Source: Nitrosomonas oligotropha (GTDB lineage: Bacteria; Pseudomonadota; Gammaproteobacteria; Burkholderiales; Nitrosomonadaceae). Taken from it: a stretch of 64,000 nt of DNA. Positions within the stretch are counted from its first letter, which is position 1, and every line of letters begins with the position of its first letter. The position numbers and the translations under genes are program-made. Positions 1 through 64,000 of this stretch are shown here, piece by piece. The notes under the pieces are model-generated. The model was not told where the DNA came from. It made no database searches and worked only from the letters and a program-made list of their open reading frames with translations. The stretch is taken from the NCBI RefSeq assembly GCF_900106555.1, contig NZ_FNOE01000012.1, positions 1 through 64,000 on the forward strand, in the 5' to 3' direction.

Positions 1-162
1 CTATTCAACAAGGCCCATAATAGAAAATCCAGACAATTCCATAGGACCAAATAGTAAATATAGATATCCATAGGACTAATAGATAAAAAACGTATGCTGG
101 GCAAACCACTCCAAATTTATACGCAAATTCTGTATCATCAGTAGACCTCTTTTTACTGCCTT

Positions 163-184
163 AACCTGCTTCGGCGGTTTTTTT
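163..184 (+). terminator. Rho-independent terminator-like hairpin
   Basis: A short stem AACC-(T)-GC with a TTCG loop and GC-GGTT is followed directly by a run of seven T on the plus strand. It would end a plus-strand transcript entering from left of the window. Nothing else recognisable lies in the first 269 bases. Confidence 0.6.
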
Positions 185-269
185 ATTGCCGACTTAATCT
201 CGAATTAAAAAAACCCGTAGAACGGAATCCTTACTTACAGAGATGTTGTGCAGAATGATTATGGGTAAT

Positions 270-1145
270 TCAGATAACGATTGTAGGATCTCTCACAATC
301 TCCTGATGTACGAAACTACGCAAAGCCGAGACTTGTTCCGCATTCGGATTGGCGAACTCAACGCCGTAGCAAAATAGCAAATCCTGTTTAATATTCGAAG
401 ATTTAATATTCACATTTAACAGCATGGGAATACTCCGCTCTTCAAGTTGCAATTCAAAAGACAGCTCCAATTTTTCGTTAAGCTTTAATCCCAAATCGTC
501 TTGCAAAGTAATTTGCGCGCCGCTCGCACTCAAATTGGTAATTAAAATTTGCGCGCCGGTTACATTGGCTCTTGCTTTGATTCCGGTTCTAATCCTTCTT
601 GATTTTCGAATTATCTGACCTTTGATTTGTTTAGGAAAAGATAAGCAAAGACATTTGAAGGGATGTTTGATTACATAATCGACAAAAATTCTAAAGCTAA
701 ATGCATTTTTCCCATTAAAAAAATTGACCTGCATTTGATCGCCTTCCACAAATGAAGTCCCTACCATTTGATCGGTTACCGGCAAAGAAACCAACAACAT
801 TACGTTAGGAATATATCCGATTACGGTCACCATGCAAGCACCAGTCTTTGAAAAAGACAGGATTCCTGCATTTGATTGCGGCTTTAACATCAGCTTGTCG
901 CCGACTTTAAGCTGCATACCGTTAAAATCGAACGAAGCTGAATAATCGTTTAGCTTATTATTATTTAATTGATTTTCTTTGTATTGAAAGAAAATCTTTC
1001 TATCGGGCAGTTTTCTCAGCTCATCCGGTGTTTTAAATATATGCCCCTGCTCTCGCAGCACCGCTTGATTTTCGTCTACTAAATTATGCGGTAACGGCTG
1101 GCCTATTTTTAAATCGGATAACTGGATTTGCGTTAAATTCATCAT
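270..1145 (-). CDS. PilZ domain c-di-GMP receptor (YcgR-like)
   Basis: A 291-residue protein with YcgR-like architecture: an N-terminal flagellar-brake-like beta domain (about residues 70-170) and a C-terminal PilZ domain (about 180-285). The PilZ signature is visible as the arginine-rich RKSRRIR segment followed by NLSASG, matching the (D/N)xSxxG motif that binds cyclic di-GMP. Such proteins slow motility or alter surface behaviour when c-di-GMP is high. The gene stands alone on the minus strand. The ATG at the 3' end of the interval is preceded by a weak AAAGAT-like ribosome site. An HD-GYP phosphodiesterase gene lies 0.9 kb away, so c-di-GMP signalling is locally concentrated. The family call is firm; the biological output is not known. 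Confidence 0.82.
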   Translation of the reverse strand: MMNLTQIQLSDLKIGQPLPHNLVDENQAVLREQGHIFKTPDELRKLPDRKIFFQYKENQLNNNKLNDYSASFDFNGMQLKVGDKLMLKPQSNAGILSFSKTGACMVTVIGYIPNVMLLVSLPVTDQMVGTSFVEGDQMQVNFFNGKNAFSFRIFVDYVIKHPFKCLCLSFPKQIKGQIIRKSRRIRTGIKARANVTGAQILITNLSASGAQITLQDDLGLKLNEKLELSFELQLEERSIPMLLNVNIKSSNIKQDLLFCYGVEFANPNAEQVSALRSFVHQEIVRDPTIVI

Positions 1146-1440
1146 CTTTATCTTAAAGAATAAGTGATGAGAATTACGGTTAAATATCTAGATAGATTGA
1201 GTCGGAATATTCTGTTTTTATGTAGGATTGTTCCTTTTAATTTGATCTCATGAAAAAATAACCATCATTTCAATGATACCGAGCGCGCGGCAGTCTACCG
1301 GGCTATCAGCATAAGTTACCACTTAATTATATTCATAAATAATCACATAAACTTAACAACCCAGTCGTATACTTAAAATAGTAAGTGGCAAGGCGTAGCG
1401 GCATCGCCCCCAATGCCGCATTAAGTTAGGAGTGATTATT

Positions 1441-1899
1441 ATGAATATTGATCGTCGCCTTCTATCCATTATTGGCCGTCGCTTTCCCGCTATTTACGAT
1501 GTCATTCCACGCGGGCCGCAGGCTATTTTTGTTAACCGCTTATCGGAAGTCGCACTTAACCCTCAACCGCTGCCACCTCATGAACTAGGCGCAGCCATTG
1601 CACGAGAATTTATTCATGCCGTATGGCTAGCCAATCGTTTGGGTTCTGATCCAAGCGCAATTTTTGCCGACTTGGATGATTGGTGCCCAACCTTGCCGAA
1701 GCTACCTAAGCTACCACCTTGGTGGCCGCCGATCCCGGAACCGGATCCTGATCCTCATCCCGAATGGTTTACTGATCTTCATCTGGGATTTGCCGCTCAA
1801 ATTGCTGTAGCCGCAACCAAACTTGAAGGAACTCGGGCAGGAGAGTTACTCAATAAAGCGATTGATCGTTCTCTGGAATCGATCGATAGACAAACTTAA
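1441..1899 (+). CDS. Hypothetical protein with NPQPLPP motif
   Basis: A 152-residue protein of unrecognised function. The start is set at the ATG that has AGGAG eight bases upstream; a GTG nine bases earlier is less likely because it overlaps that site. The sequence carries LNPQPLPP near residue 40, a tail of LPKLPKLPPWWPPIPEP repeats around residues 85-105 and a helical C-terminus. Proline-rich segments like this often act as flexible or binding surfaces, but no enzyme motif is present and there is no signal peptide or membrane span. It is a single gene facing the HD-GYP gene. I have seen NPQPLPP in uncharacterised proteins of other phyla, so a conserved family is plausible. Confidence 0.6.
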   Translation: MNIDRRLLSIIGRRFPAIYDVIPRGPQAIFVNRLSEVALNPQPLPPHELGAAIAREFIHAVWLANRLGSDPSAIFADLDDWCPTLPKLPKLPPWWPPIPEPDPDPHPEWFTDLHLGFAAQIAVAATKLEGTRAGELLNKAIDRSLESIDRQT

Positions 1900-1920
1900 T
1901 CCTAGGTAATTTAAGCAAGA

Positions 1921-1951
1921 AAAACCCGGAGGATATTCCTATCTTCCGGGT
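1921..1951 (-). terminator. Terminator of the HD-GYP gene
   Basis: Perfect 12-bp stem (ACCCGGAGGATA with TATCTTCCGGGT, one GT pair) around a TTCC loop. Read on the minus strand it is followed by TTTTTCTT, so it ends the minus-strand HD-GYP transcript. The plus strand has no T run after the stem. Confidence 0.75.
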
Positions 1952-2057
1952 AAAAGTCATTACGGATATAACACCACAATTATTTCGGCAAATATTCCAA
2001 CATCTTTAAGAATACTCTCACAGAACAGGAAAATATTCCGTACAAATAATTGATTTA

Positions 2058-2675
2058 TCAATCCGCAAACTTAATTTCACCGAATAGCTTAAGCAGATGC
2101 GGATCATATTGCTGCGAATCGCGCCGCATGATCAGCAATGCCTCGTCCGTTGCAACTCCTTTGTGGTACGGCCTGCTTTCAATCAGCGCATCGTAGGAAT
2201 CCAAAATCCTGACAGCTCTCGCTAATAAAGGAATCTCATCCCCGGATAAACCTTTCGGGTAACCGCTGCCGTCATAATTTTCATGATGATAGAGAACGAT
2301 ATCTGTAATGCGCGGATCCAGGTTCAATGGATTCAAAAGCCTACAGCCAATTTCAGCATGCTGCCGGATCAGCAAAAACTCACTGGTGGTCAACTGCGAT
2401 GGCTTGTTTATGATGTAGTCACTAATATGCAGCTTACCAATATCGTGCATACCGGCACCAATAGCGAGAAACTCCGACTCTTCCAGGGACAACCCGATTA
2501 GCCTGGCGAATGAAATCGTATTTCTCCTCATCCGCTGCTGATGCCCGCCAAGATCCGGATAACGTCCATCGATGATGCCATTGATAAAGTTTAAGGCAAC
2601 GACCGGATCGATTGTTTCCGAAACAAAATCATCAGAACGCGGCGCTGTAATAGAAGCATGTGAATAATTTTGCAT
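2058..2675 (-). CDS. HD-GYP domain cyclic-di-GMP phosphodiesterase
   Basis: A 205-residue protein that is almost entirely an HD-GYP domain. The metal-binding HD is in GAGMHDIGK (about residue 77), the downstream histidines are in RQHAEIG and YHHENYDG, and the GYP signature is intact as GSGYPKGLSGDEIP. These are the residues needed to hydrolyse cyclic di-GMP. There is no receiver, PAS or membrane domain, so any input must come from a partner or from the 40-residue N-terminus. The ATG is preceded by AGAGGA. A clear terminator follows the stop codon. The gene is monocistronic. Confidence 0.85.
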   Translation of the reverse strand: MQNYSHASITAPRSDDFVSETIDPVVALNFINGIIDGRYPDLGGHQQRMRRNTISFARLIGLSLEESEFLAIGAGMHDIGKLHISDYIINKPSQLTTSEFLLIRQHAEIGCRLLNPLNLDPRITDIVLYHHENYDGSGYPKGLSGDEIPLLARAVRILDSYDALIESRPYHKGVATDEALLIMRRDSQQYDPHLLKLFGEIKFAD

Positions 2676-2888
2676 GGCAATCCTCTCAGGTTAAATTTCA
2701 GAACGAACAAAACCATAAACGGATTACCAAAAAATACATTCTGTCATCTTATTCTTTTTTTTCTTGGCATAAAGATTGCTTTTTGTAGGATTCTCCCGAT
2801 ATTCAATAAATTAAGTGCCATTGTAAATACCCGTAGAGAAAACCCATCAAACGGGTGTTTAAATGCTTTTAAAATAATTTTGAGATAC

Positions 2889-2927
2889 AAAAAAACCCCG
2901 CAAAGCGGAAGAATCCACTCTACGGGG
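2889..2927 (-). terminator. Rho-independent terminator, minus strand
   Basis: Read on the minus strand, a 14-bp stem from CCCCGTAGAGTGGA to TCCGCTTTGCGGGG (some GT pairs) with a TTCT loop is followed by seven T. It lies about 80 bases downstream of the DOPA-dioxygenase-family gene and ends that transcript. Confidence 0.8.
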
Positions 2928-3004
2928 CCGTTTGCTTTTGATAAGGAAAGCAATGCAGTTGTAGTATCGGCATGATGTCCCAGAACTTTAGAAATAACTT
3001 CTTG

Positions 3005-3328
3005 CTACAATGCCTCCAAATTAAGAGGCAACCCCTCACCAAGCCACCGGGCAAAAACGGTATGCGCTGCCAATTCATCGGCTTGAACGGGGTGAATCAA
3101 TACCGGCAACCCCGCCCTTTTCTTGTCAATCAGCAATGCAGCTTTATTGATATTGCGTGAAGGAATATGAATTTCAAACATCGGCATTGGGTGCGGGCCG
3201 ATCGGCTTTAATATCAGCTCTCCCACATAGATTAATTGCGGGATCGCGAGAATCAAATCTTCCCTGACTTGTTTTGCGAGCTCGATTTCATTTTCCTTAA
3301 AATAAATGTGCGCGTGGAATATTTCCAT
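3005..3328 (-). CDS. DOPA 4,5-dioxygenase family protein
   Basis: Starting at the methionine of MEIFHAHIYF gives a 107-residue product that matches the usual 100-120 residue length of this family; the longer open frame (up to 3457) adds a low-complexity N-terminus. Family landmarks are the initial FHAHIYF, the central GPHPMPMFEIH and the terminal VLIHP...ARWLGEGLPLNL. The histidines in these blocks are the likely metal ligands. Characterised members open the ring of DOPA in fungal pigment synthesis; most bacterial members have no known substrate, so only the fold is asserted. A different start at 3370 or 3373 cannot be excluded. A terminator lies downstream. Confidence 0.72.
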   Translation of the reverse strand: MEIFHAHIYFKENEIELAKQVREDLILAIPQLIYVGELILKPIGPHPMPMFEIHIPSRNINKAALLIDKKRAGLPVLIHPVQADELAAHTVFARWLGEGLPLNLEAL

Positions 3329-3705
3329 AATTTTATAATTTTTATTGGTATGCGAATCAGTTGAGGCCATCATCTTAGAACAACGATTAGAACTAAGATT
3401 CAACGCAATACCATTCCGCAATGACAGCACTTGTCTCACATCTATATCTTTGAGCATTCGAGTAAAAGTAATTTTTTTATTAAAGACAACAGTATTTATC
3501 CGATCATTAACAATCAGGTTGAAGTTGAAGGATTGTTACGGTTTGCGGTGAAATATATTGAGTCGGATGATTCTTAATTATCCGCAGCGATTAGCGCATA
3601 GCCGCGTAGGATTCCGCCCATCCCCCCTCACGAACAAAATCACGGCATCTTTCCTATCAACCGTCCGGCAGTGCAATCTCAACACAAATTCCCAATTAAG
3701 AATTT

Positions 3706-3747
3706 TAGCGTTACGCTATTGACAATATTTTAGCGCAACGCTAATAT
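3706..3747 (+). promoter_or_regulatory. Sigma70 promoter with twin palindromic operators
   Basis: TTGACA (3719-3724) and TAATAT (3742-3747) are separated by exactly 17 bases. A 13-bp palindrome TAGCGTTACGCTA (3706-3718) abuts the -35 box, and a second, TAGCGCAACGCTA (3731-3743), fills the spacer and overlaps the -10. Occupancy of either would block RNA polymerase. The promoter reads into the island's early genes. The matching repressor is not in the window. Confidence 0.85.
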
Positions 3748-3794
3748 AAACCATCAATCAGCCACCATAAGTCGTGAAAGCAGGTGAGGTTGAA

Positions 3795-3843
3795 AGGCTA
3801 CCTCCTTAAGCCGTCGACACGGTGGAGCCTGTGGAAGCCAGGC
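3795..3843 (+). promoter_or_regulatory. Foldable leader with mutually exclusive hairpins
   Basis: In the untranslated leader, AGGCT (3795-3799) with CC..CC can pair with GG..GG and AGCCT (3826-3830). The same GCCTG segment (3827-3831) can instead pair with CAGGC (3839-3843). The two folds share bases and exclude each other, a layout seen in attenuators. No T run follows, so any control would be at translation of the small ORF at 3876. Confidence 0.4.
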
Positions 3844-3875
3844 GAACGAATTCAAATAACAGCGCGAGGTGAAAA

Positions 3876-4022
3876 ATGATCAAGTGCAGAGTGAAAGTGA
3901 TAACAAAAGATTTCAGATACCACTACTCCGGAATATTTCAATCAACGTGGCATGCGATGGTTGATGCCGCGGCAAAAGTAACCAATCCCGTGCGATTGAT
4001 AACTGTGCAGGTGATTAGATGA
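3876..4022 (+). CDS. Small phage-type protein, 48 residues
   Basis: A short open frame with a good ribosome site (GAGGTG, 5 bases before the ATG) and a four-base ATGA overlap with the next gene, which indicates translational coupling. The product begins MIKCRVKVITKDF and is basic, with no membrane span and no recognised motif. The length and the tight coupling suggest a genuine early gene, and it is the first cistron after the operator-controlled promoter. Function unknown. Confidence 0.6.
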   Translation: MIKCRVKVITKDFRYHYSGIFQSTWHAMVDAAAKVTNPVRLITVQVIR

Positions 4023-4291
4023 GCATTCCGATGATGAAATTATCGCCACAGATTGTCGCGCTACGCATCCGGGAAAACGAGTGGGTGGCGCTTGAGCGTA
4101 CCATCGATGATCTGGTGTTAAACCGGAATTACCCGCTCGATATTCCAAAAATGCTCGAGTGTATCCAAGCATCGCTGACAAAACGGCAAGGATTTTTACC
4201 AATGGAATCTTTTGAACATAAAGATATTCAGCGGGATGTGGATGCTCTGCAAGTGTTAATCGATCACTTCAATATGCGTCACGAAGCTTGA
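4019..4291 (+). CDS. Hypothetical phage-type protein, 90 residues
   Basis: Second cistron of the island operon, overlapping the first by four bases. The product is charged and predicted mostly helical (MSIPMMKLSPQIVALRIREN at the start, HFNMRHEA at the end), with no membrane segment, signal or cysteine pair. I do not recognise the family. Helical proteins of this size in phage early regions are often DNA-binding or host-modulating, but nothing in the sequence proves that here. Confidence 0.6.
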   Translation: MSIPMMKLSPQIVALRIRENEWVALERTIDDLVLNRNYPLDIPKMLECIQASLTKRQGFLPMESFEHKDIQRDVDALQVLIDHFNMRHEA

Positions 4292-4300
4292 GGTGAAGCG

Positions 4301-4429
4301 ATGAATTTGAAAAGACGATTAGCCATTAAATTCGAGCGCTCCCAAAAACTGCTCGCCAATTTCGTTTATTACGTGCGCCGGGGATATTCGCCGGGTATCG
4401 CATGGAATATGGCTGAGAGGACGCTGTAA
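4301..4429 (+). CDS. Small basic phage-type protein, 42 residues
   Basis: The start ATG follows GAGGTGAAGCG, a good ribosome site, and the stop TAA shares its last base with the ATG of the next gene (TAATG), again implying coupled translation. The product begins MNLKRRLAIKFERSQK and contains VYYVRRGYSPGIAW. It is strongly basic with no hydrophobic span. No known domain is recognised. Confidence 0.55.
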   Translation: MNLKRRLAIKFERSQKLLANFVYYVRRGYSPGIAWNMAERTL

Positions 4430-4626
4430 TGAGCGCCGCAATCAAGATTGTCGGGATCCAGAACCGGGAAGATATCGCCTTCGATTTAGGTGCGTGTGCT
4501 TACAGTGAAAGTATTCTGCCGCACGAGAACCCATACAGCAAAGAACTCGAACCACAATTGCACAAGGCGTGGGCGAGTGGCTGGAAACATGAACGTGAAT
4601 ATTGGGAGTTTGGCGATCATGAATGA
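4429..4626 (+). CDS. RMF-like small protein
   Basis: A 65-residue product whose C-terminal half follows the pattern of ribosome modulation factor and the related phage/plasmid CrpP-type proteins: a Gly/Ala-Tyr helix (GACAYSESI), then NPY in place of CPY, then a W-x2-GW block (KAWASGWKHER). In enterobacteria RMF binds the 30S subunit and dimerises ribosomes in stationary phase. Whether this version binds ribosomes is not known, and key basic residues differ. It overlaps the previous gene by one base and the next by eight. A second RMF-like block occurs in the island at about 7720-7830. Confidence 0.5.
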   Translation: MSAAIKIVGIQNREDIAFDLGACAYSESILPHENPYSKELEPQLHKAWASGWKHEREYWEFGDHE

Positions 4627-5431
4627 GCCATCTATCACCATCCGCGCATCATCTTGGGCCGGTTTGTTCGACTGCGCGTACCGCTGGGAAGGAATTCACC
4701 TGCTCAAAATGAAAAACACTGTCGGCTTGCGTGCCGCACTTGGCACTGCAATTCATGCCGGTTCTGCGGTATTCGATCAGGCACGCATTTCCGGGGACAC
4801 GGTTACGGTTAACGATGCGGCCGGCGTGCTGGTCGATAAGTTACGCGATCCAGAAAACGAATACGACCCCAATAAAGACGATCTGACTAAACCGGAAGCG
4901 GAAAGCATTGGGATAACACTGCTTTCAAAGTATTGCCTGGAAGTATCGCCAAATTACAACTTTGTGGCAGTTGAAATGGAAACAAAGCCGATGGATATTG
5001 ACTGTGGCGGAGGAATTATCGTGCAACTTACCGGCACGATGGATCGGGCCAGGATCAAGAAATCAACGAATGGAATCGGTATCGCTGACCTCAAGAGCGG
5101 TTCTTCCGCAGTACAAAAAGGCGCAGCGGTCACCAAAGGCCACGCTGCTCAGGTTGGAACTTACGAATTACTGTTCGAGCACACAACCGGCGAACCGATC
5201 ACATCGGAGGCTGAAATCATCGGCCTCAATACCAAAGGCAAAGCCGTGATTGCTACCGGTTTCATCAGCAACGCCAAAAAAGTAATGACCGGCGATCAAG
5301 ACAACCCCGGGTTGATTGAATTCGCCGCGGATATGTTCAGATCCGGACGGTTTTATCCCAATCCAAAATCACTTCTCTGCTCGGAAAAATATTGCCCACG
5401 CTGGAAAACATGCCACTTTAAAGGAGATTAG
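4619..5431 (+). CDS. PD-(D/E)XK nuclease with Fe-S cysteines (RecB/Cas4-like)
   Basis: Starting at the ATG after GGGAG gives 270 residues. The nuclease core is visible as GTMDRARI (motif II Asp), IADLKSG (D-x-K, motif III) and AAQVGTYELL (motif IV Q-x3-Y). One cysteine lies near the N-terminus (LFDCAYRWE) and three at the C-terminus in C-x4-C-x5-C (CSEKYCPRWKTC). This four-cysteine arrangement is the iron-sulfur clamp known from AddB and Cas4 nucleases. It is followed four bases later by a RecT-like annealing gene, so it probably supplies the exonuclease of a phage recombination pair that resects double-strand ends. No cas1 or cas2 is nearby, so a CRISPR role is unlikely. Confidence 0.78.
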   Translation: MNEPSITIRASSWAGLFDCAYRWEGIHLLKMKNTVGLRAALGTAIHAGSAVFDQARISGDTVTVNDAAGVLVDKLRDPENEYDPNKDDLTKPEAESIGITLLSKYCLEVSPNYNFVAVEMETKPMDIDCGGGIIVQLTGTMDRARIKKSTNGIGIADLKSGSSAVQKGAAVTKGHAAQVGTYELLFEHTTGEPITSEAEIIGLNTKGKAVIATGFISNAKKVMTGDQDNPGLIEFAADMFRSGRFYPNPKSLLCSEKYCPRWKTCHFKGD

Positions 5432-5434
5432 AAA

Positions 5435-6319
5435 ATGGCAGCAACAAATTTAACAGAACTGAAGCAACCAAAAGCAGCAGAATCATTAATTCCGCAAGTG
5501 CATGTTGGATTCTTCGACTTGCAATCGTTCGAACTGATGCTACGAATAGCCAAAGGATTCGCTTCATCAACACTTGTTCCAAAGGAATATCAAAACAATC
5601 CTAGCAACTGCATGATCGCACTTAATCTTGCTCAGCGCATTGGCGGTGATCCGCTGATGGTTATGCAAAATTTGGTAGTTGTATACGGAAAGCCAACATG
5701 GTCATCGCAATATTTGATAGCAACCGCAAATATGTGCGGCAGATTTTCTGCTATTAGATTTGAGTTTTTCGGAGAGAAGAATACTGACGGATGGGGATGC
5801 AGGGCTTGGACTATTGAGCATGCAACGGGTGAGAAACTAGTTGGTTCCGATGTCACTATCGGAATAGCAAAAAAAGAAGGTTGGTTCGCAAAAAATGGTA
5901 GCAAATGGCAATCAATACCACAGCAAATGCTTATGTACCGATCTGGCGCATGGTGGGTACGGGCTTATGCCCCTGAGCTATCAATGGGCCTGATGACAGC
6001 TGATGAGGCAAGCGATGTGTTTGAGGCTCAGAAGTCTTCGGATGGTAGTTACTCGGTTGATATTGACTCAATTAAAGGTAGTGTCGACAAATCGACCGGT
6101 GAAATAACCGACCAGCCAAAGCAAATCTCTCAAGACAAGCCAGACATAAAACCGGAAGAAATCCAATCAAAAGGCTCTTTCGTTCCATCGCCAGAAGAGC
6201 AGGAAGCAATCCGCCAGCGCGAAATAGCAGAAGCGGAAGCCTATTCTGGCAGGCAGGAAGAAACCCCACCACCCGAGAAAAAGAAAAAACCAGAATCTGA
6301 GCAGCTGGTAATTGAGTAA
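5435..6319 (+). CDS. RecT-like single-strand annealing protein
   Basis: A 294-residue protein. The conserved block NCMIALNLAQRIGGDPLMVM, then VVYGKPTWSSQYLIATANMC and, further on, SKWQSIPQQMLMYRSGAWWV and RAYAPELSMGLMT, match phage proteins I group with the RecT/Redbeta annealing superfamily. Residues after about 210 form a hydrophilic, Gln/Glu/Lys-rich tail. These proteins coat single strands and pair them with homologous DNA. The position directly after a RecB-like nuclease gene supports that role. The ATG is preceded by AAAGGAGA. Alternative: a family member annotated only as a conserved phage protein, because the fold-level link is from memory rather than computed. Confidence 0.68.
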   Translation: MAATNLTELKQPKAAESLIPQVHVGFFDLQSFELMLRIAKGFASSTLVPKEYQNNPSNCMIALNLAQRIGGDPLMVMQNLVVVYGKPTWSSQYLIATANMCGRFSAIRFEFFGEKNTDGWGCRAWTIEHATGEKLVGSDVTIGIAKKEGWFAKNGSKWQSIPQQMLMYRSGAWWVRAYAPELSMGLMTADEASDVFEAQKSSDGSYSVDIDSIKGSVDKSTGEITDQPKQISQDKPDIKPEEIQSKGSFVPSPEEQEAIRQREIAEAEAYSGRQEETPPPEKKKKPESEQLVIE

Positions 6320-6356
6320 CACCGCTCGTTAATGACCAAAGCCAGCCTCATACCTC

Positions 6357-7154
6357 ATGTCCGCCAAAGCGATCATAAAACTGATCGGAGAGAACGCTTA
6401 TCGCCACGACCGATGGAGAGTGTTCAGCGATTTCGTGCAATTGTCCGCGTTTGCGATCAGCAATGCGGTCGATATGCGCAACCGTGATGCACGAGAAAGC
6501 GAATATATGCGGATTATCGGTCAGTACAGCAAGGATGAAGCAAACAGATTCCCCATGATGCTGGCAGAGTTGGTGAACGGACTTGAAGATGGAATGGCGG
6601 ATGTGCTCGGGCAGGTTTATATGGAGCTGGAATTAGGTAACAAGGATCGTGGCCAAGTATTTACGCCTTATTCGCTATGTCAGGCGTCTGCAAAAATGGT
6701 ATTCGATAAGCCGCACGTTGATTCAATCATCGCCGACAAAGGTTATATAAGCATGCAGGAGCCAGCAGCCGGGGGTGGCGCGATGGTAATTGCTTTTGCT
6801 GAAGTAATGAAAGAAGCGGGAATCAATTACCAACAGCACCTGCATGTAACGGCGACAGATGTGGATATCAAGGCGGCTTGTATGGCTTATGTGCAATTTT
6901 CATTGCTCCATATCCCAGCTACGGTCATTCACGGCAATACGCTGTCGCTGGAAGAATGGTCGCGCTGGTACACGCCAGCTCACATCCTTGATGGTTGGAG
7001 CATACGGCTGAGATCAAAAGCGCAAAAACCGGAATTGATTGAACCTGAAACACAGATTCATCAAGTTACAGAGGAATTGGTAATTACCGAAGAGCCAGTG
7101 CCAATCCCAATTGCAGCAAAGAAACAAGAAACAGTTCAGTTATCACTTTTTTGA
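6357..7154 (+). CDS. N6-adenine methylase-like protein with sliding-clamp motif
   Basis: A 265-residue protein resembling the N6_Mtase domain of type I modification subunits: GQVFTPYSLCQASAKMV (target-recognition/FTP block), EPAAGGGAMVIAFAEVM (SAM-binding motif I), TATDVDIKAACMAY (motif II acidic loop) and HGNTLSLEEW (the GDTL position). The catalytic (D/N)PP(Y/F) motif expected after GDTL is absent; the chain goes to a variable tail. The last residues are QLSLF, a canonical beta-sliding-clamp binding pentapeptide. It may bind SAM and the replication clamp without methylating, or use a non-standard active site. It lies between recT-like and ATPase genes in the same operon, with its stop just before the next gene's ribosome site. 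Confidence 0.65.
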   Translation: MSAKAIIKLIGENAYRHDRWRVFSDFVQLSAFAISNAVDMRNRDARESEYMRIIGQYSKDEANRFPMMLAELVNGLEDGMADVLGQVYMELELGNKDRGQVFTPYSLCQASAKMVFDKPHVDSIIADKGYISMQEPAAGGGAMVIAFAEVMKEAGINYQQHLHVTATDVDIKAACMAYVQFSLLHIPATVIHGNTLSLEEWSRWYTPAHILDGWSIRLRSKAQKPELIEPETQIHQVTEELVITEEPVPIPIAAKKQETVQLSLF

Positions 7155-7165
7155 GGAGAAACACA

Positions 7166-7861
7166 ATGAACGACTTCAGACAAATGACTGCGGAAACGGC
7201 AGGTAAGGATTTGCTAGGTGCACTGGTTACCGAGCTCAAACTTTTGCCGGATGTGTGGCAAAAGCTTTCAAAAGCCAAGCAAGATGATGTAATCGACCGG
7301 CTGCGCAATCGAATGGAAGAAAACGTGAAGATGGTTGTATTCACCATCGCATCGCAGAACAGAACGACTGTTGCCGGTAGCTTGGACAAAGTAACCATCA
7401 AGGGAAATGTTGAAGCGGTAATCAAGTTTGGGATCAATGCAGGGAATTTGCCCGAGCTTTTCGCCGCGGCAGCTGATCAGGATAGCAGAACAGTCCTGGT
7501 TGTCGTTGCTGATCCTGCGGCTCACACGCAAGGCATGGATGAAGTTCAGGGAGAAAACGACCAGCGCGCCATGGATTTAGGGCACGAATACCACGATAAC
7601 GACGGCGGAGGAATTGAAGGCGCATCCGATGTTGACCCAAACACCGGAGAAATTAAAGGATTACCATCGCCAGATCAGGTAAAACCAACCGATGAAGAAT
7701 TGGAAAAAGCTTTTGATGACGGTTACCAAGCAGCGCAAGAAGGCAAGCCGCAAAGCGACTGCCCGATCATCCGTAGCGAATTGGTTATCGAGTGGGTGAA
7801 AGGCTGGAAAGCATGGCATGAAGAAAACGCCGAAACCGCTGAAGAAGTGGAGGTTGAGTAA
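7166..7861 (+). CDS. Hypothetical phage protein with C-terminal RMF-like domain
   Basis: Start placed at the ATG after GAGGAG, giving 231 residues. The N-terminal 85 residues are helical (KDLLGALVTELKLLPDVW), the middle is acidic and probably disordered (a VDPNTGEIKG linker), and the C-terminal 45 residues carry FDDGYQAAQEGKPQSDCP and WVKGWKAW. That spacing of GYQA, CP and WxxGW is the hallmark of ribosome modulation factor. So the protein looks like an N-terminal domain of unknown function tethered to an RMF-like module. The downstream ATPase gene starts three bases after the stop. Function unknown. Confidence 0.62.
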   Translation: MNDFRQMTAETAGKDLLGALVTELKLLPDVWQKLSKAKQDDVIDRLRNRMEENVKMVVFTIASQNRTTVAGSLDKVTIKGNVEAVIKFGINAGNLPELFAAAADQDSRTVLVVVADPAAHTQGMDEVQGENDQRAMDLGHEYHDNDGGGIEGASDVDPNTGEIKGLPSPDQVKPTDEELEKAFDDGYQAAQEGKPQSDCPIIRSELVIEWVKGWKAWHEENAETAEEVEVE

Positions 7862-7863
7862 TC

Positions 7864-9588
7864 ATGAGAATTAAACGAATCGCATCCAGTGGCTTTCTTG
7901 CCGTGAAAAATATCGAAGTGGACGTGCGCTCACCCATCGTATTGTTTTGCGGCACGAATGAAGCCGGTAAATCCAGTCTGCGCGATGGTATCCATCAGGC
8001 ATTCACGGGTGAAAATCCGCGCGTGCAGCTCAAGAAGAACTATAAATTTCTGGTGAATGACAAGGACCATGCCGGATACACCTATATTGACTATGACGGC
8101 AATCAAAAAGCCGCCATTACCATACCGAATGGCACGCACGAATTAACTCAGGCGCTTCATTCCGCCCTGCCCTATGTGCTGAACCCGGCATTATTCGCCA
8201 GCATCACGCCGGATGATCGCGCCAAGTTTCTTTTTGACCTTGGCAATCTTCGCAGTGATGGCGCGGAAGTTAAACAAAAGCTGCTGGATCATGGGTGTGA
8301 TGCCGGGAAAGTAGGTGAAATCATGCCATTCCTGCGTTCTAGTTTCGAGAATGCGCATAAGCAGTCCACTGAAAACGTAAAGCAAGCACGTGCTAATTGG
8401 AAAGCTGTCACAGGTGAAACCTACGGCGACAAAAAGGCCGAAGGATGGAAAGCTCCGGTACCGGCTATTGACGCATCGGCAAAAGAAAAAGCTGAAGCGG
8501 AATTATCAAGAATCGACGTTGAGCTTGAGGAAGCAAACCAAAAGCTTGGTGCTATGCAGGCTGCATTGAATGGTGCAAATCATAGAGCCGGTGAAATTAC
8601 CCGGCTTAAGGAATTATCTGAAAAAGAAAGCCGCATCCGTGAAAAGCTCGATCATGATCGCCATCAAGTTGAAGAATGGCAAACCAAGATTGAAGAAACC
8701 AGAAAATTGGCGCTTGGTTCTCGCCCAGGAGCTGTTGCGTGCAAATGCCCGGAATGCGATGCGGAACTGGTTTTCACCGGAACTGAATTAGTTGCTCGCG
8801 CGGGTGATATGCATGGCGATGAAGATGCGGCCGCAAGCTTGGGGAAATATGAGAACGCTTTATCGATGTTTAAAAACGCGGTTGCAAATGGAGAACGCGA
8901 TTTAGCAGCTGCAACAGCAGCACGTGAGCAATTGGCTCTGATGAAAGATGATCAGGAGACGCCAAATCAAGAAGATATCGACGCACTGAAAGCCAAAATT
9001 TCGGTTCTCAGATCAGGTAGGCAGCAAGCCTCGACCGATCTGGAAACTATTAACAAAAACATCCGCCTTGCCAGCGAAGCAGAAGCAATAACTCAAAAAG
9101 CAGCAGAACACCATGCCAGCGTGCAGGCGTGGGACAAAATAGCATCAGCACTGGCACCGGACGGCATACCGAGCGAAATGCTTCACGCCGCACTTGGGCC
9201 AATTAACGTCAGATTAGCAAAAAGTTCAGTTGATACCGGGTGGAAGCAGGCAGTTATCAACCCTGATATGTCGATCAGCTACGAAGAACGTCCCTACGGA
9301 TTATCTTCAGTATCCGCAAAGTGGCGTGCAAACGTAATGATAGCGGAAGCAATCAGTCACGTATCCGGCATCAAGTTTTTAATGGCTGATGAATTCGACC
9401 TGCTCGATCTGCCAAACCGCAGCGCTTGTCTAAAGTGGCTCATCGGATTGGCGCGCAACCATGAAATTGACTCGGTTCTGTTATTCGGAACTCTCAAAGA
9501 AAAACCGGCAAAGCTACCGCCAGAAGTCGCTGCGCATTGGATTCAGGATGGCGTTCTGGTGGATCAAGTTGTGGAAGCGGCGGCGTGA
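7864..9588 (+). CDS. Rad50/SbcC-like AAA ATPase of phage type
   Basis: A 574-residue ATPase. Walker A is GTNEAGKSS (about residue 30), long coiled-coil-forming segments run from about 195 to 425, a zinc-hook-like CKCPECD sits mid-coil (about 298), an ABC-type signature region is YGLSSVSAKWRANVMIAEA, and Walker B is FLMADEFDLLD. This is the layout of Rad50/SbcC/RecN-type DNA-end processors, shorter than cellular SbcC (about 1000 residues). With the upstream PD-(D/E)XK and RecT-like genes it completes a plausible end-processing and annealing set. No SbcD-type nuclease is adjacent. The last 16 codons are repeated in imperfect form 997 bases downstream. Confidence 0.8.
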   Translation: MRIKRIASSGFLAVKNIEVDVRSPIVLFCGTNEAGKSSLRDGIHQAFTGENPRVQLKKNYKFLVNDKDHAGYTYIDYDGNQKAAITIPNGTHELTQALHSALPYVLNPALFASITPDDRAKFLFDLGNLRSDGAEVKQKLLDHGCDAGKVGEIMPFLRSSFENAHKQSTENVKQARANWKAVTGETYGDKKAEGWKAPVPAIDASAKEKAEAELSRIDVELEEANQKLGAMQAALNGANHRAGEITRLKELSEKESRIREKLDHDRHQVEEWQTKIEETRKLALGSRPGAVACKCPECDAELVFTGTELVARAGDMHGDEDAAASLGKYENALSMFKNAVANGERDLAAATAAREQLALMKDDQETPNQEDIDALKAKISVLRSGRQQASTDLETINKNIRLASEAEAITQKAAEHHASVQAWDKIASALAPDGIPSEMLHAALGPINVRLAKSSVDTGWKQAVINPDMSISYEERPYGLSSVSAKWRANVMIAEAISHVSGIKFLMADEFDLLDLPNRSACLKWLIGLARNHEIDSVLLFGTLKEKPAKLPPEVAAHWIQDGVLVDQVVEAAA

Positions 9589-9615
9589 ACAAACCAGTGA
9601 CAAAACCAACATTTA

Positions 9616-9631
9616 TGTTCGATATCGAACA
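9616..9631. promoter_or_regulatory. 16-bp perfect palindrome, possible operator
   Basis: TGTTCGATATCGAACA is self-complementary over all 16 bases and lies between the ATPase stop and the C4-like RNA. It is the right size for a dimeric repressor site, but no convincing promoter elements could be placed around it. It also sits in a short open frame starting at GTG 9585 that may be a truncated gene. Confidence 0.4.
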
Positions 9632-9689
9632 GAACTTTGTTGAATTTACTGCGACACTGCCCAGTAAGTCTATTCCTGTTACCCAATTC

Positions 9690-9822
9690 GGGAATAGCCC
9701 GCACCAGCCCGGATGCTGCCCGGCATCTAGTCGGAGGGCTGGAAGATTACTCCTATCCAGTGCGCTTCACTTCGCTCTACTCACTTGGCGCGCTGGACTT
9801 CTCGTTTATGGGCAGAACACAG
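9690..9822 (+). ncRNA. C4-like antisense RNA
   Basis: The segment contains GATGC/GCATC (9712-9727) and CCAGTGCGC/GCGCGCTGG (9757-9796) hairpins, and two free segments whose complements lie just downstream: GGCTGGAAG (9737-9745) pairs with CTTCCAGCC (9838-9846), and TGGGCAGAACA (9809-9819) pairs with TGTTCTGCCCA (9874-9884). The downstream pair brackets an ORF start at 9849. This is the organisation of phage P1/P7 C4 RNA, which is cut from the same transcript and binds a' and b' segments to the start of the next gene to stop its translation. The CCCGCACCAGCCCGGATGC block also recalls C4 loci of enterobacterial prophages. Exact ends are estimated. Confidence 0.68.
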
Positions 9823-9848
9823 TTTTAAATCGAAGGACTTCCAGCCGT

Positions 9849-10197
9849 ATGACCGAAAGTTCTGATATTGCTATGTTCTGCCCACCCGTTTCAAATAACG
9901 CATTGACATTAAAAACTGCTGGAGCAATCCGGCTTTGTCTCAGCCGATGGCAAGCACCCGGCCAGGCTCAACCTCTCCATGTTGGCGAATACCAAGGCAT
10001 TTATCTCACCCCTAATGCACTTACTCAACGAAATGCGAGCAGACGGCCATGATGTCTCTGCGCCCTGGGATGAATTCATTGCGATGCGCGAGGCACTCAT
10101 ATCAGCAGATAAAGCGTTGGAAAAGATTTACATGGAAGCGCTACAAGTCAATTTCAGGGCGGCCAGTACGGTGGGGATCAACAGGAGAAAAGAATGA
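9849..10197 (+). pseudogene. Frameshifted ORF, target of the C4-like RNA
   Basis: The ATG at 9849 has GAAGGA 11 bases upstream and lies between the two segments complementary to the C4-like RNA. The frame reads MTESSDIAMFCPPVSNNALT and then loses coding character at an A5 run (9911-9915). Dropping one A joins it to a good open frame that continues LKLLEQSGFVSADGKHPARL... to ...INRRKE and overlaps the next gene by four bases. The joined product would be about 115 residues. The break may be a mutation, a sequencing slip in a homopolymer, or slippage. In P1 this position is held by icd/ant, but no sequence similarity to those is claimed. Confidence 0.5.
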
Positions 10198-10514
10198 ATG
10201 AATTAACTCCAAATCAATTAGAGAATCAAAGCAAGGAAGCAATTATCGCTTACCTGAAAGATTGCAATATTAAATTAGAGTATTTAGAAAAAGATTCTCC
10301 CTATACAGATAAATGGAAGCGGGATCCTAAACATGGAAAGGTATTTGACATAGAAAATTTTTATTACCGGATATCAAATGCTAAGCCTTGGTACAGGGTT
10401 GGTCTGACTGTCGATGGAAAAACAGTAACAGCGGACAATGATCATCAAGAAGAGCTTTTAGAAAAGGGAGACGGTTTTGTCAAATGGATAACCGAAAGGA
10501 TCGAATATGACTAA
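10194..10514 (+). CDS. Hypothetical phage-type protein, 106 residues
   Basis: Begins at an ATG overlapping the preceding stop by four bases (ATGA) and preceded by AGGAGAAAAGA. The product is acidic and soluble, starting MNELTPNQLENQSKEAIIAY, with a central DIENFYYRISNAKPWYRVG block and a Trp/Glu-rich end. Base composition is more AT-rich than its neighbours. No recognised domain. It is the last gene before the duplicated ATPase tail, so it probably arrived together with the C4-like locus. Confidence 0.6.
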   Translation: MNELTPNQLENQSKEAIIAYLKDCNIKLEYLEKDSPYTDKWKRDPKHGKVFDIENFYYRISNAKPWYRVGLTVDGKTVTADNDHQEELLEKGDGFVKWITERIEYD

Positions 10515-10534
10515 TAAACTCGATGAGCACTAAT

Positions 10535-10585
10535 TGGATTCAGGATGGCATAATTGTTGATAAAGCTATGGAAGCTGCGGCGTAG
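10535..10585 (+). pseudogene. Remnant of the ATPase gene 3' end
   Basis: Seventeen codons read WIQDGIIVDKAMEAAA and stop, closely matching the last codons of the ATPase gene at 9538-9588 (WIQDGVLVDQVVEAAA, stop). About 40 of 51 bases are identical. It has no start codon of its own and is best read as a scar from recombination between two related phage genomes. Confidence 0.75.
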
Positions 10586-10637
10586 TCGGTGAAGCAGGCA
10601 GGATTATTGAGATTAGATCCTATAAGGATAGGATGAA

Positions 10638-10790
10638 ATGAATTTTTTAGAGTGGCCGTGTGAACTGGTTTTTAGTGTTTGTAGCTTTTTCGTAATGACA
10701 AAAGCATTGTTGGCATTAATTCTTGGCGTTGTTATAGCCGGGATGATTTTCGTAACAATAAAAGAAATAATCAAGGATTCGAGGAAATAA
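10638..10790 (+). CDS. Small single-span membrane protein, 50 residues
   Basis: The ATG follows AAGGATAGGATGA. The product starts MNFLEWPCELVFSVCSFF and has one long hydrophobic helix (KALLALILGVVIAGMIFVTI) and a charged tail (KEIIKDSRK). Such proteins are common in phage early and lysis regions (holin-like, superinfection exclusion), but one span alone does not decide between these. No neighbouring endolysin gene is seen, which argues against a holin. Confidence 0.5.
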   Translation: MNFLEWPCELVFSVCSFFVMTKALLALILGVVIAGMIFVTIKEIIKDSRK

Positions 10791-10888
10791 TCGAAGTGAA
10801 ACGCCCGGCAAGGCGAACCAATCCTTGACCGGACGGGACATATGGCGAGCATATGTTAAATTGATTATCGGACGGGCATTAAAAAACT

Positions 10889-11074
10889 TTATGGATTATT
10901 AATCAAGCTATTAATCCAGTCCGGGTTTGTATACCAATAATATCCGCCCGCAATGAGTAGGAAAGCGACAATTAAAGCGACAGCAACTAACATCAGAATA
11001 TCGCTACTGCTAAATCGCGGCTCTTCTAAATTGACGGTTTTGCTGGTTGGTTCTTCGGGATTATTCGTATTCAT
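10889..11074 (-). CDS. Small single-span membrane protein, 61 residues
   Basis: Minus-strand gene with a near-perfect ribosome site (AAAAGGAGG, spaced 5 bases from the ATG). The N-terminal 25 residues are polar (MNTNNPEEPTSKTVNLEEP), followed by one membrane helix (ILMLVAVALIVAFLLIAGGY) and a short WINSLINNP end. It is the only minus-strand gene of the island and could be a cargo or lysogenic-conversion gene expressed from the prophage. No family recognised. Confidence 0.65.
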   Translation of the reverse strand: MNTNNPEEPTSKTVNLEEPRFSSSDILMLVAVALIVAFLLIAGGYYWYTNPDWINSLINNP

Positions 11075-11240
11075 GGGAACCTCCTTTTTAATAAAAGCTG
11101 AAATGTATCTGTAAAAAATTTATTGATCTGTTCGGTTGTTAACATTGGGTCAGAAAATTTTGGCGCGTTACTACTGAGCGACTGATTCAGATCTAAGCAA
11201 TTCAATAATTGATATCATCTTTGAATGGGGTTATGACCAA

Positions 11241-11417
11241 ATGAGCGAAACTCACTGGATAAAATGCAGCGAACAGATGCCGCCAGAGGACTATAGTTTG
11301 ATAGTAATAAAAGTCAAAGGAAAAGTGCTCGGAAAAATAGTCAGCCTGGATTTTCATCGGTGCAACTATTACGCAGCAGAGGATACTGAATGGTATCTGA
11401 TTCCAGCAGATAAATGA
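11241..11417 (+). CDS. DUF551-like phage protein, 58 residues
   Basis: The product begins MSETHWIKCSEQMPPEDYSL and ends with AEDTEWYLIPADK. A leading W-I-x-C/V-S-E-x-(M/L)-P-P-E-D block followed by a hydrophobic strand is the recognisable opening of DUF551, a small domain found mainly in phage and prophage genomes. It has no known function. The upstream TGAATGGGG may act as ribosome site. The frame is too short for statistical support, so the call rests on the motif. Confidence 0.55.
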   Translation: MSETHWIKCSEQMPPEDYSLIVIKVKGKVLGKIVSLDFHRCNYYAAEDTEWYLIPADK

Positions 11418-11475
11418 CAACCCTTACGCGCTCATACGTACAGATAAATTAAAAATACCGAATCAATAGATTGCC

Positions 11476-11688
11476 ATGAGTTTGTTCCTTGATTCAGAAG
11501 ACGTCTCCATACTGACCGGCAGAAAAACCAAATCCGGCCAGATTGACGCACTGCGCCGGATGGGCATACTATTTTATGTTAACGCGGTGGGAAAACCCGT
11601 TGTACCAAGGTCAGCGATAGAACCTAGCAGCAAACAACCGGACGCCATCGAAAAACCTTGGAAACCGAACGTGCTGAAAAATGGGTAG
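11476..11688 (+). CDS. DUF4224 domain protein
   Basis: A 70-residue product with the DUF4224 pattern: LFLDSEDVSILTGRKTKSGQ, then IDALRRMGILFYVNAVGKPV and VPRSAIE. This small domain resembles a helix-turn-helix and typically lies immediately upstream of a phage tyrosine integrase, where an excisionase or integrase partner would be expected. Here it overlaps the integrase start by eight bases, so the two are translated together. A role in excision or integrase control is likely by context but is not proven. Confidence 0.78.
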   Translation: MSLFLDSEDVSILTGRKTKSGQIDALRRMGILFYVNAVGKPVVPRSAIEPSSKQPDAIEKPWKPNVLKNG

Positions 11689-12706
11689 AAAGCCATCAAT
11701 AAACCTAAACCTGCCGAAAGGCGTGCGGGCCAGGAAACGCGGCGCGAAGATTTGGTATTACCTCGACACCGGCGGAAAACCGCGCAAAGAAATACCACTA
11801 GGCAATGATTACGCGATGGCCATAAAAAAATGGGCAGAACTGGAAATTGATGCAACCCCTAGCCACGCGGCAATCATAACCTTCCGCTATGTCGCCGAAC
11901 GTTACACAAAAAAAGTCATCCCGACAAAAGCACCATCCACACAAAAAGGCAATCTGCGGGAACTTGTCTGGCTATATAAATTCTTTGACAATCCGCCCGC
12001 ACCGCTGGAAAAAATTGAACCGATCAACATACGGCAATACCTAGACTGGCGTGGAAATATACGCGGCAAGAGAGAAAAGGCTCTCTTCAGCCACATTTGG
12101 AATTGGTCCAGGGAGCAGGGATACACCAACCTGCCAAACCCATGCGCAGGAATAAAAGGTATCTCTGAGAAAGGCCGCAAGTATATTTACATAGAAGATT
12201 CAGTCTTCAACGCAGTTTACGAAAAAGCCAGTCAACCACTACGCGATGCTATGGATATGGCCTATTTAACCGGGCAAAGACCTGCTGATGTGCTAAAAAT
12301 GACTGATCACGACATTGGTGTAGATAACACCTTAAGTGTCACGCAAAACAAGACCAAAGCGAGACTAAGAATCAGCATAGAAGGCGAATTGGCGATACTG
12401 ATCAAAAGAATTTTAACCAGAAAAGCAAACCATAAAGTCAGAAGTTTCTCATTAATTGTTGATGACAAAGGACAGAGACTCACAGCGTGCGCGCTACGTG
12501 GTCATTTTGACCGAGCCAGGGAGGCTGCAGGAATCAACAAGGAATCATTTCAATTTCGCGATCTCCGCGCAAAAGCTGGTACCGATAAAGCGGAATCAAG
12601 TGGAGACATCAGACAGGCTCAAAAACAGCTAGGACATTCAACTATCACCATGACAGAACATTATGTAAGAGATAGGAAAGGCAGCAAAGTTACACCCACT
12701 AAATAG
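11681..12706 (+). CDS. Phage tyrosine integrase
   Basis: A 341-residue site-specific recombinase. An N-terminal arm-binding region (about 1-60) precedes a SAM-like core-binding domain and the catalytic domain from about 165. Catalytic residues are seen as Arg in TGQRPADVLK, Lys in NKTKARLRI, Arg in FRDLRAKAG (the usual His of H-x-x-R is Arg here, as in other integrases of this subgroup), His in LGHSTITMT and the nucleophile Tyr in EHYVRDRKG. It is the last gene before the tRNA-Leu fragment, which should be its attachment site. It shares an eight-base overlap with the DUF4224 gene. Confidence 0.9.
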   Translation: MGRKPSINLNLPKGVRARKRGAKIWYYLDTGGKPRKEIPLGNDYAMAIKKWAELEIDATPSHAAIITFRYVAERYTKKVIPTKAPSTQKGNLRELVWLYKFFDNPPAPLEKIEPINIRQYLDWRGNIRGKREKALFSHIWNWSREQGYTNLPNPCAGIKGISEKGRKYIYIEDSVFNAVYEKASQPLRDAMDMAYLTGQRPADVLKMTDHDIGVDNTLSVTQNKTKARLRISIEGELAILIKRILTRKANHKVRSFSLIVDDKGQRLTACALRGHFDRAREAAGINKESFQFRDLRAKAGTDKAESSGDIRQAQKQLGHSTITMTEHYVRDRKGSKVTPTK

Positions 12707-12849
12707 CCATTTTACCGATAAAAATTGATCGTTTTTGTTCCGCTAAAAAAATTTACCCCGCATGAACAAAGGATTTCAGAAGCATCATTTTTGCTCTTTT
12801 GCGGAACGCAATTCTCTTATAGGCCAATGATTATAAACATTTATAATTC

Positions 12850-12910
12850 CAACTTAAAATCCCTCGGGCCTAAAACGCCCGTGCCGGTTCGATTCCGGCT
12901 CCGGGCACCA
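12850..12910 (+). other. tRNA-Leu(UAA) 3' fragment, attachment site
   Basis: From the anticodon loop (ACTTAAAATCCC) onward the sequence is a tRNA-Leu 3' half: variable arm, GCCGGTTCGATTCCGGC T arm, and acceptor end CCGGGCACCA with encoded CCA. No 5' half precedes it, only AT-rich DNA. It is therefore a non-functional partial copy marking the right attachment site of the island. The intact tRNA-Leu should be at the other end and is not in this window. Confidence 0.85.
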
Positions 12911-13226
12911 ATAAACAATAAGCTGCCAATCCCTTGGGAGCTTAAAAGCACTCCGTAGCATTCCGCAAAATACACACTCCGTTCTGCAGTTTTGTTTTAG
13001 TCATAAATGACAGCGAACACGTTGACTAATCAGCGCATTGAGAATGGGTCGATCCAATCAACTTTACGCTGCTGAACACCCCCAAAGATAGGACAAATCA
13101 ATAATAGAAACCGGTCTCTATTTAGGGTAGTATTTTGAGCTTAAAAATGAGTTACTTTATTTTTAAGCACTTAAGTAGATTCCGCAAAACACTTTGAGAT
13201 TTACCCTCATACAGTTGGAGACGACA
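12911..13226. other. Intergenic region with two inverted repeats
   Basis: No gene is supported here. AAGCTgCCAA/TTGGgAGCTT (12920-12943) forms a hairpin just past the tRNA fragment but lacks a T run. GCTTAAAAAT (13139-13148) and ATTTTTAAGC (13159-13168) form a perfect 10-bp inverted repeat about 60 bases before the PEP-CTERM gene, a possible regulator site. No clear -35/-10 or sigma54 element could be placed. Confidence 0.5.
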
Positions 13227-13961
13227 ATGAAAAAAATTTATCACTATATAGTTGGCGCTTTGCTGGCATCACCAATGCTTGCTTCTGCAGCAACAAACTA
13301 TAATTTATCCAGTGACTTTAGCAATATAAATAATCCAAACGGGACTTGGTCTTTCTTACAAGGGACAACACCGCTGGCGTCTCAAATCCCTTTAAACAAT
13401 GGCAACCCGCTTTATCCTGCTACTACTTCAGGTTATTTCAGCACAGGGCCTAATTTGAATGTCGACACACCGGATGTCATTAAAACCGCAGTAAGCGGCA
13501 GTAGTGCGGGTGAAACCGATACCGATTTCTTAGCTGGAGATGTAATCATTCATAGCCCCAACAGCGGAGATCCATTATTTGTAGTATGGACTGCACCCAG
13601 TGACGGCATAGTCGATTTCACCAGTGATATCTGGTACGCCCATTCGACTGTGAGCCGCTCAAATGATGCTTCTATATCATTAGGCGGATCTTTCCTAGGC
13701 TCAGCCACAATATCAAATGCGTCTTATGGCGATAGAACTAATCCATGGCACATGAGTGGTGATGATTTGGCCGTTGTTGCCGGAGATACACTTTCATTTG
13801 CCTTTACAAAAAGCGCCGGACAATCTTTTGGATCTTTGGATGGCGTAAACGTCGATATCTCATTTACCAGCGCAGTTCCTGAGCCTGAGACTTACGCTAT
13901 GCTACTAGCCGGTCTAGGATTGCTGGGATTAGCAATACGCAGCAGAAATCAAACCGTCTAA
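13227..13961 (+). CDS. PEP-CTERM sorting domain protein
   Basis: The ATG after TTGGAG gives a 244-residue exported protein: signal peptide (MKKIYHYIVGALLASPMLAS, cleaved near ASA), a serine/glycine/asparagine-rich beta domain, and a C-terminal sorting signal VPEPETYAMLLAGLGLLGLA followed by RSRNQ. Exosortase/EpsH systems cleave such tails and place the protein in the envelope or exopolysaccharide matrix. No exosortase gene is in the window. It is monocistronic with a clear terminator and lies just outside the island's right end. Confidence 0.9.
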   Translation: MKKIYHYIVGALLASPMLASAATNYNLSSDFSNINNPNGTWSFLQGTTPLASQIPLNNGNPLYPATTSGYFSTGPNLNVDTPDVIKTAVSGSSAGETDTDFLAGDVIIHSPNSGDPLFVVWTAPSDGIVDFTSDIWYAHSTVSRSNDASISLGGSFLGSATISNASYGDRTNPWHMSGDDLAVVAGDTLSFAFTKSAGQSFGSLDGVNVDISFTSAVPEPETYAMLLAGLGLLGLAIRSRNQTV

Positions 13962-13965
13962 AAAA

Positions 13966-13991
13966 ACTGCCCGATTTTATCGGGTAGTTTT
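13966..13991 (+). terminator. Terminator of the PEP-CTERM gene
   Basis: A 10-bp stem (ACTGCCCGAT with ATCGGGTAGT, one GT pair) around a TTT loop is followed by TTTT on the plus strand, five bases after the stop codon of the PEP-CTERM gene. Confidence 0.8.
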
Positions 13992-14346
13992 CATTTAACC
14001 GCTTATACCCGGCATTACCTACACCAGCGGCAAGCAAGTCCACTGCAACATTTCATACTGAATAACTTCTCTCTGCACATTTGCAACAAATTCCCAAAGA
14101 ACTGATTCAACCTCGCTGGGAAGCGAGGTTTCGTCAGAAAAACGGTTGTCGGCTTAATAATACATTGCGCTTGTGACGCAACCTTCATAACAGCCATCAC
14201 TCTATGAGTTCAGTCCTACACTCTATCAAACTATAAACTTTTAGCATCCGCTTCCGATAAATACTGAGAAACCAAGATCAGGAATTTGATCCGACTTCAT
14301 TTCGTTAAACTCGTATTTACAATCACACACTGACGCAATTATTCCT
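13992..14346. other. Intergenic region, one hairpin
   Basis: No gene is supported. An 8-bp hairpin AACCTCGC/GCGAGGTT (14109-14130) has no T run on either strand. Short open frames here lack ribosome sites and coding character. Confidence 0.4.
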
Positions 14347-14694
14347 ATGCCAAAATTACGCCTAAAAATCATTAAACCCAGAACAAAAAAACATTTATCT
14401 CAAATAGACAATCTTCTTAATATTACTGGCCGCTTCGTACAAGAAAAAATCCACAAGATGCTCGACAACGATGTATTGCCTTTGATCATCGCGCCATCTA
14501 TTTTCCTGATATTTGCGGGCCTGGAGTGGTGGCGCTGGTATCTGGAAATACCAACACCTATTCCGCTTCTTTTAACTATCATCGCGCTGGGCGTAGGCGT
14601 ATATTGCTCCTACAAACTATTGGGGCATAAGAAAAATGAGAGCAGACAAAAAGACTTACGCACAAGCATCAATCAGCATCCAGAATTACACTAG
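14347..14694 (+). CDS. Membrane protein of unknown function, 115 residues
   Basis: The product has a basic N-terminus (MPKLRLKIIKPRTKKHLSQI), two hydrophobic helices (VLPLIIAPSIFLIFAGLEWW and IPLLLTIIALGVGVYCSYKL) and a hydrophilic C-terminus, so both ends are probably cytoplasmic. No recognised domain. It stands alone between the PEP-CTERM gene and a DCC-family gene. No strong ribosome site is visible, but the topology is too regular to be chance. Confidence 0.6.
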   Translation: MPKLRLKIIKPRTKKHLSQIDNLLNITGRFVQEKIHKMLDNDVLPLIIAPSIFLIFAGLEWWRWYLEIPTPIPLLLTIIALGVGVYCSYKLLGHKKNESRQKDLRTSINQHPELH

Positions 14695-14774
14695 CCACAT
14701 CAATGGCTTAGTGAATATATTGATCACAGCCAAGCTAGTATTCAGTCGATTGTTAAATAGAAACAAACTCCGGA

Positions 14775-15140
14775 ATGCCGACTAAAGTGTATTACAACAG
14801 CGCTTGCCCTGTTTGCAATGCAGGCATAAAAGATCAACGCCAGCGCATGGAACAGTGTGGTATCAAAGACGTTGACTGGGTGGATGTACACAACAGCCCG
14901 GGCACTGTGTCAGAAACGGGCAATCCGCTGGAACAGGTGCGCGAGCGATTACACGTGAAAGACAATAGTGGCCGATTGCGTATCGGTATCGATGCATTCA
15001 TCTATCTTTGGCAACAGACTCCGAATCAGCGTTGGCTGGCAAACTTGTTGCAATTGCCGGTCATCGGATCACTGGCACGACTCGCCTACAATGGCTTTGC
15101 CCTGTTGCTTTATCGCTGGAACCGGGCATTAAAACACTAG
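14775..15140 (+). CDS. DCC-family thiol-disulfide oxidoreductase-like protein (DUF393)
   Basis: A 121-residue protein with a thioredoxin-like start VYYNSACPVCNAGIKDQRQR, where CPVC occupies the CxxC active-site position of the DCC/DUF393 family. The middle DAFIYLWQQTP block and the C-terminal RLAYNGFALLLYRWN are also typical. The biochemical function of these proteins is largely undefined; a redox role is inferred from the cysteines. The gene precedes pyrC, which is on the opposite strand. Confidence 0.8.
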   Translation: MPTKVYYNSACPVCNAGIKDQRQRMEQCGIKDVDWVDVHNSPGTVSETGNPLEQVRERLHVKDNSGRLRIGIDAFIYLWQQTPNQRWLANLLQLPVIGSLARLAYNGFALLLYRWNRALKH

Positions 15141-15181
15141 TAATTCTACGCGCTCACATTTTCGCAAGAATTTCCCCAGCT

Positions 15182-16219
15182 TTACACCAGTTTCCAGTTC
15201 AAAGGATTACCCGCATAAAGCGGTATTAACTGCTCTCCTGCAAAATCAAACTGCTCCGGGACAACCCAGCTTTCTTTCTTCAACGTAATCGAACTTGTAT
15301 TCCGCGGTAATTGGTAAAAATCCGCGCCATGAAAACTGGCGAACGCTTCCAGTTTATTCAATGCTCCCGCCTGTTCAAAGGCTGTCGCATATAACTCGAT
15401 GGCGGCATGCGCTGTAAAAATTCCCGCACAACCGCAGACATTTTCTTTGTTCATCTGTGAATGTGGAGCACTATCGGTCCCGAGAAAAAACTTTGGATTG
15501 CCGCTGGTCGCCGCTTCCAACAAAACTTTCCGGTGTATTTCACGCTTCAACACCGGTAGGCAATAATGATGCGGACGAATACCGCCCTGAAAAATCGCAT
15601 TGCGGTTCAGTAGCAGATGATGTGCCGTAATCGTAGCTGCGATATGGCGGGATGCTGCCGCCACAAACTGTACCGCATCGCGCGTGGTGACATGCTCAAA
15701 TACGATACGCAAATCCGGGAAACGCTGTATCAGCGGCGCCAGTATCCGGTCGATAAAAACTTTCTCGCGATCAAATACATCCACATCGGCATCCGTCACC
15801 TCGCCGTGCACCAGCAGCGGTAAATTATTTTGTTCCATCGCCGCCAGCGTGGCATAGCATTTGGCGATATCGGTGACACCGGCGTCGGAATTCGTCGTCG
15901 CCCCGGCTGGATATAATTTCACACCATGTATCACACCGCTTTCCTTGGCCCGGATGATTTCCGATGGCAGGGTATTGTCCGTCAAATACAAGGTCATCAA
16001 CGGTTCAAAACCGGATTGCAATGCCGCAGGCAAAGCCGCCAGGATTCGTGCGCGGTACGCCAGCGCCATTTCGACCGTCACCACCGGCGGCCGCAAGTTC
16101 GGCATAACAATGGCGCGCGCGAATTGTTTTGCCGTATGCGGTAACACGGCGCGCAGTTGCTCGCCGTCACGCAAATGCAAATGCCAGTCGTCGGGGTGGG
16201 TAAAGGTAATACTGGTCAA
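15182..16219 (-). CDS. Dihydroorotase
   Basis: A 345-residue class II dihydroorotase that closes carbamoyl-aspartate to dihydroorotate in pyrimidine synthesis. Zinc ligands and key residues are visible: [13 protein letters not shown] at the N-terminus, the carbamylated Lys in GVKLYPAG, His in [16 protein letters not shown], His in [10 protein letters not shown], and the catalytic Asp in LGTDSAPH. Length and motifs are those of E. coli PyrC. It is convergent with the DCC gene, which ends 41 bases away, and starts 57 bases from the end of rsmI, on the same strand. Confidence 0.95.
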
Positions 16220-16276
16220 GATTTATCCGTGATTGTGTTGAATAAGAGCATTATAGTGCAGGCATCCACATCCATA

Positions 16277-17134
16277 CTATCCGGCATCTCCTCCTGTCTT
16301 CAGATCCAGCGCCAATTGATACAGCGCATTCTTGTTTTCACCGGTAATTTCTGCTGTCAGCTTAACCGCCTGCTTTAACGGCAACTCGACCAGCAAACAC
16401 GTCAATGTATGCCGCGCCTGATCGCTGATCTCGGATTTATCCGGAGTTTCCGCGCCGGATAATAGCAAAACAAACTCGCCTTTTTGCTGATTGGTATCCG
16501 CCTGTAACCAAGACAGCGCATCAGCTAGTGTTCCGCTATGAATGGTCTCGAATAATTTGGTTAATTCCCGCGCCAAGGTAATTTCGCGTTGCGCTCCGAA
16601 AATATCGATCATGTCCGCAATGCATTCCAGAATCCGATGCGGCGCTTCATAGAATATCAATGTATAGGGATGCGATTTTAACGCCGTCAATTCGCGTTTA
16701 CGCAACCCGCTTTTTGTCGGCAGGAAACCATAAAACAAAAAATGTGGATTCATCATTCCAGCCGCCGATAAGGCGCAAACTGCCGCATTCGCCCCGGGAA
16801 CCGGAACAACCCGGTAGCCACTTTCGCGCACGCGTTGCACAACAATCGCACCGGGATCGGAAATGCCGGGCGTGCCTGCATCAGTTATCAAGGCAACGCT
16901 TTTTCCAGATTCCAGCAAAGTGACTATTTTGCCCGCGACCGCCGCCTCGTTATGTTGATGCAATGCGATCAATTTCGCCGTAATGGCATGCGCCGCCAAT
17001 AAATGCTTGGAATTCTGCACATGCTCGGCGGCAATCACTTCGGCTTTAGCTAATACATCCAGCGCGCGCAAGCTGATATCGCTTAAATTTCCTATTGGGG
17101 TAGCAACCACATATAATGCACTTTTTTCCAGCAT
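16277..17134 (-). CDS. 16S rRNA 2'-O-methyltransferase RsmI
   Basis: Starting at MLEKSALYVVATPIGNL gives 285 residues. RsmI uses SAM to methylate the 2'-OH of C1402 in 16S rRNA. The SAM-pocket motif ATPIGNLSDISLRAL, the TDAGTPGISDPG loop, the VPGANAAVCALSAAGM block and FYEAPHRIL are all present. The usual AEDTR is AEHVQ here, a small departure. It is divergent from the lpoA-like gene with only 10 bases between the two start codons, the same pairing as yraL/yraM in E. coli. Confidence 0.93.
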   Translation of the reverse strand: MLEKSALYVVATPIGNLSDISLRALDVLAKAEVIAAEHVQNSKHLLAAHAITAKLIALHQHNEAAVAGKIVTLLESGKSVALITDAGTPGISDPGAIVVQRVRESGYRVVPVPGANAAVCALSAAGMMNPHFLFYGFLPTKSGLRKRELTALKSHPYTLIFYEAPHRILECIADMIDIFGAQREITLARELTKLFETIHSGTLADALSWLQADTNQQKGEFVLLLSGAETPDKSEISDQARHTLTCLLVELPLKQAVKLTAEITGENKNALYQLALDLKTGGDAG

Positions 17135-17144
17135 AATCCTCACT

Positions 17145-18284
17145 ATGCCTCGTTTATTGACAATTCTCGCGGTATTACTCCTGGCACTATACGGCAACCC
17201 GCCAGCCATGGCCACCGGCGTGGAAGAATCCACACAACCGGAAATTGTACCCGGGCCGCTGATCGTTGCACATATTGCGCTGCTGCTTCCGCTTGAATCC
17301 GCGGCGTTTGCAGAAGCAGCAAATGTGGTCAAAGAAGGATTTGAAGCTGCCGCACAGCGCGGACAATCGTTGCCGCTGACAATCCGTCTGTACCCGACCA
17401 GTGACGATCCGCTCGATATCGTGATGAGTTATTATCACGCCGTGACTTCCGGCGCGGCGTTTGTGGTCGGACCGCTAACGCGGGACGGGGTTGCTGCCAT
17501 CGCTTCCAATCAGACACTAGCAGTACCGACACTGACACTCAACACGGCCGATAACCATCAGACCCTCCCCGAAAAACTATACTTATTCGGTTTGCAAACG
17601 GATACCGAAGCCGCTCAAATGGCAAAATTGGCGCTCGCCAGCGGTAGAAGCCATGCCGTTATCATCGGCGACGATAGCGCCCTGTCGAAGCGCCTGCAAA
17701 ATGCTTTTAAACAGCGGTGGCAGGATGAATATGGCAAAACCCTTGAATCGCTGCGCTATAGCGAGAATCCGTTGATATTGCAACAACTGCGCGAATTGAC
17801 AACCGGTACTGACCGGCTGGCTTTTCTGGCCCTGGATGCCGCCAAGTCACGCATCCTGCGGACTTATCTCGACCCTGAAGCACCAGTGTATGCAACATCG
17901 CAGATTTTTACCGGAACCGATAACCTCCTGCTCAATAGCGATTTAAATGACATTCAGTTTCTCGACATGCCTTGGCTGCTGCAACCGGATCATCCCGCCG
18001 TTATGGCTTACCGTCACACCGGCAAAGCCCGGAATACCGAAATGGAACGTCTCTACGCGCTGGGTATCGACGCATTCCGCTTGATGACCAATCTACTGCA
18101 ACGGCAATCCGCCAAAGAAATTACTTTGGATGGCGTCACTGGCAATATCCGCTTCGCGCCACCCAACCTATTTACTCGCGAGCCCGTAGCGGCGCAATTC
18201 GACAATGGTAAAGTGCGATTGATCGCAATACCGTCGAATACGCCGGAAACACCCCAGAATACGCCTGAAGATGAAGGGCAGTGA
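17145..18284 (+). CDS. LppC/LpoA-type penicillin-binding protein activator
   Basis: The ATG at 17145 opens a 379-residue protein with a signal peptide (MPRLLTILAVLLLALYGNPP, cleavage near AMA). The rest is a type I periplasmic-binding fold: VAHIALLLPLESAAFAEAAN, then VVGPLTRDGVAAIA and IIGDDSALSKRLQNAFKQRW, as in the C-terminal domain of E. coli LpoA, which activates PBP1A. It lacks the lipobox cysteine and the N-terminal TPR domain of enterobacterial LpoA, so it may be soluble and periplasmic. Position between rsmI and yraN is conserved in proteobacteria. Its stop overlaps yraN by 14 bases. Confidence 0.85.
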   Translation: MPRLLTILAVLLLALYGNPPAMATGVEESTQPEIVPGPLIVAHIALLLPLESAAFAEAANVVKEGFEAAAQRGQSLPLTIRLYPTSDDPLDIVMSYYHAVTSGAAFVVGPLTRDGVAAIASNQTLAVPTLTLNTADNHQTLPEKLYLFGLQTDTEAAQMAKLALASGRSHAVIIGDDSALSKRLQNAFKQRWQDEYGKTLESLRYSENPLILQQLRELTTGTDRLAFLALDAAKSRILRTYLDPEAPVYATSQIFTGTDNLLLNSDLNDIQFLDMPWLLQPDHPAVMAYRHTGKARNTEMERLYALGIDAFRLMTNLLQRQSAKEITLDGVTGNIRFAPPNLFTREPVAAQFDNGKVRLIAIPSNTPETPQNTPEDEGQ

Positions 18285-18609
18285 CGCCGAACAGATAGCG
18301 CTAACATACCTGCAACGGCAAAACCTGGTGCTCGTGGCACAAAACTACCGCTGCCGTTTCGGTGAAATCGATTTGATCATGCGCGACGGCGCAACCCTGG
18401 TTTTTGTCGAAGTCCGCATGCGATCCAATGCGGCATTCGGCGGCGCTGCTACCAGCATTACAACGGCGAAACAAGCCAAATTGCTACACACCGCCCGGCA
18501 TTATCTATCCCAGCTCAATAGCGAACCGGCTTGCCGCTTTGATGCGTTGCTGTTATCGGGTAGCCATGGACAGGAAATTGAATGGATTAAGGATGCGTTT
18601 GGTGAATAG
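18271..18609 (+). CDS. YraN family (UPF0102) endonuclease-like protein
   Basis: A 112-residue protein with the small restriction-endonuclease-like fold of UPF0102: GSDAEQIALTYLQRQNLVLV, then NYRCRFGEIDLIMRDG, VFVEVRMRSNAAFGG and TTAKQAKLLHTARHYL. The acidic and basic residues GEIDLI and VEVRMR mark a PD-(D/E)XK-like site. Its cellular job is not established. It is translated from the end of the lpoA-like gene. Confidence 0.9.
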   Translation: MKGSDAEQIALTYLQRQNLVLVAQNYRCRFGEIDLIMRDGATLVFVEVRMRSNAAFGGAATSITTAKQAKLLHTARHYLSQLNSEPACRFDALLLSGSHGQEIEWIKDAFGE

Positions 18610-18633
18610 CCATTCAATCTAAATGAACACTCT

Positions 18634-19389
18634 TCATAAATAAATACTCCGCCCGCCATCCACGGCAATGATCTGCCCGGTGATATAAGGGGCATCGGCA
18701 ATCAAAAACTGCACGGTTTTGGCGATATCATCGGGTTCGCCGCAGCGTTTAAGTAAGGTGCTGGCAATAATTTGATTCCGTTCCGCTTCATCGGTCCATT
18801 CGCCGTCTTCCGGCCACAGAATGGGCCCTGGAGAAACGCCGTTGACGCGCACTTCAGGGGCCATTTCCACCGCCAGCGATTTGGTCAGCGATAACAGTCC
18901 ACCCTTAGCGGCGTTGTAGATCACGTAATTCTTCAATGGCCGCTCGGTATGAATGTCAACAATATTGACGATGCAGCCGTGCCGCTCCTTTAGATAGGGT
19001 GCGGCCGCCTGTGCCAGAAAAAGCGGCGCCTGGAGATTGCTACCGACCAGATCGCGCCAATCGTCTAGTGTGCATTGCGGCAGCAAGGTCGGAAAGAAGC
19101 TTGAGGCGTTATTAATCAGCACGTCCAATTGCCCAAAACGGCTGGCTGCTTTTTCCACCAGTTCCGGTAATAGTTCCGTGTCCAATAAGTCGGCTTGCAC
19201 CAAAGCCACCGAATCGGCACGTTTTTGATTTAATTCGTCGTGCAGCGCTTTGGCTTCATCGAATGAAGCGCGGTAATGCACAACCAGCCGTGCGCCTTGC
19301 GCATGCAGCCTGCGGCAGATAGCCGCCCCTACCCGTTTTGCACCGCCGGTCACCAAAATCACATTTCCTTGCACGTACGTCTCCTTCAA
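18634..19389 (-). CDS. Pteridine reductase-type SDR (FolM-like)
   Basis: A 251-residue short-chain dehydrogenase. The NADP-binding TGGAKRVGAAICRRLH, the NNASSFFP loop and catalytic YNAAKGGL (Y-x3-K) with upstream Ser position altered to Asp/Ile-rich VDIHTERPLKNY match FolM/PTR1 pteridine reductases rather than FabG. These make tetrahydro-biopterin or tetrahydromonapterin. The gene diverges from the MidA-type gene that follows. The C-terminal ITGQIIAVDGGRSIYL is standard for the family. Substrate specificity is inferred. Confidence 0.82.
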   Translation of the reverse strand: MKETYVQGNVILVTGGAKRVGAAICRRLHAQGARLVVHYRASFDEAKALHDELNQKRADSVALVQADLLDTELLPELVEKAASRFGQLDVLINNASSFFPTLLPQCTLDDWRDLVGSNLQAPLFLAQAAAPYLKERHGCIVNIVDIHTERPLKNYVIYNAAKGGLLSLTKSLAVEMAPEVRVNGVSPGPILWPEDGEWTDEAERNQIIASTLLKRCGEPDDIAKTVQFLIADAPYITGQIIAVDGGRSIYL

Positions 19390-19471
19390 AGAACTGATAC
19401 ACTATGGCCCATTTTACGAATAAACTTTACAATCTACTCTAACTTTATTTCCTATATCATTGATCATAAAC

Positions 19472-20638
19472 ATGCTACCTCCCAGTGAAATTGCTTTAGC
19501 ACATAGCCGATCGGTACAAGCGATGATCCGGGAAAAGATTCTTGCAGCCCATCATTGGATTTCTTTTGAAGATTATATGAATCTTGCATTGTATGCACCA
19601 GGACTGGGTTATTACAGCAGCGGCGCAACCAAACTGGGCAATGCAGGAGACTTCGTCACTGCGCCGGAAATCTCTCCGCTATTCGGCCGCACACTGGCGC
19701 AGCAGCTATGGCAAATTTCGCAGCACCTTGCCCAGTTTAATATTCTTGAGTTTGGCGCCGGCTCAGGCAAACTGGCGCGGGATATCTTACTTGAACTGGA
19801 AAAAACCGCTGCGTTGCCAGAGAAATATTTTATTCTTGAAGTCAGTGCCGATCTGCGCGAGCGGCAGCAATCAGGCCTTAAGCAAGAAATACCCCATCTT
19901 GCGGATCGAATCGAATGGCTGGAACAGTTACCCGATCAATTCACTGGTGTCATACTCGCCAATGAAGTGCTAGATGCAATGCCGGTTCACATCATCAAAT
20001 GGCGTAATGATAACGTGCTGGAACGCGGCGTCACTTGGCAGAACGATCAATTCACTTGGCAAGATCGTGCGATTCAAGATAAAGAACTTCTGACAATCAC
20101 CCAACAGCTCACTCCCGAAATCAATCCGGACAATAAACCCATCGACTACGTCAGCGAAATCAATCTTGCCGCCGTTCATTTCATGCGCAGCCTGGCAAGC
20201 ACGTTGCAACAAGGGGTCATATTGCTCATCGACTATGGCTTTGGCCGCAGCGAATATTATCACCCGCAACGCAACAAGGGTACGCTGATGTGCCATTACC
20301 GCCACCATGCGCATGACGACCCGTTTTATGTACCCGGCTTGCAAGATATCACCAGTCATGTCGACTTCAGCGCGGTTACGCAGGCTGCGGAAAATGCCGG
20401 TTTGCAGCTCCTGGGCTACACAACACAGGCCTATTTTCTGCTCAATTGCGGTATCACTGAAATTCTCGCGCAAACATCTGCGGAAGATACGAGTCATTAC
20501 TTGCCGCAATCGAATCAATTGCAAAAACTGGTCAGTCCGGCGGAAATGGGGGAGTTGTTTAAGGTCATTGCTTTTGGCAAAGATTTTTCCGAACCGCTGA
20601 GCGGGTTTAGTGCTGGCGATATGAGCCGCTTATTATAA
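19472..20638 (+). CDS. MidA/NDUFAF7-type SAM-dependent methyltransferase
   Basis: The ATG of MLPPSEIALAHS gives 388 residues (a TTG 12 bases earlier is the alternative). Motifs of the DUF185/COG1565 family: ALYAPGLGYYSSGATKLG, then GDFVTAPEISPLFGR, the SAM loop ILEFGAGSGKLARDIL and LANEVLDAMPVHI. The human homologue NDUFAF7 dimethylates an arginine of a complex I subunit; bacterial members are likely protein methyltransferases. The window's nuoM/nuoN are too distant to imply linkage. Confidence 0.88.
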   Translation: MLPPSEIALAHSRSVQAMIREKILAAHHWISFEDYMNLALYAPGLGYYSSGATKLGNAGDFVTAPEISPLFGRTLAQQLWQISQHLAQFNILEFGAGSGKLARDILLELEKTAALPEKYFILEVSADLRERQQSGLKQEIPHLADRIEWLEQLPDQFTGVILANEVLDAMPVHIIKWRNDNVLERGVTWQNDQFTWQDRAIQDKELLTITQQLTPEINPDNKPIDYVSEINLAAVHFMRSLASTLQQGVILLIDYGFGRSEYYHPQRNKGTLMCHYRHHAHDDPFYVPGLQDITSHVDFSAVTQAAENAGLQLLGYTTQAYFLLNCGITEILAQTSAEDTSHYLPQSNQLQKLVSPAEMGELFKVIAFGKDFSEPLSGFSAGDMSRLL

Positions 20639-20809
20639 AAACGCGATTCCGGTAAATAAGGCGGAAAACTTGCCGATTTACCTAACGGGAAAATTTCCTC
20701 CATTTTATTCATTAACTGTTCTGCTGCCACTAGCGCCTTGTCATATAAAGCTCGCAAAACGAATCAAGCAGTCACCGATACTGCAAACTAATATTTCGAG
20801 AACGAATCA

Positions 20810-21694
20810 ATGTTGATTATTAACAAACTGGAGTTTAGCCAGAATTTCCGCAGTATCCTGCAACAAGCCGGACAAATTCCCCCACTACCGGAAACCGCAC
20901 GCGAGCTATTCAAGTTACGCAACAATCCGGAAGCCAATCTGGAGCAACTGACGGGAGTCATTGAAAAGGATCCCAATCTGGCAGCTTTTATTATGAAATA
21001 TGCCCGTATGTCTATTTTCGGCTACGGCAGCCGGATCAATTCGGTTCATCATGCCGTATCGCTGGTATTGGGCTTTAATACCGCACTTAATCTCGCGATG
21101 GGCATCGTCTCATCCGGTTGCCTCAAACTGCCGAATCACGGCGCGCTGGGCCGTATCCGCATTTGGCATCAAACCTTGGAATGCGCCGCCTTATGCCGCG
21201 AACTTTGCCAGATCATGACGGAAAAGCATCTCGTCAATTGCGAACTGATTTATCTGAGCGGGTTATTTCACAATTTTGGATATTTATTGTTCGGACACCT
21301 GTATCCCAAAGAATTTGCTTATCTGAATGATTTGGTTACCCGCTACCCGGAACAAGAGGCGCGCACATTGCAGCAGCAAGTTTTTGGCATCACCCACGAT
21401 ACGATCGGCATGTATCTGATCAAAGCATGGGATTTTCCGGAAGAAATAGCCGTTGCGGTTGCCGAGCAAAACTTTCCAGATTACTCGGGCAAACATGCAT
21501 CCTATGTCAAACTGCTCGCCATCGCTAACCGCATGCGGCAAGACCAGGCTCAGGCTGACGGCTGTCCGTATATCGATACATCTTCACTGATGGAATGCTT
21601 GAGAATTGATGCCATACAGGCTAAAGCAGTACAAGAAAAAATACGCGGCTGTCAAAACGAGTTTCGTACATTGGCGCAAGATTTGGCGGCATAA
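20810..21694 (+). CDS. HDOD domain protein
   Basis: A 294-residue protein built of an HDOD domain: IPPLPETARELFKLRNNPEA, then DPNLAAFIMKYARMSIFG, the VHHAVSLVLGFNTALNLAMG helix and LSGLFHNFGYLLFGHLYPKE, where the HD metal site is HN, followed by WDFPEEIAVAVAEQNFP. HDOD proteins look like HD phosphohydrolases but usually lack the full metal site and act in signal transduction. There is no GGDEF, EAL or receiver domain. It is a single gene upstream of hisC. Confidence 0.85.
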   Translation: MLIINKLEFSQNFRSILQQAGQIPPLPETARELFKLRNNPEANLEQLTGVIEKDPNLAAFIMKYARMSIFGYGSRINSVHHAVSLVLGFNTALNLAMGIVSSGCLKLPNHGALGRIRIWHQTLECAALCRELCQIMTEKHLVNCELIYLSGLFHNFGYLLFGHLYPKEFAYLNDLVTRYPEQEARTLQQQVFGITHDTIGMYLIKAWDFPEEIAVAVAEQNFPDYSGKHASYVKLLAIANRMRQDQAQADGCPYIDTSSLMECLRIDAIQAKAVQEKIRGCQNEFRTLAQDLAA

Positions 21695-21789
21695 AAAAGC
21701 ATCGTCACTCACCACTGCTGAATGCCGGTGGATAAATGCCCGGCGACAATTTGAACTATAAACCCTGTATTGAGTTAAAATAGGCCCCT

Positions 21790-22875
21790 ATGCCTAATTT
21801 TTATAGCCCAGAAGACATTATCCGTCCGGAAATTCTCGCGTTATCCGCTTATCATGTGCCTCCGGCAACCGGCATGATCAAGCTGGATGCGATGGAAAAT
21901 CCCTATCCGCTACCGTCTGCGCTCCGCGATGAAATCGCTCAACTGACGCTGAACGCGCCTGTCAATCGTTATCCCGATGCCAGCGCCGCTACGCTTAAAG
22001 CAACGTTACGCCAGGCTCTGGGCATTGCCGATGACATGGATATCCTGCTGGGTAACGGATCGGATGAAATTATTCAGATCATCGCAATGGCGGTCGCCAA
22101 GCCTGGTGCTGTGCTGATGAGTGCTGAACCGGCATTTGTGATGTTCCGGATGATCGCAACATTTGCAAATATTCAGTATGCCGGAGTACCACTACGGAAA
22201 GATTTTTCCCTGGATCTGGATGCCATGTTAGCGGCGATTGCTCAACATCGGCCGGCAGTCATTTTCCTGGCTTACCCGAATAACCCGACAGGCAACTTAT
22301 TCGATCCCGCAGCGATTGAAAGCATCCTGCAAACCACTTCGGGCATTGTCGTCGTCGATGAGGCTTACCATGCTTTTGCGGACGCGAGTTTTATCGATAA
22401 ACTCAGCCAATATCCGAATTTGCTGCTAATGCGCACGTTATCCAAATCAGGATTGGCCGGTTTGCGGCTTGGGCTTCTGATTGGCCGGTCCGAATGGCTG
22501 AAACAGCTGGAAAAGGTGCGTCTGCCTTATAATATTGGCATAATGACGCAATTGATCGCTGAAAAGGTATTGCATCACACTACGGTATTATCGCAGCAAG
22601 CCGAAGCCATCAAATCGGAACGCACGAAAATGAACACATTTCTTGGTACAATGCGCGGTGTTGAAGTATATCCGTCCGATGCTAACTTTATTTTGTTTCG
22701 TGTCAATGCAGCCAGCCAGATTTTTCAGGCGCTCAAACAACATAATATACTGATCAAAAACCTGGATGGTAGTCATCCATTATTAGAGAATTGTTTGCGT
22801 GTAACTGTGGGTACCCCCGATGAAAATTCACAATTTTGCGCGGCATTACGTACCATCCTGAGTGAAACAGTTTAG
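21790..22875 (+). CDS. Histidinol-phosphate aminotransferase
   Basis: A 361-residue PLP enzyme that transaminates imidazole-acetol phosphate. Visible landmarks: [54 protein letters not shown] and the PLP-binding Lys in [18 protein letters not shown]. It is the first gene of the his block in this window; hisG and hisD, which often precede it, are absent here. No strong ribosome site is visible. Confidence 0.95.
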
Positions 22876-22918
22876 AATCCTTTCAAATTTCCTTGCATTC
22901 ATCCAAGATTAATCATCT

Positions 22919-23506
22919 ATGCGCCGGGCACAAGTCATACGAAATACGCTGGAAACCCAAATCAGTGTCAATCTGAATTTGGACGGAACCGGTAAATCCA
23001 CACTCGAAACCGGTGTGCCGTTTCTCGATCATATGCTCGATCAGATCGCGCGTCATGGCATGATCGATCTCGCCATTGCCGCAAAAGGCGACTTGCATAT
23101 CGATGCCCATCATACCGTTGAAGATATCGGCATCACTTTGGGTCAGGCATTTGCCAAAGCGGTGGGCGATAAAAAAGGATTGCGCCGCTATGGTCATGCT
23201 TACGTGCCATTGGATGAAGCACTATCGCGCGTGGTCATAGACTTATCCGGACGCCCGGGTCTGGTCTTCAATGTCGCTTTCACGCGCGCGCGCATCGGTG
23301 ATTTTGATGTCGATCTGTTTCATGAATTCTTCCAGGGCCTTACGAATCACGCTTTGATGACGCTGCATATCGACAATTTATCCGGCAGAAATGCCCATCA
23401 CCAGGCCGAAACTGTCTTTAAAGCATTCGGGCGTGCCTTGCGCATGGCGATCGAGCACGATCCCGCGGCAGCCGGGATTATTCCATCCACCAAAGGTACT
23501 TTGTAA
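22919..23506 (+). CDS. Imidazoleglycerol-phosphate dehydratase
   Basis: A 195-residue monofunctional HisB without the phosphatase domain found in enterobacteria. Metal-binding histidine motifs are [14 protein letters not shown] near residue 65 and [20 protein letters not shown] near 165; [13 protein letters not shown] is also canonical. It catalyses the sixth step of histidine synthesis. It lies 43 bases after hisC. Confidence 0.95.
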
Positions 23507-23532
23507 GTCACTTTGCCTCTATACATCACGGT

Positions 23533-24177
23533 ATGACTGATATCGCAATTGTTGATTATGGAATGGGAAACTTACGTTCCGTCCATAAAGCGCTTGAACA
23601 TGTGGCACCAACGGTCTCAACAACGGTCACCAGCGACCCTGACATCGTTCGCAAAGCCAATCGGGTCGTGGTGCCTGGACAAGGCGCCATGCGTAACTGT
23701 ATCGATGAGCTGGAAACCCGCGGATTGCGCGAGGCCGTCATCGAAGCCGCTAAGCACAAACCATTTCTTGGCATCTGCCTGGGTCTGCAAATGCTGTTCG
23801 AAGAAAGCGAGGAAGGAAATGTCAAAGGCTTAAACATTCTGCCCGGGAAAGTCGTGCGTTTTCCCGCTTCGGCCATGACAAACGCGGACGGGCAAAAACT
23901 TAAAGTGCCGCATATGGGCTGGAATCAAGTTTACCAGGCAATCAAGCATCCTTTATGGGAAGGCATTGCGGCGGATGCGCGTTTTTATTTCGTGCACAGC
24001 TATTATGTCGCAACACCCGATACGGCATTGATCGCGGCACAAAGCCATTATCCTTTCCCATTTACTTGCGCCGTTGCAAAAGATAACATTTTCGCGGTAC
24101 AGTTCCATCCGGAAAAGAGTCAACTGGCAGGATTAACCCTGTTAAGTAACTTTGCCAAATGGACACCGCACTTCTAA
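23533..24177 (+). CDS. Imidazole glycerol phosphate synthase, glutaminase subunit
   Basis: A 214-residue class I glutamine amidotransferase that feeds ammonia to HisF. The catalytic cysteine is in GICLGLQMLFE, and the His/Glu pair in AVQFHPEKSQLAG. VVPGQGAM forms the oxyanion region. It is placed between hisB and hisA. Confidence 0.95.
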   Translation: MTDIAIVDYGMGNLRSVHKALEHVAPTVSTTVTSDPDIVRKANRVVVPGQGAMRNCIDELETRGLREAVIEAAKHKPFLGICLGLQMLFEESEEGNVKGLNILPGKVVRFPASAMTNADGQKLKVPHMGWNQVYQAIKHPLWEGIAADARFYFVHSYYVATPDTALIAAQSHYPFPFTCAVAKDNIFAVQFHPEKSQLAGLTLLSNFAKWTPHF

Positions 24178-24229
24178 AACCAAAAGTAGTAAACTGACTC
24201 TGTAATCAACTATCAATTCTGATTAAGCT

Positions 24230-24985
24230 ATGCTGATTATTCCTGCAATAGATCTTAAAGATGGACATTGTGTCCGGCTAAAACAAGGGGTTATGGAAGA
24301 TGCCACGGTATTTTCCGAAAACCCAGGCGAAATGGCGGCGCACTGGTTGAATCAAGGCGCGCGCAGATTGCATTTGGTCGATTTAAACGGCGCATTTGCC
24401 GGAAAACCGAGAAATGAAGCTGCGATTCGTGAAATTGTCGACGCCCTGGGTGACCAAATTCCGATTCAATTGGGCGGCGGCATTCGCGATCTCGATACGA
24501 TTGAGCGTTATCTCGATGATGGCATCACGTACATCATTATCGGTACCGCAGCCATTAAAATTCCCGGATTCCTGCAAGATGCCTGCAATGCATTTCCAGG
24601 ACAGATCATGGTCGGATTGGATGCCAAGGAAGGCAAAGTGGCGGTCGACGGCTGGTCCAAGATCACCGGGCATGATGTCATCGATCTGGCGAAGAAATTT
24701 GAAAGCTATGGCGTAGAGGCGGTTATCTACACGGATATCGGCAGAGATGGCATGCTGAACGGCATCAACATCACTGCTACCGTTGAACTGGCCAGACAGC
24801 TCACCATACCGGTCATTGCCAGCGGCGGTATCACCAACATCAATGATATCCACAAATTGTGCGAAATCGAATCGGAAGGCATCATGGGTGCCATTACCGG
24901 GCGCGCTATTTACGAAGGCTCGCTGGATTTCAGGGAAGCGCAGGTATTAGCGGACAAGCTCAGCAAAGATAACTGCATCTCCTGA
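24230..24985 (+). CDS. ProFAR isomerase
   Basis: A 251-residue TIM-barrel isomerase with two half-barrel phosphate sites. The catalytic acids are in [17 protein letters not shown] and [15 protein letters not shown]. The phosphate loops are [18 protein letters not shown] and [12 protein letters not shown]. It converts ProFAR to PRFAR. Confidence 0.95.
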
Positions 24986-25056
24986 TACTGATCCACTGAC
25001 AGTCGCTATCGCACACATTATCTCCTTCTCATTTTCACAACCGGCTTTAAAATCCG

Positions 25057-25830
25057 ATGAGCCTCGCTAAACGTATCATTCCATGCCTGGACGTAACCAA
25101 TGGGCGTGTGGTTAAAGGTGTAAACTTCGTTGAACTGCGCGACGCGGGAGATCCGGTGGAAATCTCGCGCCGCTATGATGAGCAAGGCGCGGACGAACTC
25201 ACTTTTCTCGACATCACCGCCAGCTCGGATAACCGCGATCTGATTCTGCACATCATTGAAGCTGTAGCAACACAAGTATTCATTCCGTTAACAGTTGGTG
25301 GCGGTGTACGCCAAGTGGCGGATGTACGCCGTTTGCTCAATGCCGGTGCCGACAAAGTCAGTATCAATACGTCAGCTGTTCTGAATCCGCAACTGGTCGC
25401 CGACGCATCCGATCATTACGGTTCGCAATGTATTGTGGTGGCAATCGATGCCAAACAGGTCAATCCACCCGGCACCACGCCGCGCTGGGAAGTTTTCACC
25501 CATGGCGGACGTAAAGCAACCGGTATTGATGCCATTGAGTGGGCCATCAAAATGCAGTCGTTTGGTGCTGGTGAAATTTTACTCACCAGCATGGACAGGG
25601 ATGGCACACGGAATGGTTTTGATCTTGCTTTGACACGTGCGATATCGGATGCGATCGATATCCCGGTCATCGCCAGCGGCGGAGTTGGCAATCTGGATCA
25701 TCTGGTCGACGGTATCTTGCAAGGACATGCGGATGCTGTATTGGCCGCTAGTATCTTTCACTATGGTGAATTTACCGTGCAGCAGGCCAAGCAGTATATG
25801 GCGCAGCATGGCATCGAAGTGCGGTTATAA
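25057..25830 (+). CDS. Imidazole glycerol phosphate synthase, cyclase subunit
   Basis: A 257-residue TIM-barrel. Catalytic aspartates are in [16 protein letters not shown] and [16 protein letters not shown], and [12 protein letters not shown] is also typical. It uses ammonia from HisH to close the imidazole ring and releases AICAR. It is homologous to HisA two genes upstream in the usual order. Confidence 0.95.
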
Positions 25831-25881
25831 TGCTAGAATTACTGGTAAAAATCATAACTGAACGGAAGTATCGCTGAATGT

Positions 25882-26274
25882 ATGCCCCCTGATACTTGGC
25901 TTAGCAAAATTAACTGGTCGGAAGACGGATTGATACCGGTGATCGCCCAAGAAGCGGATAGCGGTAAAATTCTCATGGTTGCCTGGATGAATCGCGACGC
26001 ACTCAAACTGACCGTAGAAAAACGTGAAGCCGTATACTGGTCACGCTCGCGTAAAAAACTGTGGCACAAGGGCGAAGAATCCGGTCACACACAAAAAGTG
26101 AAAGAGATTTATTTGGATTGCGACCAAGACGTGCTGCTCCTGATGGTCGAACAGACGGGCGGAATTGCCTGTCATACCGGGCGTCACAGCTGTTTCTTCC
26201 AGAAATTGGAAGGTGCTGAATGGGTTACCGTAGCCCCCGTTATCAAAGATCCGGACGAAATTTACACTCAATGA
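25882..26274 (+). CDS. Phosphoribosyl-AMP cyclohydrolase
   Basis: A 130-residue zinc enzyme. The family block [20 protein letters not shown] and the ligand cluster [15 protein letters not shown], then [11 protein letters not shown], are complete. It opens the adenine ring of PR-AMP. In enterobacteria HisI and HisE are fused; here they are separate, with hisE starting inside the last codon (ATGA overlap). Confidence 0.95.
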
Positions 26275-26597
26275 CCGATATCAATATTCTTCGCCGCCTG
26301 GCGGAAACCATCGAAGCACGCAAATCAGCCGACGCGAACAGCTCATACGTCGCAAAACTGTTGCATGGCGGACAGGACAAGATACTCAAGAAAATCGCGG
26401 AAGAGTCTGCCGAAACGTTGATGGCGTCCAAAGATGGCAATACCGATCAGGTGGTTTATGAAACCGCCGATTTATGGTTTCATTGCCTGATATTGCTCGC
26501 GCACCACGGACTGACGCCGGACGATGTGTTGCGAGAGCTGGAAAGACGCGAAGGCGTTTCCGGCATTGTAGAAAAAGCCTCTCGAAAATCGGATTAG
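26271..26597 (+). CDS. Phosphoribosyl-ATP pyrophosphohydrolase
   Basis: Start chosen at the ATG overlapping the hisI stop, giving 108 residues. The all-alpha NTP-pyrophosphatase motif is seen as [17 protein letters not shown] and [19 protein letters not shown], which hold the Mg-binding acids. It removes pyrophosphate from PR-ATP. The HIT gene starts two bases after its stop codon. Confidence 0.93.
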
Positions 26598-26599
26598 CC

Positions 26600-26950
26600 A
26601 TGGATAACTGCATATTCTGCAAAATCGCACGCAAAGAAATCCCATCCAATGCAGTCTACGAAGATGATGATATTCTCGCGTTTCACGATATCAATCCGGC
26701 CGCGCCGGTGCATTTCTTGTTGATCCCGAAGCTTCACATCGATTCACTCGCTGAGGTGCAAGATAATCATCAGGATTTACTGGGGAAAATGCTATTATTA
26801 GCGCCTAAACTGGCGAAAGCGCAAGGCTGCGAAGATGGTTTCCGCACGATTATCAATACCGGACGGGCAGGCGGACAAGAGGTATTTCATATCCATTTCC
26901 ACATCATCGGCGGCCGGGAACGTCTGCCTGGGATGATTCACCACGGCTAG
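26600..26950 (+). CDS. HIT family hydrolase (HinT-like)
   Basis: A 116-residue histidine triad protein. [20 protein letters not shown] opens the fold, and the catalytic triad H-x-H-x-H is in [20 protein letters not shown]. Such proteins hydrolyse purine nucleoside phosphoramidates. Start selected at MDNCIFCKI, two bases after hisE, so the gene is translated with the his operon, a link frequent in proteobacteria. Confidence 0.92.
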
Positions 26951-26982
26951 GCCAGCACTGTTCCATCTCACAGGAGAAAGTC

Positions 26983-27309
26983 ATGGGTACATTTAGCATC
27001 TGGCATTGGATTATCGTGCTGGTTATTGTTGTACTGGTATTTGGCACAAAAAAACTGCGCAACCTCGGTAGCGATCTGGGCGGAGCGCTGAAAGGGTTCA
27101 AGGAAGGCATGAAAGAATCGGAAACCGATACTGCTTCAGCCCGCGCAAATCCAGCCAATGAAACTGTGATTGAAGTGACGGCAAGCAAGGAATCGGCCGC
27201 GAATACCTTCAAGGAGAATAACACGCAACCGTCTGCCGGCACAGCCAATGCGGCGCATAGTGCGGCAGCAGACGCTGAAATCAAGGAAAAATCGCACACC
27301 AGGACTTAG
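26983..27309 (+). CDS. Sec-independent translocase subunit TatA
   Basis: A 108-residue protein: one membrane helix ([20 protein letters not shown]), then the amphipathic [20 protein letters not shown], then a long polar, low-complexity tail. TatA oligomers form the passage for folded proteins across the inner membrane. A good AGGAG site lies 10 bases upstream. First of a tatABC set. Confidence 0.93.
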
Positions 27310-27387
27310 GAAGCTTCTTTCCGCAGGAGAATCCGGTCATGCTTACATCAATCGTTTCACCACTTTGAATTCGGTCTACGCAACAAC

Positions 27388-27780
27388 ATGTTTGATATCA
27401 GTTTTATGGAGTTGCTGGTTATCTCGATCGTGGCACTGATCGTCATCGGACCCGAGCGTCTGCCCGCCGTGGCGCGCACAGTAGGCCATCTATACGGCCG
27501 CTGCCGCAACTTCGTTTATGCCATCAGAACCGATATTCATAACGAAATGCGCATGGAGGAGCTGAAAAAAATGCAGTCCTCGGTGCAGGAGACGGTGCAA
27601 TCGATCGAAGACTCGGTACACGAAGGCGTTGATCGACTGAAAACAACGATGACCGATGCAAAACCCGAAGACAGCCCATCCCTTGGTTCGTTACCGCCAC
27701 AGTCCAGTCAAGAGCCACAAACAATGGTCTCTAGCAACGATGAAACCGCACAACATGGTTCCGGTCAGGAAAGAAAGTAG
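27388..27780 (+). CDS. Sec-independent translocase subunit TatB
   Basis: A 130-residue protein that starts MFDISFMELLVISIVALIVI, with GPERLPAVARTVGHLYGR, the TatB signature after the membrane helix. The remaining part is helical and acidic. TatB joins TatC in recognising twin-arginine signal peptides. It lies between tatA and tatC. Confidence 0.93.
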   Translation: MFDISFMELLVISIVALIVIGPERLPAVARTVGHLYGRCRNFVYAIRTDIHNEMRMEELKKMQSSVQETVQSIEDSVHEGVDRLKTTMTDAKPEDSPSLGSLPPQSSQEPQTMVSSNDETAQHGSGQERK

Positions 27781-27848
27781 CCGTTTAGCGCGGACTACAA
27801 GGTGTTTATCGATGCCGATTCAACATAACCAGCACTACCGCGATTACC

Positions 27849-28640
27849 ATGCTTGAAGGCTCATTCCTGTCGCATTTAGTGGAATTGCGCGTCCGGATGA
27901 TCCGCATCCTGGCGGTTCTTATGCTTGGATTCCTGCCCTGCGCTTTCTATGCACGTGAACTGTATACCTTGCTGGCGCAACCGCTACTGGAGAAACTGCC
28001 GCAAGGCGGGCAAATGATTGCCACCGATGTGGCGACACCCTTCTTTGTGCCGATGCAAGTCGCGATGATGATGGCTTTTGTCATTACACTGCCGCACACG
28101 CTATATCAAATTTGGGCTTTTGTCGCACCCGGGCTTTATTCGCATGAAAAACGCCTGGCCCTGCCGCTGGTCTTCGGCAGCAGCTTGTTGTTCTTTTGCG
28201 GCATGTCGTTCGCTTACTTCGCCGCATTGCCGCTGGTGTTTGAGTTCATTACCTATTTCGCGCCGGAAGGTGTCGCGGTAATGACCGATATCAGCAAATA
28301 TCTGAGTTTTGTTTTATCGATGTTTATCGCTTTCGGCGTCACTTTTGAAGTACCAGTGTTTGTCATCATATTGGTTAGAACAGGCATCATTACCATTGAG
28401 AAACTGAAGGAAATCCGCCCGTATGTGATTGTCGGCGCATTCATCATCGCCGCCATTTTCACCCCGCCCGACGTAGTCTCGCAGTTTATGCTGGCGGTGC
28501 CTTTATGCCTTCTGTACGAACTCGGTATATTCATTGCCGCATTGATGATCAAAAAGCAGCAGCAAGTAGATGCAACGGATATAACACCCGCTAAGCAGGA
28601 TGCTTCAGCACAAAAAGATGTGCCGGAAAAAACCGACTGA
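27849..28640 (+). CDS. Sec-independent translocase subunit TatC
   Basis: A 263-residue polytopic membrane protein with about six spans. Landmarks: FLSHLVELRVRMIRILAVLM (usually SHLxELRxR), MMMAFVITLPHTLYQIWAFV, APGLYSHEKRLALP, and FTPPDVVSQFMLAVPLCLLY. TatC binds the twin-arginine motif. The C-terminus is polar and extended. It closes the his-tat block; a gap of 114 bases follows. Confidence 0.95.
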   Translation: MLEGSFLSHLVELRVRMIRILAVLMLGFLPCAFYARELYTLLAQPLLEKLPQGGQMIATDVATPFFVPMQVAMMMAFVITLPHTLYQIWAFVAPGLYSHEKRLALPLVFGSSLLFFCGMSFAYFAALPLVFEFITYFAPEGVAVMTDISKYLSFVLSMFIAFGVTFEVPVFVIILVRTGIITIEKLKEIRPYVIVGAFIIAAIFTPPDVVSQFMLAVPLCLLYELGIFIAALMIKKQQQVDATDITPAKQDASAQKDVPEKTD

Positions 28641-28754
28641 CCGGATCCGCACGAGGAATCCATCAAACCCGGCGGAAATCGCTATAATGAAACCAACGCC
28701 ATTCATCCCGATCTAAAAAATTCGTTACAGCAATTGACTGCAAGGAGATTCGCG

Positions 28755-29369
28755 ATGTTGACTAGCCGTTCCGTTTTGAATGCCATAAAAGGGTTGATAG
28801 GATCAACCATCATTTTTAGTGTCTGTGTTCCGGCTATTGCACTCGCACAATCAACCGCTACGGAGCAAAATCATCCGCAGTTGCAGTCCCAGCATCTGAC
28901 CACCCAACCGCCGGAAACTTCGCCTGATATCAACCGGCCGCTCAGAACCATTCATCGCATTGGCACCGCCATTGGCGCACCCCGCAACAGCGTTAGTATC
29001 AAAAGCACCGATGCCGGCGTCATACCCCGGCAGCCATCAACAACAGGGTGTATCAACTGCGGCGTTATCAATTCCATCAATAGAATCGGACAAGGTCCCG
29101 GCCTGAATGCCATTGCAGGCGCGATCGTCGCCGGAACTGTCGCCCGGGAGGTTATCCGCCAGAATCCGTATCCGCTCGGCACAAACTATCCTGGTGTCAT
29201 GGATGGCGTTCATGCGGAAAACACACCGCAGCCGCACGATCAATATCAGGTCGGCATCACTATGAACGATGGCAGGCAAGCTATCATCGCGCTCCCGGAT
29301 GCGGCGAATTTCCATCAAGGCGATCGGGTCAGGCTGGTTGATGGCGTGCTGGTGCCTGACCGCCAGTAA
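28755..29369 (+). CDS. Exported SlyB-like protein
   Basis: Start at the ATG after CAAGGAG gives 204 residues. A signal peptide (hydrophobic IKGLIGSTIIFSVCVPAIAL, cleavage near ALA) precedes a proline/glutamine-rich stretch, a glycine-rich segment (GLNAIAGAIVAGTVAREVIR) and a C-terminal domain QVGITMNDGRQAIIALPDAA, FHQGDRVRLVDG. The last block resembles the C-terminal domain of SlyB/Pcp outer-membrane lipoproteins, whose glycine zipper normally spans the membrane. There is no convincing lipobox, so it may be periplasmic. Function unknown. Confidence 0.6.
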   Translation: MLTSRSVLNAIKGLIGSTIIFSVCVPAIALAQSTATEQNHPQLQSQHLTTQPPETSPDINRPLRTIHRIGTAIGAPRNSVSIKSTDAGVIPRQPSTTGCINCGVINSINRIGQGPGLNAIAGAIVAGTVAREVIRQNPYPLGTNYPGVMDGVHAENTPQPHDQYQVGITMNDGRQAIIALPDAANFHQGDRVRLVDGVLVPDRQ

Positions 29370-29402
29370 CGTTACTCATCCAGCATCCATTGGAAAATAC
29401 TT

Positions 29403-31796
29403 GTGAATTCCCCATCCCTCAAACACATTGAACTACCGGTTGAAGGCATGACATGCGCAGCCTGTGCCGCGCGTATCGAAAAAAACCTGAACAAGCTGCC
29501 GGGTGTGGAAGCCGCCGTCAATTTCGCCAATGAAAAAGCGCATGTGAATTTCGACGCAAATCAAGTAAACACGGAAACGCTGATTCGGGCCATCGAGAAA
29601 GCCGGTTTTCACATTGCACCGCGTACCGTGCAACTGCAACTGCACAAAATGACTTGCGCCGCTTGCGCCGGTCATATCGAAAAAGCGCTGAACAAGTTGC
29701 CCGGCGTCACGGCGACTGTGAATATCGCAACCGAAACCGCTAAGGTCAGTTTCATGCCGGGCGAAGTAACGACCGGTCATTTGATTGAAGCCGTCATCAA
29801 TGCCGGATATGACGCCACTGAAATCAGCGAATCCGGTCATGCTGAAGAAAAAGCGCGGCGGCGTGCCGCTTACCAGGCTGAATTGCGGTTATTCTGGATT
29901 TCAGCAACGCTCACACTACCGCTGGTGCTGCAAATGGGCGCCATGTTTACCGGTCACGACATGGACATGCTGCCGCGCTGGCTGCAATGGGCGCTGGCTA
30001 CACCGGTGCAATTCTGGATCGGGCGCCGTTTCTACACCGGCGCATGGCATTCCCTGCGAGGCGGCGGCGCCAATATGGATGTGCTGGTAGCGTTAGGCAC
30101 CAGCATGGCGTATTTCTTCAGTGCCGCAGTCACCGTATTTACATTGGATCAGCATGTTTATTTTGAAGCCAGCGCGGCCATCATCACGCTTGTTTTACTC
30201 GGCAAATTGATGGAAGCGCGCGCCAAAGGAAAAACTTCCGCGGCGATCGAAGCTTTGATCAGGCTGCAACCTAAAACAGCCCGTATCGAACGCAATGGTG
30301 AAATTTTCGAAGTACCGGCCAGCAGCCTGCAAGTGAACGATATTTTTATCGTGCGCCCGGGTGAAAATTTGCCGGTCGACGGCATCGTCATTGAAGGCGC
30401 ATCGAGTGTCAACGAATCCATGCTGACCGGTGAAAGCCTTCCCGTCAGCAAGCAAGCCGGTGCCAAAGTGTTTGCCGCCACGCTGAATCAGCAAGGTTTG
30501 CTCAAATGCCGCGCCACCAGTGTGGGTGCGCATACGCAGCTCGCCGCGATTATCCATCTGGTCGAAGAAGCGCAAGGCTCGAAAGCGCCCATCCAACGCA
30601 TGGCGGATACGATTTCGGGAATTTTCGTTCCGGTCGTCGTGATCATCAGCATCCTGACTCTGGGAATCACTTGGTGGCTTACGCACGAATTTGTCACCGC
30701 ACTGATCAACGCCGTTGCCGTACTAGTCATCGCTTGTCCGTGCGCATTGGGACTCGCCACACCGACCGCCATCATGGTCGGCACCGGACGCGGCGCGCAA
30801 GCCGGGGTGCTGGTGAAAAATGCAGCGGCTTTGGAACACGCGGAAAAAATCCAAACGCTGATTGTCGACAAAACCGGCACATTGACCGAAGGGCAACCGG
30901 AGGTCACCGATATTGTTCCGGCGGAATCATTGAGTGCACAAGAACTGCTGCACATCGCCGCTTCCCTGGAACAAGGATCCGAACACCCGCTGGCGCGGGC
31001 GGTTCTGGATCGCGCACAGAAACAACAGTTATCGCTGCAAGCCATTGAAGATTTTTCGGCCATTGCCGGCAGCGGCATCACCGCTCGCATGAATGGCATC
31101 CAGTACCTGCTCGGTTCGCCCAAATTTTTGACACAGCACGATATCGCTGTGAATGAGGAACAAATCACGGCGTTGCAAGCAGAAGGAAAAACCGTAATCG
31201 GTGTGGCATCCACGGCTGGCAATGTACCTCAGCTGCTCGGCTACCTGGCCATCGCGGACCGCCTGCGGGATACATCCATCAAAGCAATCAAACAACTGCA
31301 ATCCATGGGCATTGAAGTGATCATGTTAACCGGTGATAACGCCGTGACTGCGGCAGCGATTGCCAAACGTACCGGCATTACACAATACCATGCCGAAGTT
31401 TTGCCACAGGATAAAGCGGCTGAAGTGTTAAAAATGAAAAACAGCGGCCAGTTTACCGCGATGGTCGGTGACGGTATCAACGATGCGCCAGCCTTAGCTG
31501 CCGCGGATGTCAGTTTCGCCATTGGCGCCGGTTCGGATGTCGCGATTGAAGCGGCTGATATCACTTTGATACGCAATGACCTCATGAGCGTTGCCGACGC
31601 CATTTCCTTATCGCGTGCTACACTCAAGAAAATCCGCCAGAATTTGTTCTTTGCTTTTGTTTACAATATCCTGGGCATCCCCTTAGCCGCAATGGGCATG
31701 CTCAACCCGGTCATCGCCGGTGCCGCCATGGCCATGAGTTCGGTATCGGTTGTCAGTAATTCATTGTTACTAAAACGCTGGCAAGCCAATCATTAA
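29403..31796 (+). CDS. Cu(I)-translocating P1B-type ATPase
   Basis: A 797-residue pump. Two N-terminal heavy-metal domains carry [12 protein letters not shown] and [12 protein letters not shown]. Eight membrane spans include the ion-site CPC in [15 protein letters not shown]. Cytoplasmic signatures are the TGES actuator loop, DKTGTLTEG (phosphorylated Asp), the SEHPLARAV nucleotide loop and [15 protein letters not shown]. This class exports Cu(I) from the cytoplasm. The copper chaperone gene copZ lies 30 bases downstream. For an ammonia oxidiser with copper-dependent monooxygenase this is a key homeostasis unit. Confidence 0.95.
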
Positions 31797-31826
31797 AAAT
31801 AAAATCATTGTTAGGGAGTCGCCGTA

Positions 31827-32036
31827 ATGCAAACCGCTACTATTAAAATAAAAGGTATGACCTGTATGGGCTGTGTCAATAGCATCAAAAATGTCCTCAG
31901 GAATGTGCCGGGAATCGCTCAACTGGAAGTTACGCTTGATCCCGCGCAAGCCATCATTCAATTCGATCCTGAAAACACCAGTCTGAATCAACTCAAAGAA
32001 ACTATTATTGATGCCGGATTTGATGTCGTGGATTAA
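31827..32036 (+). CDS. CopZ-type copper chaperone
   Basis: A 69-residue heavy-metal-associated domain protein. The copper site is the C-x2-C of IKGMTCMGCVNSIKNVLRNV. It delivers Cu(I) to the adjacent CopA. A ribosome site GGGAG precedes the ATG. The single HMA domain fills the length. Confidence 0.92.
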   Translation: MQTATIKIKGMTCMGCVNSIKNVLRNVPGIAQLEVTLDPAQAIIQFDPENTSLNQLKETIIDAGFDVVD

Positions 32037-32192
32037 AAATAATCAATCCGCATCCTGCTGCAAACTATTAGAGATCTTTCATAAGTACTAGGATTATAGT
32101 AAAATTCCTACCATTGTTGTAGGATATTTCTTCTATTTCATATTCCAAATACTTATTGCTTTATCCCAATAACTATAACAAAACGGGATTTT

Positions 32193-32408
32193 ATGAAAGT
32201 AGTTATCGAACCAATACGGTTTGGTTCAATGCCCCCCGCTATAAATGGAGCGGCGAGTATTGATGGTGCCGCCATTGCACCGGTGCGTTCATCAAGCCTA
32301 TTGAGCGCAAACAATATGTGCAGCTATATTGAGAATTCTGTACGTATCCAGCAAGTTACGCCGGAACATTCCCGGCACCCCATCCAGTCACGGCGAATAC
32401 GGCCATGA
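32193..32408 (+). CDS. Possible small protein coupled to the GGDEF-EAL gene
   Basis: A 71-residue frame starting MKVVIEPIRFGSMPPAINGA. Its stop overlaps the ATG of the PAS-GGDEF-EAL gene by four bases (ATGA), the usual sign of coupled translation. A CGGGA stretch upstream may serve as ribosome site. The composition is ordinary and no domain is recognised. It might be a leader peptide that sets translation of the larger gene, or a spurious frame. Confidence 0.4.
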   Translation: MKVVIEPIRFGSMPPAINGAASIDGAAIAPVRSSSLLSANNMCSYIENSVRIQQVTPEHSRHPIQSRRIRP

Positions 32409-34105
32409 CGCACAAACAAGTAATCAATGACGCAGCACAAAAGATTTTATCTTTAGTCGATCTGATTATTATTGTCACCGACGAAGAAGGCATCATTCTC
32501 GAGGCCAATCGTAGTGCTTGCGAATTATTTTGTTATACCACGGAAGAATTGGCCGGCATGCCGGTACATCTCCTGTTACCACCGCGGTACCGCGAGCGGC
32601 ATATTGATGCACTGAAACAATTTATCTCCGGCGGCGAAACACACCGCCGCATGGGTCAACGCGATTCAGTCATCGGCTATCGCAAGGATGGCGCGTTGAT
32701 CGAGCTCGAAGCAGGAATCGCCAAATTTCATAGCGGCGGCCAATGGATATTGGTAGTCAACATGCTCGATATCACGCAGCGTAAGCAGCAAGTGCAGGAA
32801 TTAATCCGGCAATCGACACATGATGCGCTGACCGGGTTACCCAACCGCAAATTGATCCATGAACGGCTAAATAACGCGCTGCAACGCTCCATGCGAAACA
32901 AACTGAATGTCGCGTTACTGTTTATTGATCTGGATGGTTTCAAACTGATCAATGATACCTACGGTCACATAACCGGCGATGAGGTATTAAAAATAATCGC
33001 TGACCGTTTGTTGGCTCAAATCCGCCCTGACGACACCGTAGGCAGACTATCCGGCGATGAATTCATCGTATTATGCGAACAAATTGAAAAACCGGAATTA
33101 ATTGCAAATTTAGCAACGCGCATTAATGATGCTTTGAAGGAAAACATCACCTGCCAGGATCCGAGTCTGTCGATAACGGCAAGTATCGGCATAATTATCG
33201 GCCATGGCCAGCAATACTCAGCAGACGAAATGATGCGCTCGGCGGATACGGCTATGTACGAGATGAAACAAAAAGGCCGGGGTGGATGGCAATTCTTTAA
33301 TGATCAGTTGCAAAAAAAAGCGCATCAGAAAAATTCAATCGGCCAAGGATTGCGGCGAGCACTTGAACACAACGAGCTTTCGGCAGTTTACCAGCCGATC
33401 ATTTCACCAGATACCGAGCAAATCGTCGGCGCAGAATTGCTGCTGCGCTGGAATTTGAATGGAAAATCCATATCGCCGGAAATTTTCATCCCGGTTGCAG
33501 AAATGAACGGAATGGTTTTTTCCATCGGCGATTGGGTTTTTCGTGAAGGTTGCAAAGCACAAGCGGATTGGCAACGGCGTTGGAAGGATCAGGCGCCCTA
33601 CGTATCGATCAATCTATCAGCCCGGCAGCTCAACCATAAGCAATTACTAAATAGTTTTTCGGCTATCCTGCAAGAAACGGGGGCCAATCCCGCCGGGATT
33701 GTGGTTGAGTTAACCGAAGCCGCGCTAATGCCGGATGTTGAATCGAATTCAATAATCTTTCATCAGCTGGCAGATCTCGGTCTACAAATTGCCATCGATG
33801 ATTTTGGCACTGGATACTCTTCGTTATCGCAATTGATTCAGTTGCCCATCAACTTATTAAAAATCAGCAAGTCGTTCGTTGACGATTTAGAAAGCCGACA
33901 TGAAAAACAAGTGCTGATTCGCACAATCATTGGATTGGGACATTCTTTAGGACTGAAGCTGATTGTGGAGGGTGTTGAAACCGAGGTACAACTGGCGGAG
34001 CTGAAACAGTATGGCTGCGATTTTATACAGGGTTATTTCTTCTATCTACCCATGCATGAACAGGACTTCATTCGAGAAATGAACCATCAAGCTTCCAAAG
34101 GGTAA
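32405..34105 (+). CDS. PAS-GGDEF-EAL cyclic-di-GMP signalling protein
   Basis: A 566-residue cytoplasmic protein: a PAS sensor (about 8-125; ITDEEGIILEANRSACELF), a GGDEF domain (about 140-300) whose motif reads SGDEF with RPDD (RxxD inhibitory site) exactly five residues before it, and an EAL domain (about 315-560). The EAL motif reads ELL; the other catalytic positions are present (NLSARQL, ELTEAAL, IDDFGTGYSSL, VEGVETE, IQGYFF), although the KID position reads KIS. Phosphodiesterase activity is therefore more likely retained than cyclase activity is certain. No membrane segment. Confidence 0.9.
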   Translation: MTHKQVINDAAQKILSLVDLIIIVTDEEGIILEANRSACELFCYTTEELAGMPVHLLLPPRYRERHIDALKQFISGGETHRRMGQRDSVIGYRKDGALIELEAGIAKFHSGGQWILVVNMLDITQRKQQVQELIRQSTHDALTGLPNRKLIHERLNNALQRSMRNKLNVALLFIDLDGFKLINDTYGHITGDEVLKIIADRLLAQIRPDDTVGRLSGDEFIVLCEQIEKPELIANLATRINDALKENITCQDPSLSITASIGIIIGHGQQYSADEMMRSADTAMYEMKQKGRGGWQFFNDQLQKKAHQKNSIGQGLRRALEHNELSAVYQPIISPDTEQIVGAELLLRWNLNGKSISPEIFIPVAEMNGMVFSIGDWVFREGCKAQADWQRRWKDQAPYVSINLSARQLNHKQLLNSFSAILQETGANPAGIVVELTEAALMPDVESNSIIFHQLADLGLQIAIDDFGTGYSSLSQLIQLPINLLKISKSFVDDLESRHEKQVLIRTIIGLGHSLGLKLIVEGVETEVQLAELKQYGCDFIQGYFFYLPMHEQDFIREMNHQASKG

Positions 34106-34228
34106 AAACCCACAGTATGAGGTTAAGACTGAGGAAATCTATACAATCAACAATTACTTAACTGGCACGGAATATAGCAATCTTGCATAGGCCGTTACAA
34201 CACACACTCATTTCATCGACTGCAATAA

Positions 34229-34272
34229 AAAATACCCATCTACCGGATTCTCCGTCAGATGGGTATTTTTTG
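34229..34272 (+). terminator. Rho-independent terminator
   Basis: An 11-bp stem (AATACCCATCT with AGATGGGTATT) plus an inner CGGA/TCCG, followed by TTTTTT on the plus strand and flanked by AAAAA on the other side, so it can act on both strands. It lies 130 bases after the GGDEF-EAL gene and about 100 bases before the convergent small gene's end. Confidence 0.85.
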
Positions 34273-34371
34273 GGAATAATTGACTGACTCTGCCCTATTT
34301 GTCACTTACTGTGATGGGATAAGTTTTTAGTAAAACTCAAACCTTAAAAGGACATTAGCGAGTATTTCAGC

Positions 34372-34479
34372 CTAGAATACGCCGTAAATAATTGCCCCGA
34401 TAACGAGGAAAACAGCTGTTGAAATGAAGAATAATCTTAAAACTTGCGCATCTGTTTCTCTTCTGTTGATTTCGGCCAT
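34372..34479 (-). CDS. Small membrane protein, 35 residues
   Basis: A very short gene on the minus strand with a strong ribosome site (AAAGGAGA, 6 bases before the ATG). The product is MAEINRRETDAQVLRLFFIS followed by a hydrophobic helix (TAVFLVIGAIIYGVF) that runs to the C-terminus. A polar N-terminus plus one span resembles small auxiliary subunits of respiratory complexes or transporters, but no specific family can be named. The bidirectional terminator lies about 100 bases downstream. It is an orphan gene. Confidence 0.65.
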   Translation of the reverse strand: MAEINRRETDAQVLRLFFISTAVFLVIGAIIYGVF

Positions 34480-34839
34480 AACAATCTCCTTTGATTAAGA
34501 ATTAAAACCGATCAGTGACCGGCCCCTCCATATACGATTACAAAACTTTATAACCGTTTTACTTTATCTCTGTTCCTTAGATTCACTGTGACAGCAATCC
34601 TTTCTTTACAGAACCGAGTAAACTATTCGCAATCATCTTGCACCATTAAGATCACTGCGTGCGCAAATTCTAACTCACATTTAACAACAATGAAAGTATT
34701 GAAATCGAGTATGCTCTACTTTTACTATAAGAATCCATGCAATCCGGCAAAATATCGCGCGCGCTAACTGCTGATTCACCCTGTGTTTTCAGGCTATTTC
34801 GATTCATTGAATCAATATTTTCCGGGATAAAAATCATTT
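34480..34839. other. Intergenic region, no feature recognised
   Basis: About 360 AT-rich bases between the small membrane protein and the AttH-like gene. A promoter for the 35-residue protein must lie here, but no convincing elements were placed. The open frame on the plus strand (from 34737) runs into the AttH-like gene in antisense and lacks a ribosome site. Confidence 0.4.
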
Positions 34840-35940
34840 TCATAATGCCAAAGGTTTCACGTAGCCGGTTAACTCAAGATAGCCCTTTCCGGCGGACTGA
34901 TTGTCCTTGGTCAGCGTTACCGCACCTTCCCAGTAAACCGAACCGGTGGATTGACGCGAATCCAGTTCCTGATCATCCAGCAAGGGCGTAAGCCGCCATT
35001 CGATCTCGCCGGTGCGGATATGCATTGCAACCGGATAAACCGCCTCCGTATGCGGCGATTGCCAAGTGCGAATCGGGGTGAATTCGACTTGCTCCGGTTC
35101 AAACAATCGCATATTACCGGAAGGATCGCGCAGTGCCGCATACGCCCATACCTTGCCTCCGCCTTTACGGCGTATTTGAAAAGCCATCAACGCTGAACCA
35201 TCGTCCAGATTAGCGCCCGTCCAATCCCAGCCATCTGCTTCCGGATCCAGATAGGCGGTTGACCACTCATGATCCAGCCAGGCGCGGCCACTCACCGCAA
35301 CCGGCTTGTTATCGCGGAAGACAGTGCCGGTCACACTTAAATGCGGCTCGCTGTAGTAATAACTCGCTTGTTCCGGTTTCGGGCCCTTGCGCGAGAAACC
35401 GTTTTGATCTTGCAACATCGCCATTTGCGCCGGGGTCAGCGTTAAGCGCAAACCGATATCGCTGCCTTGCATCTCCACCTGATAACGCCCATCCTCCTCG
35501 CGTACCAGCGTCCAATCGTCCAGTTTCACATCGGTATTGCCTTCTTTGGCATAAGCCAGATTGAAACCTTCCCGCAACGACTTTTCTTCGTGCATCAGCT
35601 TACCCGCGGCGGGATCGGATAACGCCAAATGCGCGATGATCAAATACTTCGCCGCAAACTGGCTGGGATTATCTTGATTGTGGCCGGTCGCATAACGGAA
35701 AAAGGTAACCTGAAACCCCAATGGCTTCTTATCTTCAGTCTCCAGCCAGCCGGTGATGTACCACCATTCGATGCGGAAATCCTGATGCGCGCCGTAATCC
35801 TGCGGAAAAACAAATTTATAACCGGGCGTAACCGGTTTTAACCGATCCGATTCAGCCAGTGCTGCTGTTCCCAATAAACTAAGAAACAGCAGCACCAAGG
35901 CGATCACAACGCTTGCGCCGCCACACTCGTTTTGCTTCAT
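34840..35940 (-). CDS. AttH/CrtC-like exported protein
   Basis: The ATG that overlaps the permease stop by one base gives 366 residues. A signal peptide (VVIALVLLFLSLLGTAALAE) precedes a lipocalin-like fold: DFRIEWWYITGWLE, VTFFRYATG, AHLALSDPAAGKLMHEE, SGRAWLDHEWSTAYLDPEAD and GWDWTGANLDDGSALMAFQI. This matches the AttH/CrtC family: AttH is the exported partner of the AttEFGH ABC system, while CrtC hydrates carotenoids. The ABC partners upstream favour AttH. Substrate unknown. Confidence 0.85.
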   Translation of the reverse strand: MKQNECGGASVVIALVLLFLSLLGTAALAESDRLKPVTPGYKFVFPQDYGAHQDFRIEWWYITGWLETEDKKPLGFQVTFFRYATGHNQDNPSQFAAKYLIIAHLALSDPAAGKLMHEEKSLREGFNLAYAKEGNTDVKLDDWTLVREEDGRYQVEMQGSDIGLRLTLTPAQMAMLQDQNGFSRKGPKPEQASYYYSEPHLSVTGTVFRDNKPVAVSGRAWLDHEWSTAYLDPEADGWDWTGANLDDGSALMAFQIRRKGGGKVWAYAALRDPSGNMRLFEPEQVEFTPIRTWQSPHTEAVYPVAMHIRTGEIEWRLTPLLDDQELDSRQSTGSVYWEGAVTLTKDNQSAGKGYLELTGYVKPLAL

Positions 35941-38480
35941 TACCAATCCTCCCGCACCGCACGTATCACTTCGCCGGAAATCGCCCGCCGCCCGGCCAGC
36001 AATGCCGTCAATGCGGCTGCAACCAGCATGATCACCGCAATCATTGCGAGCCAATTCCACGGCAGATGCAGCTGCATGGTCCAATGGAACGATTGCGGGT
36101 TGACGATAAAAACCAGAATCAGGCTGATGCTCCACCCCAATAGAAAACCTAGCACCATGCCGAGCGCGGTCAATAAACCACCTTCCGCCGCCAGCATTAC
36201 CAGAATCTGCCGGCGCATCACGCCGATATGCCGCAGCATGCCGAATTCCTTAACACGCGCCAGTGTCTGCGCGGAAAAACTCGCTGCCACACCAAGCAAA
36301 CCAATCACCACCGCGACCAATTCCAGCAAATACGTCACCGCAAAGCTGCGGTCAAAAATCTCCAGGCTTAACGCGCGCATATCGCTCGATCTCGATATCT
36401 CCAACGCGGCACCGAACGGCAGTTGGCGCAATCCGGCAGTAGCCGCATCCGAGCTTGTCCCCGGTTGCAACCAGAGGGCCACGGTATTGACACCCAAATC
36501 GCCGGTTAACGCTTGATAATCTGCCAATTGCATCTGAATCGCGCCAAATTGACGGCCATAGTCGCGCCATACCCCGGCAACCAAAAATTCGTTCGATGCC
36601 GTGCCGATCGGCAACGTTACTCGCTCCCCTACCCGGTAACCATATAGGTCGACCATCGCTTCCGACACCCAGATCGGCATGACATTTTCCGGCAACGATT
36701 CCGAAGCGATCATGTCATCTGTCAGTGGCAATGTATTGCGTGCATCCGCTTTATCGACAGGACGAGCGAACAGCGTGATTTCCGGCCGATTGACATCGAG
36801 TGTCAATTGCTGGGTGCGGAAAAAATCCACCCGGTCGAAACCGGGCAGATCGGCGATCGCCTTTTGCGCATCCGTTTGCAAATCGCCGCTGGCTGCGGCG
36901 CGCACATATAAATCAGCCGGTAACACGCGCCCCAGCCAGTTATCGATCGAGATACGAAAGCTCGTCACCATGATCGCCATCGCGACCATCAGGCTGAAAC
37001 TCGCCAATATGCCACCCAGCGCAATGGCGGCCTGATTCGGCGCATTCGCCAAGCGCGCCAATGCCAGCGTAGACACAGCACCGCTTTGATGGCGCTGCCA
37101 TTTAGCCAGCGCTGCTGAAAAGAACCCTGCAGTCAAGCGCGGCATTAACGCAATGCCGCCGATTAACAGCAATACAATGGCCAGATAACCGAAAATCGGC
37201 AGCTCGAAAACCGGTGGCAATTGTGTAAACAATGCCGCGACTGACAAACAGATCAGCGCAAACCACGGTGGGGACAATTTCGCCATCGCCGTATCTTCAC
37301 TGCCGGAGCGCAATGCCAATGCCGGTTTGGCCCGCGCCGCTTCCAATGCCGGGATGATGCTCCCCAGCAGCGTCACGCCCAAGCCCACTGCGAAAAAAAT
37401 CCCAGCATCCCAGGGATCGAAATGAATGCCCGGTTTAACACCCGGAAAGAAATTAGTGCCCAAATCGCCACCCAGCAACCGGATCGCCAGCACCGCAACC
37501 GCATAACCCAGCGCCAATCCCAACAACGAACCGCTCACCCCCAGAATCCCGCCTTCGGTCATGATCTGCCGCAACAATTGCTGCCGCGTAAAACCCAGCA
37601 CGCGCAGCAACGCGAATTGCTGCCGCCGCCGGATGACCGACAGCACTTGCGTGGAAAAAACCAGAAAGGTACCGGTAAACAGCGCCACCAGCGCCAGCAT
37701 GTTCAAATTGATGCGATACGCGCGCGACATATTGGCAATGCGCTTTTCCTGATCGACCGCCTCGGTCACCCAATACGCTTCGCCTAACTCTTCCGCCAGT
37801 TTGGCTTTAAATGCCGCATGATTGACGCCATCGCGCAGTTTCAGCTCGATGCGCGACAACACGCCAAGCTGCTGAAAGCGCCACTGCGCCGCGCCAATAT
37901 CCATCACCGCAATGCGCTGCCCTGCTCTGGCGCGCACCAAGCCACCCGCCACACGCAACGTAACTGCTTGCAATCCGGCATTCAATTGCAGCGAATCGCC
38001 TTGTTCAACCTGTAACCACTCCATTGCCGCAGGTGAAAGAAAAATCGCATCGTCCGCCAACCGGTCCAGCGTTTTCCCTTCTTCAACCAATCCGAGCAGA
38101 TCAGGTGAAATCCGCATCGCCCGGAACATGTCGATGCCGATGATTTTCAGTTTGTGATCGTTTCTGTTTTGCTGCTTACCGGGTATCGCCACATCGAATT
38201 CCAGCACCGGATTCGCCACTGCGACACCGTCATGCTGCGCCAGCACCGGGTATAACGCTTCGTCAAAAAAGGCCTTACGCCCGCGCACCTGCAAATCCGA
38301 TTGCCCGGACAAACTTTTACTGGCTGCGGAAAATTCATTGAATGCCGCGGTATTGATCAGATGAATGGAAAACGCCATGGCCACGCCGATCGCGATGGCG
38401 ATCAGCGCTACGGTCACTTGCACCAGGTGCGCGCGCCACTCGCCAAACAGCAGCCAGCGCGATAACGTCGCCGTGTTCAT
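35940..38480 (-). CDS. FtsX/MacB-type ABC transporter permease (AttFG-like)
   Basis: An 846-residue permease with two FtsX domains fused. The N-terminal MNTATLSRWLLFGEWRAHLV and span, an extended periplasmic domain, three spans around 265-370 with the LRVLGFTRQQLLRQIMTEGG coupling region, then a second copy near the end with LRHIGVMRRQILVMLAAEGG and two or three spans. This matches LolCE/MacB-like exporters that move lipids or hydrophobic molecules. It overlaps the ATPase gene by four bases and the AttH-like gene by one. Confidence 0.9.
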   Translation of the reverse strand: MNTATLSRWLLFGEWRAHLVQVTVALIAIAIGVAMAFSIHLINTAAFNEFSAASKSLSGQSDLQVRGRKAFFDEALYPVLAQHDGVAVANPVLEFDVAIPGKQQNRNDHKLKIIGIDMFRAMRISPDLLGLVEEGKTLDRLADDAIFLSPAAMEWLQVEQGDSLQLNAGLQAVTLRVAGGLVRARAGQRIAVMDIGAAQWRFQQLGVLSRIELKLRDGVNHAAFKAKLAEELGEAYWVTEAVDQEKRIANMSRAYRINLNMLALVALFTGTFLVFSTQVLSVIRRRQQFALLRVLGFTRQQLLRQIMTEGGILGVSGSLLGLALGYAVAVLAIRLLGGDLGTNFFPGVKPGIHFDPWDAGIFFAVGLGVTLLGSIIPALEAARAKPALALRSGSEDTAMAKLSPPWFALICLSVAALFTQLPPVFELPIFGYLAIVLLLIGGIALMPRLTAGFFSAALAKWQRHQSGAVSTLALARLANAPNQAAIALGGILASFSLMVAMAIMVTSFRISIDNWLGRVLPADLYVRAAASGDLQTDAQKAIADLPGFDRVDFFRTQQLTLDVNRPEITLFARPVDKADARNTLPLTDDMIASESLPENVMPIWVSEAMVDLYGYRVGERVTLPIGTASNEFLVAGVWRDYGRQFGAIQMQLADYQALTGDLGVNTVALWLQPGTSSDAATAGLRQLPFGAALEISRSSDMRALSLEIFDRSFAVTYLLELVAVVIGLLGVAASFSAQTLARVKEFGMLRHIGVMRRQILVMLAAEGGLLTALGMVLGFLLGWSISLILVFIVNPQSFHWTMQLHLPWNWLAMIAVIMLVAAALTALLAGRRAISGEVIRAVREDW

Positions 38481-39142
38481 ACGCGTTCGCCGGGTTTAGC
38501 TGGATGCAAGCCATCCTTGGTCAGATCCAGCACCCGGTCCGCTGTCGCCGCGGCGGCATGCGAATGCGTCACGAGAATGCCGGTAGCGCCATTGGCTTTG
38601 ATTTCGGTGCGCATCAATTGGAGAATTTCATGCGCCGTATCGGGATCGAGGTTACCGGTCGGTTCGTCCGCCAGCACCAATTTGGGCCGATGCACCAGCG
38701 CCCGTGCAATCGCCACGCGTTGCAGCTCCCCGCCGGACAACTGACGGGGAAAATGATGCCCGCGATCGTGCAATCCCACATCCGCCAGCATCTGTGTCAC
38801 GCGCTCCGTTGGCGCACCGTTCAGCAATAGCGGCAAGGCAATGTTCTGCGACACGGTCAGGTGTGGCAACACATGAAACGCCTGAAAAATAAACCCGAAT
38901 TGCTCGCGCCGCAATCGCGTCGCCGCGTCGTCGTCCAGCGATGAAATCGCCACACCATTAATGCGGATCTCACCCGAATCCGGCGTATCCAATCCGGCGA
39001 TCAGATTCAGCAAGGTCGACTTACCCACACCCGACTCACCCATGATCGCGACGTACTCGCCCGCTTCCAGCGTATAACTTAAACCGGTCAGCACTTTCCG
39101 CCCTTCGGCATACGCTTTGTTGACATTCATTAACTCAAGCAT
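38477..39142 (-). CDS. ABC transporter ATP-binding protein (AttE/LolD-like)
   Basis: Start at MLELMNVNKAYAEG gives 221 residues; a GTG 15 bases earlier is an alternative. Motifs are GESGVGKSTLLN (Walker A), LSGGELQRVAIARALVH (signature) and LVLADEPTGNLD (Walker B). The LolD/MacB-type sequence fits the adjacent FtsX-like permease. First gene of the three-gene operon. Confidence 0.92.
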   Translation of the reverse strand: MLELMNVNKAYAEGRKVLTGLSYTLEAGEYVAIMGESGVGKSTLLNLIAGLDTPDSGEIRINGVAISSLDDDAATRLRREQFGFIFQAFHVLPHLTVSQNIALPLLLNGAPTERVTQMLADVGLHDRGHHFPRQLSGGELQRVAIARALVHRPKLVLADEPTGNLDPDTAHEILQLMRTEIKANGATGILVTHSHAAAATADRVLDLTKDGLHPAKPGERV

Positions 39143-39279
39143 TCGCACCGCCACCACACAAAATTTTCATCTAACCCTCTTCGCGTAAAAATGGCACAAT
39201 GCTTCAATCAGCACGCCAATCTGTGCTTAAATGTATCACGTACGAACAATTATTTTTGATAAATACAGGAGAGAATCTT

Positions 39280-39561
39280 ATGGCACGAGCCAGCGCACGT
39301 CATATCTTGGTCAAAACCGAAGAACAATGTAACAGCTTGAAAAGCGAAATCGAAAACGGCGCCAGCTTCGCCGAAATTGCGCAACAACATTCACTCTGCC
39401 CATCCGGTAAGCAAGGCGGTGACTTAGGTGAATTTGGCCGCGGTCAAATGGTGAAGGAATTCGACACTGTCGTGTTCAGCGCACCGGTCGGCGAAGTGCA
39501 AGGTCCGGTTAAAACACAGTTTGGGTATCACTTGGTGGAAGTGACTAAACGGAGCGATTAA
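39280..39561 (+). CDS. Parvulin-type peptidyl-prolyl isomerase
   Basis: Start at the ATG with AGGAGAG upstream gives 93 residues. The whole protein is one parvulin domain: ASARHILVKTEEQCNSLKSE, ASFAEIAQQHSLCPSGKQGG, DLGEFGRGQMVKEFD and FGYHLVEVTKR. It is the small cytoplasmic PpiC type, without signal or trigger-like domain. Catalyses proline cis-trans isomerisation. Confidence 0.93.
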   Translation: MARASARHILVKTEEQCNSLKSEIENGASFAEIAQQHSLCPSGKQGGDLGEFGRGQMVKEFDTVVFSAPVGEVQGPVKTQFGYHLVEVTKRSD

Positions 39562-39699
39562 ATCGAACTGCACCGTAGATGCCGTATGAGCGCTACACTC
39601 ATTATCGGTCCATGACTTCGTGATAACACAACGGATACTTGAACGTAAGCGTGCGAAAATGATTACAGATGCCGATAAAAATTAAGTAAAAGGTATTTT

Positions 39700-39924
39700 A
39701 TGCTGACGATAGACCCAAAATTGGAAGCAAAATTAGAAACGCTAGCCAAACAGGAACATAGTTCACCGGATGAAATTGTTACCCGGTTGGTCAATGAATA
39801 TATCCAGCGAAAGCAGGAATCCGGATTGTTGATTGAAATTATCAACGATCTGCCTGAGGTAACATGCTTCAAATATCAAAATCCACTGGATATGCAAATG
39901 CAGTTACGCGATGAGTGGCATTAA
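39700..39924 (+). CDS. Antitoxin of a VapBC-like pair
   Basis: A 74-residue protein that starts MLTIDPKLEAKLETLAKQEH, a ribbon-helix-helix-like N-terminus (SSPDEIVTRLVNEYIQRKQ), then a tail that would bind the toxin. Its end overlaps the toxin start by 14 bases, the usual gene order of a type II module. The exact RHH subfamily could not be fixed. An AAGG site is present. A self-regulating operator would be expected just upstream. Confidence 0.7.
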   Translation: MLTIDPKLEAKLETLAKQEHSSPDEIVTRLVNEYIQRKQESGLLIEIINDLPEVTCFKYQNPLDMQMQLRDEWH

Positions 39925-40270
39925 GTATCTGCTTGACACGAATATTATTATCGGACTGTATCAACGCAATCCGATAGTTCTAGATTTATTAAAATCCAAG
40001 CAGGTTAAAATCGACGAATGTGCTTATAGCTCAATAACTCGTATGGAGTTATTGAGCTATCCCGCGATAACGCCTGCGGATATTAAAACCATCGAATCCT
40101 TACTGACTCGAATGACCCACTTACCTATCGTAATTGGCATTGAAAACAGAGCGATCGAAATCAGGCGCAATCAACAAATGAAATTACCCGATTCAATTAT
40201 CTCTGCAACAGCTCAGCACCATCAGCTTGAATTGCTGACACTGGATAAGAGATTAATGGGAAAACAGTAA
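39911..40270 (+). CDS. PIN-domain toxin (VapC-like)
   Basis: A 119-residue ribonuclease fold. The four acidic residues of PIN domains are placed in KYLLDTNIIIGLYQRN, SSITRMELLSYPAI, KLPDSIISATAQHH and LTLDKRLMG. VapC toxins cleave tRNA or rRNA and are neutralised by the upstream protein. Complete length and motifs make an active toxin likely. The pair lies between parvulin and a GIY-YIG gene, a small accessory patch. Confidence 0.87.
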   Translation: MSGIKYLLDTNIIIGLYQRNPIVLDLLKSKQVKIDECAYSSITRMELLSYPAITPADIKTIESLLTRMTHLPIVIGIENRAIEIRRNQQMKLPDSIISATAQHHQLELLTLDKRLMGKQ

Positions 40271-40333
40271 AAGATTTTTACAATATCATCATAAATAGAA
40301 AAATCGACTTTGTTTAATCCTTAAATCCTCCCA

Positions 40334-40912
40334 ATGATAGAAACCTCCTATTACGTCTATGCTTTAAAAGATCCGCGTTCTTCACCAGCCAAGCCTTTTT
40401 ACATTGGGAAAGGAACTGGTGTAAGAGCCTATGATCACCTGGTAAAACCTGATAACTCTCGGAAAGGTAAATTAATCCAAGAGATTATGAACCAAGGCGC
40501 TCAGGTTCTTGTTACGATATTGGTTGATTCAGTCAGTGAAGCGCAATCAATTAAGCTCGAAGCTGAATTGATATCCGCATTTGGCACAATTGATACAGGC
40601 GGTTTTCTTACAAATGTAATCATTCCTTCCGGGTTATCCGGAAAAGTGAGAACTTCTATCGTTGTACCTCACGGCGCACAAGAAAAAGCTCAAATCGGAC
40701 TCTCATTATTAAAAGATGCGATTCTCGAATTTGCTAAAGCGAATCAATCAGGAATCTCAAATTCTGATGCTGCAAGCCTTTTAGGCCTAAAGAGTGACTA
40801 TGGTGGTGGTTCGAAGGATTATCTCTCATATAGTATTATCGGTTTGCTTATGCGCGAAGGAAAGCTCGCAAGAGAAGGAAACTCACGGAAACATGTCGCT
40901 AAAGTACAATAA
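40334..40912 (+). CDS. GIY-YIG domain protein with C-terminal winged-helix-like region
   Basis: A 192-residue protein. The N-terminal 110 residues match the GIY-YIG fold in the subgroup related to LEM-3/ANKLE1 nucleases: YYVYALKDPRSSPAKPFYIG, then KGTGVRAYDHL and the acidic LEAELISAFG, so the metal-binding Glu is present. The C-terminal 70 residues (SGISNSDAASLLGLKSDYGG, IGLLMREGKLAREG) look like a winged helix. A nuclease cutting DNA or a restriction-type activity is possible; no methylase is adjacent. Confidence 0.75.
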   Translation: MIETSYYVYALKDPRSSPAKPFYIGKGTGVRAYDHLVKPDNSRKGKLIQEIMNQGAQVLVTILVDSVSEAQSIKLEAELISAFGTIDTGGFLTNVIIPSGLSGKVRTSIVVPHGAQEKAQIGLSLLKDAILEFAKANQSGISNSDAASLLGLKSDYGGGSKDYLSYSIIGLLMREGKLAREGNSRKHVAKVQ

Positions 40913-41024
40913 ATCAAACCTGAATTACATGAGATGAGATGACATGTAGTCTTCATAAGTTGTGAAAAGAATTTGTCAAATTTGACTAATAAATTTTTAA
41001 TCCGATACGATCAAAAGCATTGAC

Positions 41025-41474
41025 ATGAATGTACAAAACCGAGCAAGAAAAATCCTAATCCACGGCTTGGCTTTAGTATTAGTCGGCATCATCTGGGGAT
41101 TGGTGATACCGCACACGCCCTTCCCTCGGCTGGCTTTGAGCGCGCACATTCAAGCAGTGCTGAACGGCATGCTGTTCATTTTGATGGCGGTGCTGCTTCT
41201 TACGCTGCCGCATAAGGTCAGTACCCGCTCGGCTTTGATCATGCTGATTGCCGTCTGTTTGACGTGGCTCACCGTCATTTCCGAAATCGCCAATGCCTGG
41301 TGGGGTACTGCGGAATCGCTGGCGATCGCGGCGCAGCAGGCCGGTGCAAGCGGCGCTGCTATGTGGCAGGAGCAGTTTGTGAAACTGACGCATATTCCGG
41401 CCATTATCGGGCTGATCGTTGCCTGGATACTGCTCATTGCCGGATTTGTGAAAAAACCCGATCCCCAAGATTAA
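41025..41474 (+). CDS. Hydroxylaminobenzene-mutase-like membrane protein
   Basis: A 149-residue protein with four membrane spans. FPRLALSAHIQAVLNGMLFI resembles the PRxGLSSHLEGxxNG block of HabA/HabB hydroxylaminobenzene mutases, and the later AAMWQEQFVKLTHIPAIIGL falls where the family has conserved residues. HabA rearranges aryl hydroxylamines to aminophenols. Only distant membership is claimed. In an organism that handles hydroxylamine the link is intriguing, but nothing in the sequence shows the substrate. Confidence 0.5.
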   Translation: MNVQNRARKILIHGLALVLVGIIWGLVIPHTPFPRLALSAHIQAVLNGMLFILMAVLLLTLPHKVSTRSALIMLIAVCLTWLTVISEIANAWWGTAESLAIAAQQAGASGAAMWQEQFVKLTHIPAIIGLIVAWILLIAGFVKKPDPQD

Positions 41475-41528
41475 TCTATCCAGCTTAAAGCAATCACAGC
41501 AGCGCTCGCTATCCGGCGAGATTTATCC

Positions 41529-43301
41529 ATGACAGATTCTTCAAAGAACACGCAAACCCGCTGGCAGAGCATCAAAAAAGCAGCGCAGTTTATCGCGCCG
41601 TACCGCCGCCAGGTCGTTTATAGTTTGCTGGCGTTGTTATTCACCGCCACGATTACACTGTCGATCGGGCAAGGCATCCGGTTGATGATCGATCAGGGAT
41701 TTGCCACACAATCCAAAGAACTGCTCAGTCAGTATGTCGGCATATTTCTGCTGCTGGTAATCGCTTTGGCTGTCGGCACGTTCACACGCTATTACTGGGT
41801 CACCTGGTTAGGCGAGCGAGTGATTGCCGACATTCGAAGTAAAGTATTCAACCATCTGATCCATCTGCATCCCGGCTTTTTCGAGGAAAACCGCAGTCTC
41901 GAAATCCAATCGCGTCTGACTGCCGATATGACGTTACTGCAAACCGTGATCGGCTCATCGGTATCGTTCGCACTGCGCAATTTGATCATGATGGTTGGCG
42001 GCATCGTCTGGTTATTCATCACCAACGCCAAGCTGACTGCGCTGGTGACGATTTGCGTGCCGCTGGTGGTAGTGCCGATCTTGATTTATGGCCGCCGCGT
42101 GCGGCATTTGTCGCGCCAAAGCCAGGACAAAATCGCCGCGGTCGGCGCTTATGTCGGCGAAGTGCTGGGGCAAATTAAAACCGTGCAGGCCTACAATCAC
42201 CAATCCATCGATCAGCGTACCTTTCACACTCAGGTTGAGGAAGCTTTCGCCGTCGCCAAGCAACGCACGCTGCAACGTTCATTGTTGATCACCCTGGTTA
42301 TTTTGCTGGTAATGGGTGCCGTCGGATTGATGCTGTGGGTCGGCGGTATCGATGTAATCGAAGGCCGGATCAGCGCGGGCGAATTGGCCGCATTTGTTTT
42401 CTACAGCGTCATTGTCGGCTCAGCCGTCGCTTCCATTTCGGAAGTCATCGGCGAATTGCAGCGCGCCGCCGGTGCCGCCGAGCGCACCATGGAATTGCTG
42501 CAAGCGCCGAATCTGATTCAGTCGCCGGAAAAATCCCATCCCCTGCCCAGCGTATCGGGAAATATCGCTATCGATCAACTGTGCTTCGCTTACTCTTCCC
42601 GCCCCGATGTGCTGGCCATCGACAATCTGACCTTGACGATCCGGGCAGGCGAAACGCTGGCGCTGGTCGGTCCTTCCGGCGCGGGCAAGTCGACGTTGTT
42701 TGATTTGCTTCTGCGTTTCTTTGACAGTCAATCCGGCTCTATAAAACTGGAAGGTATCGATATCCGGCAGCTCGATCTGTTTGCCCTGCGCCGCTGCTTT
42801 GCGCTGGTATCGCAAACCCCGGCGTTGTTTTACGGCACCATCGGCGACAATCTGCGCTACGCCCGACCCGACGCCAGCGACGCGGATGTACAAGCGGCAG
42901 CCGAAGCAGCCTACGCGCATGAATTTATCTGCCAATTACCGCAAGGCTATCAAACGCATTTGGGAGATGCCGGATTAGGATTGTCAGGCGGGCAGAAACA
43001 GCGGCTGGCGATTGCCCGGGCGATTCTGGCAGATGCACCGATTCTGTTGCTGGACGAAGCCACCAGTGCACTGGATGCACAGAGCGAATATTGGGTGCAG
43101 CAAGCATTGCAGCAGCTGATGCGCAATCGAACTACGTTGGTCATTGCACATCGTCTGGCCACTGTACAATCCGCCGACCGGATTGCCGTGCTCGATCACG
43201 GACGGCTGGACGCGATCGGCACGCATGCGCAATTGCTGCAATCCAGCCCGTTGTACGCACGGCTGGCGGCGTTGCAGTTTCAGTCACTCGTTATTGACTG
43301 A
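41529..43301 (+). CDS. MsbA-like ABC exporter (half transporter)
   Basis: A 590-residue fused permease-ATPase. Six spans lie in the first 310 residues; the ATPase carries GPSGAGKSTLFDLL (Walker A), LSGGQKQRLAIARAIL (signature), ILLLDEATSALDAQ (Walker B) and VIAHRLATVQ (switch His). It works as a homodimer to flip lipids or export drugs; MsbA-like lipid flippases are the nearest comparison. Its last 18 bases overlap the convergent hpnG-like gene. Confidence 0.92.
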   Translation: MTDSSKNTQTRWQSIKKAAQFIAPYRRQVVYSLLALLFTATITLSIGQGIRLMIDQGFATQSKELLSQYVGIFLLLVIALAVGTFTRYYWVTWLGERVIADIRSKVFNHLIHLHPGFFEENRSLEIQSRLTADMTLLQTVIGSSVSFALRNLIMMVGGIVWLFITNAKLTALVTICVPLVVVPILIYGRRVRHLSRQSQDKIAAVGAYVGEVLGQIKTVQAYNHQSIDQRTFHTQVEEAFAVAKQRTLQRSLLITLVILLVMGAVGLMLWVGGIDVIEGRISAGELAAFVFYSVIVGSAVASISEVIGELQRAAGAAERTMELLQAPNLIQSPEKSHPLPSVSGNIAIDQLCFAYSSRPDVLAIDNLTLTIRAGETLALVGPSGAGKSTLFDLLLRFFDSQSGSIKLEGIDIRQLDLFALRRCFALVSQTPALFYGTIGDNLRYARPDASDADVQAAAEAAYAHEFICQLPQGYQTHLGDAGLGLSGGQKQRLAIARAILADAPILLLDEATSALDAQSEYWVQQALQQLMRNRTTLVIAHRLATVQSADRIAVLDHGRLDAIGTHAQLLQSSPLYARLAALQFQSLVID

Positions 43302-44045
43302 TCTGCTCTCGCTTAATTCGGCATCACGATAAGGCATGTAGTCACTTGCGAAAGTCAATCCCGTTTTTTGCACGACTTCCGTTAAAGCATAGCGCGCTAC
43401 GTGCATCCCGAGTGCGAGATGGATCAACGTCACGATTGAGACCGATCGGTTAAGCACCAATTTAATGAGCTGAATGGCATCCACGCTGCCATCGGGATAT
43501 ACCGCGCCCATCAATGCCTCCGGCGGCGAAAATTCGAGCGGATCGACAATCGCCCGGATAGCGAGAAACGAAATGCCGGCATCGGCCGCCACTTTCGCCA
43601 CTGCCGCCGATTCCATATCCGCCGCGCAAGCCCCGGTAGCCTCACCCAACGCCAGTTTTTGCGCGCGGGTAGTGAGCGGTGCTTCACAGGACGTCAAGAC
43701 TCCACTCGTAACCGTAACATGCTTTGACATTATGCCGTGCAGCCGGTCGCGCCATTCCATGTCCACCGGTAGGACCTCACCGTCCATCATAATCGCTTCG
43801 GGCAACACCAAATCACCGGGAATTAATTTGTCATCCAATGCCGCAGCCACACCGAAACTGACTAAGGCATTAATGTTTTGCCCGCACAATTTCAACGCCG
43901 CTCCGCGCGCCGCGCTACTTCCTATGCTACTGAGACACAACGAGGTTCTATCCCCTATATCCACCACTTGATAAAGAGGAAAACGTTTATCCACCAAACA
44001 GCTTGCTTCTGACTTCAGTGCCGTAACAACTCCAATAATCTTCAA
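43284..44045 (-). CDS. HpnG-like nucleoside phosphorylase, second copy
   Basis: A 253-residue member of the purine nucleoside phosphorylase fold. Motifs GVVTALKSEASCL, LVSFGVAAALDDKLIPGDLV, TGACAADMESAAVAKVAADA and AIRAIVDPLEFSPPEALMGA match the intact copy at 50549-51247 closely. The start is assigned to TTG 44045, which follows GGGGGG and aligns with the GTG start of the other copy; an upstream ATG (44114) lies inside a remnant of shc. HpnG releases adenine from adenosylhopane. Two paralogues allow divergence; the active-site region is intact. Confidence 0.75.
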   Translation of the reverse strand: MKIIGVVTALKSEASCLVDKRFPLYQVVDIGDRTSLCLSSIGSSAARGAALKLCGQNINALVSFGVAAALDDKLIPGDLVLPEAIMMDGEVLPVDMEWRDRLHGIMSKHVTVTSGVLTSCEAPLTTRAQKLALGEATGACAADMESAAVAKVAADAGISFLAIRAIVDPLEFSPPEALMGAVYPDGSVDAIQLIKLVLNRSVSIVTLIHLALGMHVARYALTEVVQKTGLTFASDYMPYRDAELSESRSVNNE

Positions 44046-44061
44046 TTGAAAGCCCCCCTTA

Positions 44062-44230
44062 TCAAGGCATAATAACGCGCCAGCATCGTATTGGAAAGAA
44101 TTTTGCATGATCATAATAACGCAAATTGAACGCGCGCGGATTCACGCCTATAAGAATGTACTGCTATTGACACTACAGCGGCGATCGGACTTCTGGGAGT
44201 ATCAGCGGATTGATTGATGTGTCAGCATTA
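44062..44230 (-). pseudogene. Decayed 3' end of a second shc gene
   Basis: On the minus strand the sequence reads NPRAFNLRYYDHAKFFPI and, after a one-base shift, MLARYYALIRG, against PRVFYLRYHGYSKFFPIWAL and ARYRALTRT at the end of intact shc. At nucleotide level GGATTGATTG, GCAAAT, AAGAATTTTG and TAACGCGCCAGC are kept in order. It has frameshifts and extra bases and cannot be translated. Its position directly upstream of the second hpnG copy copies the shc-hpnG order, so the whole locus was once duplicated. Confidence 0.8.
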
Positions 44231-44372
44231 TTGCTTGCTGATGGCGCGGTTTCGCATGATTGACCTGATGTTTTTCCGAGAAAGATATTTGCCGTGATCT
44301 CACTGCTTCTGAGTATCACGATATTGGCCTCATGTATTCAATGTTGGCCGGAGAACTTTGATTCTTTAGAAG

Positions 44373-44408
44373 TACTTTACCGGGAGTTACGTGTCCCCCG
44401 GTAAAGTA
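44373..44408. repeat. 12-bp perfect inverted repeat
   Basis: TACTTTACCGGG and CCCGGTAAAGTA are separated by 12 bases. No T run follows on either strand, so it is not a typical terminator. It lies between the metal operon's last gene and the shc remnant. The rest of the gap (44231-44473) shows no gene. Confidence 0.6.
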
Positions 44409-44473
44409 TCCGGTTCCACGGTGCAGCAGCTAGCCTAGCAAGATACCTGCGGTTACCGTTCACTAATCCTCTG

Positions 44474-45208
44474 TTATTTCTGAGTTTCAATGCCTTGCTT
44501 ATGATTCAAAAAGAAACTTCTTCTACTGATTTCCTGAACCCATTGCTTAGCCGGAATGATGGGGGAGAACATAATCAATCCCAGTATGACTGGAATAATT
44601 AATCCCAAACAAACGGCCAGGATCCTTAGCGCAATATGCCACGGAGATACCGCGTCAGGATCAACACCGACATGCAGTGGAATTCTGAGTATATTTTCTT
44701 CGGTCATCGTATTTTCTTCCCCAACTGAAAGGTATAACGCGTAAAAACCCTCTTTGTCCAGTTCGATATGCGTCTCGACCATACCCCGCGGGTACAGCTT
44801 GGCCGGTACTTCAAAAATGGTGCCGGTATCCTTGAAGTTTTCCACTTTCCTCTCATCCTCTCCAATCAGTTCTTGTTTAACCAAGCGAACACTGATGGGT
44901 GTTTCCCTTACGTCTTCGTCAACCAGATCTGCGGTAAAGTAAAGTGAGCCCGTTTTGGGGATTTTTTTACAATAGGATCGTAACAATTTATTTCTATCTT
45001 TCCCTTTTATATTCTCCAGATCGCCTTCGGGCTTCAGATAAGCACTGAAATAAATCGCATATAAATCATTGGTGACGAGGCAACCTACCGTTTCGGTATA
45101 GTCAAATTGCACGGAGGCGGTTACATTTTTCTTGCTGCAGGCAGGTAACAGCAAAATGCTGCCGCATAATAGAATCGTTAATAACTGTTTGGTAGTGAGT
45201 GATTTCAT
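44474..45208 (-). CDS. Lipoprotein with C-terminal membrane helix
   Basis: A 244-residue protein. The signal ends in LLLPACSKK, a lipobox, so the N-terminus is lipid-anchored. About 170 periplasmic residues follow with YFTADLVDEDVRETPISVRL and GFYALYLSVGEENTM, then a membrane helix (HIALRILAVCLGLIIPVILG) and a short basic end. The double anchoring, lipid plus helix, is uncommon. It is the last gene of the TonB-receptor operon, 42 bases after copC. No family recognised. Confidence 0.7.
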   Translation of the reverse strand: MKSLTTKQLLTILLCGSILLLPACSKKNVTASVQFDYTETVGCLVTNDLYAIYFSAYLKPEGDLENIKGKDRNKLLRSYCKKIPKTGSLYFTADLVDEDVRETPISVRLVKQELIGEDERKVENFKDTGTIFEVPAKLYPRGMVETHIELDKEGFYALYLSVGEENTMTEENILRIPLHVGVDPDAVSPWHIALRILAVCLGLIIPVILGLIMFSPIIPAKQWVQEISRRSFFLNHKQGIETQK

Positions 45209-45250
45209 AATGTAGTGCGCTCCTATCGATAAGGAATATGGGTATTGAAA

Positions 45251-45643
45251 CTAGTCGGATTCCGCAACAGTAAAATCAAATTTGCCAGAAACCGCGTGTG
45301 TATCCGCCGATATCACCCGGTACCGGACGGTGTAAGTATCCGGAGGGAGTCGCGGAATGCTGATATAGATATGCGATGGATCCAGTATTTCCTGTTCAAT
45401 ATCTTTGTTATCCACACGCTTTCCTGCACTATTCATCACGGCAAGCGATTTGAAAGCACTCCTGACATGCTCGTTAAACCAGACATCCACTTGCTTCGGT
45501 GATTTGCTAATGGTGCTGTCTTTTTCAGGCATCGATTTCACCATGACAGCATGCGCGAGAGCGGCTTCCGGTAAGATTGAGAAAGTAATAAAGAACAAAC
45601 ACATCAGTAGATTCATTGAAAAAAAGATACTGCAACGTGCCAT
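45251..45643 (-). CDS. CopC-domain copper-binding protein
   Basis: Start at the ATG with AGGAGAAAACGCT upstream gives 130 residues. After a signal peptide (FSMNLLMCLFFITFSILPEA, cleavage ALA), the mature protein begins HAVMVKSMPEKDSTISKSPK. The N-terminal His and the later ISADTHAVSGKFDF (Asp-x-His) form the Cu(II) site of CopC. The fold is complete but no CopD gene is adjacent. Within this operon it could bind copper in the periplasm for uptake or for safe handling. Confidence 0.88.
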   Translation of the reverse strand: MARCSIFFSMNLLMCLFFITFSILPEAALAHAVMVKSMPEKDSTISKSPKQVDVWFNEHVRSAFKSLAVMNSAGKRVDNKDIEQEILDPSHIYISIPRLPPDTYTVRYRVISADTHAVSGKFDFTVAESD

Positions 45644-45690
45644 AGCGTTTTCTCCTGTAAAAATATTGTCGTAGCAATCCGCACTGTTCA

Positions 45691-46983
45691 TCATTCAAAA
45701 ACATACCAAGCCAATTCACTGGAATGCTGATTGTTTTTTTCCGTCCATAGGGCTAAAAATCCATGTTTTGTGGCCACTAATTTGGGTTGCGTTGCGGAAT
45801 ACTTTGCTTCGGTTAGTCGTTTAGGCACTGACCAGGTCGTGCCGCCATCTTCTGATTTCGTGTAAAAAATACTCGCTCCATCCGGTTCCATTTCATTCCA
45901 AATGGCCGCAACAGCATTGCGATTGCGCGCCGCAATATCGCCATGCATAGCCATACTTCCGAGTTTCCGGGGAATCGACCAGGTTTGGCCGTTATCGTTT
46001 GAAGAGAGATGATATAAACCGGATTTGTCTTCAATACCGGTCCAAACAACGCTGTGCAGTTGAGCGATATTGTCTGTGCCAGCATATTTTAAAGCGCCGC
46101 CAACATGCGGACAGCCTTCGAATTTCCATTGAAAATCACCGACTGTGCTGGCGTGCCGCCAGGTTAATCCCGCATCGAGCGATTGCGCCAGCGACATGTC
46201 GCGAGGTGCGGTATTGCGATAAAGAACAGCGAGTTTATTGTCAGGTGACACTGTCACTGTGTTCCAACAGCATGAGCACGTGGAGTCATCCAAAGTAACC
46301 GGCTGACTCCACTGTTTACCTTGGTCAATCGACCGGGCATAGTGCAAACCTTGGTAACCATTTTCATTAGGATCCGCCAGCCAAACCGCATGAAAGTTGC
46401 CTTTCCAGTCAGCAACCACATCGATGTGAGCCTGGCTACCGTCATTGTCCATGGCCGGATTGGCGCCTCTTTTCCAGGTTTGGCCAGCATCCGCGGAATA
46501 AGCGCTGACCATCGGTCCCATCGTCGGGAACTCTCCTTCAGTTTGCCACAGTGATACCAAATGGTTACCGTCAGCCGCCAGCTGAACATCGTTTCCACGG
46601 CTGGCCAGTGCGGCAGGCAACGACTCATTTACAGTCACCGGACTTTTCCATTGACGCCCGCCATCTTCAGAACGTGTATAGCGAATCGAGCCATGCTTAT
46701 TATGGGCAACGCATTTTCCGCTCGCGATGAGGTGGATAGTTTCTTTGTCCACATAAACGTCGAATGATGAAATATCGTATAAACCCAGCGTCGATTTGGC
46801 ATAAACCGTATTGTTTGCCGGATTGAGTGTGGTATTTTCCGGCACCTCCATGCTCAGCACCGGCCCCGGCGAGCAGCTAATAATCATTAAGCTGATCTGG
46901 CAAACTACTTTCAGGGAAACAATCAATCCGTGTTTTCTTCCGGATTGCATGTCATTGGTCATTGCGTACATCCACTGTTTCAA
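45691..46983 (-). CDS. Exported Asp-box (sialidase-like) repeat protein
   Basis: A 430-residue protein with a signal-like N-terminus (GLIVSLKVVCQISLMIISCS). At least six Asp-box motifs S-x-D-x-G-x-x-W appear: SEDGGRQW, SADAGQTW, SIDQGKQW, SLDAGLTW, SNDNGQTW and SEDGGTTW, giving a six-blade beta-propeller. Two unusual cysteine clusters, STCSCCWNTVTVS and FEGCPHVGGAL, could bind a metal or form disulfides. Although similar proteins are often called exo-alpha-sialidase, the operon (TonB receptor, TlpA, CopC) suggests a role in metal handling. Start could be the internal MTNDM or MQSGR. Confidence 0.75.
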   Translation of the reverse strand: MKQWMYAMTNDMQSGRKHGLIVSLKVVCQISLMIISCSPGPVLSMEVPENTTLNPANNTVYAKSTLGLYDISSFDVYVDKETIHLIASGKCVAHNKHGSIRYTRSEDGGRQWKSPVTVNESLPAALASRGNDVQLAADGNHLVSLWQTEGEFPTMGPMVSAYSADAGQTWKRGANPAMDNDGSQAHIDVVADWKGNFHAVWLADPNENGYQGLHYARSIDQGKQWSQPVTLDDSTCSCCWNTVTVSPDNKLAVLYRNTAPRDMSLAQSLDAGLTWRHASTVGDFQWKFEGCPHVGGALKYAGTDNIAQLHSVVWTGIEDKSGLYHLSSNDNGQTWSIPRKLGSMAMHGDIAARNRNAVAAIWNEMEPDGASIFYTKSEDGGTTWSVPKRLTEAKYSATQPKLVATKHGFLALWTEKNNQHSSELAWYVFE

Positions 46984-47474
46984 TTCAGGAGTACCTTGAA
47001 GATATTGTTATAGTCCTCCTTGGATAACGCGCCGCTAATGCCATGGCGTTCATGATTCTTATTGATGAAGTAGGTTCTGGGTAACTCGCCATACCATTTA
47101 GGATCAATCTCATAGCGCAATTTTTGTGCATTTTCTTCGGTAAAAATCCAGTGCTCCAAATTGGTCAATTCGTTTCTCGCCAACACGGTTTGGACTAAAC
47201 CGGTTGCTGAGGCATCGTCAGCGGATAGCATCACGATATTGATTTCCGGTCTGCTTTTTGCCAGATCATGCAGCAGTGGCATTTTCTTCATGCATGATGA
47301 ACAGGTGGTCGACCAAATAACCAGCATGAAAGGTTTATCCGCATTGCTATCAAGCAATCTCTGATAACTGCCGGGAGTAAAAGGTTTGAGTTGCACCTGC
47401 TCAGCTCCGGCCGGTAACACAAAACCGGATGACAAAATGAGTGTGCATAGTAAAAAGATTTTTCTTAAGGTCAT
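46980..47474 (-). CDS. Exported TlpA-like thioredoxin-fold protein
   Basis: A 164-residue protein with a signal peptide (KIFLLCTLILSSGFVLPAGA) and a thioredoxin fold. The active site is WSTTCSSCMKKMPLLHDLAK (C-S-S-C), and GELPRTYFINKNHERHG holds the cis-proline region. Periplasmic TlpA/ScoI proteins keep metal-binding cysteines reduced or assist copper insertion. Overlaps the Asp-box gene by four bases, so the two are coupled. The CSCC clusters of that neighbour are candidate partners. Confidence 0.85.
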   Translation of the reverse strand: MTLRKIFLLCTLILSSGFVLPAGAEQVQLKPFTPGSYQRLLDSNADKPFMLVIWSTTCSSCMKKMPLLHDLAKSRPEINIVMLSADDASATGLVQTVLARNELTNLEHWIFTEENAQKLRYEIDPKWYGELPRTYFINKNHERHGISGALSKEDYNNIFKVLLN

Positions 47475-47518
47475 GTTTTCCCCCCTTTGGTGATGAATTC
47501 CGGGTATCCCGGATCAAT

Positions 47519-50263
47519 TTAAATTTTCAATGTGAAGCTCAAGCGGAAACTCACCGGTTCTACCGGATGAAAGTGAAAATCCCTTACGCCGTCAGCTGAT
47601 TCACCGGGCAGCCGCGACGTATAAAAATAAGTGATCGCAGGATCGTTACGATCGAGCATATTGAACACCTCGGCCTGCAAGCTTAATTTTCTGTTGACTT
47701 CATAACCGAGCATGGCAGACAGCAGAATCGTGGAATCCGAGCGTCTACTGTTGTCTTCGACTAAAGGCCGCGGCCCTAAGAAACGTAACCGGGGGCCACC
47801 GAAAAAACCGCCAAAAACATGATGAAAAGTCGCGCCGGTTGCAACTACGGCCTCGACCGAATTCGGCACATAATTACCTTCATCCGGTACTTTATTGCGG
47901 AAACGTGCATGGGAGAAACTGACATCGGCGTCAAAGGTCAGCCAGTCCGTCGGCGAATAGTAATTTGCAAACTCAAGCCCGTAGCGGCGGCTAGGACGGC
48001 TGGCCTCCGTCGTGCCGGCATCCCCGACAAATAGCAGCTCCGAGTCAATATCCAGCCACCACAACGCCAACGTGCTTTGCAATCCTTTAATCCGCACCAT
48101 GCGTGCACCAACCTCCGCGCCGTAAGTACGGACCAGCGGATCGGCACGCCGAACGGAATCACCACTTAGCGGATCGATGCGGGTGTTGATGCCACGCGCA
48201 TCGTTGCTATGAAACCCAAGACCGCCATTCAGATAAAACTCGGTATCCGCCCAAGGTCCGAGAACCATGCCAAATTTAGGGCTGACCAAGCCATCGTAGC
48301 GTTCGCCCATGTTTTGTCTGATATTGCTGCGATCAACATCAAAGCGGAAACCGTCGAAACGTAGCCCCAAACTGGTGCGTAACCAGTCCGTCCAGGTCAG
48401 CTTGTTTTCTGCGTACGGACTGATACTGGTTACCCATAGGGTATCCTGGCGCGTGATGCCGGTTCTTCTTTGCGCATGCGTTCTGGTCAGTGCGTTGTGA
48501 ATATTATCGTTACGCACTTGCAAGCCGAAGGTGGTTTCCGAATCAACAGAACCGATGGTGTGAAAAATCGTATGGCTGCCTTTGAAGCCGGTTGTCCAAC
48601 GATCATCCGGTTGGCCGAATTGATCGCCACATGTATTAAAAAGAGCTGGATTGAATTGTCTCCCTGAATCCAATCCAGTTAAACCGGCACAACCGGCAAG
48701 GTTGGTGTGCTCATTGTCATCCAGAAAGAATGTGAAGTTTGAGAACAGACTCAGCTTGGAATTCACCCCGTAAACCATTAACTTGGTGATACTGTTCTCC
48801 CCCCGGTGATGCCATTCACCGGTCAGACTATAACGCTGGCTGCTGCCGCCATCGGTAGGATCGAGCGCATCGAAGCGGCCGATGATGCCTTGTTGAAGCG
48901 CGCGCCTGGCAATCTGATCGGTCGCTTTCCAATCGGACTTCGTGGCCATGGCAGTTACACTCCAGCCATGATTGCCATACTCCTGGCTGTATCGCAACAG
49001 ACCGTTAAACTTCAAATAATCGTTGCCAACCGTCCACGGGCCATTGTTGTGCACGATTTCTCCCGCATACAACAAATTACCTGTTCCTAATGCGCGGGAA
49101 CTGGCGATCAATCCGCGGTAATAATCAAAGCTGCCTCCCGTGAATCTGACCATGGTTTCCGGCAGCTTTTTAAAATAGCGGATATTGGCCGAACCGGTAC
49201 TGGAAAAATCTCCATTCTCGGCATAGTGAATGCTTTTTTTGTATTCCAGCGTTTCGATCAGCTCAGGGATGAGAAAATTGGTATCCGTCCAGCCTTGTCC
49301 GTGGGAATGCGATAATTGATTGACCGGCACGCCTTCAATCTGGGTTAGAAAATCGGTGCCGTGATCGAGATTGAATCCACGTAGAAAAAATTGATTGGCT
49401 TTACCTTCGCCGCTGTGCTGTGTGGCAATCATACCGGGAATGGTTTCCAGCACTTCCGCCGGGCGCGTAATCGGCCGGAATTTGATCTGGGCTTGCCCCA
49501 CGTTACCTTGAGAAGCGCTGTCAGCGATACCTATCATTGAATTGGCCCGCTCAGTCACGCGCATCTCGTTGAATACCACCAATTTTGCTTTGCCGCTTTC
49601 AGGCTTAATTTCCGTCATCGCCTTCGGGGTCGCATTGATCAATTCAGCAGCTTCTTGAGCTTGCACGTTGTTACCGACGGAAAAGGCCAATGCCAATACC
49701 ACTAATCGTGCAATCAGTATGCCGGTCCCGTGCAGTAGCAAGGTGGCGAATACAAATCCGGCGGTATAGGAAATCAGACTGGCGGAAGCCGATATTTCCT
49801 GGCCATGCGCGTAGCCATGAAAAAAAGCAAAAAGCGCGATAATCAGAATATTAAACGAGGCGCTAAATTGAATTTTCCGGATAACGAATACGTTGAGTAG
49901 CAGAACGGACAACAGAATGATGTTTTCGGTATAAGGTAGTGCGATGTCCACTGCACCGGCAAATCCGCCAAGACTCATGACGCTGGCAAATACCAGGGGT
50001 AATACCCAGACAGCTTGCCCGCGCGATTGCGCGGCCCATATTCCCACCGCAATCATGGTCAAAATATGATCCCACCCTTCCAATGGATGATGAAAACCGT
50101 CGTGCCAATCACTGTTAATGACAAGCATCATTGCTGGGTTTTGCGGCAGGAAAAAAGATAACAGCATGAGTGATCCGAATGCGAGGATCATGGTCGATCG
50201 TTTCTCATATTTTTGAGTAACTTGCGGCATCTGCTTGAGATTTGAGCTAAAGATAATTGCCAT
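47519..50263 (-). CDS. Fusion of HupE/UreJ permease and TonB-dependent receptor
   Basis: A single open frame of 914 residues from the ATG at 50263 (TTG 50314, ATG 50230 and ATG 50191 are alternatives). The first 200 residues form a HupE/UreJ-type permease: HHPLEGWDHILTMIAVGIWA (59-78), FFHGYAHGQE (147-156) and ATLLLHGTG (173-181), across about six spans. The next hydrophobic stretch ends in NNVQAQE, which looks like a signal-peptidase site (after about 202). From about 240 a TonB receptor follows: plug domain with PGMIATQHSGEGKANQFFLR and GFNLDHGTDFLTQIEGVPVN, then a 22-strand barrel ending in a typical aromatic/hydrophobic FRLSFTLKI. HupE-type proteins move nickel or cobalt. No internal start with a strong ribosome site is seen at the junction. 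Confidence 0.82.
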   Translation of the reverse strand: MAIIFSSNLKQMPQVTQKYEKRSTMILAFGSLMLLSFFLPQNPAMMLVINSDWHDGFHHPLEGWDHILTMIAVGIWAAQSRGQAVWVLPLVFASVMSLGGFAGAVDIALPYTENIILLSVLLLNVFVIRKIQFSASFNILIIALFAFFHGYAHGQEISASASLISYTAGFVFATLLLHGTGILIARLVVLALAFSVGNNVQAQEAAELINATPKAMTEIKPESGKAKLVVFNEMRVTERANSMIGIADSASQGNVGQAQIKFRPITRPAEVLETIPGMIATQHSGEGKANQFFLRGFNLDHGTDFLTQIEGVPVNQLSHSHGQGWTDTNFLIPELIETLEYKKSIHYAENGDFSSTGSANIRYFKKLPETMVRFTGGSFDYYRGLIASSRALGTGNLLYAGEIVHNNGPWTVGNDYLKFNGLLRYSQEYGNHGWSVTAMATKSDWKATDQIARRALQQGIIGRFDALDPTDGGSSQRYSLTGEWHHRGENSITKLMVYGVNSKLSLFSNFTFFLDDNEHTNLAGCAGLTGLDSGRQFNPALFNTCGDQFGQPDDRWTTGFKGSHTIFHTIGSVDSETTFGLQVRNDNIHNALTRTHAQRRTGITRQDTLWVTSISPYAENKLTWTDWLRTSLGLRFDGFRFDVDRSNIRQNMGERYDGLVSPKFGMVLGPWADTEFYLNGGLGFHSNDARGINTRIDPLSGDSVRRADPLVRTYGAEVGARMVRIKGLQSTLALWWLDIDSELLFVGDAGTTEASRPSRRYGLEFANYYSPTDWLTFDADVSFSHARFRNKVPDEGNYVPNSVEAVVATGATFHHVFGGFFGGPRLRFLGPRPLVEDNSRRSDSTILLSAMLGYEVNRKLSLQAEVFNMLDRNDPAITYFYTSRLPGESADGVRDFHFHPVEPVSFRLSFTLKI

Positions 50264-50291
50264 TATCTTCTTAACCCAAGAGGGTACGAAA

Positions 50292-50322
50292 GTGACAAAT
50301 TGCCACAGCGGCAATTTGTCAC
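50292..50322. promoter_or_regulatory. 13-bp perfect inverted repeat upstream of the fusion gene
   Basis: GTGACAAATTGCC and GGCAATTTGTCAC are separated by ACAGC, about 30 bases before the fusion gene's start. The size fits a dimeric regulator site or a stable hairpin in the 5' leader. The outer halves GTGACA and TGTCAC are reminiscent of spaced metal-regulator sites, but no specific regulator is asserted. The rest of the gap to the hpnG gene (50323-50548) has no visible gene. Confidence 0.6.
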
Positions 50323-50548
50323 ACTTAACCTAGAACTGGATCGGAATGATTATTTGGATAGGGAAAAATACAAACTGCCAGAATTTTCCCAAAGAGCCGG
50401 GAACGACCCTGATTAGAAAAATACAATTCTGATCAGTTACTTATTCTGTAACACAGTATGATTATCGGATGTGATTCGGATAGACAGCGGCAAGTGACAA
50501 TGCCCGGCCGGCTCAAACAGAGTCAAGATCAATGGCACCGGCTTAGAT

Positions 50549-51247
50549 TCAGGCCAACCCTGTACCGGCGGATTGAATAACCTTTGATAAAGTTTTGCGT
50601 GCCGCACGCATACCGGCACCCATTTGCAGCAATGTACCGATACGAACCGAGCGTTTCAGCAGCAATGCCGTGAGGCGCAGCGGATTCACGCCGCCATCGG
50701 GATACACGGCACCGAGCAATGCTTCCGGTGGGGAGAAATGAACCGGATCGATAATGGCGCGCACGGCGATGAACGGAATACCTGCTGTCGCTGCCACATG
50801 CGCCACGGCGGCGCTTTCCATATCCACCGCACAGGCGCCTGTTGCTTGCGCCAGATTTCGCTTGGCTTTTTCATCCGTCAGCGGCACGGCACTGTCCGCC
50901 AAGCCGCCGTTGACGACGGTAATATCCGTGGGCAGTAAACTTTGCAACCGGTCACGCCATGCCAGATCAACCGACAACTGCTCACCTGCGTGTATGACAT
51001 CCGGCAAAACCAAGTCGCCTGGTTTTAGGGTCGAATCCAGCGCACCGGCAACACCAAAGCTCACCAGCGCCATCGTACCCTGTTGATACAACCCTTCGGC
51101 TGCCGCACCCGCAGCCTGCGCGCCCATGCCGCTTAACCACAAACGCGCATGGTCATTCAGCTGCACCATTTGATTGAATGGAATTCGCGCCGGTGATATG
51201 CAACTGGCTTCAGCCCGTAAGGCTGTCACCAGTCCGGTTACACGCAC
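50549..51247 (-). CDS. Adenosylhopane phosphorylase HpnG
   Basis: Start assigned to a GTG ten bases inside the shc end (232 residues); an ATG at 51292 is possible. Motifs are GLVTALRAEASCI, VSFGVAGALDSTLKPGDLVL, TGACAVDMESAAVAHVAA and RAIIDPVHFSPPEALLGAVY. HpnG phosphorolyses adenosylhopane to phosphoribosylhopane in hopanoid side-chain synthesis. It overlaps shc by 10 bases, and the start position matches the TTG of the second copy. Confidence 0.85.
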   Translation of the reverse strand: MRVTGLVTALRAEASCISPARIPFNQMVQLNDHARLWLSGMGAQAAGAAAEGLYQQGTMALVSFGVAGALDSTLKPGDLVLPDVIHAGEQLSVDLAWRDRLQSLLPTDITVVNGGLADSAVPLTDEKAKRNLAQATGACAVDMESAAVAHVAATAGIPFIAVRAIIDPVHFSPPEALLGAVYPDGGVNPLRLTALLLKRSVRIGTLLQMGAGMRAARKTLSKVIQSAGTGLA

Positions 51248-53241
51248 GCGGCGACTGTTCTGGTCAGCGCACGGTAACGCGCCAGCGCCCATATCGGGAA
51301 GAATTTTGAATAACCGTGATAGCGCAAATAGAACACGCGCGGGAAGCCAGGCGCGGTAAACCAAGGATCTTCCCACAAGTGATCGCTGGATTGATTGTGC
51401 AACAGATAATTAATTCCTCTGCGAACCGACTCGCTGTTGACTTCACCCGCTGCCATTAAGCCCAATACAGCCCAAGCGGTCTGGAATGCCGTGCTGGTTT
51501 CGGGAAACCGCCCCGCCAGCTGCTTATCCAAATAAGAATCATTGGTTTCGCCCCAGCCGCCATCGGCTCTTTGCACCGATTCCAACCACTTCACGGCGCG
51601 GCGCACCGAGTGGTGTTGCATATCGAACTTGGCCAGCTGGAAAGCTTCCAGCACTGACCATGTGCCATAAATATAATTAGTGCCCCAGCGCCCGAACCAG
51701 GAACCGTCTTGCTCCTGTTCGCGCAACAAAAAGCTGATGCCGCGCCACACTTCGAGCTGGTGTCTGCCGTATTTTCCCAGCAAACCGACACAACGCGCGG
51801 TCACATCGCTGGTAGGCGGATCGATCAGAGCGCCATGATCGGCGAAAGGAATTTCATTCAAATAGTGATGCGTGTTATCAATATCGAAAGCAGCAAAGCC
51901 GCCATTACGCGATTGCATGCCTGCCAGCCAATTGGCCGCGCGCTCCAAGGATTTGTGATGCCGCTCCGCGCCACCTTGATCCAATGCCCATGCTACAGCG
52001 GCTGTATCGTCCAGATCCGGATAGTGCGGATTAGCGTACTGAAATGCCCAGCCGCCGCCCAACAATTCGGGGCGTTTGTCGCGCCAGTCGCCCGGCTCGT
52101 CCAGAACCTGCTGTTCAACCAGCCAATCCAATGCTTTCAATACCGGCTCCTGACCGGTGGTTGGATCTTCCTGCAATGCCAAGCTGGTCAATACCGTATC
52201 CCATACCGGCGATGTACAGGGCTGACACCAAATGCGCTCGCCTTCATCGACCAGCAATCCACGCAGCGCGTTACGGCATTGCACCCGATTGGGGTGATCA
52301 TAGGCATAGCCCAACAACGTCAATGCTTCATGCGCATTGACCATAGCCGGGAAAATCGCACCAATACCGCATTCGCCATTCAGACGTTCAAGCGTCCAGC
52401 GTTCCGCTTTGCGGATCGAATATTGCCGGATTGATTGCGGCAGCTTCGGCTCCACACGCGACAGAATACGCTCAACCAGCATAAACGCACGCTTCAGAAC
52501 GGTATCCGCTCTGGGAAAATAATTTTTTTCCTCTTCCGGCGGCACGATAAACAATTCGCGAATATTCACTTTACGCGGATTGATCGCGCGCGCTTTCATG
52601 GTGCACAGAATAGATAGCGGTATCATCACGGTACGTGACCAGTACGAAACTTTGCTGATATGAAAAGGAAACCAGCTTGGCAACAGCACCAGTTCCGACG
52701 GCACCACCGGCACGCCATGCCACGGGATCTGATCGTACATGGCTAGCAACAAGCGCGTGAACACATTGGCTTTGGCAGCACCGCCACGTTCCATAATAGC
52801 TTCCCGTGCACGTACCATGTGCGGCGCATCAGTCGAATCTCCCACCAGCTTCAACGCATAATACGACTTGATCGTGCAGCTGATATCAAACGCGCCGCCA
52901 TAATAGAGCGGCCAGCCGCCGTGCGTCATGTCCTGCTTGTCACGGATAAAACGGGCGATCTTGTTTTCCAAAATCACATCGATCTCATCCATGAAGTGCA
53001 TCATTAAAATATACTCGGCCGGAATCGTGCAATCCGCTTCCAATGGAAAACACCAGTGTCCATCCGGATTTTGTAACGCCAGCATGGCTGAGCGAGCTTG
53101 GTTAAACTTCGTTTCCAGCTCGGCGGTGTTGATGCCATCCTGATTCAGGGTTGTTGCCGTATCCGATTCAGGGGTTTCACCGTTAACCGTAAAATCACTT
53201 TGTTGCTGCGATAGATTCGCTACTCTCTGAAGTCCGTCCAT
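51238..53241 (-). CDS. Squalene-hopene cyclase
   Basis: A 667-residue class II triterpene cyclase that folds squalene to hopene. The protonating motif DLDDTAAVAWAL (DxDD) lies near residue 400. QW repeats are seen as LQNPDGHWCF, MQSRNGGFAAFD, QEQDGSWFGRW and VQRADGGWGET. The N-terminal 40 residues are polar. The enzyme sits on the inner membrane. Next to hpnG, it shows that the organism makes extended hopanoids. No promoter was identified in the 140 bases upstream. Confidence 0.95.
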   Translation of the reverse strand: MDGLQRVANLSQQQSDFTVNGETPESDTATTLNQDGINTAELETKFNQARSAMLALQNPDGHWCFPLEADCTIPAEYILMMHFMDEIDVILENKIARFIRDKQDMTHGGWPLYYGGAFDISCTIKSYYALKLVGDSTDAPHMVRAREAIMERGGAAKANVFTRLLLAMYDQIPWHGVPVVPSELVLLPSWFPFHISKVSYWSRTVMIPLSILCTMKARAINPRKVNIRELFIVPPEEEKNYFPRADTVLKRAFMLVERILSRVEPKLPQSIRQYSIRKAERWTLERLNGECGIGAIFPAMVNAHEALTLLGYAYDHPNRVQCRNALRGLLVDEGERIWCQPCTSPVWDTVLTSLALQEDPTTGQEPVLKALDWLVEQQVLDEPGDWRDKRPELLGGGWAFQYANPHYPDLDDTAAVAWALDQGGAERHHKSLERAANWLAGMQSRNGGFAAFDIDNTHHYLNEIPFADHGALIDPPTSDVTARCVGLLGKYGRHQLEVWRGISFLLREQEQDGSWFGRWGTNYIYGTWSVLEAFQLAKFDMQHHSVRRAVKWLESVQRADGGWGETNDSYLDKQLAGRFPETSTAFQTAWAVLGLMAAGEVNSESVRRGINYLLHNQSSDHLWEDPWFTAPGFPRVFYLRYHGYSKFFPIWALARYRALTRTVAACV

Positions 53242-53382
53242 ATATTCCTAACACTGTACGTTACAAATTACCCAATGGATAAAACACTTGCTGCGATCCA
53301 AACTGATTTTATTTCTAAATAAGAGCAGCAGCCTGTCGATGCTTCGCTGCAAAAGCCATGAAACGATGATCACACTGACTCA

Positions 53383-54222
53383 TTACTTTTGCTTTTTTCC
53401 GTCTTTATCAAAAGGATTATCCTGAAAATGCTCATAGTCATAAAGATCTAATGGCAGTTTGCCATCATGCACAAGAAACTCGCGTTGCTGCAACGAGGCT
53501 TCCCGCACAAACAAATAGGGGTCGATTGCAGCTTCATCGCGAATCCGCATCGGACCGATCAAACGCGCGCGCTTATCGATCGCACCCAGAATGGTCAAAG
53601 GAGCCGCGAAGTAGGAACCCACCACAAGACCGGCATAAAAAAGCACATTGGTGAAAATACCGACGGGAATATTCGTGACATCACGCTCACTGCTGGGTCC
53701 CACGAGCGGAATAAACAGATAAGATCCGGGATTTACTCCCCAAACACCCAACGTTTGGCCGAAATCCTCGTCATGCTTTTGTAGCCCCATATGCGTCGCC
53801 ATATCAAAAAGCCCGAACATGCCGACCGTTGAATTCACAAAAAAACGTAAGGTATCCGAGGCACCCTGCGTCACTTTTCCCTGCAGAAAAGAATTCAGCA
53901 CAACGTTAGGATAAGACAAATTATCGTAGAAATTTCCGATCGACCGCTGCGCAGCATTGGGAACATAGTCAATGTAGGCATTCACAATCGGCACAAACAC
54001 GGTCCGATCCACTTTGTCGGTAATATCATACGAAGCGCGATTAATGTTTTCGTGCGGATCGGCCGGATCCAAGTCCTGACTGCTATTCTTTGGAGCTGAT
54101 GCGCAACCTTGCAACACAATAATGCCAATAAACAGCAAGATAACCATCAGGTAGTCATGATTAATTATCGAGTTTGTATTTCTCAAGATGCGAATATTCT
54201 CATTCATGTGCGTGTAAAACAA
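53383..54222 (-). CDS. MlaA/VacJ family lipoprotein
   Basis: A 279-residue lipoprotein. The signal (LMVILLFIGIIVLQGCASAP) has the lipobox LQGC; an internal methionine could be the real start. The VacJ/MlaA core is seen as DPHENINRASYDITDKVDRT, VPNAAQRSIGNFYDNLSYPN, VVLNSFLQGKVTQGASDTLR, FFVNSTVGMFGLFDMA and GPSSERDVTNIP. MlaA removes misplaced phospholipid from the outer leaflet of the outer membrane. Placement next to hopanoid genes is common in proteobacteria and suggests joint control of envelope lipids. Confidence 0.9.
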   Translation of the reverse strand: MFYTHMNENIRILRNTNSIINHDYLMVILLFIGIIVLQGCASAPKNSSQDLDPADPHENINRASYDITDKVDRTVFVPIVNAYIDYVPNAAQRSIGNFYDNLSYPNVVLNSFLQGKVTQGASDTLRFFVNSTVGMFGLFDMATHMGLQKHDEDFGQTLGVWGVNPGSYLFIPLVGPSSERDVTNIPVGIFTNVLFYAGLVVGSYFAAPLTILGAIDKRARLIGPMRIRDEAAIDPYLFVREASLQQREFLVHDGKLPLDLYDYEHFQDNPFDKDGKKQK

Positions 54223-54503
54223 TCATGCATTTCATATCAGAAAACTATTGATCAGCCTTGCGGGTAGTTTGAGCAAATGCACTTCTGGTTTGTGAATCAA
54301 CTGATAACGGCGAGTTCCCATTACTATCCCTCCCCGGCTGTTCCAATGCCATTTTTCCAGTCAAAAATTAATCCAGCCGAAGTATACACTACTACTTTGC
54401 TGACATGTTTTTGCTACCTCTGCCATTCCGGTTTATGACCGGATAATCCTTGTATAACCGCGGATTAATCCTGTTAGAAGATGCGCATTTGGGAGCATAC
54501 TAC

Positions 54504-55112
54504 TCAGCTCTCCCGTTCCCCGTGAACCATTTCAACCAGCTTCAAGGCCTGCAATTCCATTTCTATGACAATGTCGTCGACTTTGGCACGGAAATGACGG
54601 TAGAAAATCATGCTGGGAATCGCCACCAGTATCCCGAAAGCCGCATTATATAAAGCCACTGAAATTCCGTACGCGAGTTGCGCCGGATTGCTACCCGTTG
54701 GAGAATTCGAGCCGAAAATCTCGATCATACCCACTAATGTTCCAAACAAACCCATCAAAGGACTCAGTGCGGCAATCGTCCCCAAAGTTGTTAAATAGCG
54801 ATTCAGATCGTGTGCGATCACCCGGCCCGATTCTTCGATGGATTCTTTCATCACCTCGCGGGTGCTTTTAACATTTTTAAGCCCGGCGGCAAGAATTTGT
54901 CCCAGCGGCGAATGCTGTTGTAAACGCGCCAGCATCTCTGCATTCACACCATTGCGTTTATATTCGTTTAACACCCTGGGCAGTAATTCCTTTGGTGAAA
55001 CAACACGTAGCCGCAATGTCCACATACGTTCCCCAATGATGCCCAAAGCCACGACAGAAGCAATGATGATCGGCCAGATCGGCCATCCGGCTGCTTGAAT
55101 TAACGATAACAC
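54504..55112 (-). CDS. MotA/TolQ/ExbB family proton channel protein
   Basis: A 202-residue protein with three spans: one at the N-terminus (WPIWPIIIASVVALGIIGER), and a pair after a long cytoplasmic loop (IAALSPLMGLFGTLVGMIEI, ISVALYNAAFGILVAIPSMI). This is ExbB/TolQ layout. The ExbD/TolR partner gene normally downstream is missing; the next gene on this strand is mlaA. It may pair with a distant ExbD to energise TonB receptors such as the fusion protein 4 kb away, or serve another process. Confidence 0.85.
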   Translation of the reverse strand: MLSLIQAAGWPIWPIIIASVVALGIIGERMWTLRLRVVSPKELLPRVLNEYKRNGVNAEMLARLQQHSPLGQILAAGLKNVKSTREVMKESIEESGRVIAHDLNRYLTTLGTIAALSPLMGLFGTLVGMIEIFGSNSPTGSNPAQLAYGISVALYNAAFGILVAIPSMIFYRHFRAKVDDIVIEMELQALKLVEMVHGERES

Positions 55113-55468
55113 GTGATAATCTCCTCACTCTCTATATTGATCCGGGTATTATTCTGTGGCTTACTATATTACCCGATTAATTGATTTCATAACGATGCTG
55201 GATTCGGCATGCAATGTATCGTGATCGCCGCCTTGCTGCAAAAAATACCCGATTTTCTATCCACAATTTCTGTGGATAAGTTTGTGAGTATGTAACCAAT
55301 ACGAGAATTAAGTTGCCCAATTCAAACATTTTTTCTAGTTTGATTATTTTTTAATCTCGAACGATACTGTTTAATAAACAATAATTTACTTTAAAATTAT
55401 AGCATTCTCCAGGACTTAAACGCTACACTGACTCCGCTCCGATCAGCAGGTGAAGATTGCCTAACTCC
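55113..55468. other. Divergent intergenic region with DnaA-box palindrome
   Basis: About 350 AT-rich bases between the divergent exbB-like and xseA genes. TATCCACA and TGTGGATA around ATTTC (55258-55278) form an inverted repeat in which TGTGGATAA is the E. coli DnaA-box consensus. Promoters for both genes must lie here but could not be defined with confidence. No gene seen. Confidence 0.45.
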
Positions 55469-56818
55469 ATGATAAATCTATTTCCAATTTCGAATCTTAC
55501 GCATAAAGTGCTGACCGTCAGCGAACTAAACAGCAGCACCAAGCTATTCCTGGAACAAAATATTCCACTGCTGTGGATCAGAGGCGAGATCTCGAATTTG
55601 AAGTGCTATCAGTCCGGCCACTGGTATTTTTCCCTCAAGGACAGCGGTGCGCAAATCCGTTGTGTGCTATTCAGTCACAGAAATCAATATATCGATTGGC
55701 AACCGAAAGATGGCATGCAGGTTGAAGTGCTTGCACTTGTCACCCTCTATGAACCACGCGGCGATTTTCAGCTCAATGTTGAAACAATGCGGCGCGCCGG
55801 GCTGGGTGAGTTATTTGCAGCATTCGAGCAGCTTAAAGCCAAACTGGAGAAAGCCGGATTGTTTGATCCGATCAAGAAAAAACCGTTACCCACATTCCCC
55901 AAACAAATTGGTATCGTCACCTCCCCGGATACGGCCGCGCTGCGCGACGTACTAACAACATTGCGGCGGCGCATGCCATTCTTACCGGTGATCATCTACC
56001 CGGCGCTGGTACAAGGTAAAGCTGCCGCCAACACCATTGCAGAGGCTATAGCAGTTGCAAACCGGCGCGCAGAATGTGATGTGCTAATACTGTGCCGCGG
56101 CGGCGGTAGTATTGAAGATTTGTGGGCATTCAACGAAGAAATCGTTGCATCCGCCATAGCTGCCAGTGACATTCCGGTTATCAGCGGCGTCGGGCATGAA
56201 ACTGATTTTACCATCGCGGATTTTGTTGCCGACATTCGCGCCCCCACGCCAACGGCAGCCGCTGAACTAGCCAGCCGGGATCATCAGGAATTAAGCCAGC
56301 ACCTGAATGCATTGCACCAGCGCATGTACCGCATTACGCTGCATCGCATAGAAAATGCGATGCAGCGTACCGATATGCTGTCGCATCGTTTAATTCATCC
56401 GGGCGATCGTATTAAACAGCAATCCATTCATTTGCAGCATCTGCAAGACCGCTTCAGCACAACTTGGGCGCATCAAATGGAAAGGAAGCAATGGAGGTTA
56501 CTCGAATTCAATCAGCGCTTGATGGCAGCAAGCCCCAATATTACCGACATGGAAAGACAGCAAAAAGAACTGATTGCACGTTTTCGTGCGGCCTATACGC
56601 GCTATTTCGAAACCTTGGCGATTGAGCTGCACCATGTGCACGCGCAATTATGTCATCTAAATCCGCAATCGGTTTTGGAACGCGGGTACAGCATCACGTA
56701 TGCCGCAAACAGCATCATCGTTCGTGACAGCAAACAAGTTCATTACGGCGATCGAATTCAGGTAAAATTTGCGCACGGAACGTGCGAAGCGGATATCACG
56801 AAAACCGGTGATTCTTGA
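55469..56818 (+). CDS. Exodeoxyribonuclease VII large subunit
   Basis: Start at ATG 55469 gives 449 residues (a TTG 12 bases upstream is weaker). The OB-fold at the N-terminus is seen as LWIRGEISNLKCYQSGHWYF, and the catalytic domain as IGIVTSPDTAALRDVLTTLR, LCRGGGSIEDLWAFNEEIVA and ISGVGHETDFTIADFVADIR plus APTPTAAAELAS. A long coiled coil follows. It degrades single-stranded DNA with XseB, whose gene is not here. Confidence 0.94.
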   Translation: MINLFPISNLTHKVLTVSELNSSTKLFLEQNIPLLWIRGEISNLKCYQSGHWYFSLKDSGAQIRCVLFSHRNQYIDWQPKDGMQVEVLALVTLYEPRGDFQLNVETMRRAGLGELFAAFEQLKAKLEKAGLFDPIKKKPLPTFPKQIGIVTSPDTAALRDVLTTLRRRMPFLPVIIYPALVQGKAAANTIAEAIAVANRRAECDVLILCRGGGSIEDLWAFNEEIVASAIAASDIPVISGVGHETDFTIADFVADIRAPTPTAAAELASRDHQELSQHLNALHQRMYRITLHRIENAMQRTDMLSHRLIHPGDRIKQQSIHLQHLQDRFSTTWAHQMERKQWRLLEFNQRLMAASPNITDMERQQKELIARFRAAYTRYFETLAIELHHVHAQLCHLNPQSVLERGYSITYAANSIIVRDSKQVHYGDRIQVKFAHGTCEADITKTGDS

Positions 56819-56881
56819 CATAACGCGCGCATTTAATTCTCGCTTCTCTTACTTAACAAGAACAACAAGGACGAACAATCG

Positions 56882-57256
56882 ATGCCAAAAACTTTTCTGA
56901 TCCTGGGTACACTGAATACGGTTTTATGCATTGCATTGGGTGCTTTCGGCGCACATGGCTTAAAGCAGTTTTTATCAGCCGATATGCTGTCGGTTTATCA
57001 TACCGGTGTGCAGTACCATTTTTATCACGCCTTTGGAATTATTGTCATCGGCTTGCTCCTGCTGCATTTCCCAAAATCCCGGTTAATGCCGGTATCCGGC
57101 TGGTTGATGATGGCAGGCATTGTGCTGTTCAGTTTCAGTCTTTACGCACTGAGCGTAACCGGAACCAGGGCACTTGGCATGATTACACCATTCGGTGGTG
57201 TTTCATTTCTCACCGCCTGGATATTGCTGGCTTATGCGATCTGGAAAGAAAAATGA
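56882..57256 (+). CDS. DUF423 (YgdD-like) membrane protein
   Basis: A 124-residue protein with four spans. LNTVLCIALGAFGAHGLKQF followed by VYHTGVQYHFYHAFGIIVIG and the later TPFGGVSFLTAWILLAYA match DUF423. Members are widespread inner-membrane proteins of unknown function. It follows xseA by 63 bases on the same strand. Confidence 0.9.
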   Translation: MPKTFLILGTLNTVLCIALGAFGAHGLKQFLSADMLSVYHTGVQYHFYHAFGIIVIGLLLLHFPKSRLMPVSGWLMMAGIVLFSFSLYALSVTGTRALGMITPFGGVSFLTAWILLAYAIWKEK

Positions 57257-57281
57257 AATGACCGCCCACACATTTTCCAGC

Positions 57282-57623
57282 TTACTTAGCCATTTTCCGG
57301 TGTGAGGCAGCCATCTCTGCATTTCGTTCCGCTGCTTTTGTATATTCCCGTAATAAAGCATCATGGTGCGACTGGAAATCTTGACCTTCTCGACCGTAAT
57401 ACTCGCTATGACGCTGATATTCTTCTAATAATTCTTTTTGCACCTTGGCTTTTGCAGTCATCTCGTTAGCTTCTTTCTCATACATCTCAGCTAATCCGAT
57501 ATGATCAAATTTAGTTGTAGCTTGAGCTTCAGCTTTATCCATTTTTCCTAATTCTGCAATAGACACATTTGAAACAAATAAAGTAGAGGTAATCATCGTT
57601 ATGATCAATATCTTTGTTCGCAT
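57282..57623 (-). CDS. Exported helical protein of unknown function
   Basis: A 113-residue protein: signal peptide (ILIITMITSTLFVSNVSIAE) and about 85 residues of helix rich in Ala, Glu, Lys, His and Tyr (HIGLAEMYEKEANEMTAKAK, SEYYGREGQDFQSHHDAL, NAEMAASHRKMAK). I recall similar small periplasmic proteins in ammonia oxidisers and related bacteria but no function. The histidines could bind metal. Single gene, convergent with the DUF423 gene. Confidence 0.65.
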   Translation of the reverse strand: MRTKILIITMITSTLFVSNVSIAELGKMDKAEAQATTKFDHIGLAEMYEKEANEMTAKAKVQKELLEEYQRHSEYYGREGQDFQSHHDALLREYTKAAERNAEMAASHRKMAK

Positions 57624-57720
57624 GGTAAATTTCCTCGATTGAATAAATGAAAAGTAAATTCCAGTGCTACTCTAAATATTCGATAGACTGAATATGTTCA
57701 TCATAGCAAACTATCTGAAA

Positions 57721-57742
57721 TCCACAAATATTTTGTGGATAA
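57721..57742. promoter_or_regulatory. DnaA-box-containing palindrome before dsbB
   Basis: TCCACAAATATTTTGTGGA is a near-perfect inverted repeat, followed by TAA to give a TGTGGATAA DnaA box (57734-57742) 36 bases before the dsbB start. It resembles the element at 55258-55279. Confidence 0.45.
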
Positions 57743-57777
57743 ACTAAGTGATCAATTCGATTGAGGAAAGAAACAAG

Positions 57778-58251
57778 ATGAGACCATTATTCTTATTCAT
57801 TCTGCTTTGCTGTATCGGTCTTCTAGGCTACGCGCAGTACTTGCAGCATATAGAAGGGTTGCTGCCTTGTCCATTATGTGTGGCACAACGCGTTGCTTAC
57901 TGGATGTTAGGATTGACTGCGCTGATGGCGTTTCTGCATAATCCAGGAGTGATCGGACGGCGTATTTATGGTTTTTTGTTGAGCGCATTCGCGCTGACGG
58001 GCGCAGTCATTGCCGCACGGCATGCGTGGTTAATACGATTTCCGGAGGCATTTGAATGTGGTATCAGTCCGGAAGAGGCTTTTCTAAACTCCTTACCGAT
58101 TGCTGGTTGGTGGCCCGGAATGTTTGAGGCTAATGGCGATTGTGCCAACATCGATTGGGAATTTTTAACACTGACCATTCCGGATTGGTCGCTAATCGCT
58201 TTTGCGGGACTTGGAATTCTGGCACTTTATGTACTACTAGCCAAAAAATAA
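57778..58251 (+). CDS. Disulfide bond formation protein DsbB
   Basis: The ATG after GAGGAAAG gives 157 residues with four spans. The quinone-side pair is in GLLPCPLCVAQRVAYW (C-P-L-C), and the second periplasmic pair is provided by FECGISPEEAFLNSLP and GDCANIDWEF. It reoxidises DsbA with quinone. The GTG 30 bases upstream would add a polar N-terminus and is less likely. Confidence 0.92.
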   Translation: MRPLFLFILLCCIGLLGYAQYLQHIEGLLPCPLCVAQRVAYWMLGLTALMAFLHNPGVIGRRIYGFLLSAFALTGAVIAARHAWLIRFPEAFECGISPEEAFLNSLPIAGWWPGMFEANGDCANIDWEFLTLTIPDWSLIAFAGLGILALYVLLAKK

Positions 58252-58271
58252 CACCGGATTACAACCGGAAA

Positions 58272-59183
58272 CTACCCCCGCGGATGGTGCTTGGCATGCA
58301 ACTGCTTCAGACGCTCACGTGCAATATGCGTGTAAATCTGCGTCGTGGAGATATCAGCATGACCTAACAACAGCTGTACAACACGCAAATCGGCGCCATG
58401 ATTCAATAGGTGTGTGGCAAAGGCGTGACGCAAAGTATGCGGAGATAGTTGTTTATCAATCCCAATAATCAGCGCATAGCGTTTGATGAGGTACCAGAAT
58501 GCTTGACGCGTCATGGCTGCACCGCGCGCTGTGACAAATATGGTATCTGTAACAATACCGTTCAACAGCGCAGGTCTGGCTTCTTTGGTATAGCGGCTTA
58601 GCCATTCGAGAGACTCTTCCCCTAGCGGCGCAAGGCGCTCCTTTCTACCTTTGCCCATGACCCGCAAAACCCCCATATCCATGCCTACTTGTGAGTACCT
58701 TAAATTGATCAATTCGGATACACGCAATCCGCTGGCATACAACACCTCCAGCATTGCACGATCACGCAAGCCAAGGGGGTGCTGCAAGTCGGGAGCACTC
58801 AACAACAGATCGACTTCTTTCTCAGTCAAACTTTCCGGCAAGCTGCGCTGCAATTTAGGTGTTTCAATATTGAGACTAGGATCCGTAGTAATTTTTCCCT
58901 GGCGCAATAAAAAACGATAGAAACGCTTCAGGCTGGATAATTCACGGCTAGTTGTGCTGGCTTTAATCTTGGCAGATACTCTGGATGCTAGAAATTCAAG
59001 CAAATCGGAGTGCGTAGCATCGGTTAGCACGCTGTTATCTTGATTGCGTTTTCTGAGCCACTCACCAAACAACTGCAAATCATTACGATAGCTATCCAGT
59101 GTATTACGCGACAAACCATCTTCCAACCATAAGGCATCGGAAAATTCGTCGAGCAAACCGGCGTTCAGTTCAGGTGCTCTCAT
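58272..59183 (-). CDS. Tyrosine recombinase XerD
   Basis: A 303-residue enzyme. The core-binding domain is at 1-110 (SRNTLDSYRNDLQLFGEWLR). Catalytic residues: Arg in YASGLRVSELINLR, Lys in MGKGRKERLAPLG, H-x-x-R in LSPHTLRHAFATHLLNHGAD, His in LLLGHADISTTQIY and the nucleophile Tyr there. With XerC it resolves chromosome dimers at dif. Overlaps ogt by 14 bases. Confidence 0.94.
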   Translation of the reverse strand: MRAPELNAGLLDEFSDALWLEDGLSRNTLDSYRNDLQLFGEWLRKRNQDNSVLTDATHSDLLEFLASRVSAKIKASTTSRELSSLKRFYRFLLRQGKITTDPSLNIETPKLQRSLPESLTEKEVDLLLSAPDLQHPLGLRDRAMLEVLYASGLRVSELINLRYSQVGMDMGVLRVMGKGRKERLAPLGEESLEWLSRYTKEARPALLNGIVTDTIFVTARGAAMTRQAFWYLIKRYALIIGIDKQLSPHTLRHAFATHLLNHGADLRVVQLLLGHADISTTQIYTHIARERLKQLHAKHHPRG

Positions 59184-59676
59184 GGCGCAACAACCAACGC
59201 TTTATTTCTAAAGGGTTGCCTTCGCTCGCATTCATAAAGCCTCCTAATCCGCCATTTTTAGCGATAACCCGATGGCAGGGTATTACAATCGGAATCCGGT
59301 TAGCACCGCATGCCCGTCCTACTGCTCTAGGTGCGGAATGGAGCTGCGTTGCAATTTCCGCATAACTGCTGGTTACTCCACTCGGAATTGCCTGAATTGC
59401 TTGCCAGACACGCTGTTGGTGGGTCGTACCGCTGATATGCAAACTTAAATCAAAGACAAAATCAGGCTCGTTGAGATAGGCTTGTAGTTGTCGGCATACT
59501 TCTCTTGCTAACAATGTCTGTGGTGCTAATAGTGGTGTATCAACGGGCAAATAATCAATGGCCGTAAGCCAATCTTCTTCTGTTCGGATACCGAGAACAG
59601 CAAATGGTGCGAGTAGTTTAGCCTGATATGATTTGATCGAATCGTCAACGACCTGATTTCTTATTGATCTACCCAC
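59170..59676 (-). CDS. Methylated-DNA-protein-cysteine methyltransferase
   Basis: A 168-residue repair protein (GTG start). The alkyl-accepting cysteine is in PIVIPCHRVIAKNGGLGGFM, with the helix-turn-helix in SYAEIATQLHSAPRAVGRAC and the asparagine hinge GANRIP. It removes methyl groups from O6-methylguanine by suicide transfer. It precedes xerD and overlaps it. Confidence 0.92.
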   Translation of the reverse strand: MGRSIRNQVVDDSIKSYQAKLLAPFAVLGIRTEEDWLTAIDYLPVDTPLLAPQTLLAREVCRQLQAYLNEPDFVFDLSLHISGTTHQQRVWQAIQAIPSGVTSSYAEIATQLHSAPRAVGRACGANRIPIVIPCHRVIAKNGGLGGFMNASEGNPLEIKRWLLRHEST

Positions 59677-59772
59677 TGTGTGCCCGGCTATTAACTGAAA
59701 AATTGTTGAATACTATTTATTGTGTCTCAAGAATGGACAGTTGGAATACATAGAAGTTTCAGAAGAAATTTG

Positions 59773-59808
59773 AATCTTCCGGCATCAACTCAATGATGCC
59801 GGAAGATT
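59773..59808 (-). terminator. 15-bp perfect hairpin, likely htpG terminator
   Basis: AATCTTCCGGCATCA and TGATGCCGGAAGATT flank a six-base loop. It lies 27 bases after the htpG stop codon. On the minus strand a modest T-containing stretch (CAAATTTCTTCT) follows, so it may terminate or protect the htpG transcript. Confidence 0.65.
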
Positions 59809-59835
59809 ATCGAGAGTAGAGAAGCAGAATTAAAC

Positions 59836-61746
59836 TTAGGATTTCAGTAGCAACAATTCGTTAAGCCTTTTCACGAAAGCAGCTGGATCTTCGAGCTGAC
59901 CACCTTCCGCCAGCAAAGCCTGATCAAATAATAAATGGCTCCAATCTTCGAAATTTTCGACCTCATTTTTCAATCGCTGCACCATCGGATGATGCGGATT
60001 GATTTCCAGGATAGGTTTGGCATGAGGCACATTTTGTCCTGCTGATTTCAGCAATCTTTCCAAATTACCGCTCATATCATAGGTATCTGCAACGAGACAA
60101 GCGGGCGATTCAGTCAAACGAAAAGTAACACGCACATCTTTTACTTGTTCACTGAGTGTTTGTTTCATTTTTTCTGTTAATTCCTGGAAGGCGTTGGTTT
60201 CTTTTTCACGTTCTTCTTTTTCGGTTTCATCTTCCAGATTTCCCAGATCCAAACCACCTTTGGCAACTGATTGCAACGGCTTACCCTCAAACTCAGTTAG
60301 ATTACTGACCAGCCATTCATCCACCCGATCCGATAGTAATAACACTTCAATGCCTTTCTTACGGAACACTTCCAAGTGAGGACTATTTTTAGCTGCTTTC
60401 AGGCTATCTGCCGTTACGTAATAAATCTTTTCCTGCCCTTCTTTCATGCGCTGCACATAAGCTTCCAGCGAAATCGTTGGCTCATCAACATCGCTCTGCG
60501 TGGTAATAAAACGCAATAATTTCGCGATGCGCTCACGGTTAGAAAAATCTTCTCCAACACCTTCTTTTAGAACTTGGCCAAATTCCCGGTAGAAAGTTTT
60601 GTACTTTTCTTTTCCTTCTTCATCCTCGTTTTTGGATAAGTCTTCGATCAAACCCAATACTTTTTTAATCACACCAGCGCGGATTAAGTCAATGTCTTTG
60701 GATTCCTGCAAGATTTCACGAGACACATTTAGTGGTAAATTATTAGAGTCAACCACACCACGAACAAAACGCAGGTAATTCGGCAGCAGTTTTTCTACAT
60801 CATCCATAATAAATACCCGCTGCACATATAACTTGATGCCGTGCCGGCGTTCGCGATCAAATAAGTCAAAAGGCGCACGCGCAGGAATATACAGCAGCTG
60901 TGTGTACTCTTGTTTACCTTCTACGCGCGCATGCAAATACGCAAGCGGCGGTTCAAAATCATGCGCCACGTGCTTATAAAATTCATTGTACTGCTCGGTG
61001 GTAATATCATTCTTGGAACGCGCCCACAGCGCATTAGCCTGGTTAATCTTTTCATCTTCATCGGTAATTGTATTTTTCTTCTCTTCTTGCGACCACTCTT
61101 CCTTTTTCATTACGATCGGCAGCGTGATATGGTCCGAATATTTGCGAATGATATTGCGAATGCGCATGCCATTGAGAAATTCATCTTCGTCTTTGCGCAG
61201 ATGCAGGATGACGTCGGTACCTCGTCCAGGCTTTGCAATGGTTTCCAGGGTGTAATCCCCCTCACCACTGGATTCCCAACGCACACCGTGCTCTTCAGTC
61301 AATCCTGCGCGCCGGGTGACCAGAGTGACTTTATCGGCAATGATAAATGCGGAATAAAAGCCAACACCGAATTGACCGATTAAATGCGCGTCTTTAGCTT
61401 GATCACCGGTTAAAGAATTAAAGAATTCGCGAGTACCCGATTTCGCGATGGTTCCAATATGGTCAATAACTTCTTGCCGCGACATCCCAATGCCATTATC
61501 GGAAATGGTGATTGTTCGCTCGTCAACATCGTAACTCACACGGATTTTAAGATCGGAATCCGATTCATACAGCGCCGCATCCGTGAGTCCCTCGAAACGC
61601 AATTTATCAGCCGCATCGGAAGCATTTGAAATCAATTCACGCAAGAAAATTTCCTTATTACTGTATAAGGAATGAATCATGAGTTTTAGCAATTGCTTCG
61701 CTTCCGTTTGGAAGCTTAATTGTTCTTTGGTTGTTTCAGCTTGCAC
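59836..61746 (-). CDS. Chaperone protein HtpG (Hsp90)
   Basis: A 636-residue Hsp90. The GTG start has GAGGAGA six bases upstream. The GHKL ATPase domain is seen as [57 protein letters not shown]; the middle domain as [20 protein letters not shown] and [21 protein letters not shown] charged stretch ([14 protein letters not shown]) lies near residue 500. It is a heat-inducible ATP-dependent chaperone. No sigma32 promoter could be identified with confidence in the gap upstream. Confidence 0.96.
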
Positions 61747-61901
61747 GTTTGTCTCCTCAAATATTTTGCATGATTGTGGGGATTACATCGAGAAATTCAA
61801 GATGACTTAATAACAGATTAATGCTTTCTATTAATCTAGTGAGTTTTCCAAAAACATTTTCTGCAAAACACTGAGTGCTGAGAAAAGCTGGAACGGAATA
61901 A

Positions 61902-61951
61902 CAAAAAGAAATGACTACTCAGTTAACCATGATCGTTACTTTGAGTAGTCA
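61902..61951 (-). terminator. Likely terminator of the nuo operon
   Basis: TGACTACTCA (61912-61921) pairs with TGAGTAGTCA (61942-61951), and the loop adds a bulged GTTAAC/GTTAC stem. Read on the minus strand it is followed by TTTCTTTTTG. It lies about 60 bases after nuoN, usually the last nuo gene. Confidence 0.72.
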
Positions 61952-62008
61952 CTATATACAATCACCACAAGGATATCTATCTGCAGACGTCCTTTATTGA
62001 TTCGATTA

Positions 62009-63454
62009 CTACATGGAGTTCTGGATTGCGTAAAGACTCAATCCCATTAAAGATTGAGGGAAGATACCCAGCGCTAACACAGCAAAACCATTGGCGCTCA
62101 GCAGAATTTTCACATCACTGTTAAGTACAAGCGGCTCTGTTGTTTCAGGTTCATCAAAATACATCAGTTTGATTATGCGCAAATAGTAAAATGCGCCAAT
62201 CAGTGAGAACAATACCGCAGCAACTGCCAACCAAACATATCCCGCATTGACAACCGCTTGCAGCACAGCAAATTTCGCATAAAACCCGATCATTGGCGGT
62301 ATGCCTGCCAGCGAAAGCATCAACATTAACGTAATGAAAGCATACCAGGGACTTCTTCTACTGAGTCCTTTGAAATCATCAATATTTTCAGCCTCGAATC
62401 CGCTCCGGCACAACAGCATGATCATGGCAAAAGTGCCTAATGTCATCAATACATAAGCAATGACATAGAATAAAGCAGAGCTATATCCGTTGAAATCTGC
62501 ACTGATAAATCCAAGCAATAAGAAACCCATATGAGAAATGGTTGAGTACGCAAGCATGCGCTTGATATTAGTTTGAGCGATTGCCGCAATATTACCCACA
62601 GCCATCGACAGAACAGCCAGAATCACCAGCATACCTTGCCAATCCGAGACCATTTCACCCATACCTTCAACCAGCAAACGCATTACAAAACCAAATGCCG
62701 CCAACTTGGGTGCGGAACCGATAAATAATGTTACCGCCGTAGGAGAGCCTTGGTAAACATCGGGAGCCCACATGTGAAAAGGAGCAGCGCTAAGCTTGAA
62801 ACTAATCCCGGCTACAATGAATACCAAGCCAACAACCAGTACTTCCTTGCTACTTGCTTCGCTCTGAATAATTTGAGCAAGTTGAGAAACATGCAAGGTT
62901 CCGGTTGCTCCGTAAACCATCGACATGCCATACAGCAAGAATCCGGATGCTAAAGCACCTAACACAAAGAATTTCATGGCAGCTTCGGTGGCAACGATAG
63001 ACTCGCGTCTTAATGCCACCAATGCATAAAGCGATAACGAAAGTAACTCTAAGCCAATATATAACGTTAGAAAATGACTGGCGGAAATCATCACCATCAT
63101 TCCCAAGGTTGCAAACAAAATCAAGCTAAAAAATTCACCTCGCAGCATACCGCGATCACTGATATACGCATGAGAATACACGAGTACCGCCGACACAGTG
63201 CCATACACCATCAGTTTCAAGATATCGGCCATCGTATCGTCAACATACATTCCGTGGAAAGTGTGTTTAATTTCTGTTGAAAATGATACAAAGGTCAGTA
63301 TCGCACAACCCAATAGCGTTACCTGCGTCAACAGATAAGCGACATAGCGTCGACTGTCACCCGCAGCAAGATCAGCCAGCATAACGACACACACCATGAT
63401 GAGCATAAATATCTCAGAAGAAGCTGGTGCAAAATCAGGCGGTATAAAATTCAT
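62009..63454 (-). CDS. NADH-quinone oxidoreductase subunit N
   Basis: A 481-residue membrane protein with about 14 spans, one of three antiporter-like subunits of complex I. The Mrp-type core is seen as [20 protein letters not shown] (Glu in TM5), [20 protein letters not shown] (Lys in TM7), [16 protein letters not shown] (the TM9-10 region) and [18 protein letters not shown] (conserved Lys near the end). It follows nuoM on the same strand. Confidence 0.96.
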
Positions 63455-63520
63455 TAATTCTTAATCCTTATATGAGGAAATACTTATATCAGGAATTATT
63501 ATTGTCTCGGATTGTTTAAT

Positions 63521-64000
63521 TTACAGTTTGCTGTTGTTAACATGCGTTAACAATTGATCAACTGTTGTATGCATGATCTCCGTTAACGGATAAGGATACA
63601 CACCAAACCATAATACGGTAATAGCCAAGATGGCCAATAATGCAAATTCACGTTTGGAGATGTCCTGCAAACCTTCGACTGCAGGACTTGCGACGGCACC
63701 GAATATCACCCGCTTATACATCCACAATGTATAAGCCGCACCAAAAATCAGCGTAGTTGCAGCCAAGAATGCATACCAAAAATTAACTTTGACAGCACTC
63801 ATAATGACCATGAATTCACCTACAAAACCACTTGTTCCAGGTAACCCGGCATTTGCCATTGCGAACAACATAAAAAACGCTGCAAATGCAGGCATTTTAT
63901 TCACTACCCCACCATAATCAGCAATTTGCCGAGAATGCAACCGGTCATACAACACACCGACGCAAAGAAACATAGCACCGGAAATAAATCCATGCGAAAT
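63521..64000 (-). CDS. NADH-quinone oxidoreductase subunit M, C-terminal part
   Basis: The open frame runs off the right window edge without a start, so only the last 159 residues are seen: ISHGFISGAMFLCVGVLYDR, ADYGGVVNKMPAFAAFFMLF, AMANAGLPGTSGFVGEFMVI and VIFGAVASPA. HG.FISGAMFL and GLPGTSGFVGEFM are standard NuoM signatures. It is a proton-pumping complex I subunit. The gap to nuoN is 66 bases. Confidence 0.95.
   Translation of the reverse strand: MSHGFISGAMFLCVGVLYDRLHSRQIADYGGVVNKMPAFAAFFMLFAMANAGLPGTSGFVGEFMVIMSAVKVNFWYAFLAATTLIFGAAYTLWMYKRVIFGAVASPAVEGLQDISKREFALLAILAITVLWFGVYPYPLTEIMHTTVDQLLTHVNNSKL

Follow-up and report, generated by a model that had tools for sequence, protein, structure and literature searches.

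Transporters that serve the two membranes of Gram-negative bacteria are normally encoded by separate genes, because their products use different export routes. Permeases of the HupE/UreJ family (PF04955) are described as six-helix proteins with the signature HPXXGXDH (PMC7689651) and as transporters of nickel or cobalt (PMC7689651, PMC4284471, PMC2667541). TonB-dependent receptors that are 40-43% identical over plug and barrel to the one described here occur on plasmids of Cupriavidus (pHG1), Afipia (pHCG3), Methylomagnum and Bradyrhizobium, as separate genes near nikR, HoxN, hyp or hydrogenase genes and with no permease attached. In other Methylococcales the same two families form split hupE-receptor pairs of adjacent or overlapping genes; HupE of these pairs bears a C-terminal extension of about 100-350 residues, the receptor, as judged by eye, starts with a signal peptide of its own, and some pairs use a receptor from a distant branch. 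HupE/UreJ genes are described as adjoining some CutF-like proteins (PMC9973294), which may bear on these extensions.

We analysed a 64,000-nucleotide stretch of the Nitrosomonas oligotropha genome (NZ_FNOE01000012.1, positions 1 to 64,000; hereafter the window) in which members of the two families are joined in one frame. The permease half shares its Pfam family and motif residues with stand-alone HupE/UreJ proteins and differs from them at its end, where a shorter segment resembling a signal peptide takes the place of the last helix and leads into a whole outer-membrane receptor. A search with a stretch spanning the join detected the fused gene in 14 of the 85 Nitrosomonas genomes; in Methylococcales, a one-frame match across both halves is present in at least 28 genomes out of 251. 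It is a real, conserved gene fusion whose halves are predicted to belong to two membranes. Its parts are known and their arrangement is the novelty: the titles and abstracts of the freely licensed PMC literature that we searched hold no account of a permease-receptor fusion.

We consider it likely that the product is a polyprotein that serves metal uptake across both membranes, with nickel the most probable metal, and that signal peptidase I cuts it. The N-terminal half would insert into the inner membrane as a HupE/UreJ permease, and its last hydrophobic segment would serve as an internal signal peptide. Signal peptidase I would then cleave after Ala202 on the periplasmic side (VQA/QE, the slash marking the cut), yielding a permease that ends in VQA and a receptor that begins with QE, and the freed receptor would follow the usual path of TonB-dependent receptors to assembly in the outer membrane. 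With one message and one start site, both transporters would be made. Cleavage, membrane location, metal and equal amounts of the two halves are what we infer from the evidence below. An analogous precursor, not kin, is FbcH, the cytochrome b/c1 precursor of Bradyrhizobium, in which an inner-membrane protein comes first and an internal signal peptide is cut by signal peptidase; both of its products remain at the inner membrane. If our reading is true, signal peptidase would be usable as a polyprotein processor for a matched two-membrane uptake route, and the fusion would assign an outer-membrane receptor to its inner-membrane permease partner for nickel in ammonia and methane oxidisers.

The fused frame and its parts

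The frame is uninterrupted over its whole length from either start codon (Table 1). Pfam scores exceed the curated cut-offs for the permease (143 bits against 23), the plug (42.3 against 23.9) and the barrel (72.7 against 27), which bears out the preliminary description of one open frame in which a complete TonB-dependent receptor follows a HupE/UreJ permease; the permease motifs and the VQA/QE site (residues 200-204) that it had named are likewise present. HPLEGWDH fits the family signature, and residues H59, D65, H66, H149, H153, E156 and H178 are invariant in 34 rows, eight of which are stand-alone HupE proteins. The fused copy is the only match to PF04955 in the window's genome at E up to 1e-6.

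The receptor half lacks an N-terminus of its own, and a signal-peptide-like segment sits inside the chain instead. The join reads ...LLLHGTGILIA-RLVVLALAFSV-GNN-VQA/QEAAEL..., and the residues directly after the alanine at -1 are QEAAELINATPK in the window and QAVADDEDSG... in M. buryatense. The segment at residues 230-237 is kept, yet not invariant, and is located where a TonB box belongs. When the receptor model was compared with solved structures by Foldseek, PqqU was the best match (TMt 0.81) and YncD and the copper protein OprC were also among the matches; YncD and PqqU were the sole matches in a sequence search of solved structures. The permease model gave 0 Foldseek matches at E up to 0.001, and no RNA family reached the Rfam gathering score in the window.

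Table 1. Features of the fused gene and of the genes beside it in the window (residue numbers count from the ATG)
Feature	Position	Strand	Remarks
HupE/UreJ-TonB-dependent receptor fusion	47519..50263	-	914 aa from ATG at 50263; alternative 931 aa from TTG at 50314
N-terminal hydrophobic helix, about residues 17-41	50141..50215	-	within and after a basic stretch; N-in expected
HupE_UreJ domain, residues 53-188	49700..50107	-	PF04955; HPLEGWDH, FHGYAHGQE, LLHGTG
Last permease helix / putative internal signal peptide, residues 186-202	49658..49708	-	R-LVVLALAFSV-GNN-VQA
Proposed signal peptidase I cut	between 49658 and 49657	-	Ala at -1 and V/I/L/A at -3, each in 34 of 34 fusions
Hypervariable linker, residues 203-229	49577..49657	-	14-30 aa across 34 fusions; low confidence in full model
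TonB-box-like segment VFNEMRVT, residues 230-237	49553..49576	-	named from resemblance only
Receptor plug domain, residues 254-355	49199..49504	-	PF07715
Receptor beta-barrel, residues 419-868	47660..49009	-	PF00593; Foldseek to PqqU/YncD
TlpA-like thioredoxin-fold protein	46980..47474	-	PF13905, barely over cut-off; 44 nt downstream of fusion; conserved neighbour
BNR-repeat (sialidase-like) protein	45691..46983	-	PF13088; 4-nt overlaps with neighbours
CopC-domain protein	45251..45694	-	PF04234
Unnamed 244-aa protein	44474..45208	-	matches no Pfam family; by eye, start resembles a lipoprotein and a C-terminal segment is hydrophobic; conserved

Gene neighbourhoods and the likely metal

In the window, the fusion and the genes for the TlpA-like, BNR-repeat, CopC-domain and 244-residue proteins form a row with tight spacing and partial overlaps. 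The row is kept at eight Nitrosomonas fusion loci (the window, L059, L060, L063, L065, L069, L070 and L072). It also recurs at a receptor-only locus (L074) and at a Methyloglobulus locus (L107), and is partly kept in other Methylococcales, at fused and split loci alike. A second setting was found in G078, G100, G079 and G080, where the fusion closes a one-strand row of urease genes (gamma, alpha, UreF, UreG), a urea transporter and carbonic anhydrase; the Pfam names in this row were checked on G080 and carried to the other three by similarity. G080 has one fusion copy in each setting, and the near-identity of the two receptors suggests one substrate for both.

Unfused relatives of the receptor also lie close to nickel-related genes. 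The unfused paralogue in the window's own genome adjoins nikR, and two other genomes (G031 and G013) have an unfused receptor paired with a NikR gene beyond the urease cluster, beside genes that by eye resemble metal ABC importers. Relatives were present in 51 plasmid records; in all four that we opened, some of them picked in the expectation of hydrogenase, NikR, HoxN, hyp or hydrogenase genes lay near the receptor. The window's organism itself has AMO, a copper enzyme, as well as urease and a NiFe-hydrogenase-family match in two stretches. Urease was found in 12 of 14 Nitrosomonas genomes with the fusion and 38 of 71 without it (Fisher p 0.036), a weak association that ignores kinship, and the genome nearest to the window's (G097) has the fusion and no urease match. 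Given the urease, nikR, HoxN and hydrogenase neighbours and the description of HupE/UreJ proteins as nickel or cobalt transporters, nickel is our best guess for the metal.

An initial reading with copper alone, prompted by CopC and by the AMO/pMMO hosts, lost ground to these urease, nikR and hydrogenase neighbours. That the pair in the window type carries copper or another metal instead of nickel is possible but doubtful: conservation of the row from the fusion to the 244-residue protein in Nitrosomonas and some Methylococcales, the presence of AMO (AMO and pMMO of these organisms are copper enzymes) and the structural match to OprC all point that way, whereas members of the HupE/UreJ family are described as carrying nickel or cobalt (PMC7689651, PMC4284471). 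The occurrence of near-identical G080 receptors in CopC and urease settings alike also speaks against copper, as does the location of the receptor family by nikR and hydrogenase genes.

Scoring of NikR operators did not single out the fusion loci. For the E. coli-type consensus, GTATGA-N16-TCATAC, 21.7 sites with no more than 3 mismatches were expected in the window and 23 were observed. Upstream of the fusion at the 21 of 25 loci that were scored, no site fell below 3 mismatches, nor did any locus clearly outperform its shuffled sequences (best P 0.10). Among 19 scored loci of 20 with an unfused receptor, only Afipia stood out (1 mismatch). We also considered whether the fusion might be LanA, which is the lanthanide receptor in M. 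buryatense; the text consulted in PMC12482762 gives neither a locus nor a link to HupE.

The join as a putative internal signal peptide

To describe the join, we aligned 34 fusions, 12 from Nitrosomonas (the window included) and 22 from Methylococcales. Residue 202 (-1) is alanine in all 34 and is the sole invariant column among the 63 that cover residues 183-245. Residue 200 (-3) is V in 15, A in 11, I in 6 and L in 2, and residue 203 is Q in 27, E in 5 and H or R in one each. Ahead of the site, all 34 have a ten-residue hydrophobic stretch with a mean hydropathy of 2.2-3.5, followed by small or polar residues; beyond it, a linker that varies in sequence and length (14-30 residues), with no invariant column, leads up to the TonB-box-like segment. 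On sequence grounds, the join has the pattern of a signal peptide with a -3/-1 cutting site, kept while its surroundings drift.

The charges of the permease loops bear on orientation. With loop borders set by the analyst, K or R is present at residues 79-86 in 34 of 34 fusions and at 130-138 in 33, and is rare or absent at 104-115 and 155-164 (0 of 34 each) and at 46-58 (3 of 34). Directly ahead of the last segment, residues 183-187 contain K or R in 28 fusions and lack them in six. Under the positive-inside rule, this pattern implies that the last segment would cross from cytoplasm to periplasm, and the site would thus lie where signal peptidase I acts. In the preliminary description, the receptor was suggested to use the last permease helix as its signal peptide. 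This is supported by the loop charges, by the alanine kept at -1 together with an apt residue at -3, and by the recurrence of the fusion across genomes.

A cut within the linker by another periplasmic protease, not by signal peptidase I, seems unlikely. The linker is variable and modelled with low confidence, as a protease target might be, but every one of its columns varies, and the only residue kept throughout is the alanine at -1, with the small set of residues given above directly behind it.

Both halves look functional. Over ten pairs, dN/dS ranged from 0.055 to 0.23 in the permease half and from 0.045 to 0.20 in the receptor. Each half is thus under purifying selection, which supports the matched inner- and outer-membrane metal-uptake pair first proposed for this locus, to which we add nickel as the likely metal. 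In the linker, dN/dS exceeded that of both halves in six of eight Nitrosomonas pairs; one of the other two was not computable and one had no replacements.

We judge it improbable that the receptor is made also or only from an internal start in the last permease helix, as one of two overlapping in-phase translation units. From residue 182 on, the join does resemble an ordinary signal peptide, and ATT, a rare start codon, stands at residue 184 in all 14 Nitrosomonas fusions; yet in these 14 no ATG, GTG or TTG is kept at any single join position, and no in-frame ATG, GTG or TTG at the join is preceded by an SD-like sequence. One of them (L069) is without any of these three codons from residue 172 to 196.

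AlphaFold places permease helices at residues 64-80, 84-104, 112-129 and 135-157, followed by a single long helix in which the sixth is not separated from the fifth. This helix is unbroken over residues 163-204 in the full model, where it is weak after 190, and over 163-210 in the N-terminal model, with a block pLDDT of 82-91 over 161-210. One membrane crossing could not accommodate a 48-residue helix with two hydrophobic stretches, and AlphaFold is ignorant of the membrane. The turn that would be needed between the fifth helix and the signal-peptide segment is not seen in either model, and the modelled helix through the join stands against a simple hairpin, which we take as a warning.

The chain might also stay uncut at the signal-peptidase site, the permease half being a mere anchor or export vehicle or the receptor being tethered across the envelope. 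The uninterrupted helix in both models and the lack of positive charge at 183-187 in 6 of 34 fusions would suit such a chain, which we nevertheless hold to be improbable too: the permease motif residues and dN/dS argue for a working permease, and the alanine at -1 is invariant despite its varying surroundings. A tether is unlikely because the linker, at just 14-30 residues, would alone reach about 50-105 angstrom, and the periplasm is about 200 angstrom wide.

Distribution and history of the fusion

The preliminary description had proposed to look for the same fusion in related genomes and had named two findings that would speak against it, orthologues that are always two genes and an assembly error that hides a stop. 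Orthologues are fused in the 14 of 85 congeneric genomes given above. An assembly or sequencing error concealing a stop or frameshift at the join is practically negligible, because the same join recurs in these genomes and in the Methylococcales, with 54-92% identity over the join within Nitrosomonas and dN/dS far below 1 in both halves.

The fused Nitrosomonas genomes (G000, G097, G070, G028, G015, G087, G010, G085, G078, G100, G066, G033, G079 and G080) hold 15 fusion loci, two of them in G080, with two pieces in G028, bounded by runs of N, counted as one. Three of the loci are incomplete: those of G087 and G085 leave the contig after the plug begins, and that of G010 lacks its start at a contig end. 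Elsewhere in the genus, the copy in G016 is interrupted by many stops, only fragments are present in G067 and G002 (in G002 at contig edges), and G026 has the receptor alone, without the permease. Upstream of the G026 receptor, a signal-peptide-like stretch lies in a different frame, shifted by one base at a run of A.

Among Methylococcales, the fusion turned up as a single frame in Methyloglobulus, Methylomicrobium and Methylotuvimicrobium buryatense 5G when GTDB species contigs were scanned. The sample of 251 genomes is the order of the M. buryatense genome (G719), and the join itself was inspected in 23 of the 28 fusions. Two of these at least 28 genomes have a stop codon within the match (TAG in G999, TAA in G1066), and in G1051 the frame is short (485 aa), the receptor ending early, before a TlpA gene.

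Wider samples, which partly overlap, were drawn from the window's order (399 genomes, searched with PF04955), class (369) and phylum (398). The window's own genome was the sole fusion among the frames opened in the order and the only one with both halves in one frame in the phylum; the class sample recovered G719 and a G645 frame that is cut where its contig ends, shortly after the same join. Apart from that cut frame, the three samples gave no further clear fusion beyond Nitrosomonas and Methylococcales. The order survey covers the frames opened; another long frame, of 589 aa in G112, has a weak match. In the phylum sample, further long frames matched one half only (receptor in G312, G139 and G1252, permease in G1296 and G1097). 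Seven long HupE frames from the window's order (G438, G390, G439, G470, G318, G164 and G393) proved to have no receptor inside: six of them owe their extra length to upstream overhang in GC-rich DNA, and the frame read in G164 has 242 aa. Two further candidates are not fusions either: G673, whose long frame is likewise overhang, and G607, a receptor that begins with a long, repeat-rich N-terminal region.

We compared by eye the joins of one split and one fused relative. The receptor's own signal peptide in split L111 reads ...ILALSIAIFIGSAAHAQDK, and the join of fused L107 reads ...LAILSFAFFIGSNVNAQEK; in these two sequences, the second half of the join resembles the receptor signal peptide and the first half HupE.

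We lean towards the view that the fusions form an old and widespread class of polyprotein, in which a single signal-peptidase cut would make both permease and receptor and receptor export would need permease insertion; the class would probably be ancestral in Methylococcales, with later splits in some lines and a transfer into Nitrosomonas. The fused state needs 2 changes on a permease tree of 46 rows and 3 on one of 61 rows, which rejects a single fused clade (p-AU 0.015); on a receptor tree of 39 rows it needs 4, of which starred branches force 3. In the 61-row permease tree, all 19 unfused rows of the subfamily sit in one well-supported group of 37, and 14 fused rows branch outside it. Rooted on stand-alone HupE, the permease tree favours an old fusion with later splits, with uneven support for its inner branches, and several independent gains instead of a single one are also possible on these trees. 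The histories of permease and receptor differ, six split pairs having a receptor from a distant branch and L111 shifting between the trees.

Gene rows around the fusion

The fusion of HupE/UreJ permease and TonB-dependent receptor lies in a row of genes that is framed by two members of the PNP superfamily and adjoined by a squalene-hopene cyclase gene. This layout of PNP genes, fusion row and cyclase is repeated in two other loci (L059 and L060), in which cross-matches place the PNP pair at about 52% identity to each other. The row encoding TlpA-like, BNR and CopC proteins and a 244-aa protein adjoins metal receptors in both Nitrosomonas and Methylococcales. On a Methylomagnum plasmid, the receptor is found beside nikR, with CopC and a sialidase-family gene about 7-8 kb away from it.

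Features in the window and in related loci
Feature	Position	Strand	Remark
TlpA-BNR-CopC-244aa gene row	44474-47474		conserved in Nitrosomonas and Methylococcales
Two PNP-superfamily genes	43284-44114 and 50549-51376		one at either side of whole fusion row
Split-gene HupE with C-terminal extension	L111 6998-8359; L112 6809-8254; L121, L122, L124, L128, L147		Methylococcales
Receptor frame without permease (G026)	L074 about 7150-7500	minus	
Decayed fusion copy (G016)	L075 6900-8300	minus	

HupE extensions in split-gene relatives

Where hupE and the receptor are separate genes, 7 of the 11 HupE extensions inspected by eye have in common a YFPDIN.(T/S)PG..LLSNGVGLTSPP-like motif or the GVGLTSPP with which it ends, and scanning six of these proteins against Pfam gave no family above the cut-off over the extension. 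AxA-like sites terminate some of the last helices. A proline-rich motif ahead of a receptor gene is reminiscent of CutF-type nascent-chain control.

Lost, decayed and incomplete copies

Among Nitrosomonas congeners, G026 has lost the permease, and a signal-peptide-like stretch lies one base out of the receptor frame at a run of A; possible causes of this offset are a sequencing error, decay and phase variation. The copy in G016 occupies the corresponding position 3' of the PNP gene and is interrupted by numerous stops. In G028 (CP091134.1), the fusion appears as two pieces on one scaffold (L061 and L062), both edged by N runs and one adjoined by an AmoC-like gene. Because the stretch they share (about residues 66-178) differs slightly between them, the genome may hold the fusion twice, or the two pieces may be an artefact of scaffolding. 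The 485-aa fusion frame of G1051 (L210, Methylococcales), with TlpA and BNR genes immediately after it, has a receptor that stops early, perhaps through recent deletion or an assembly gap.
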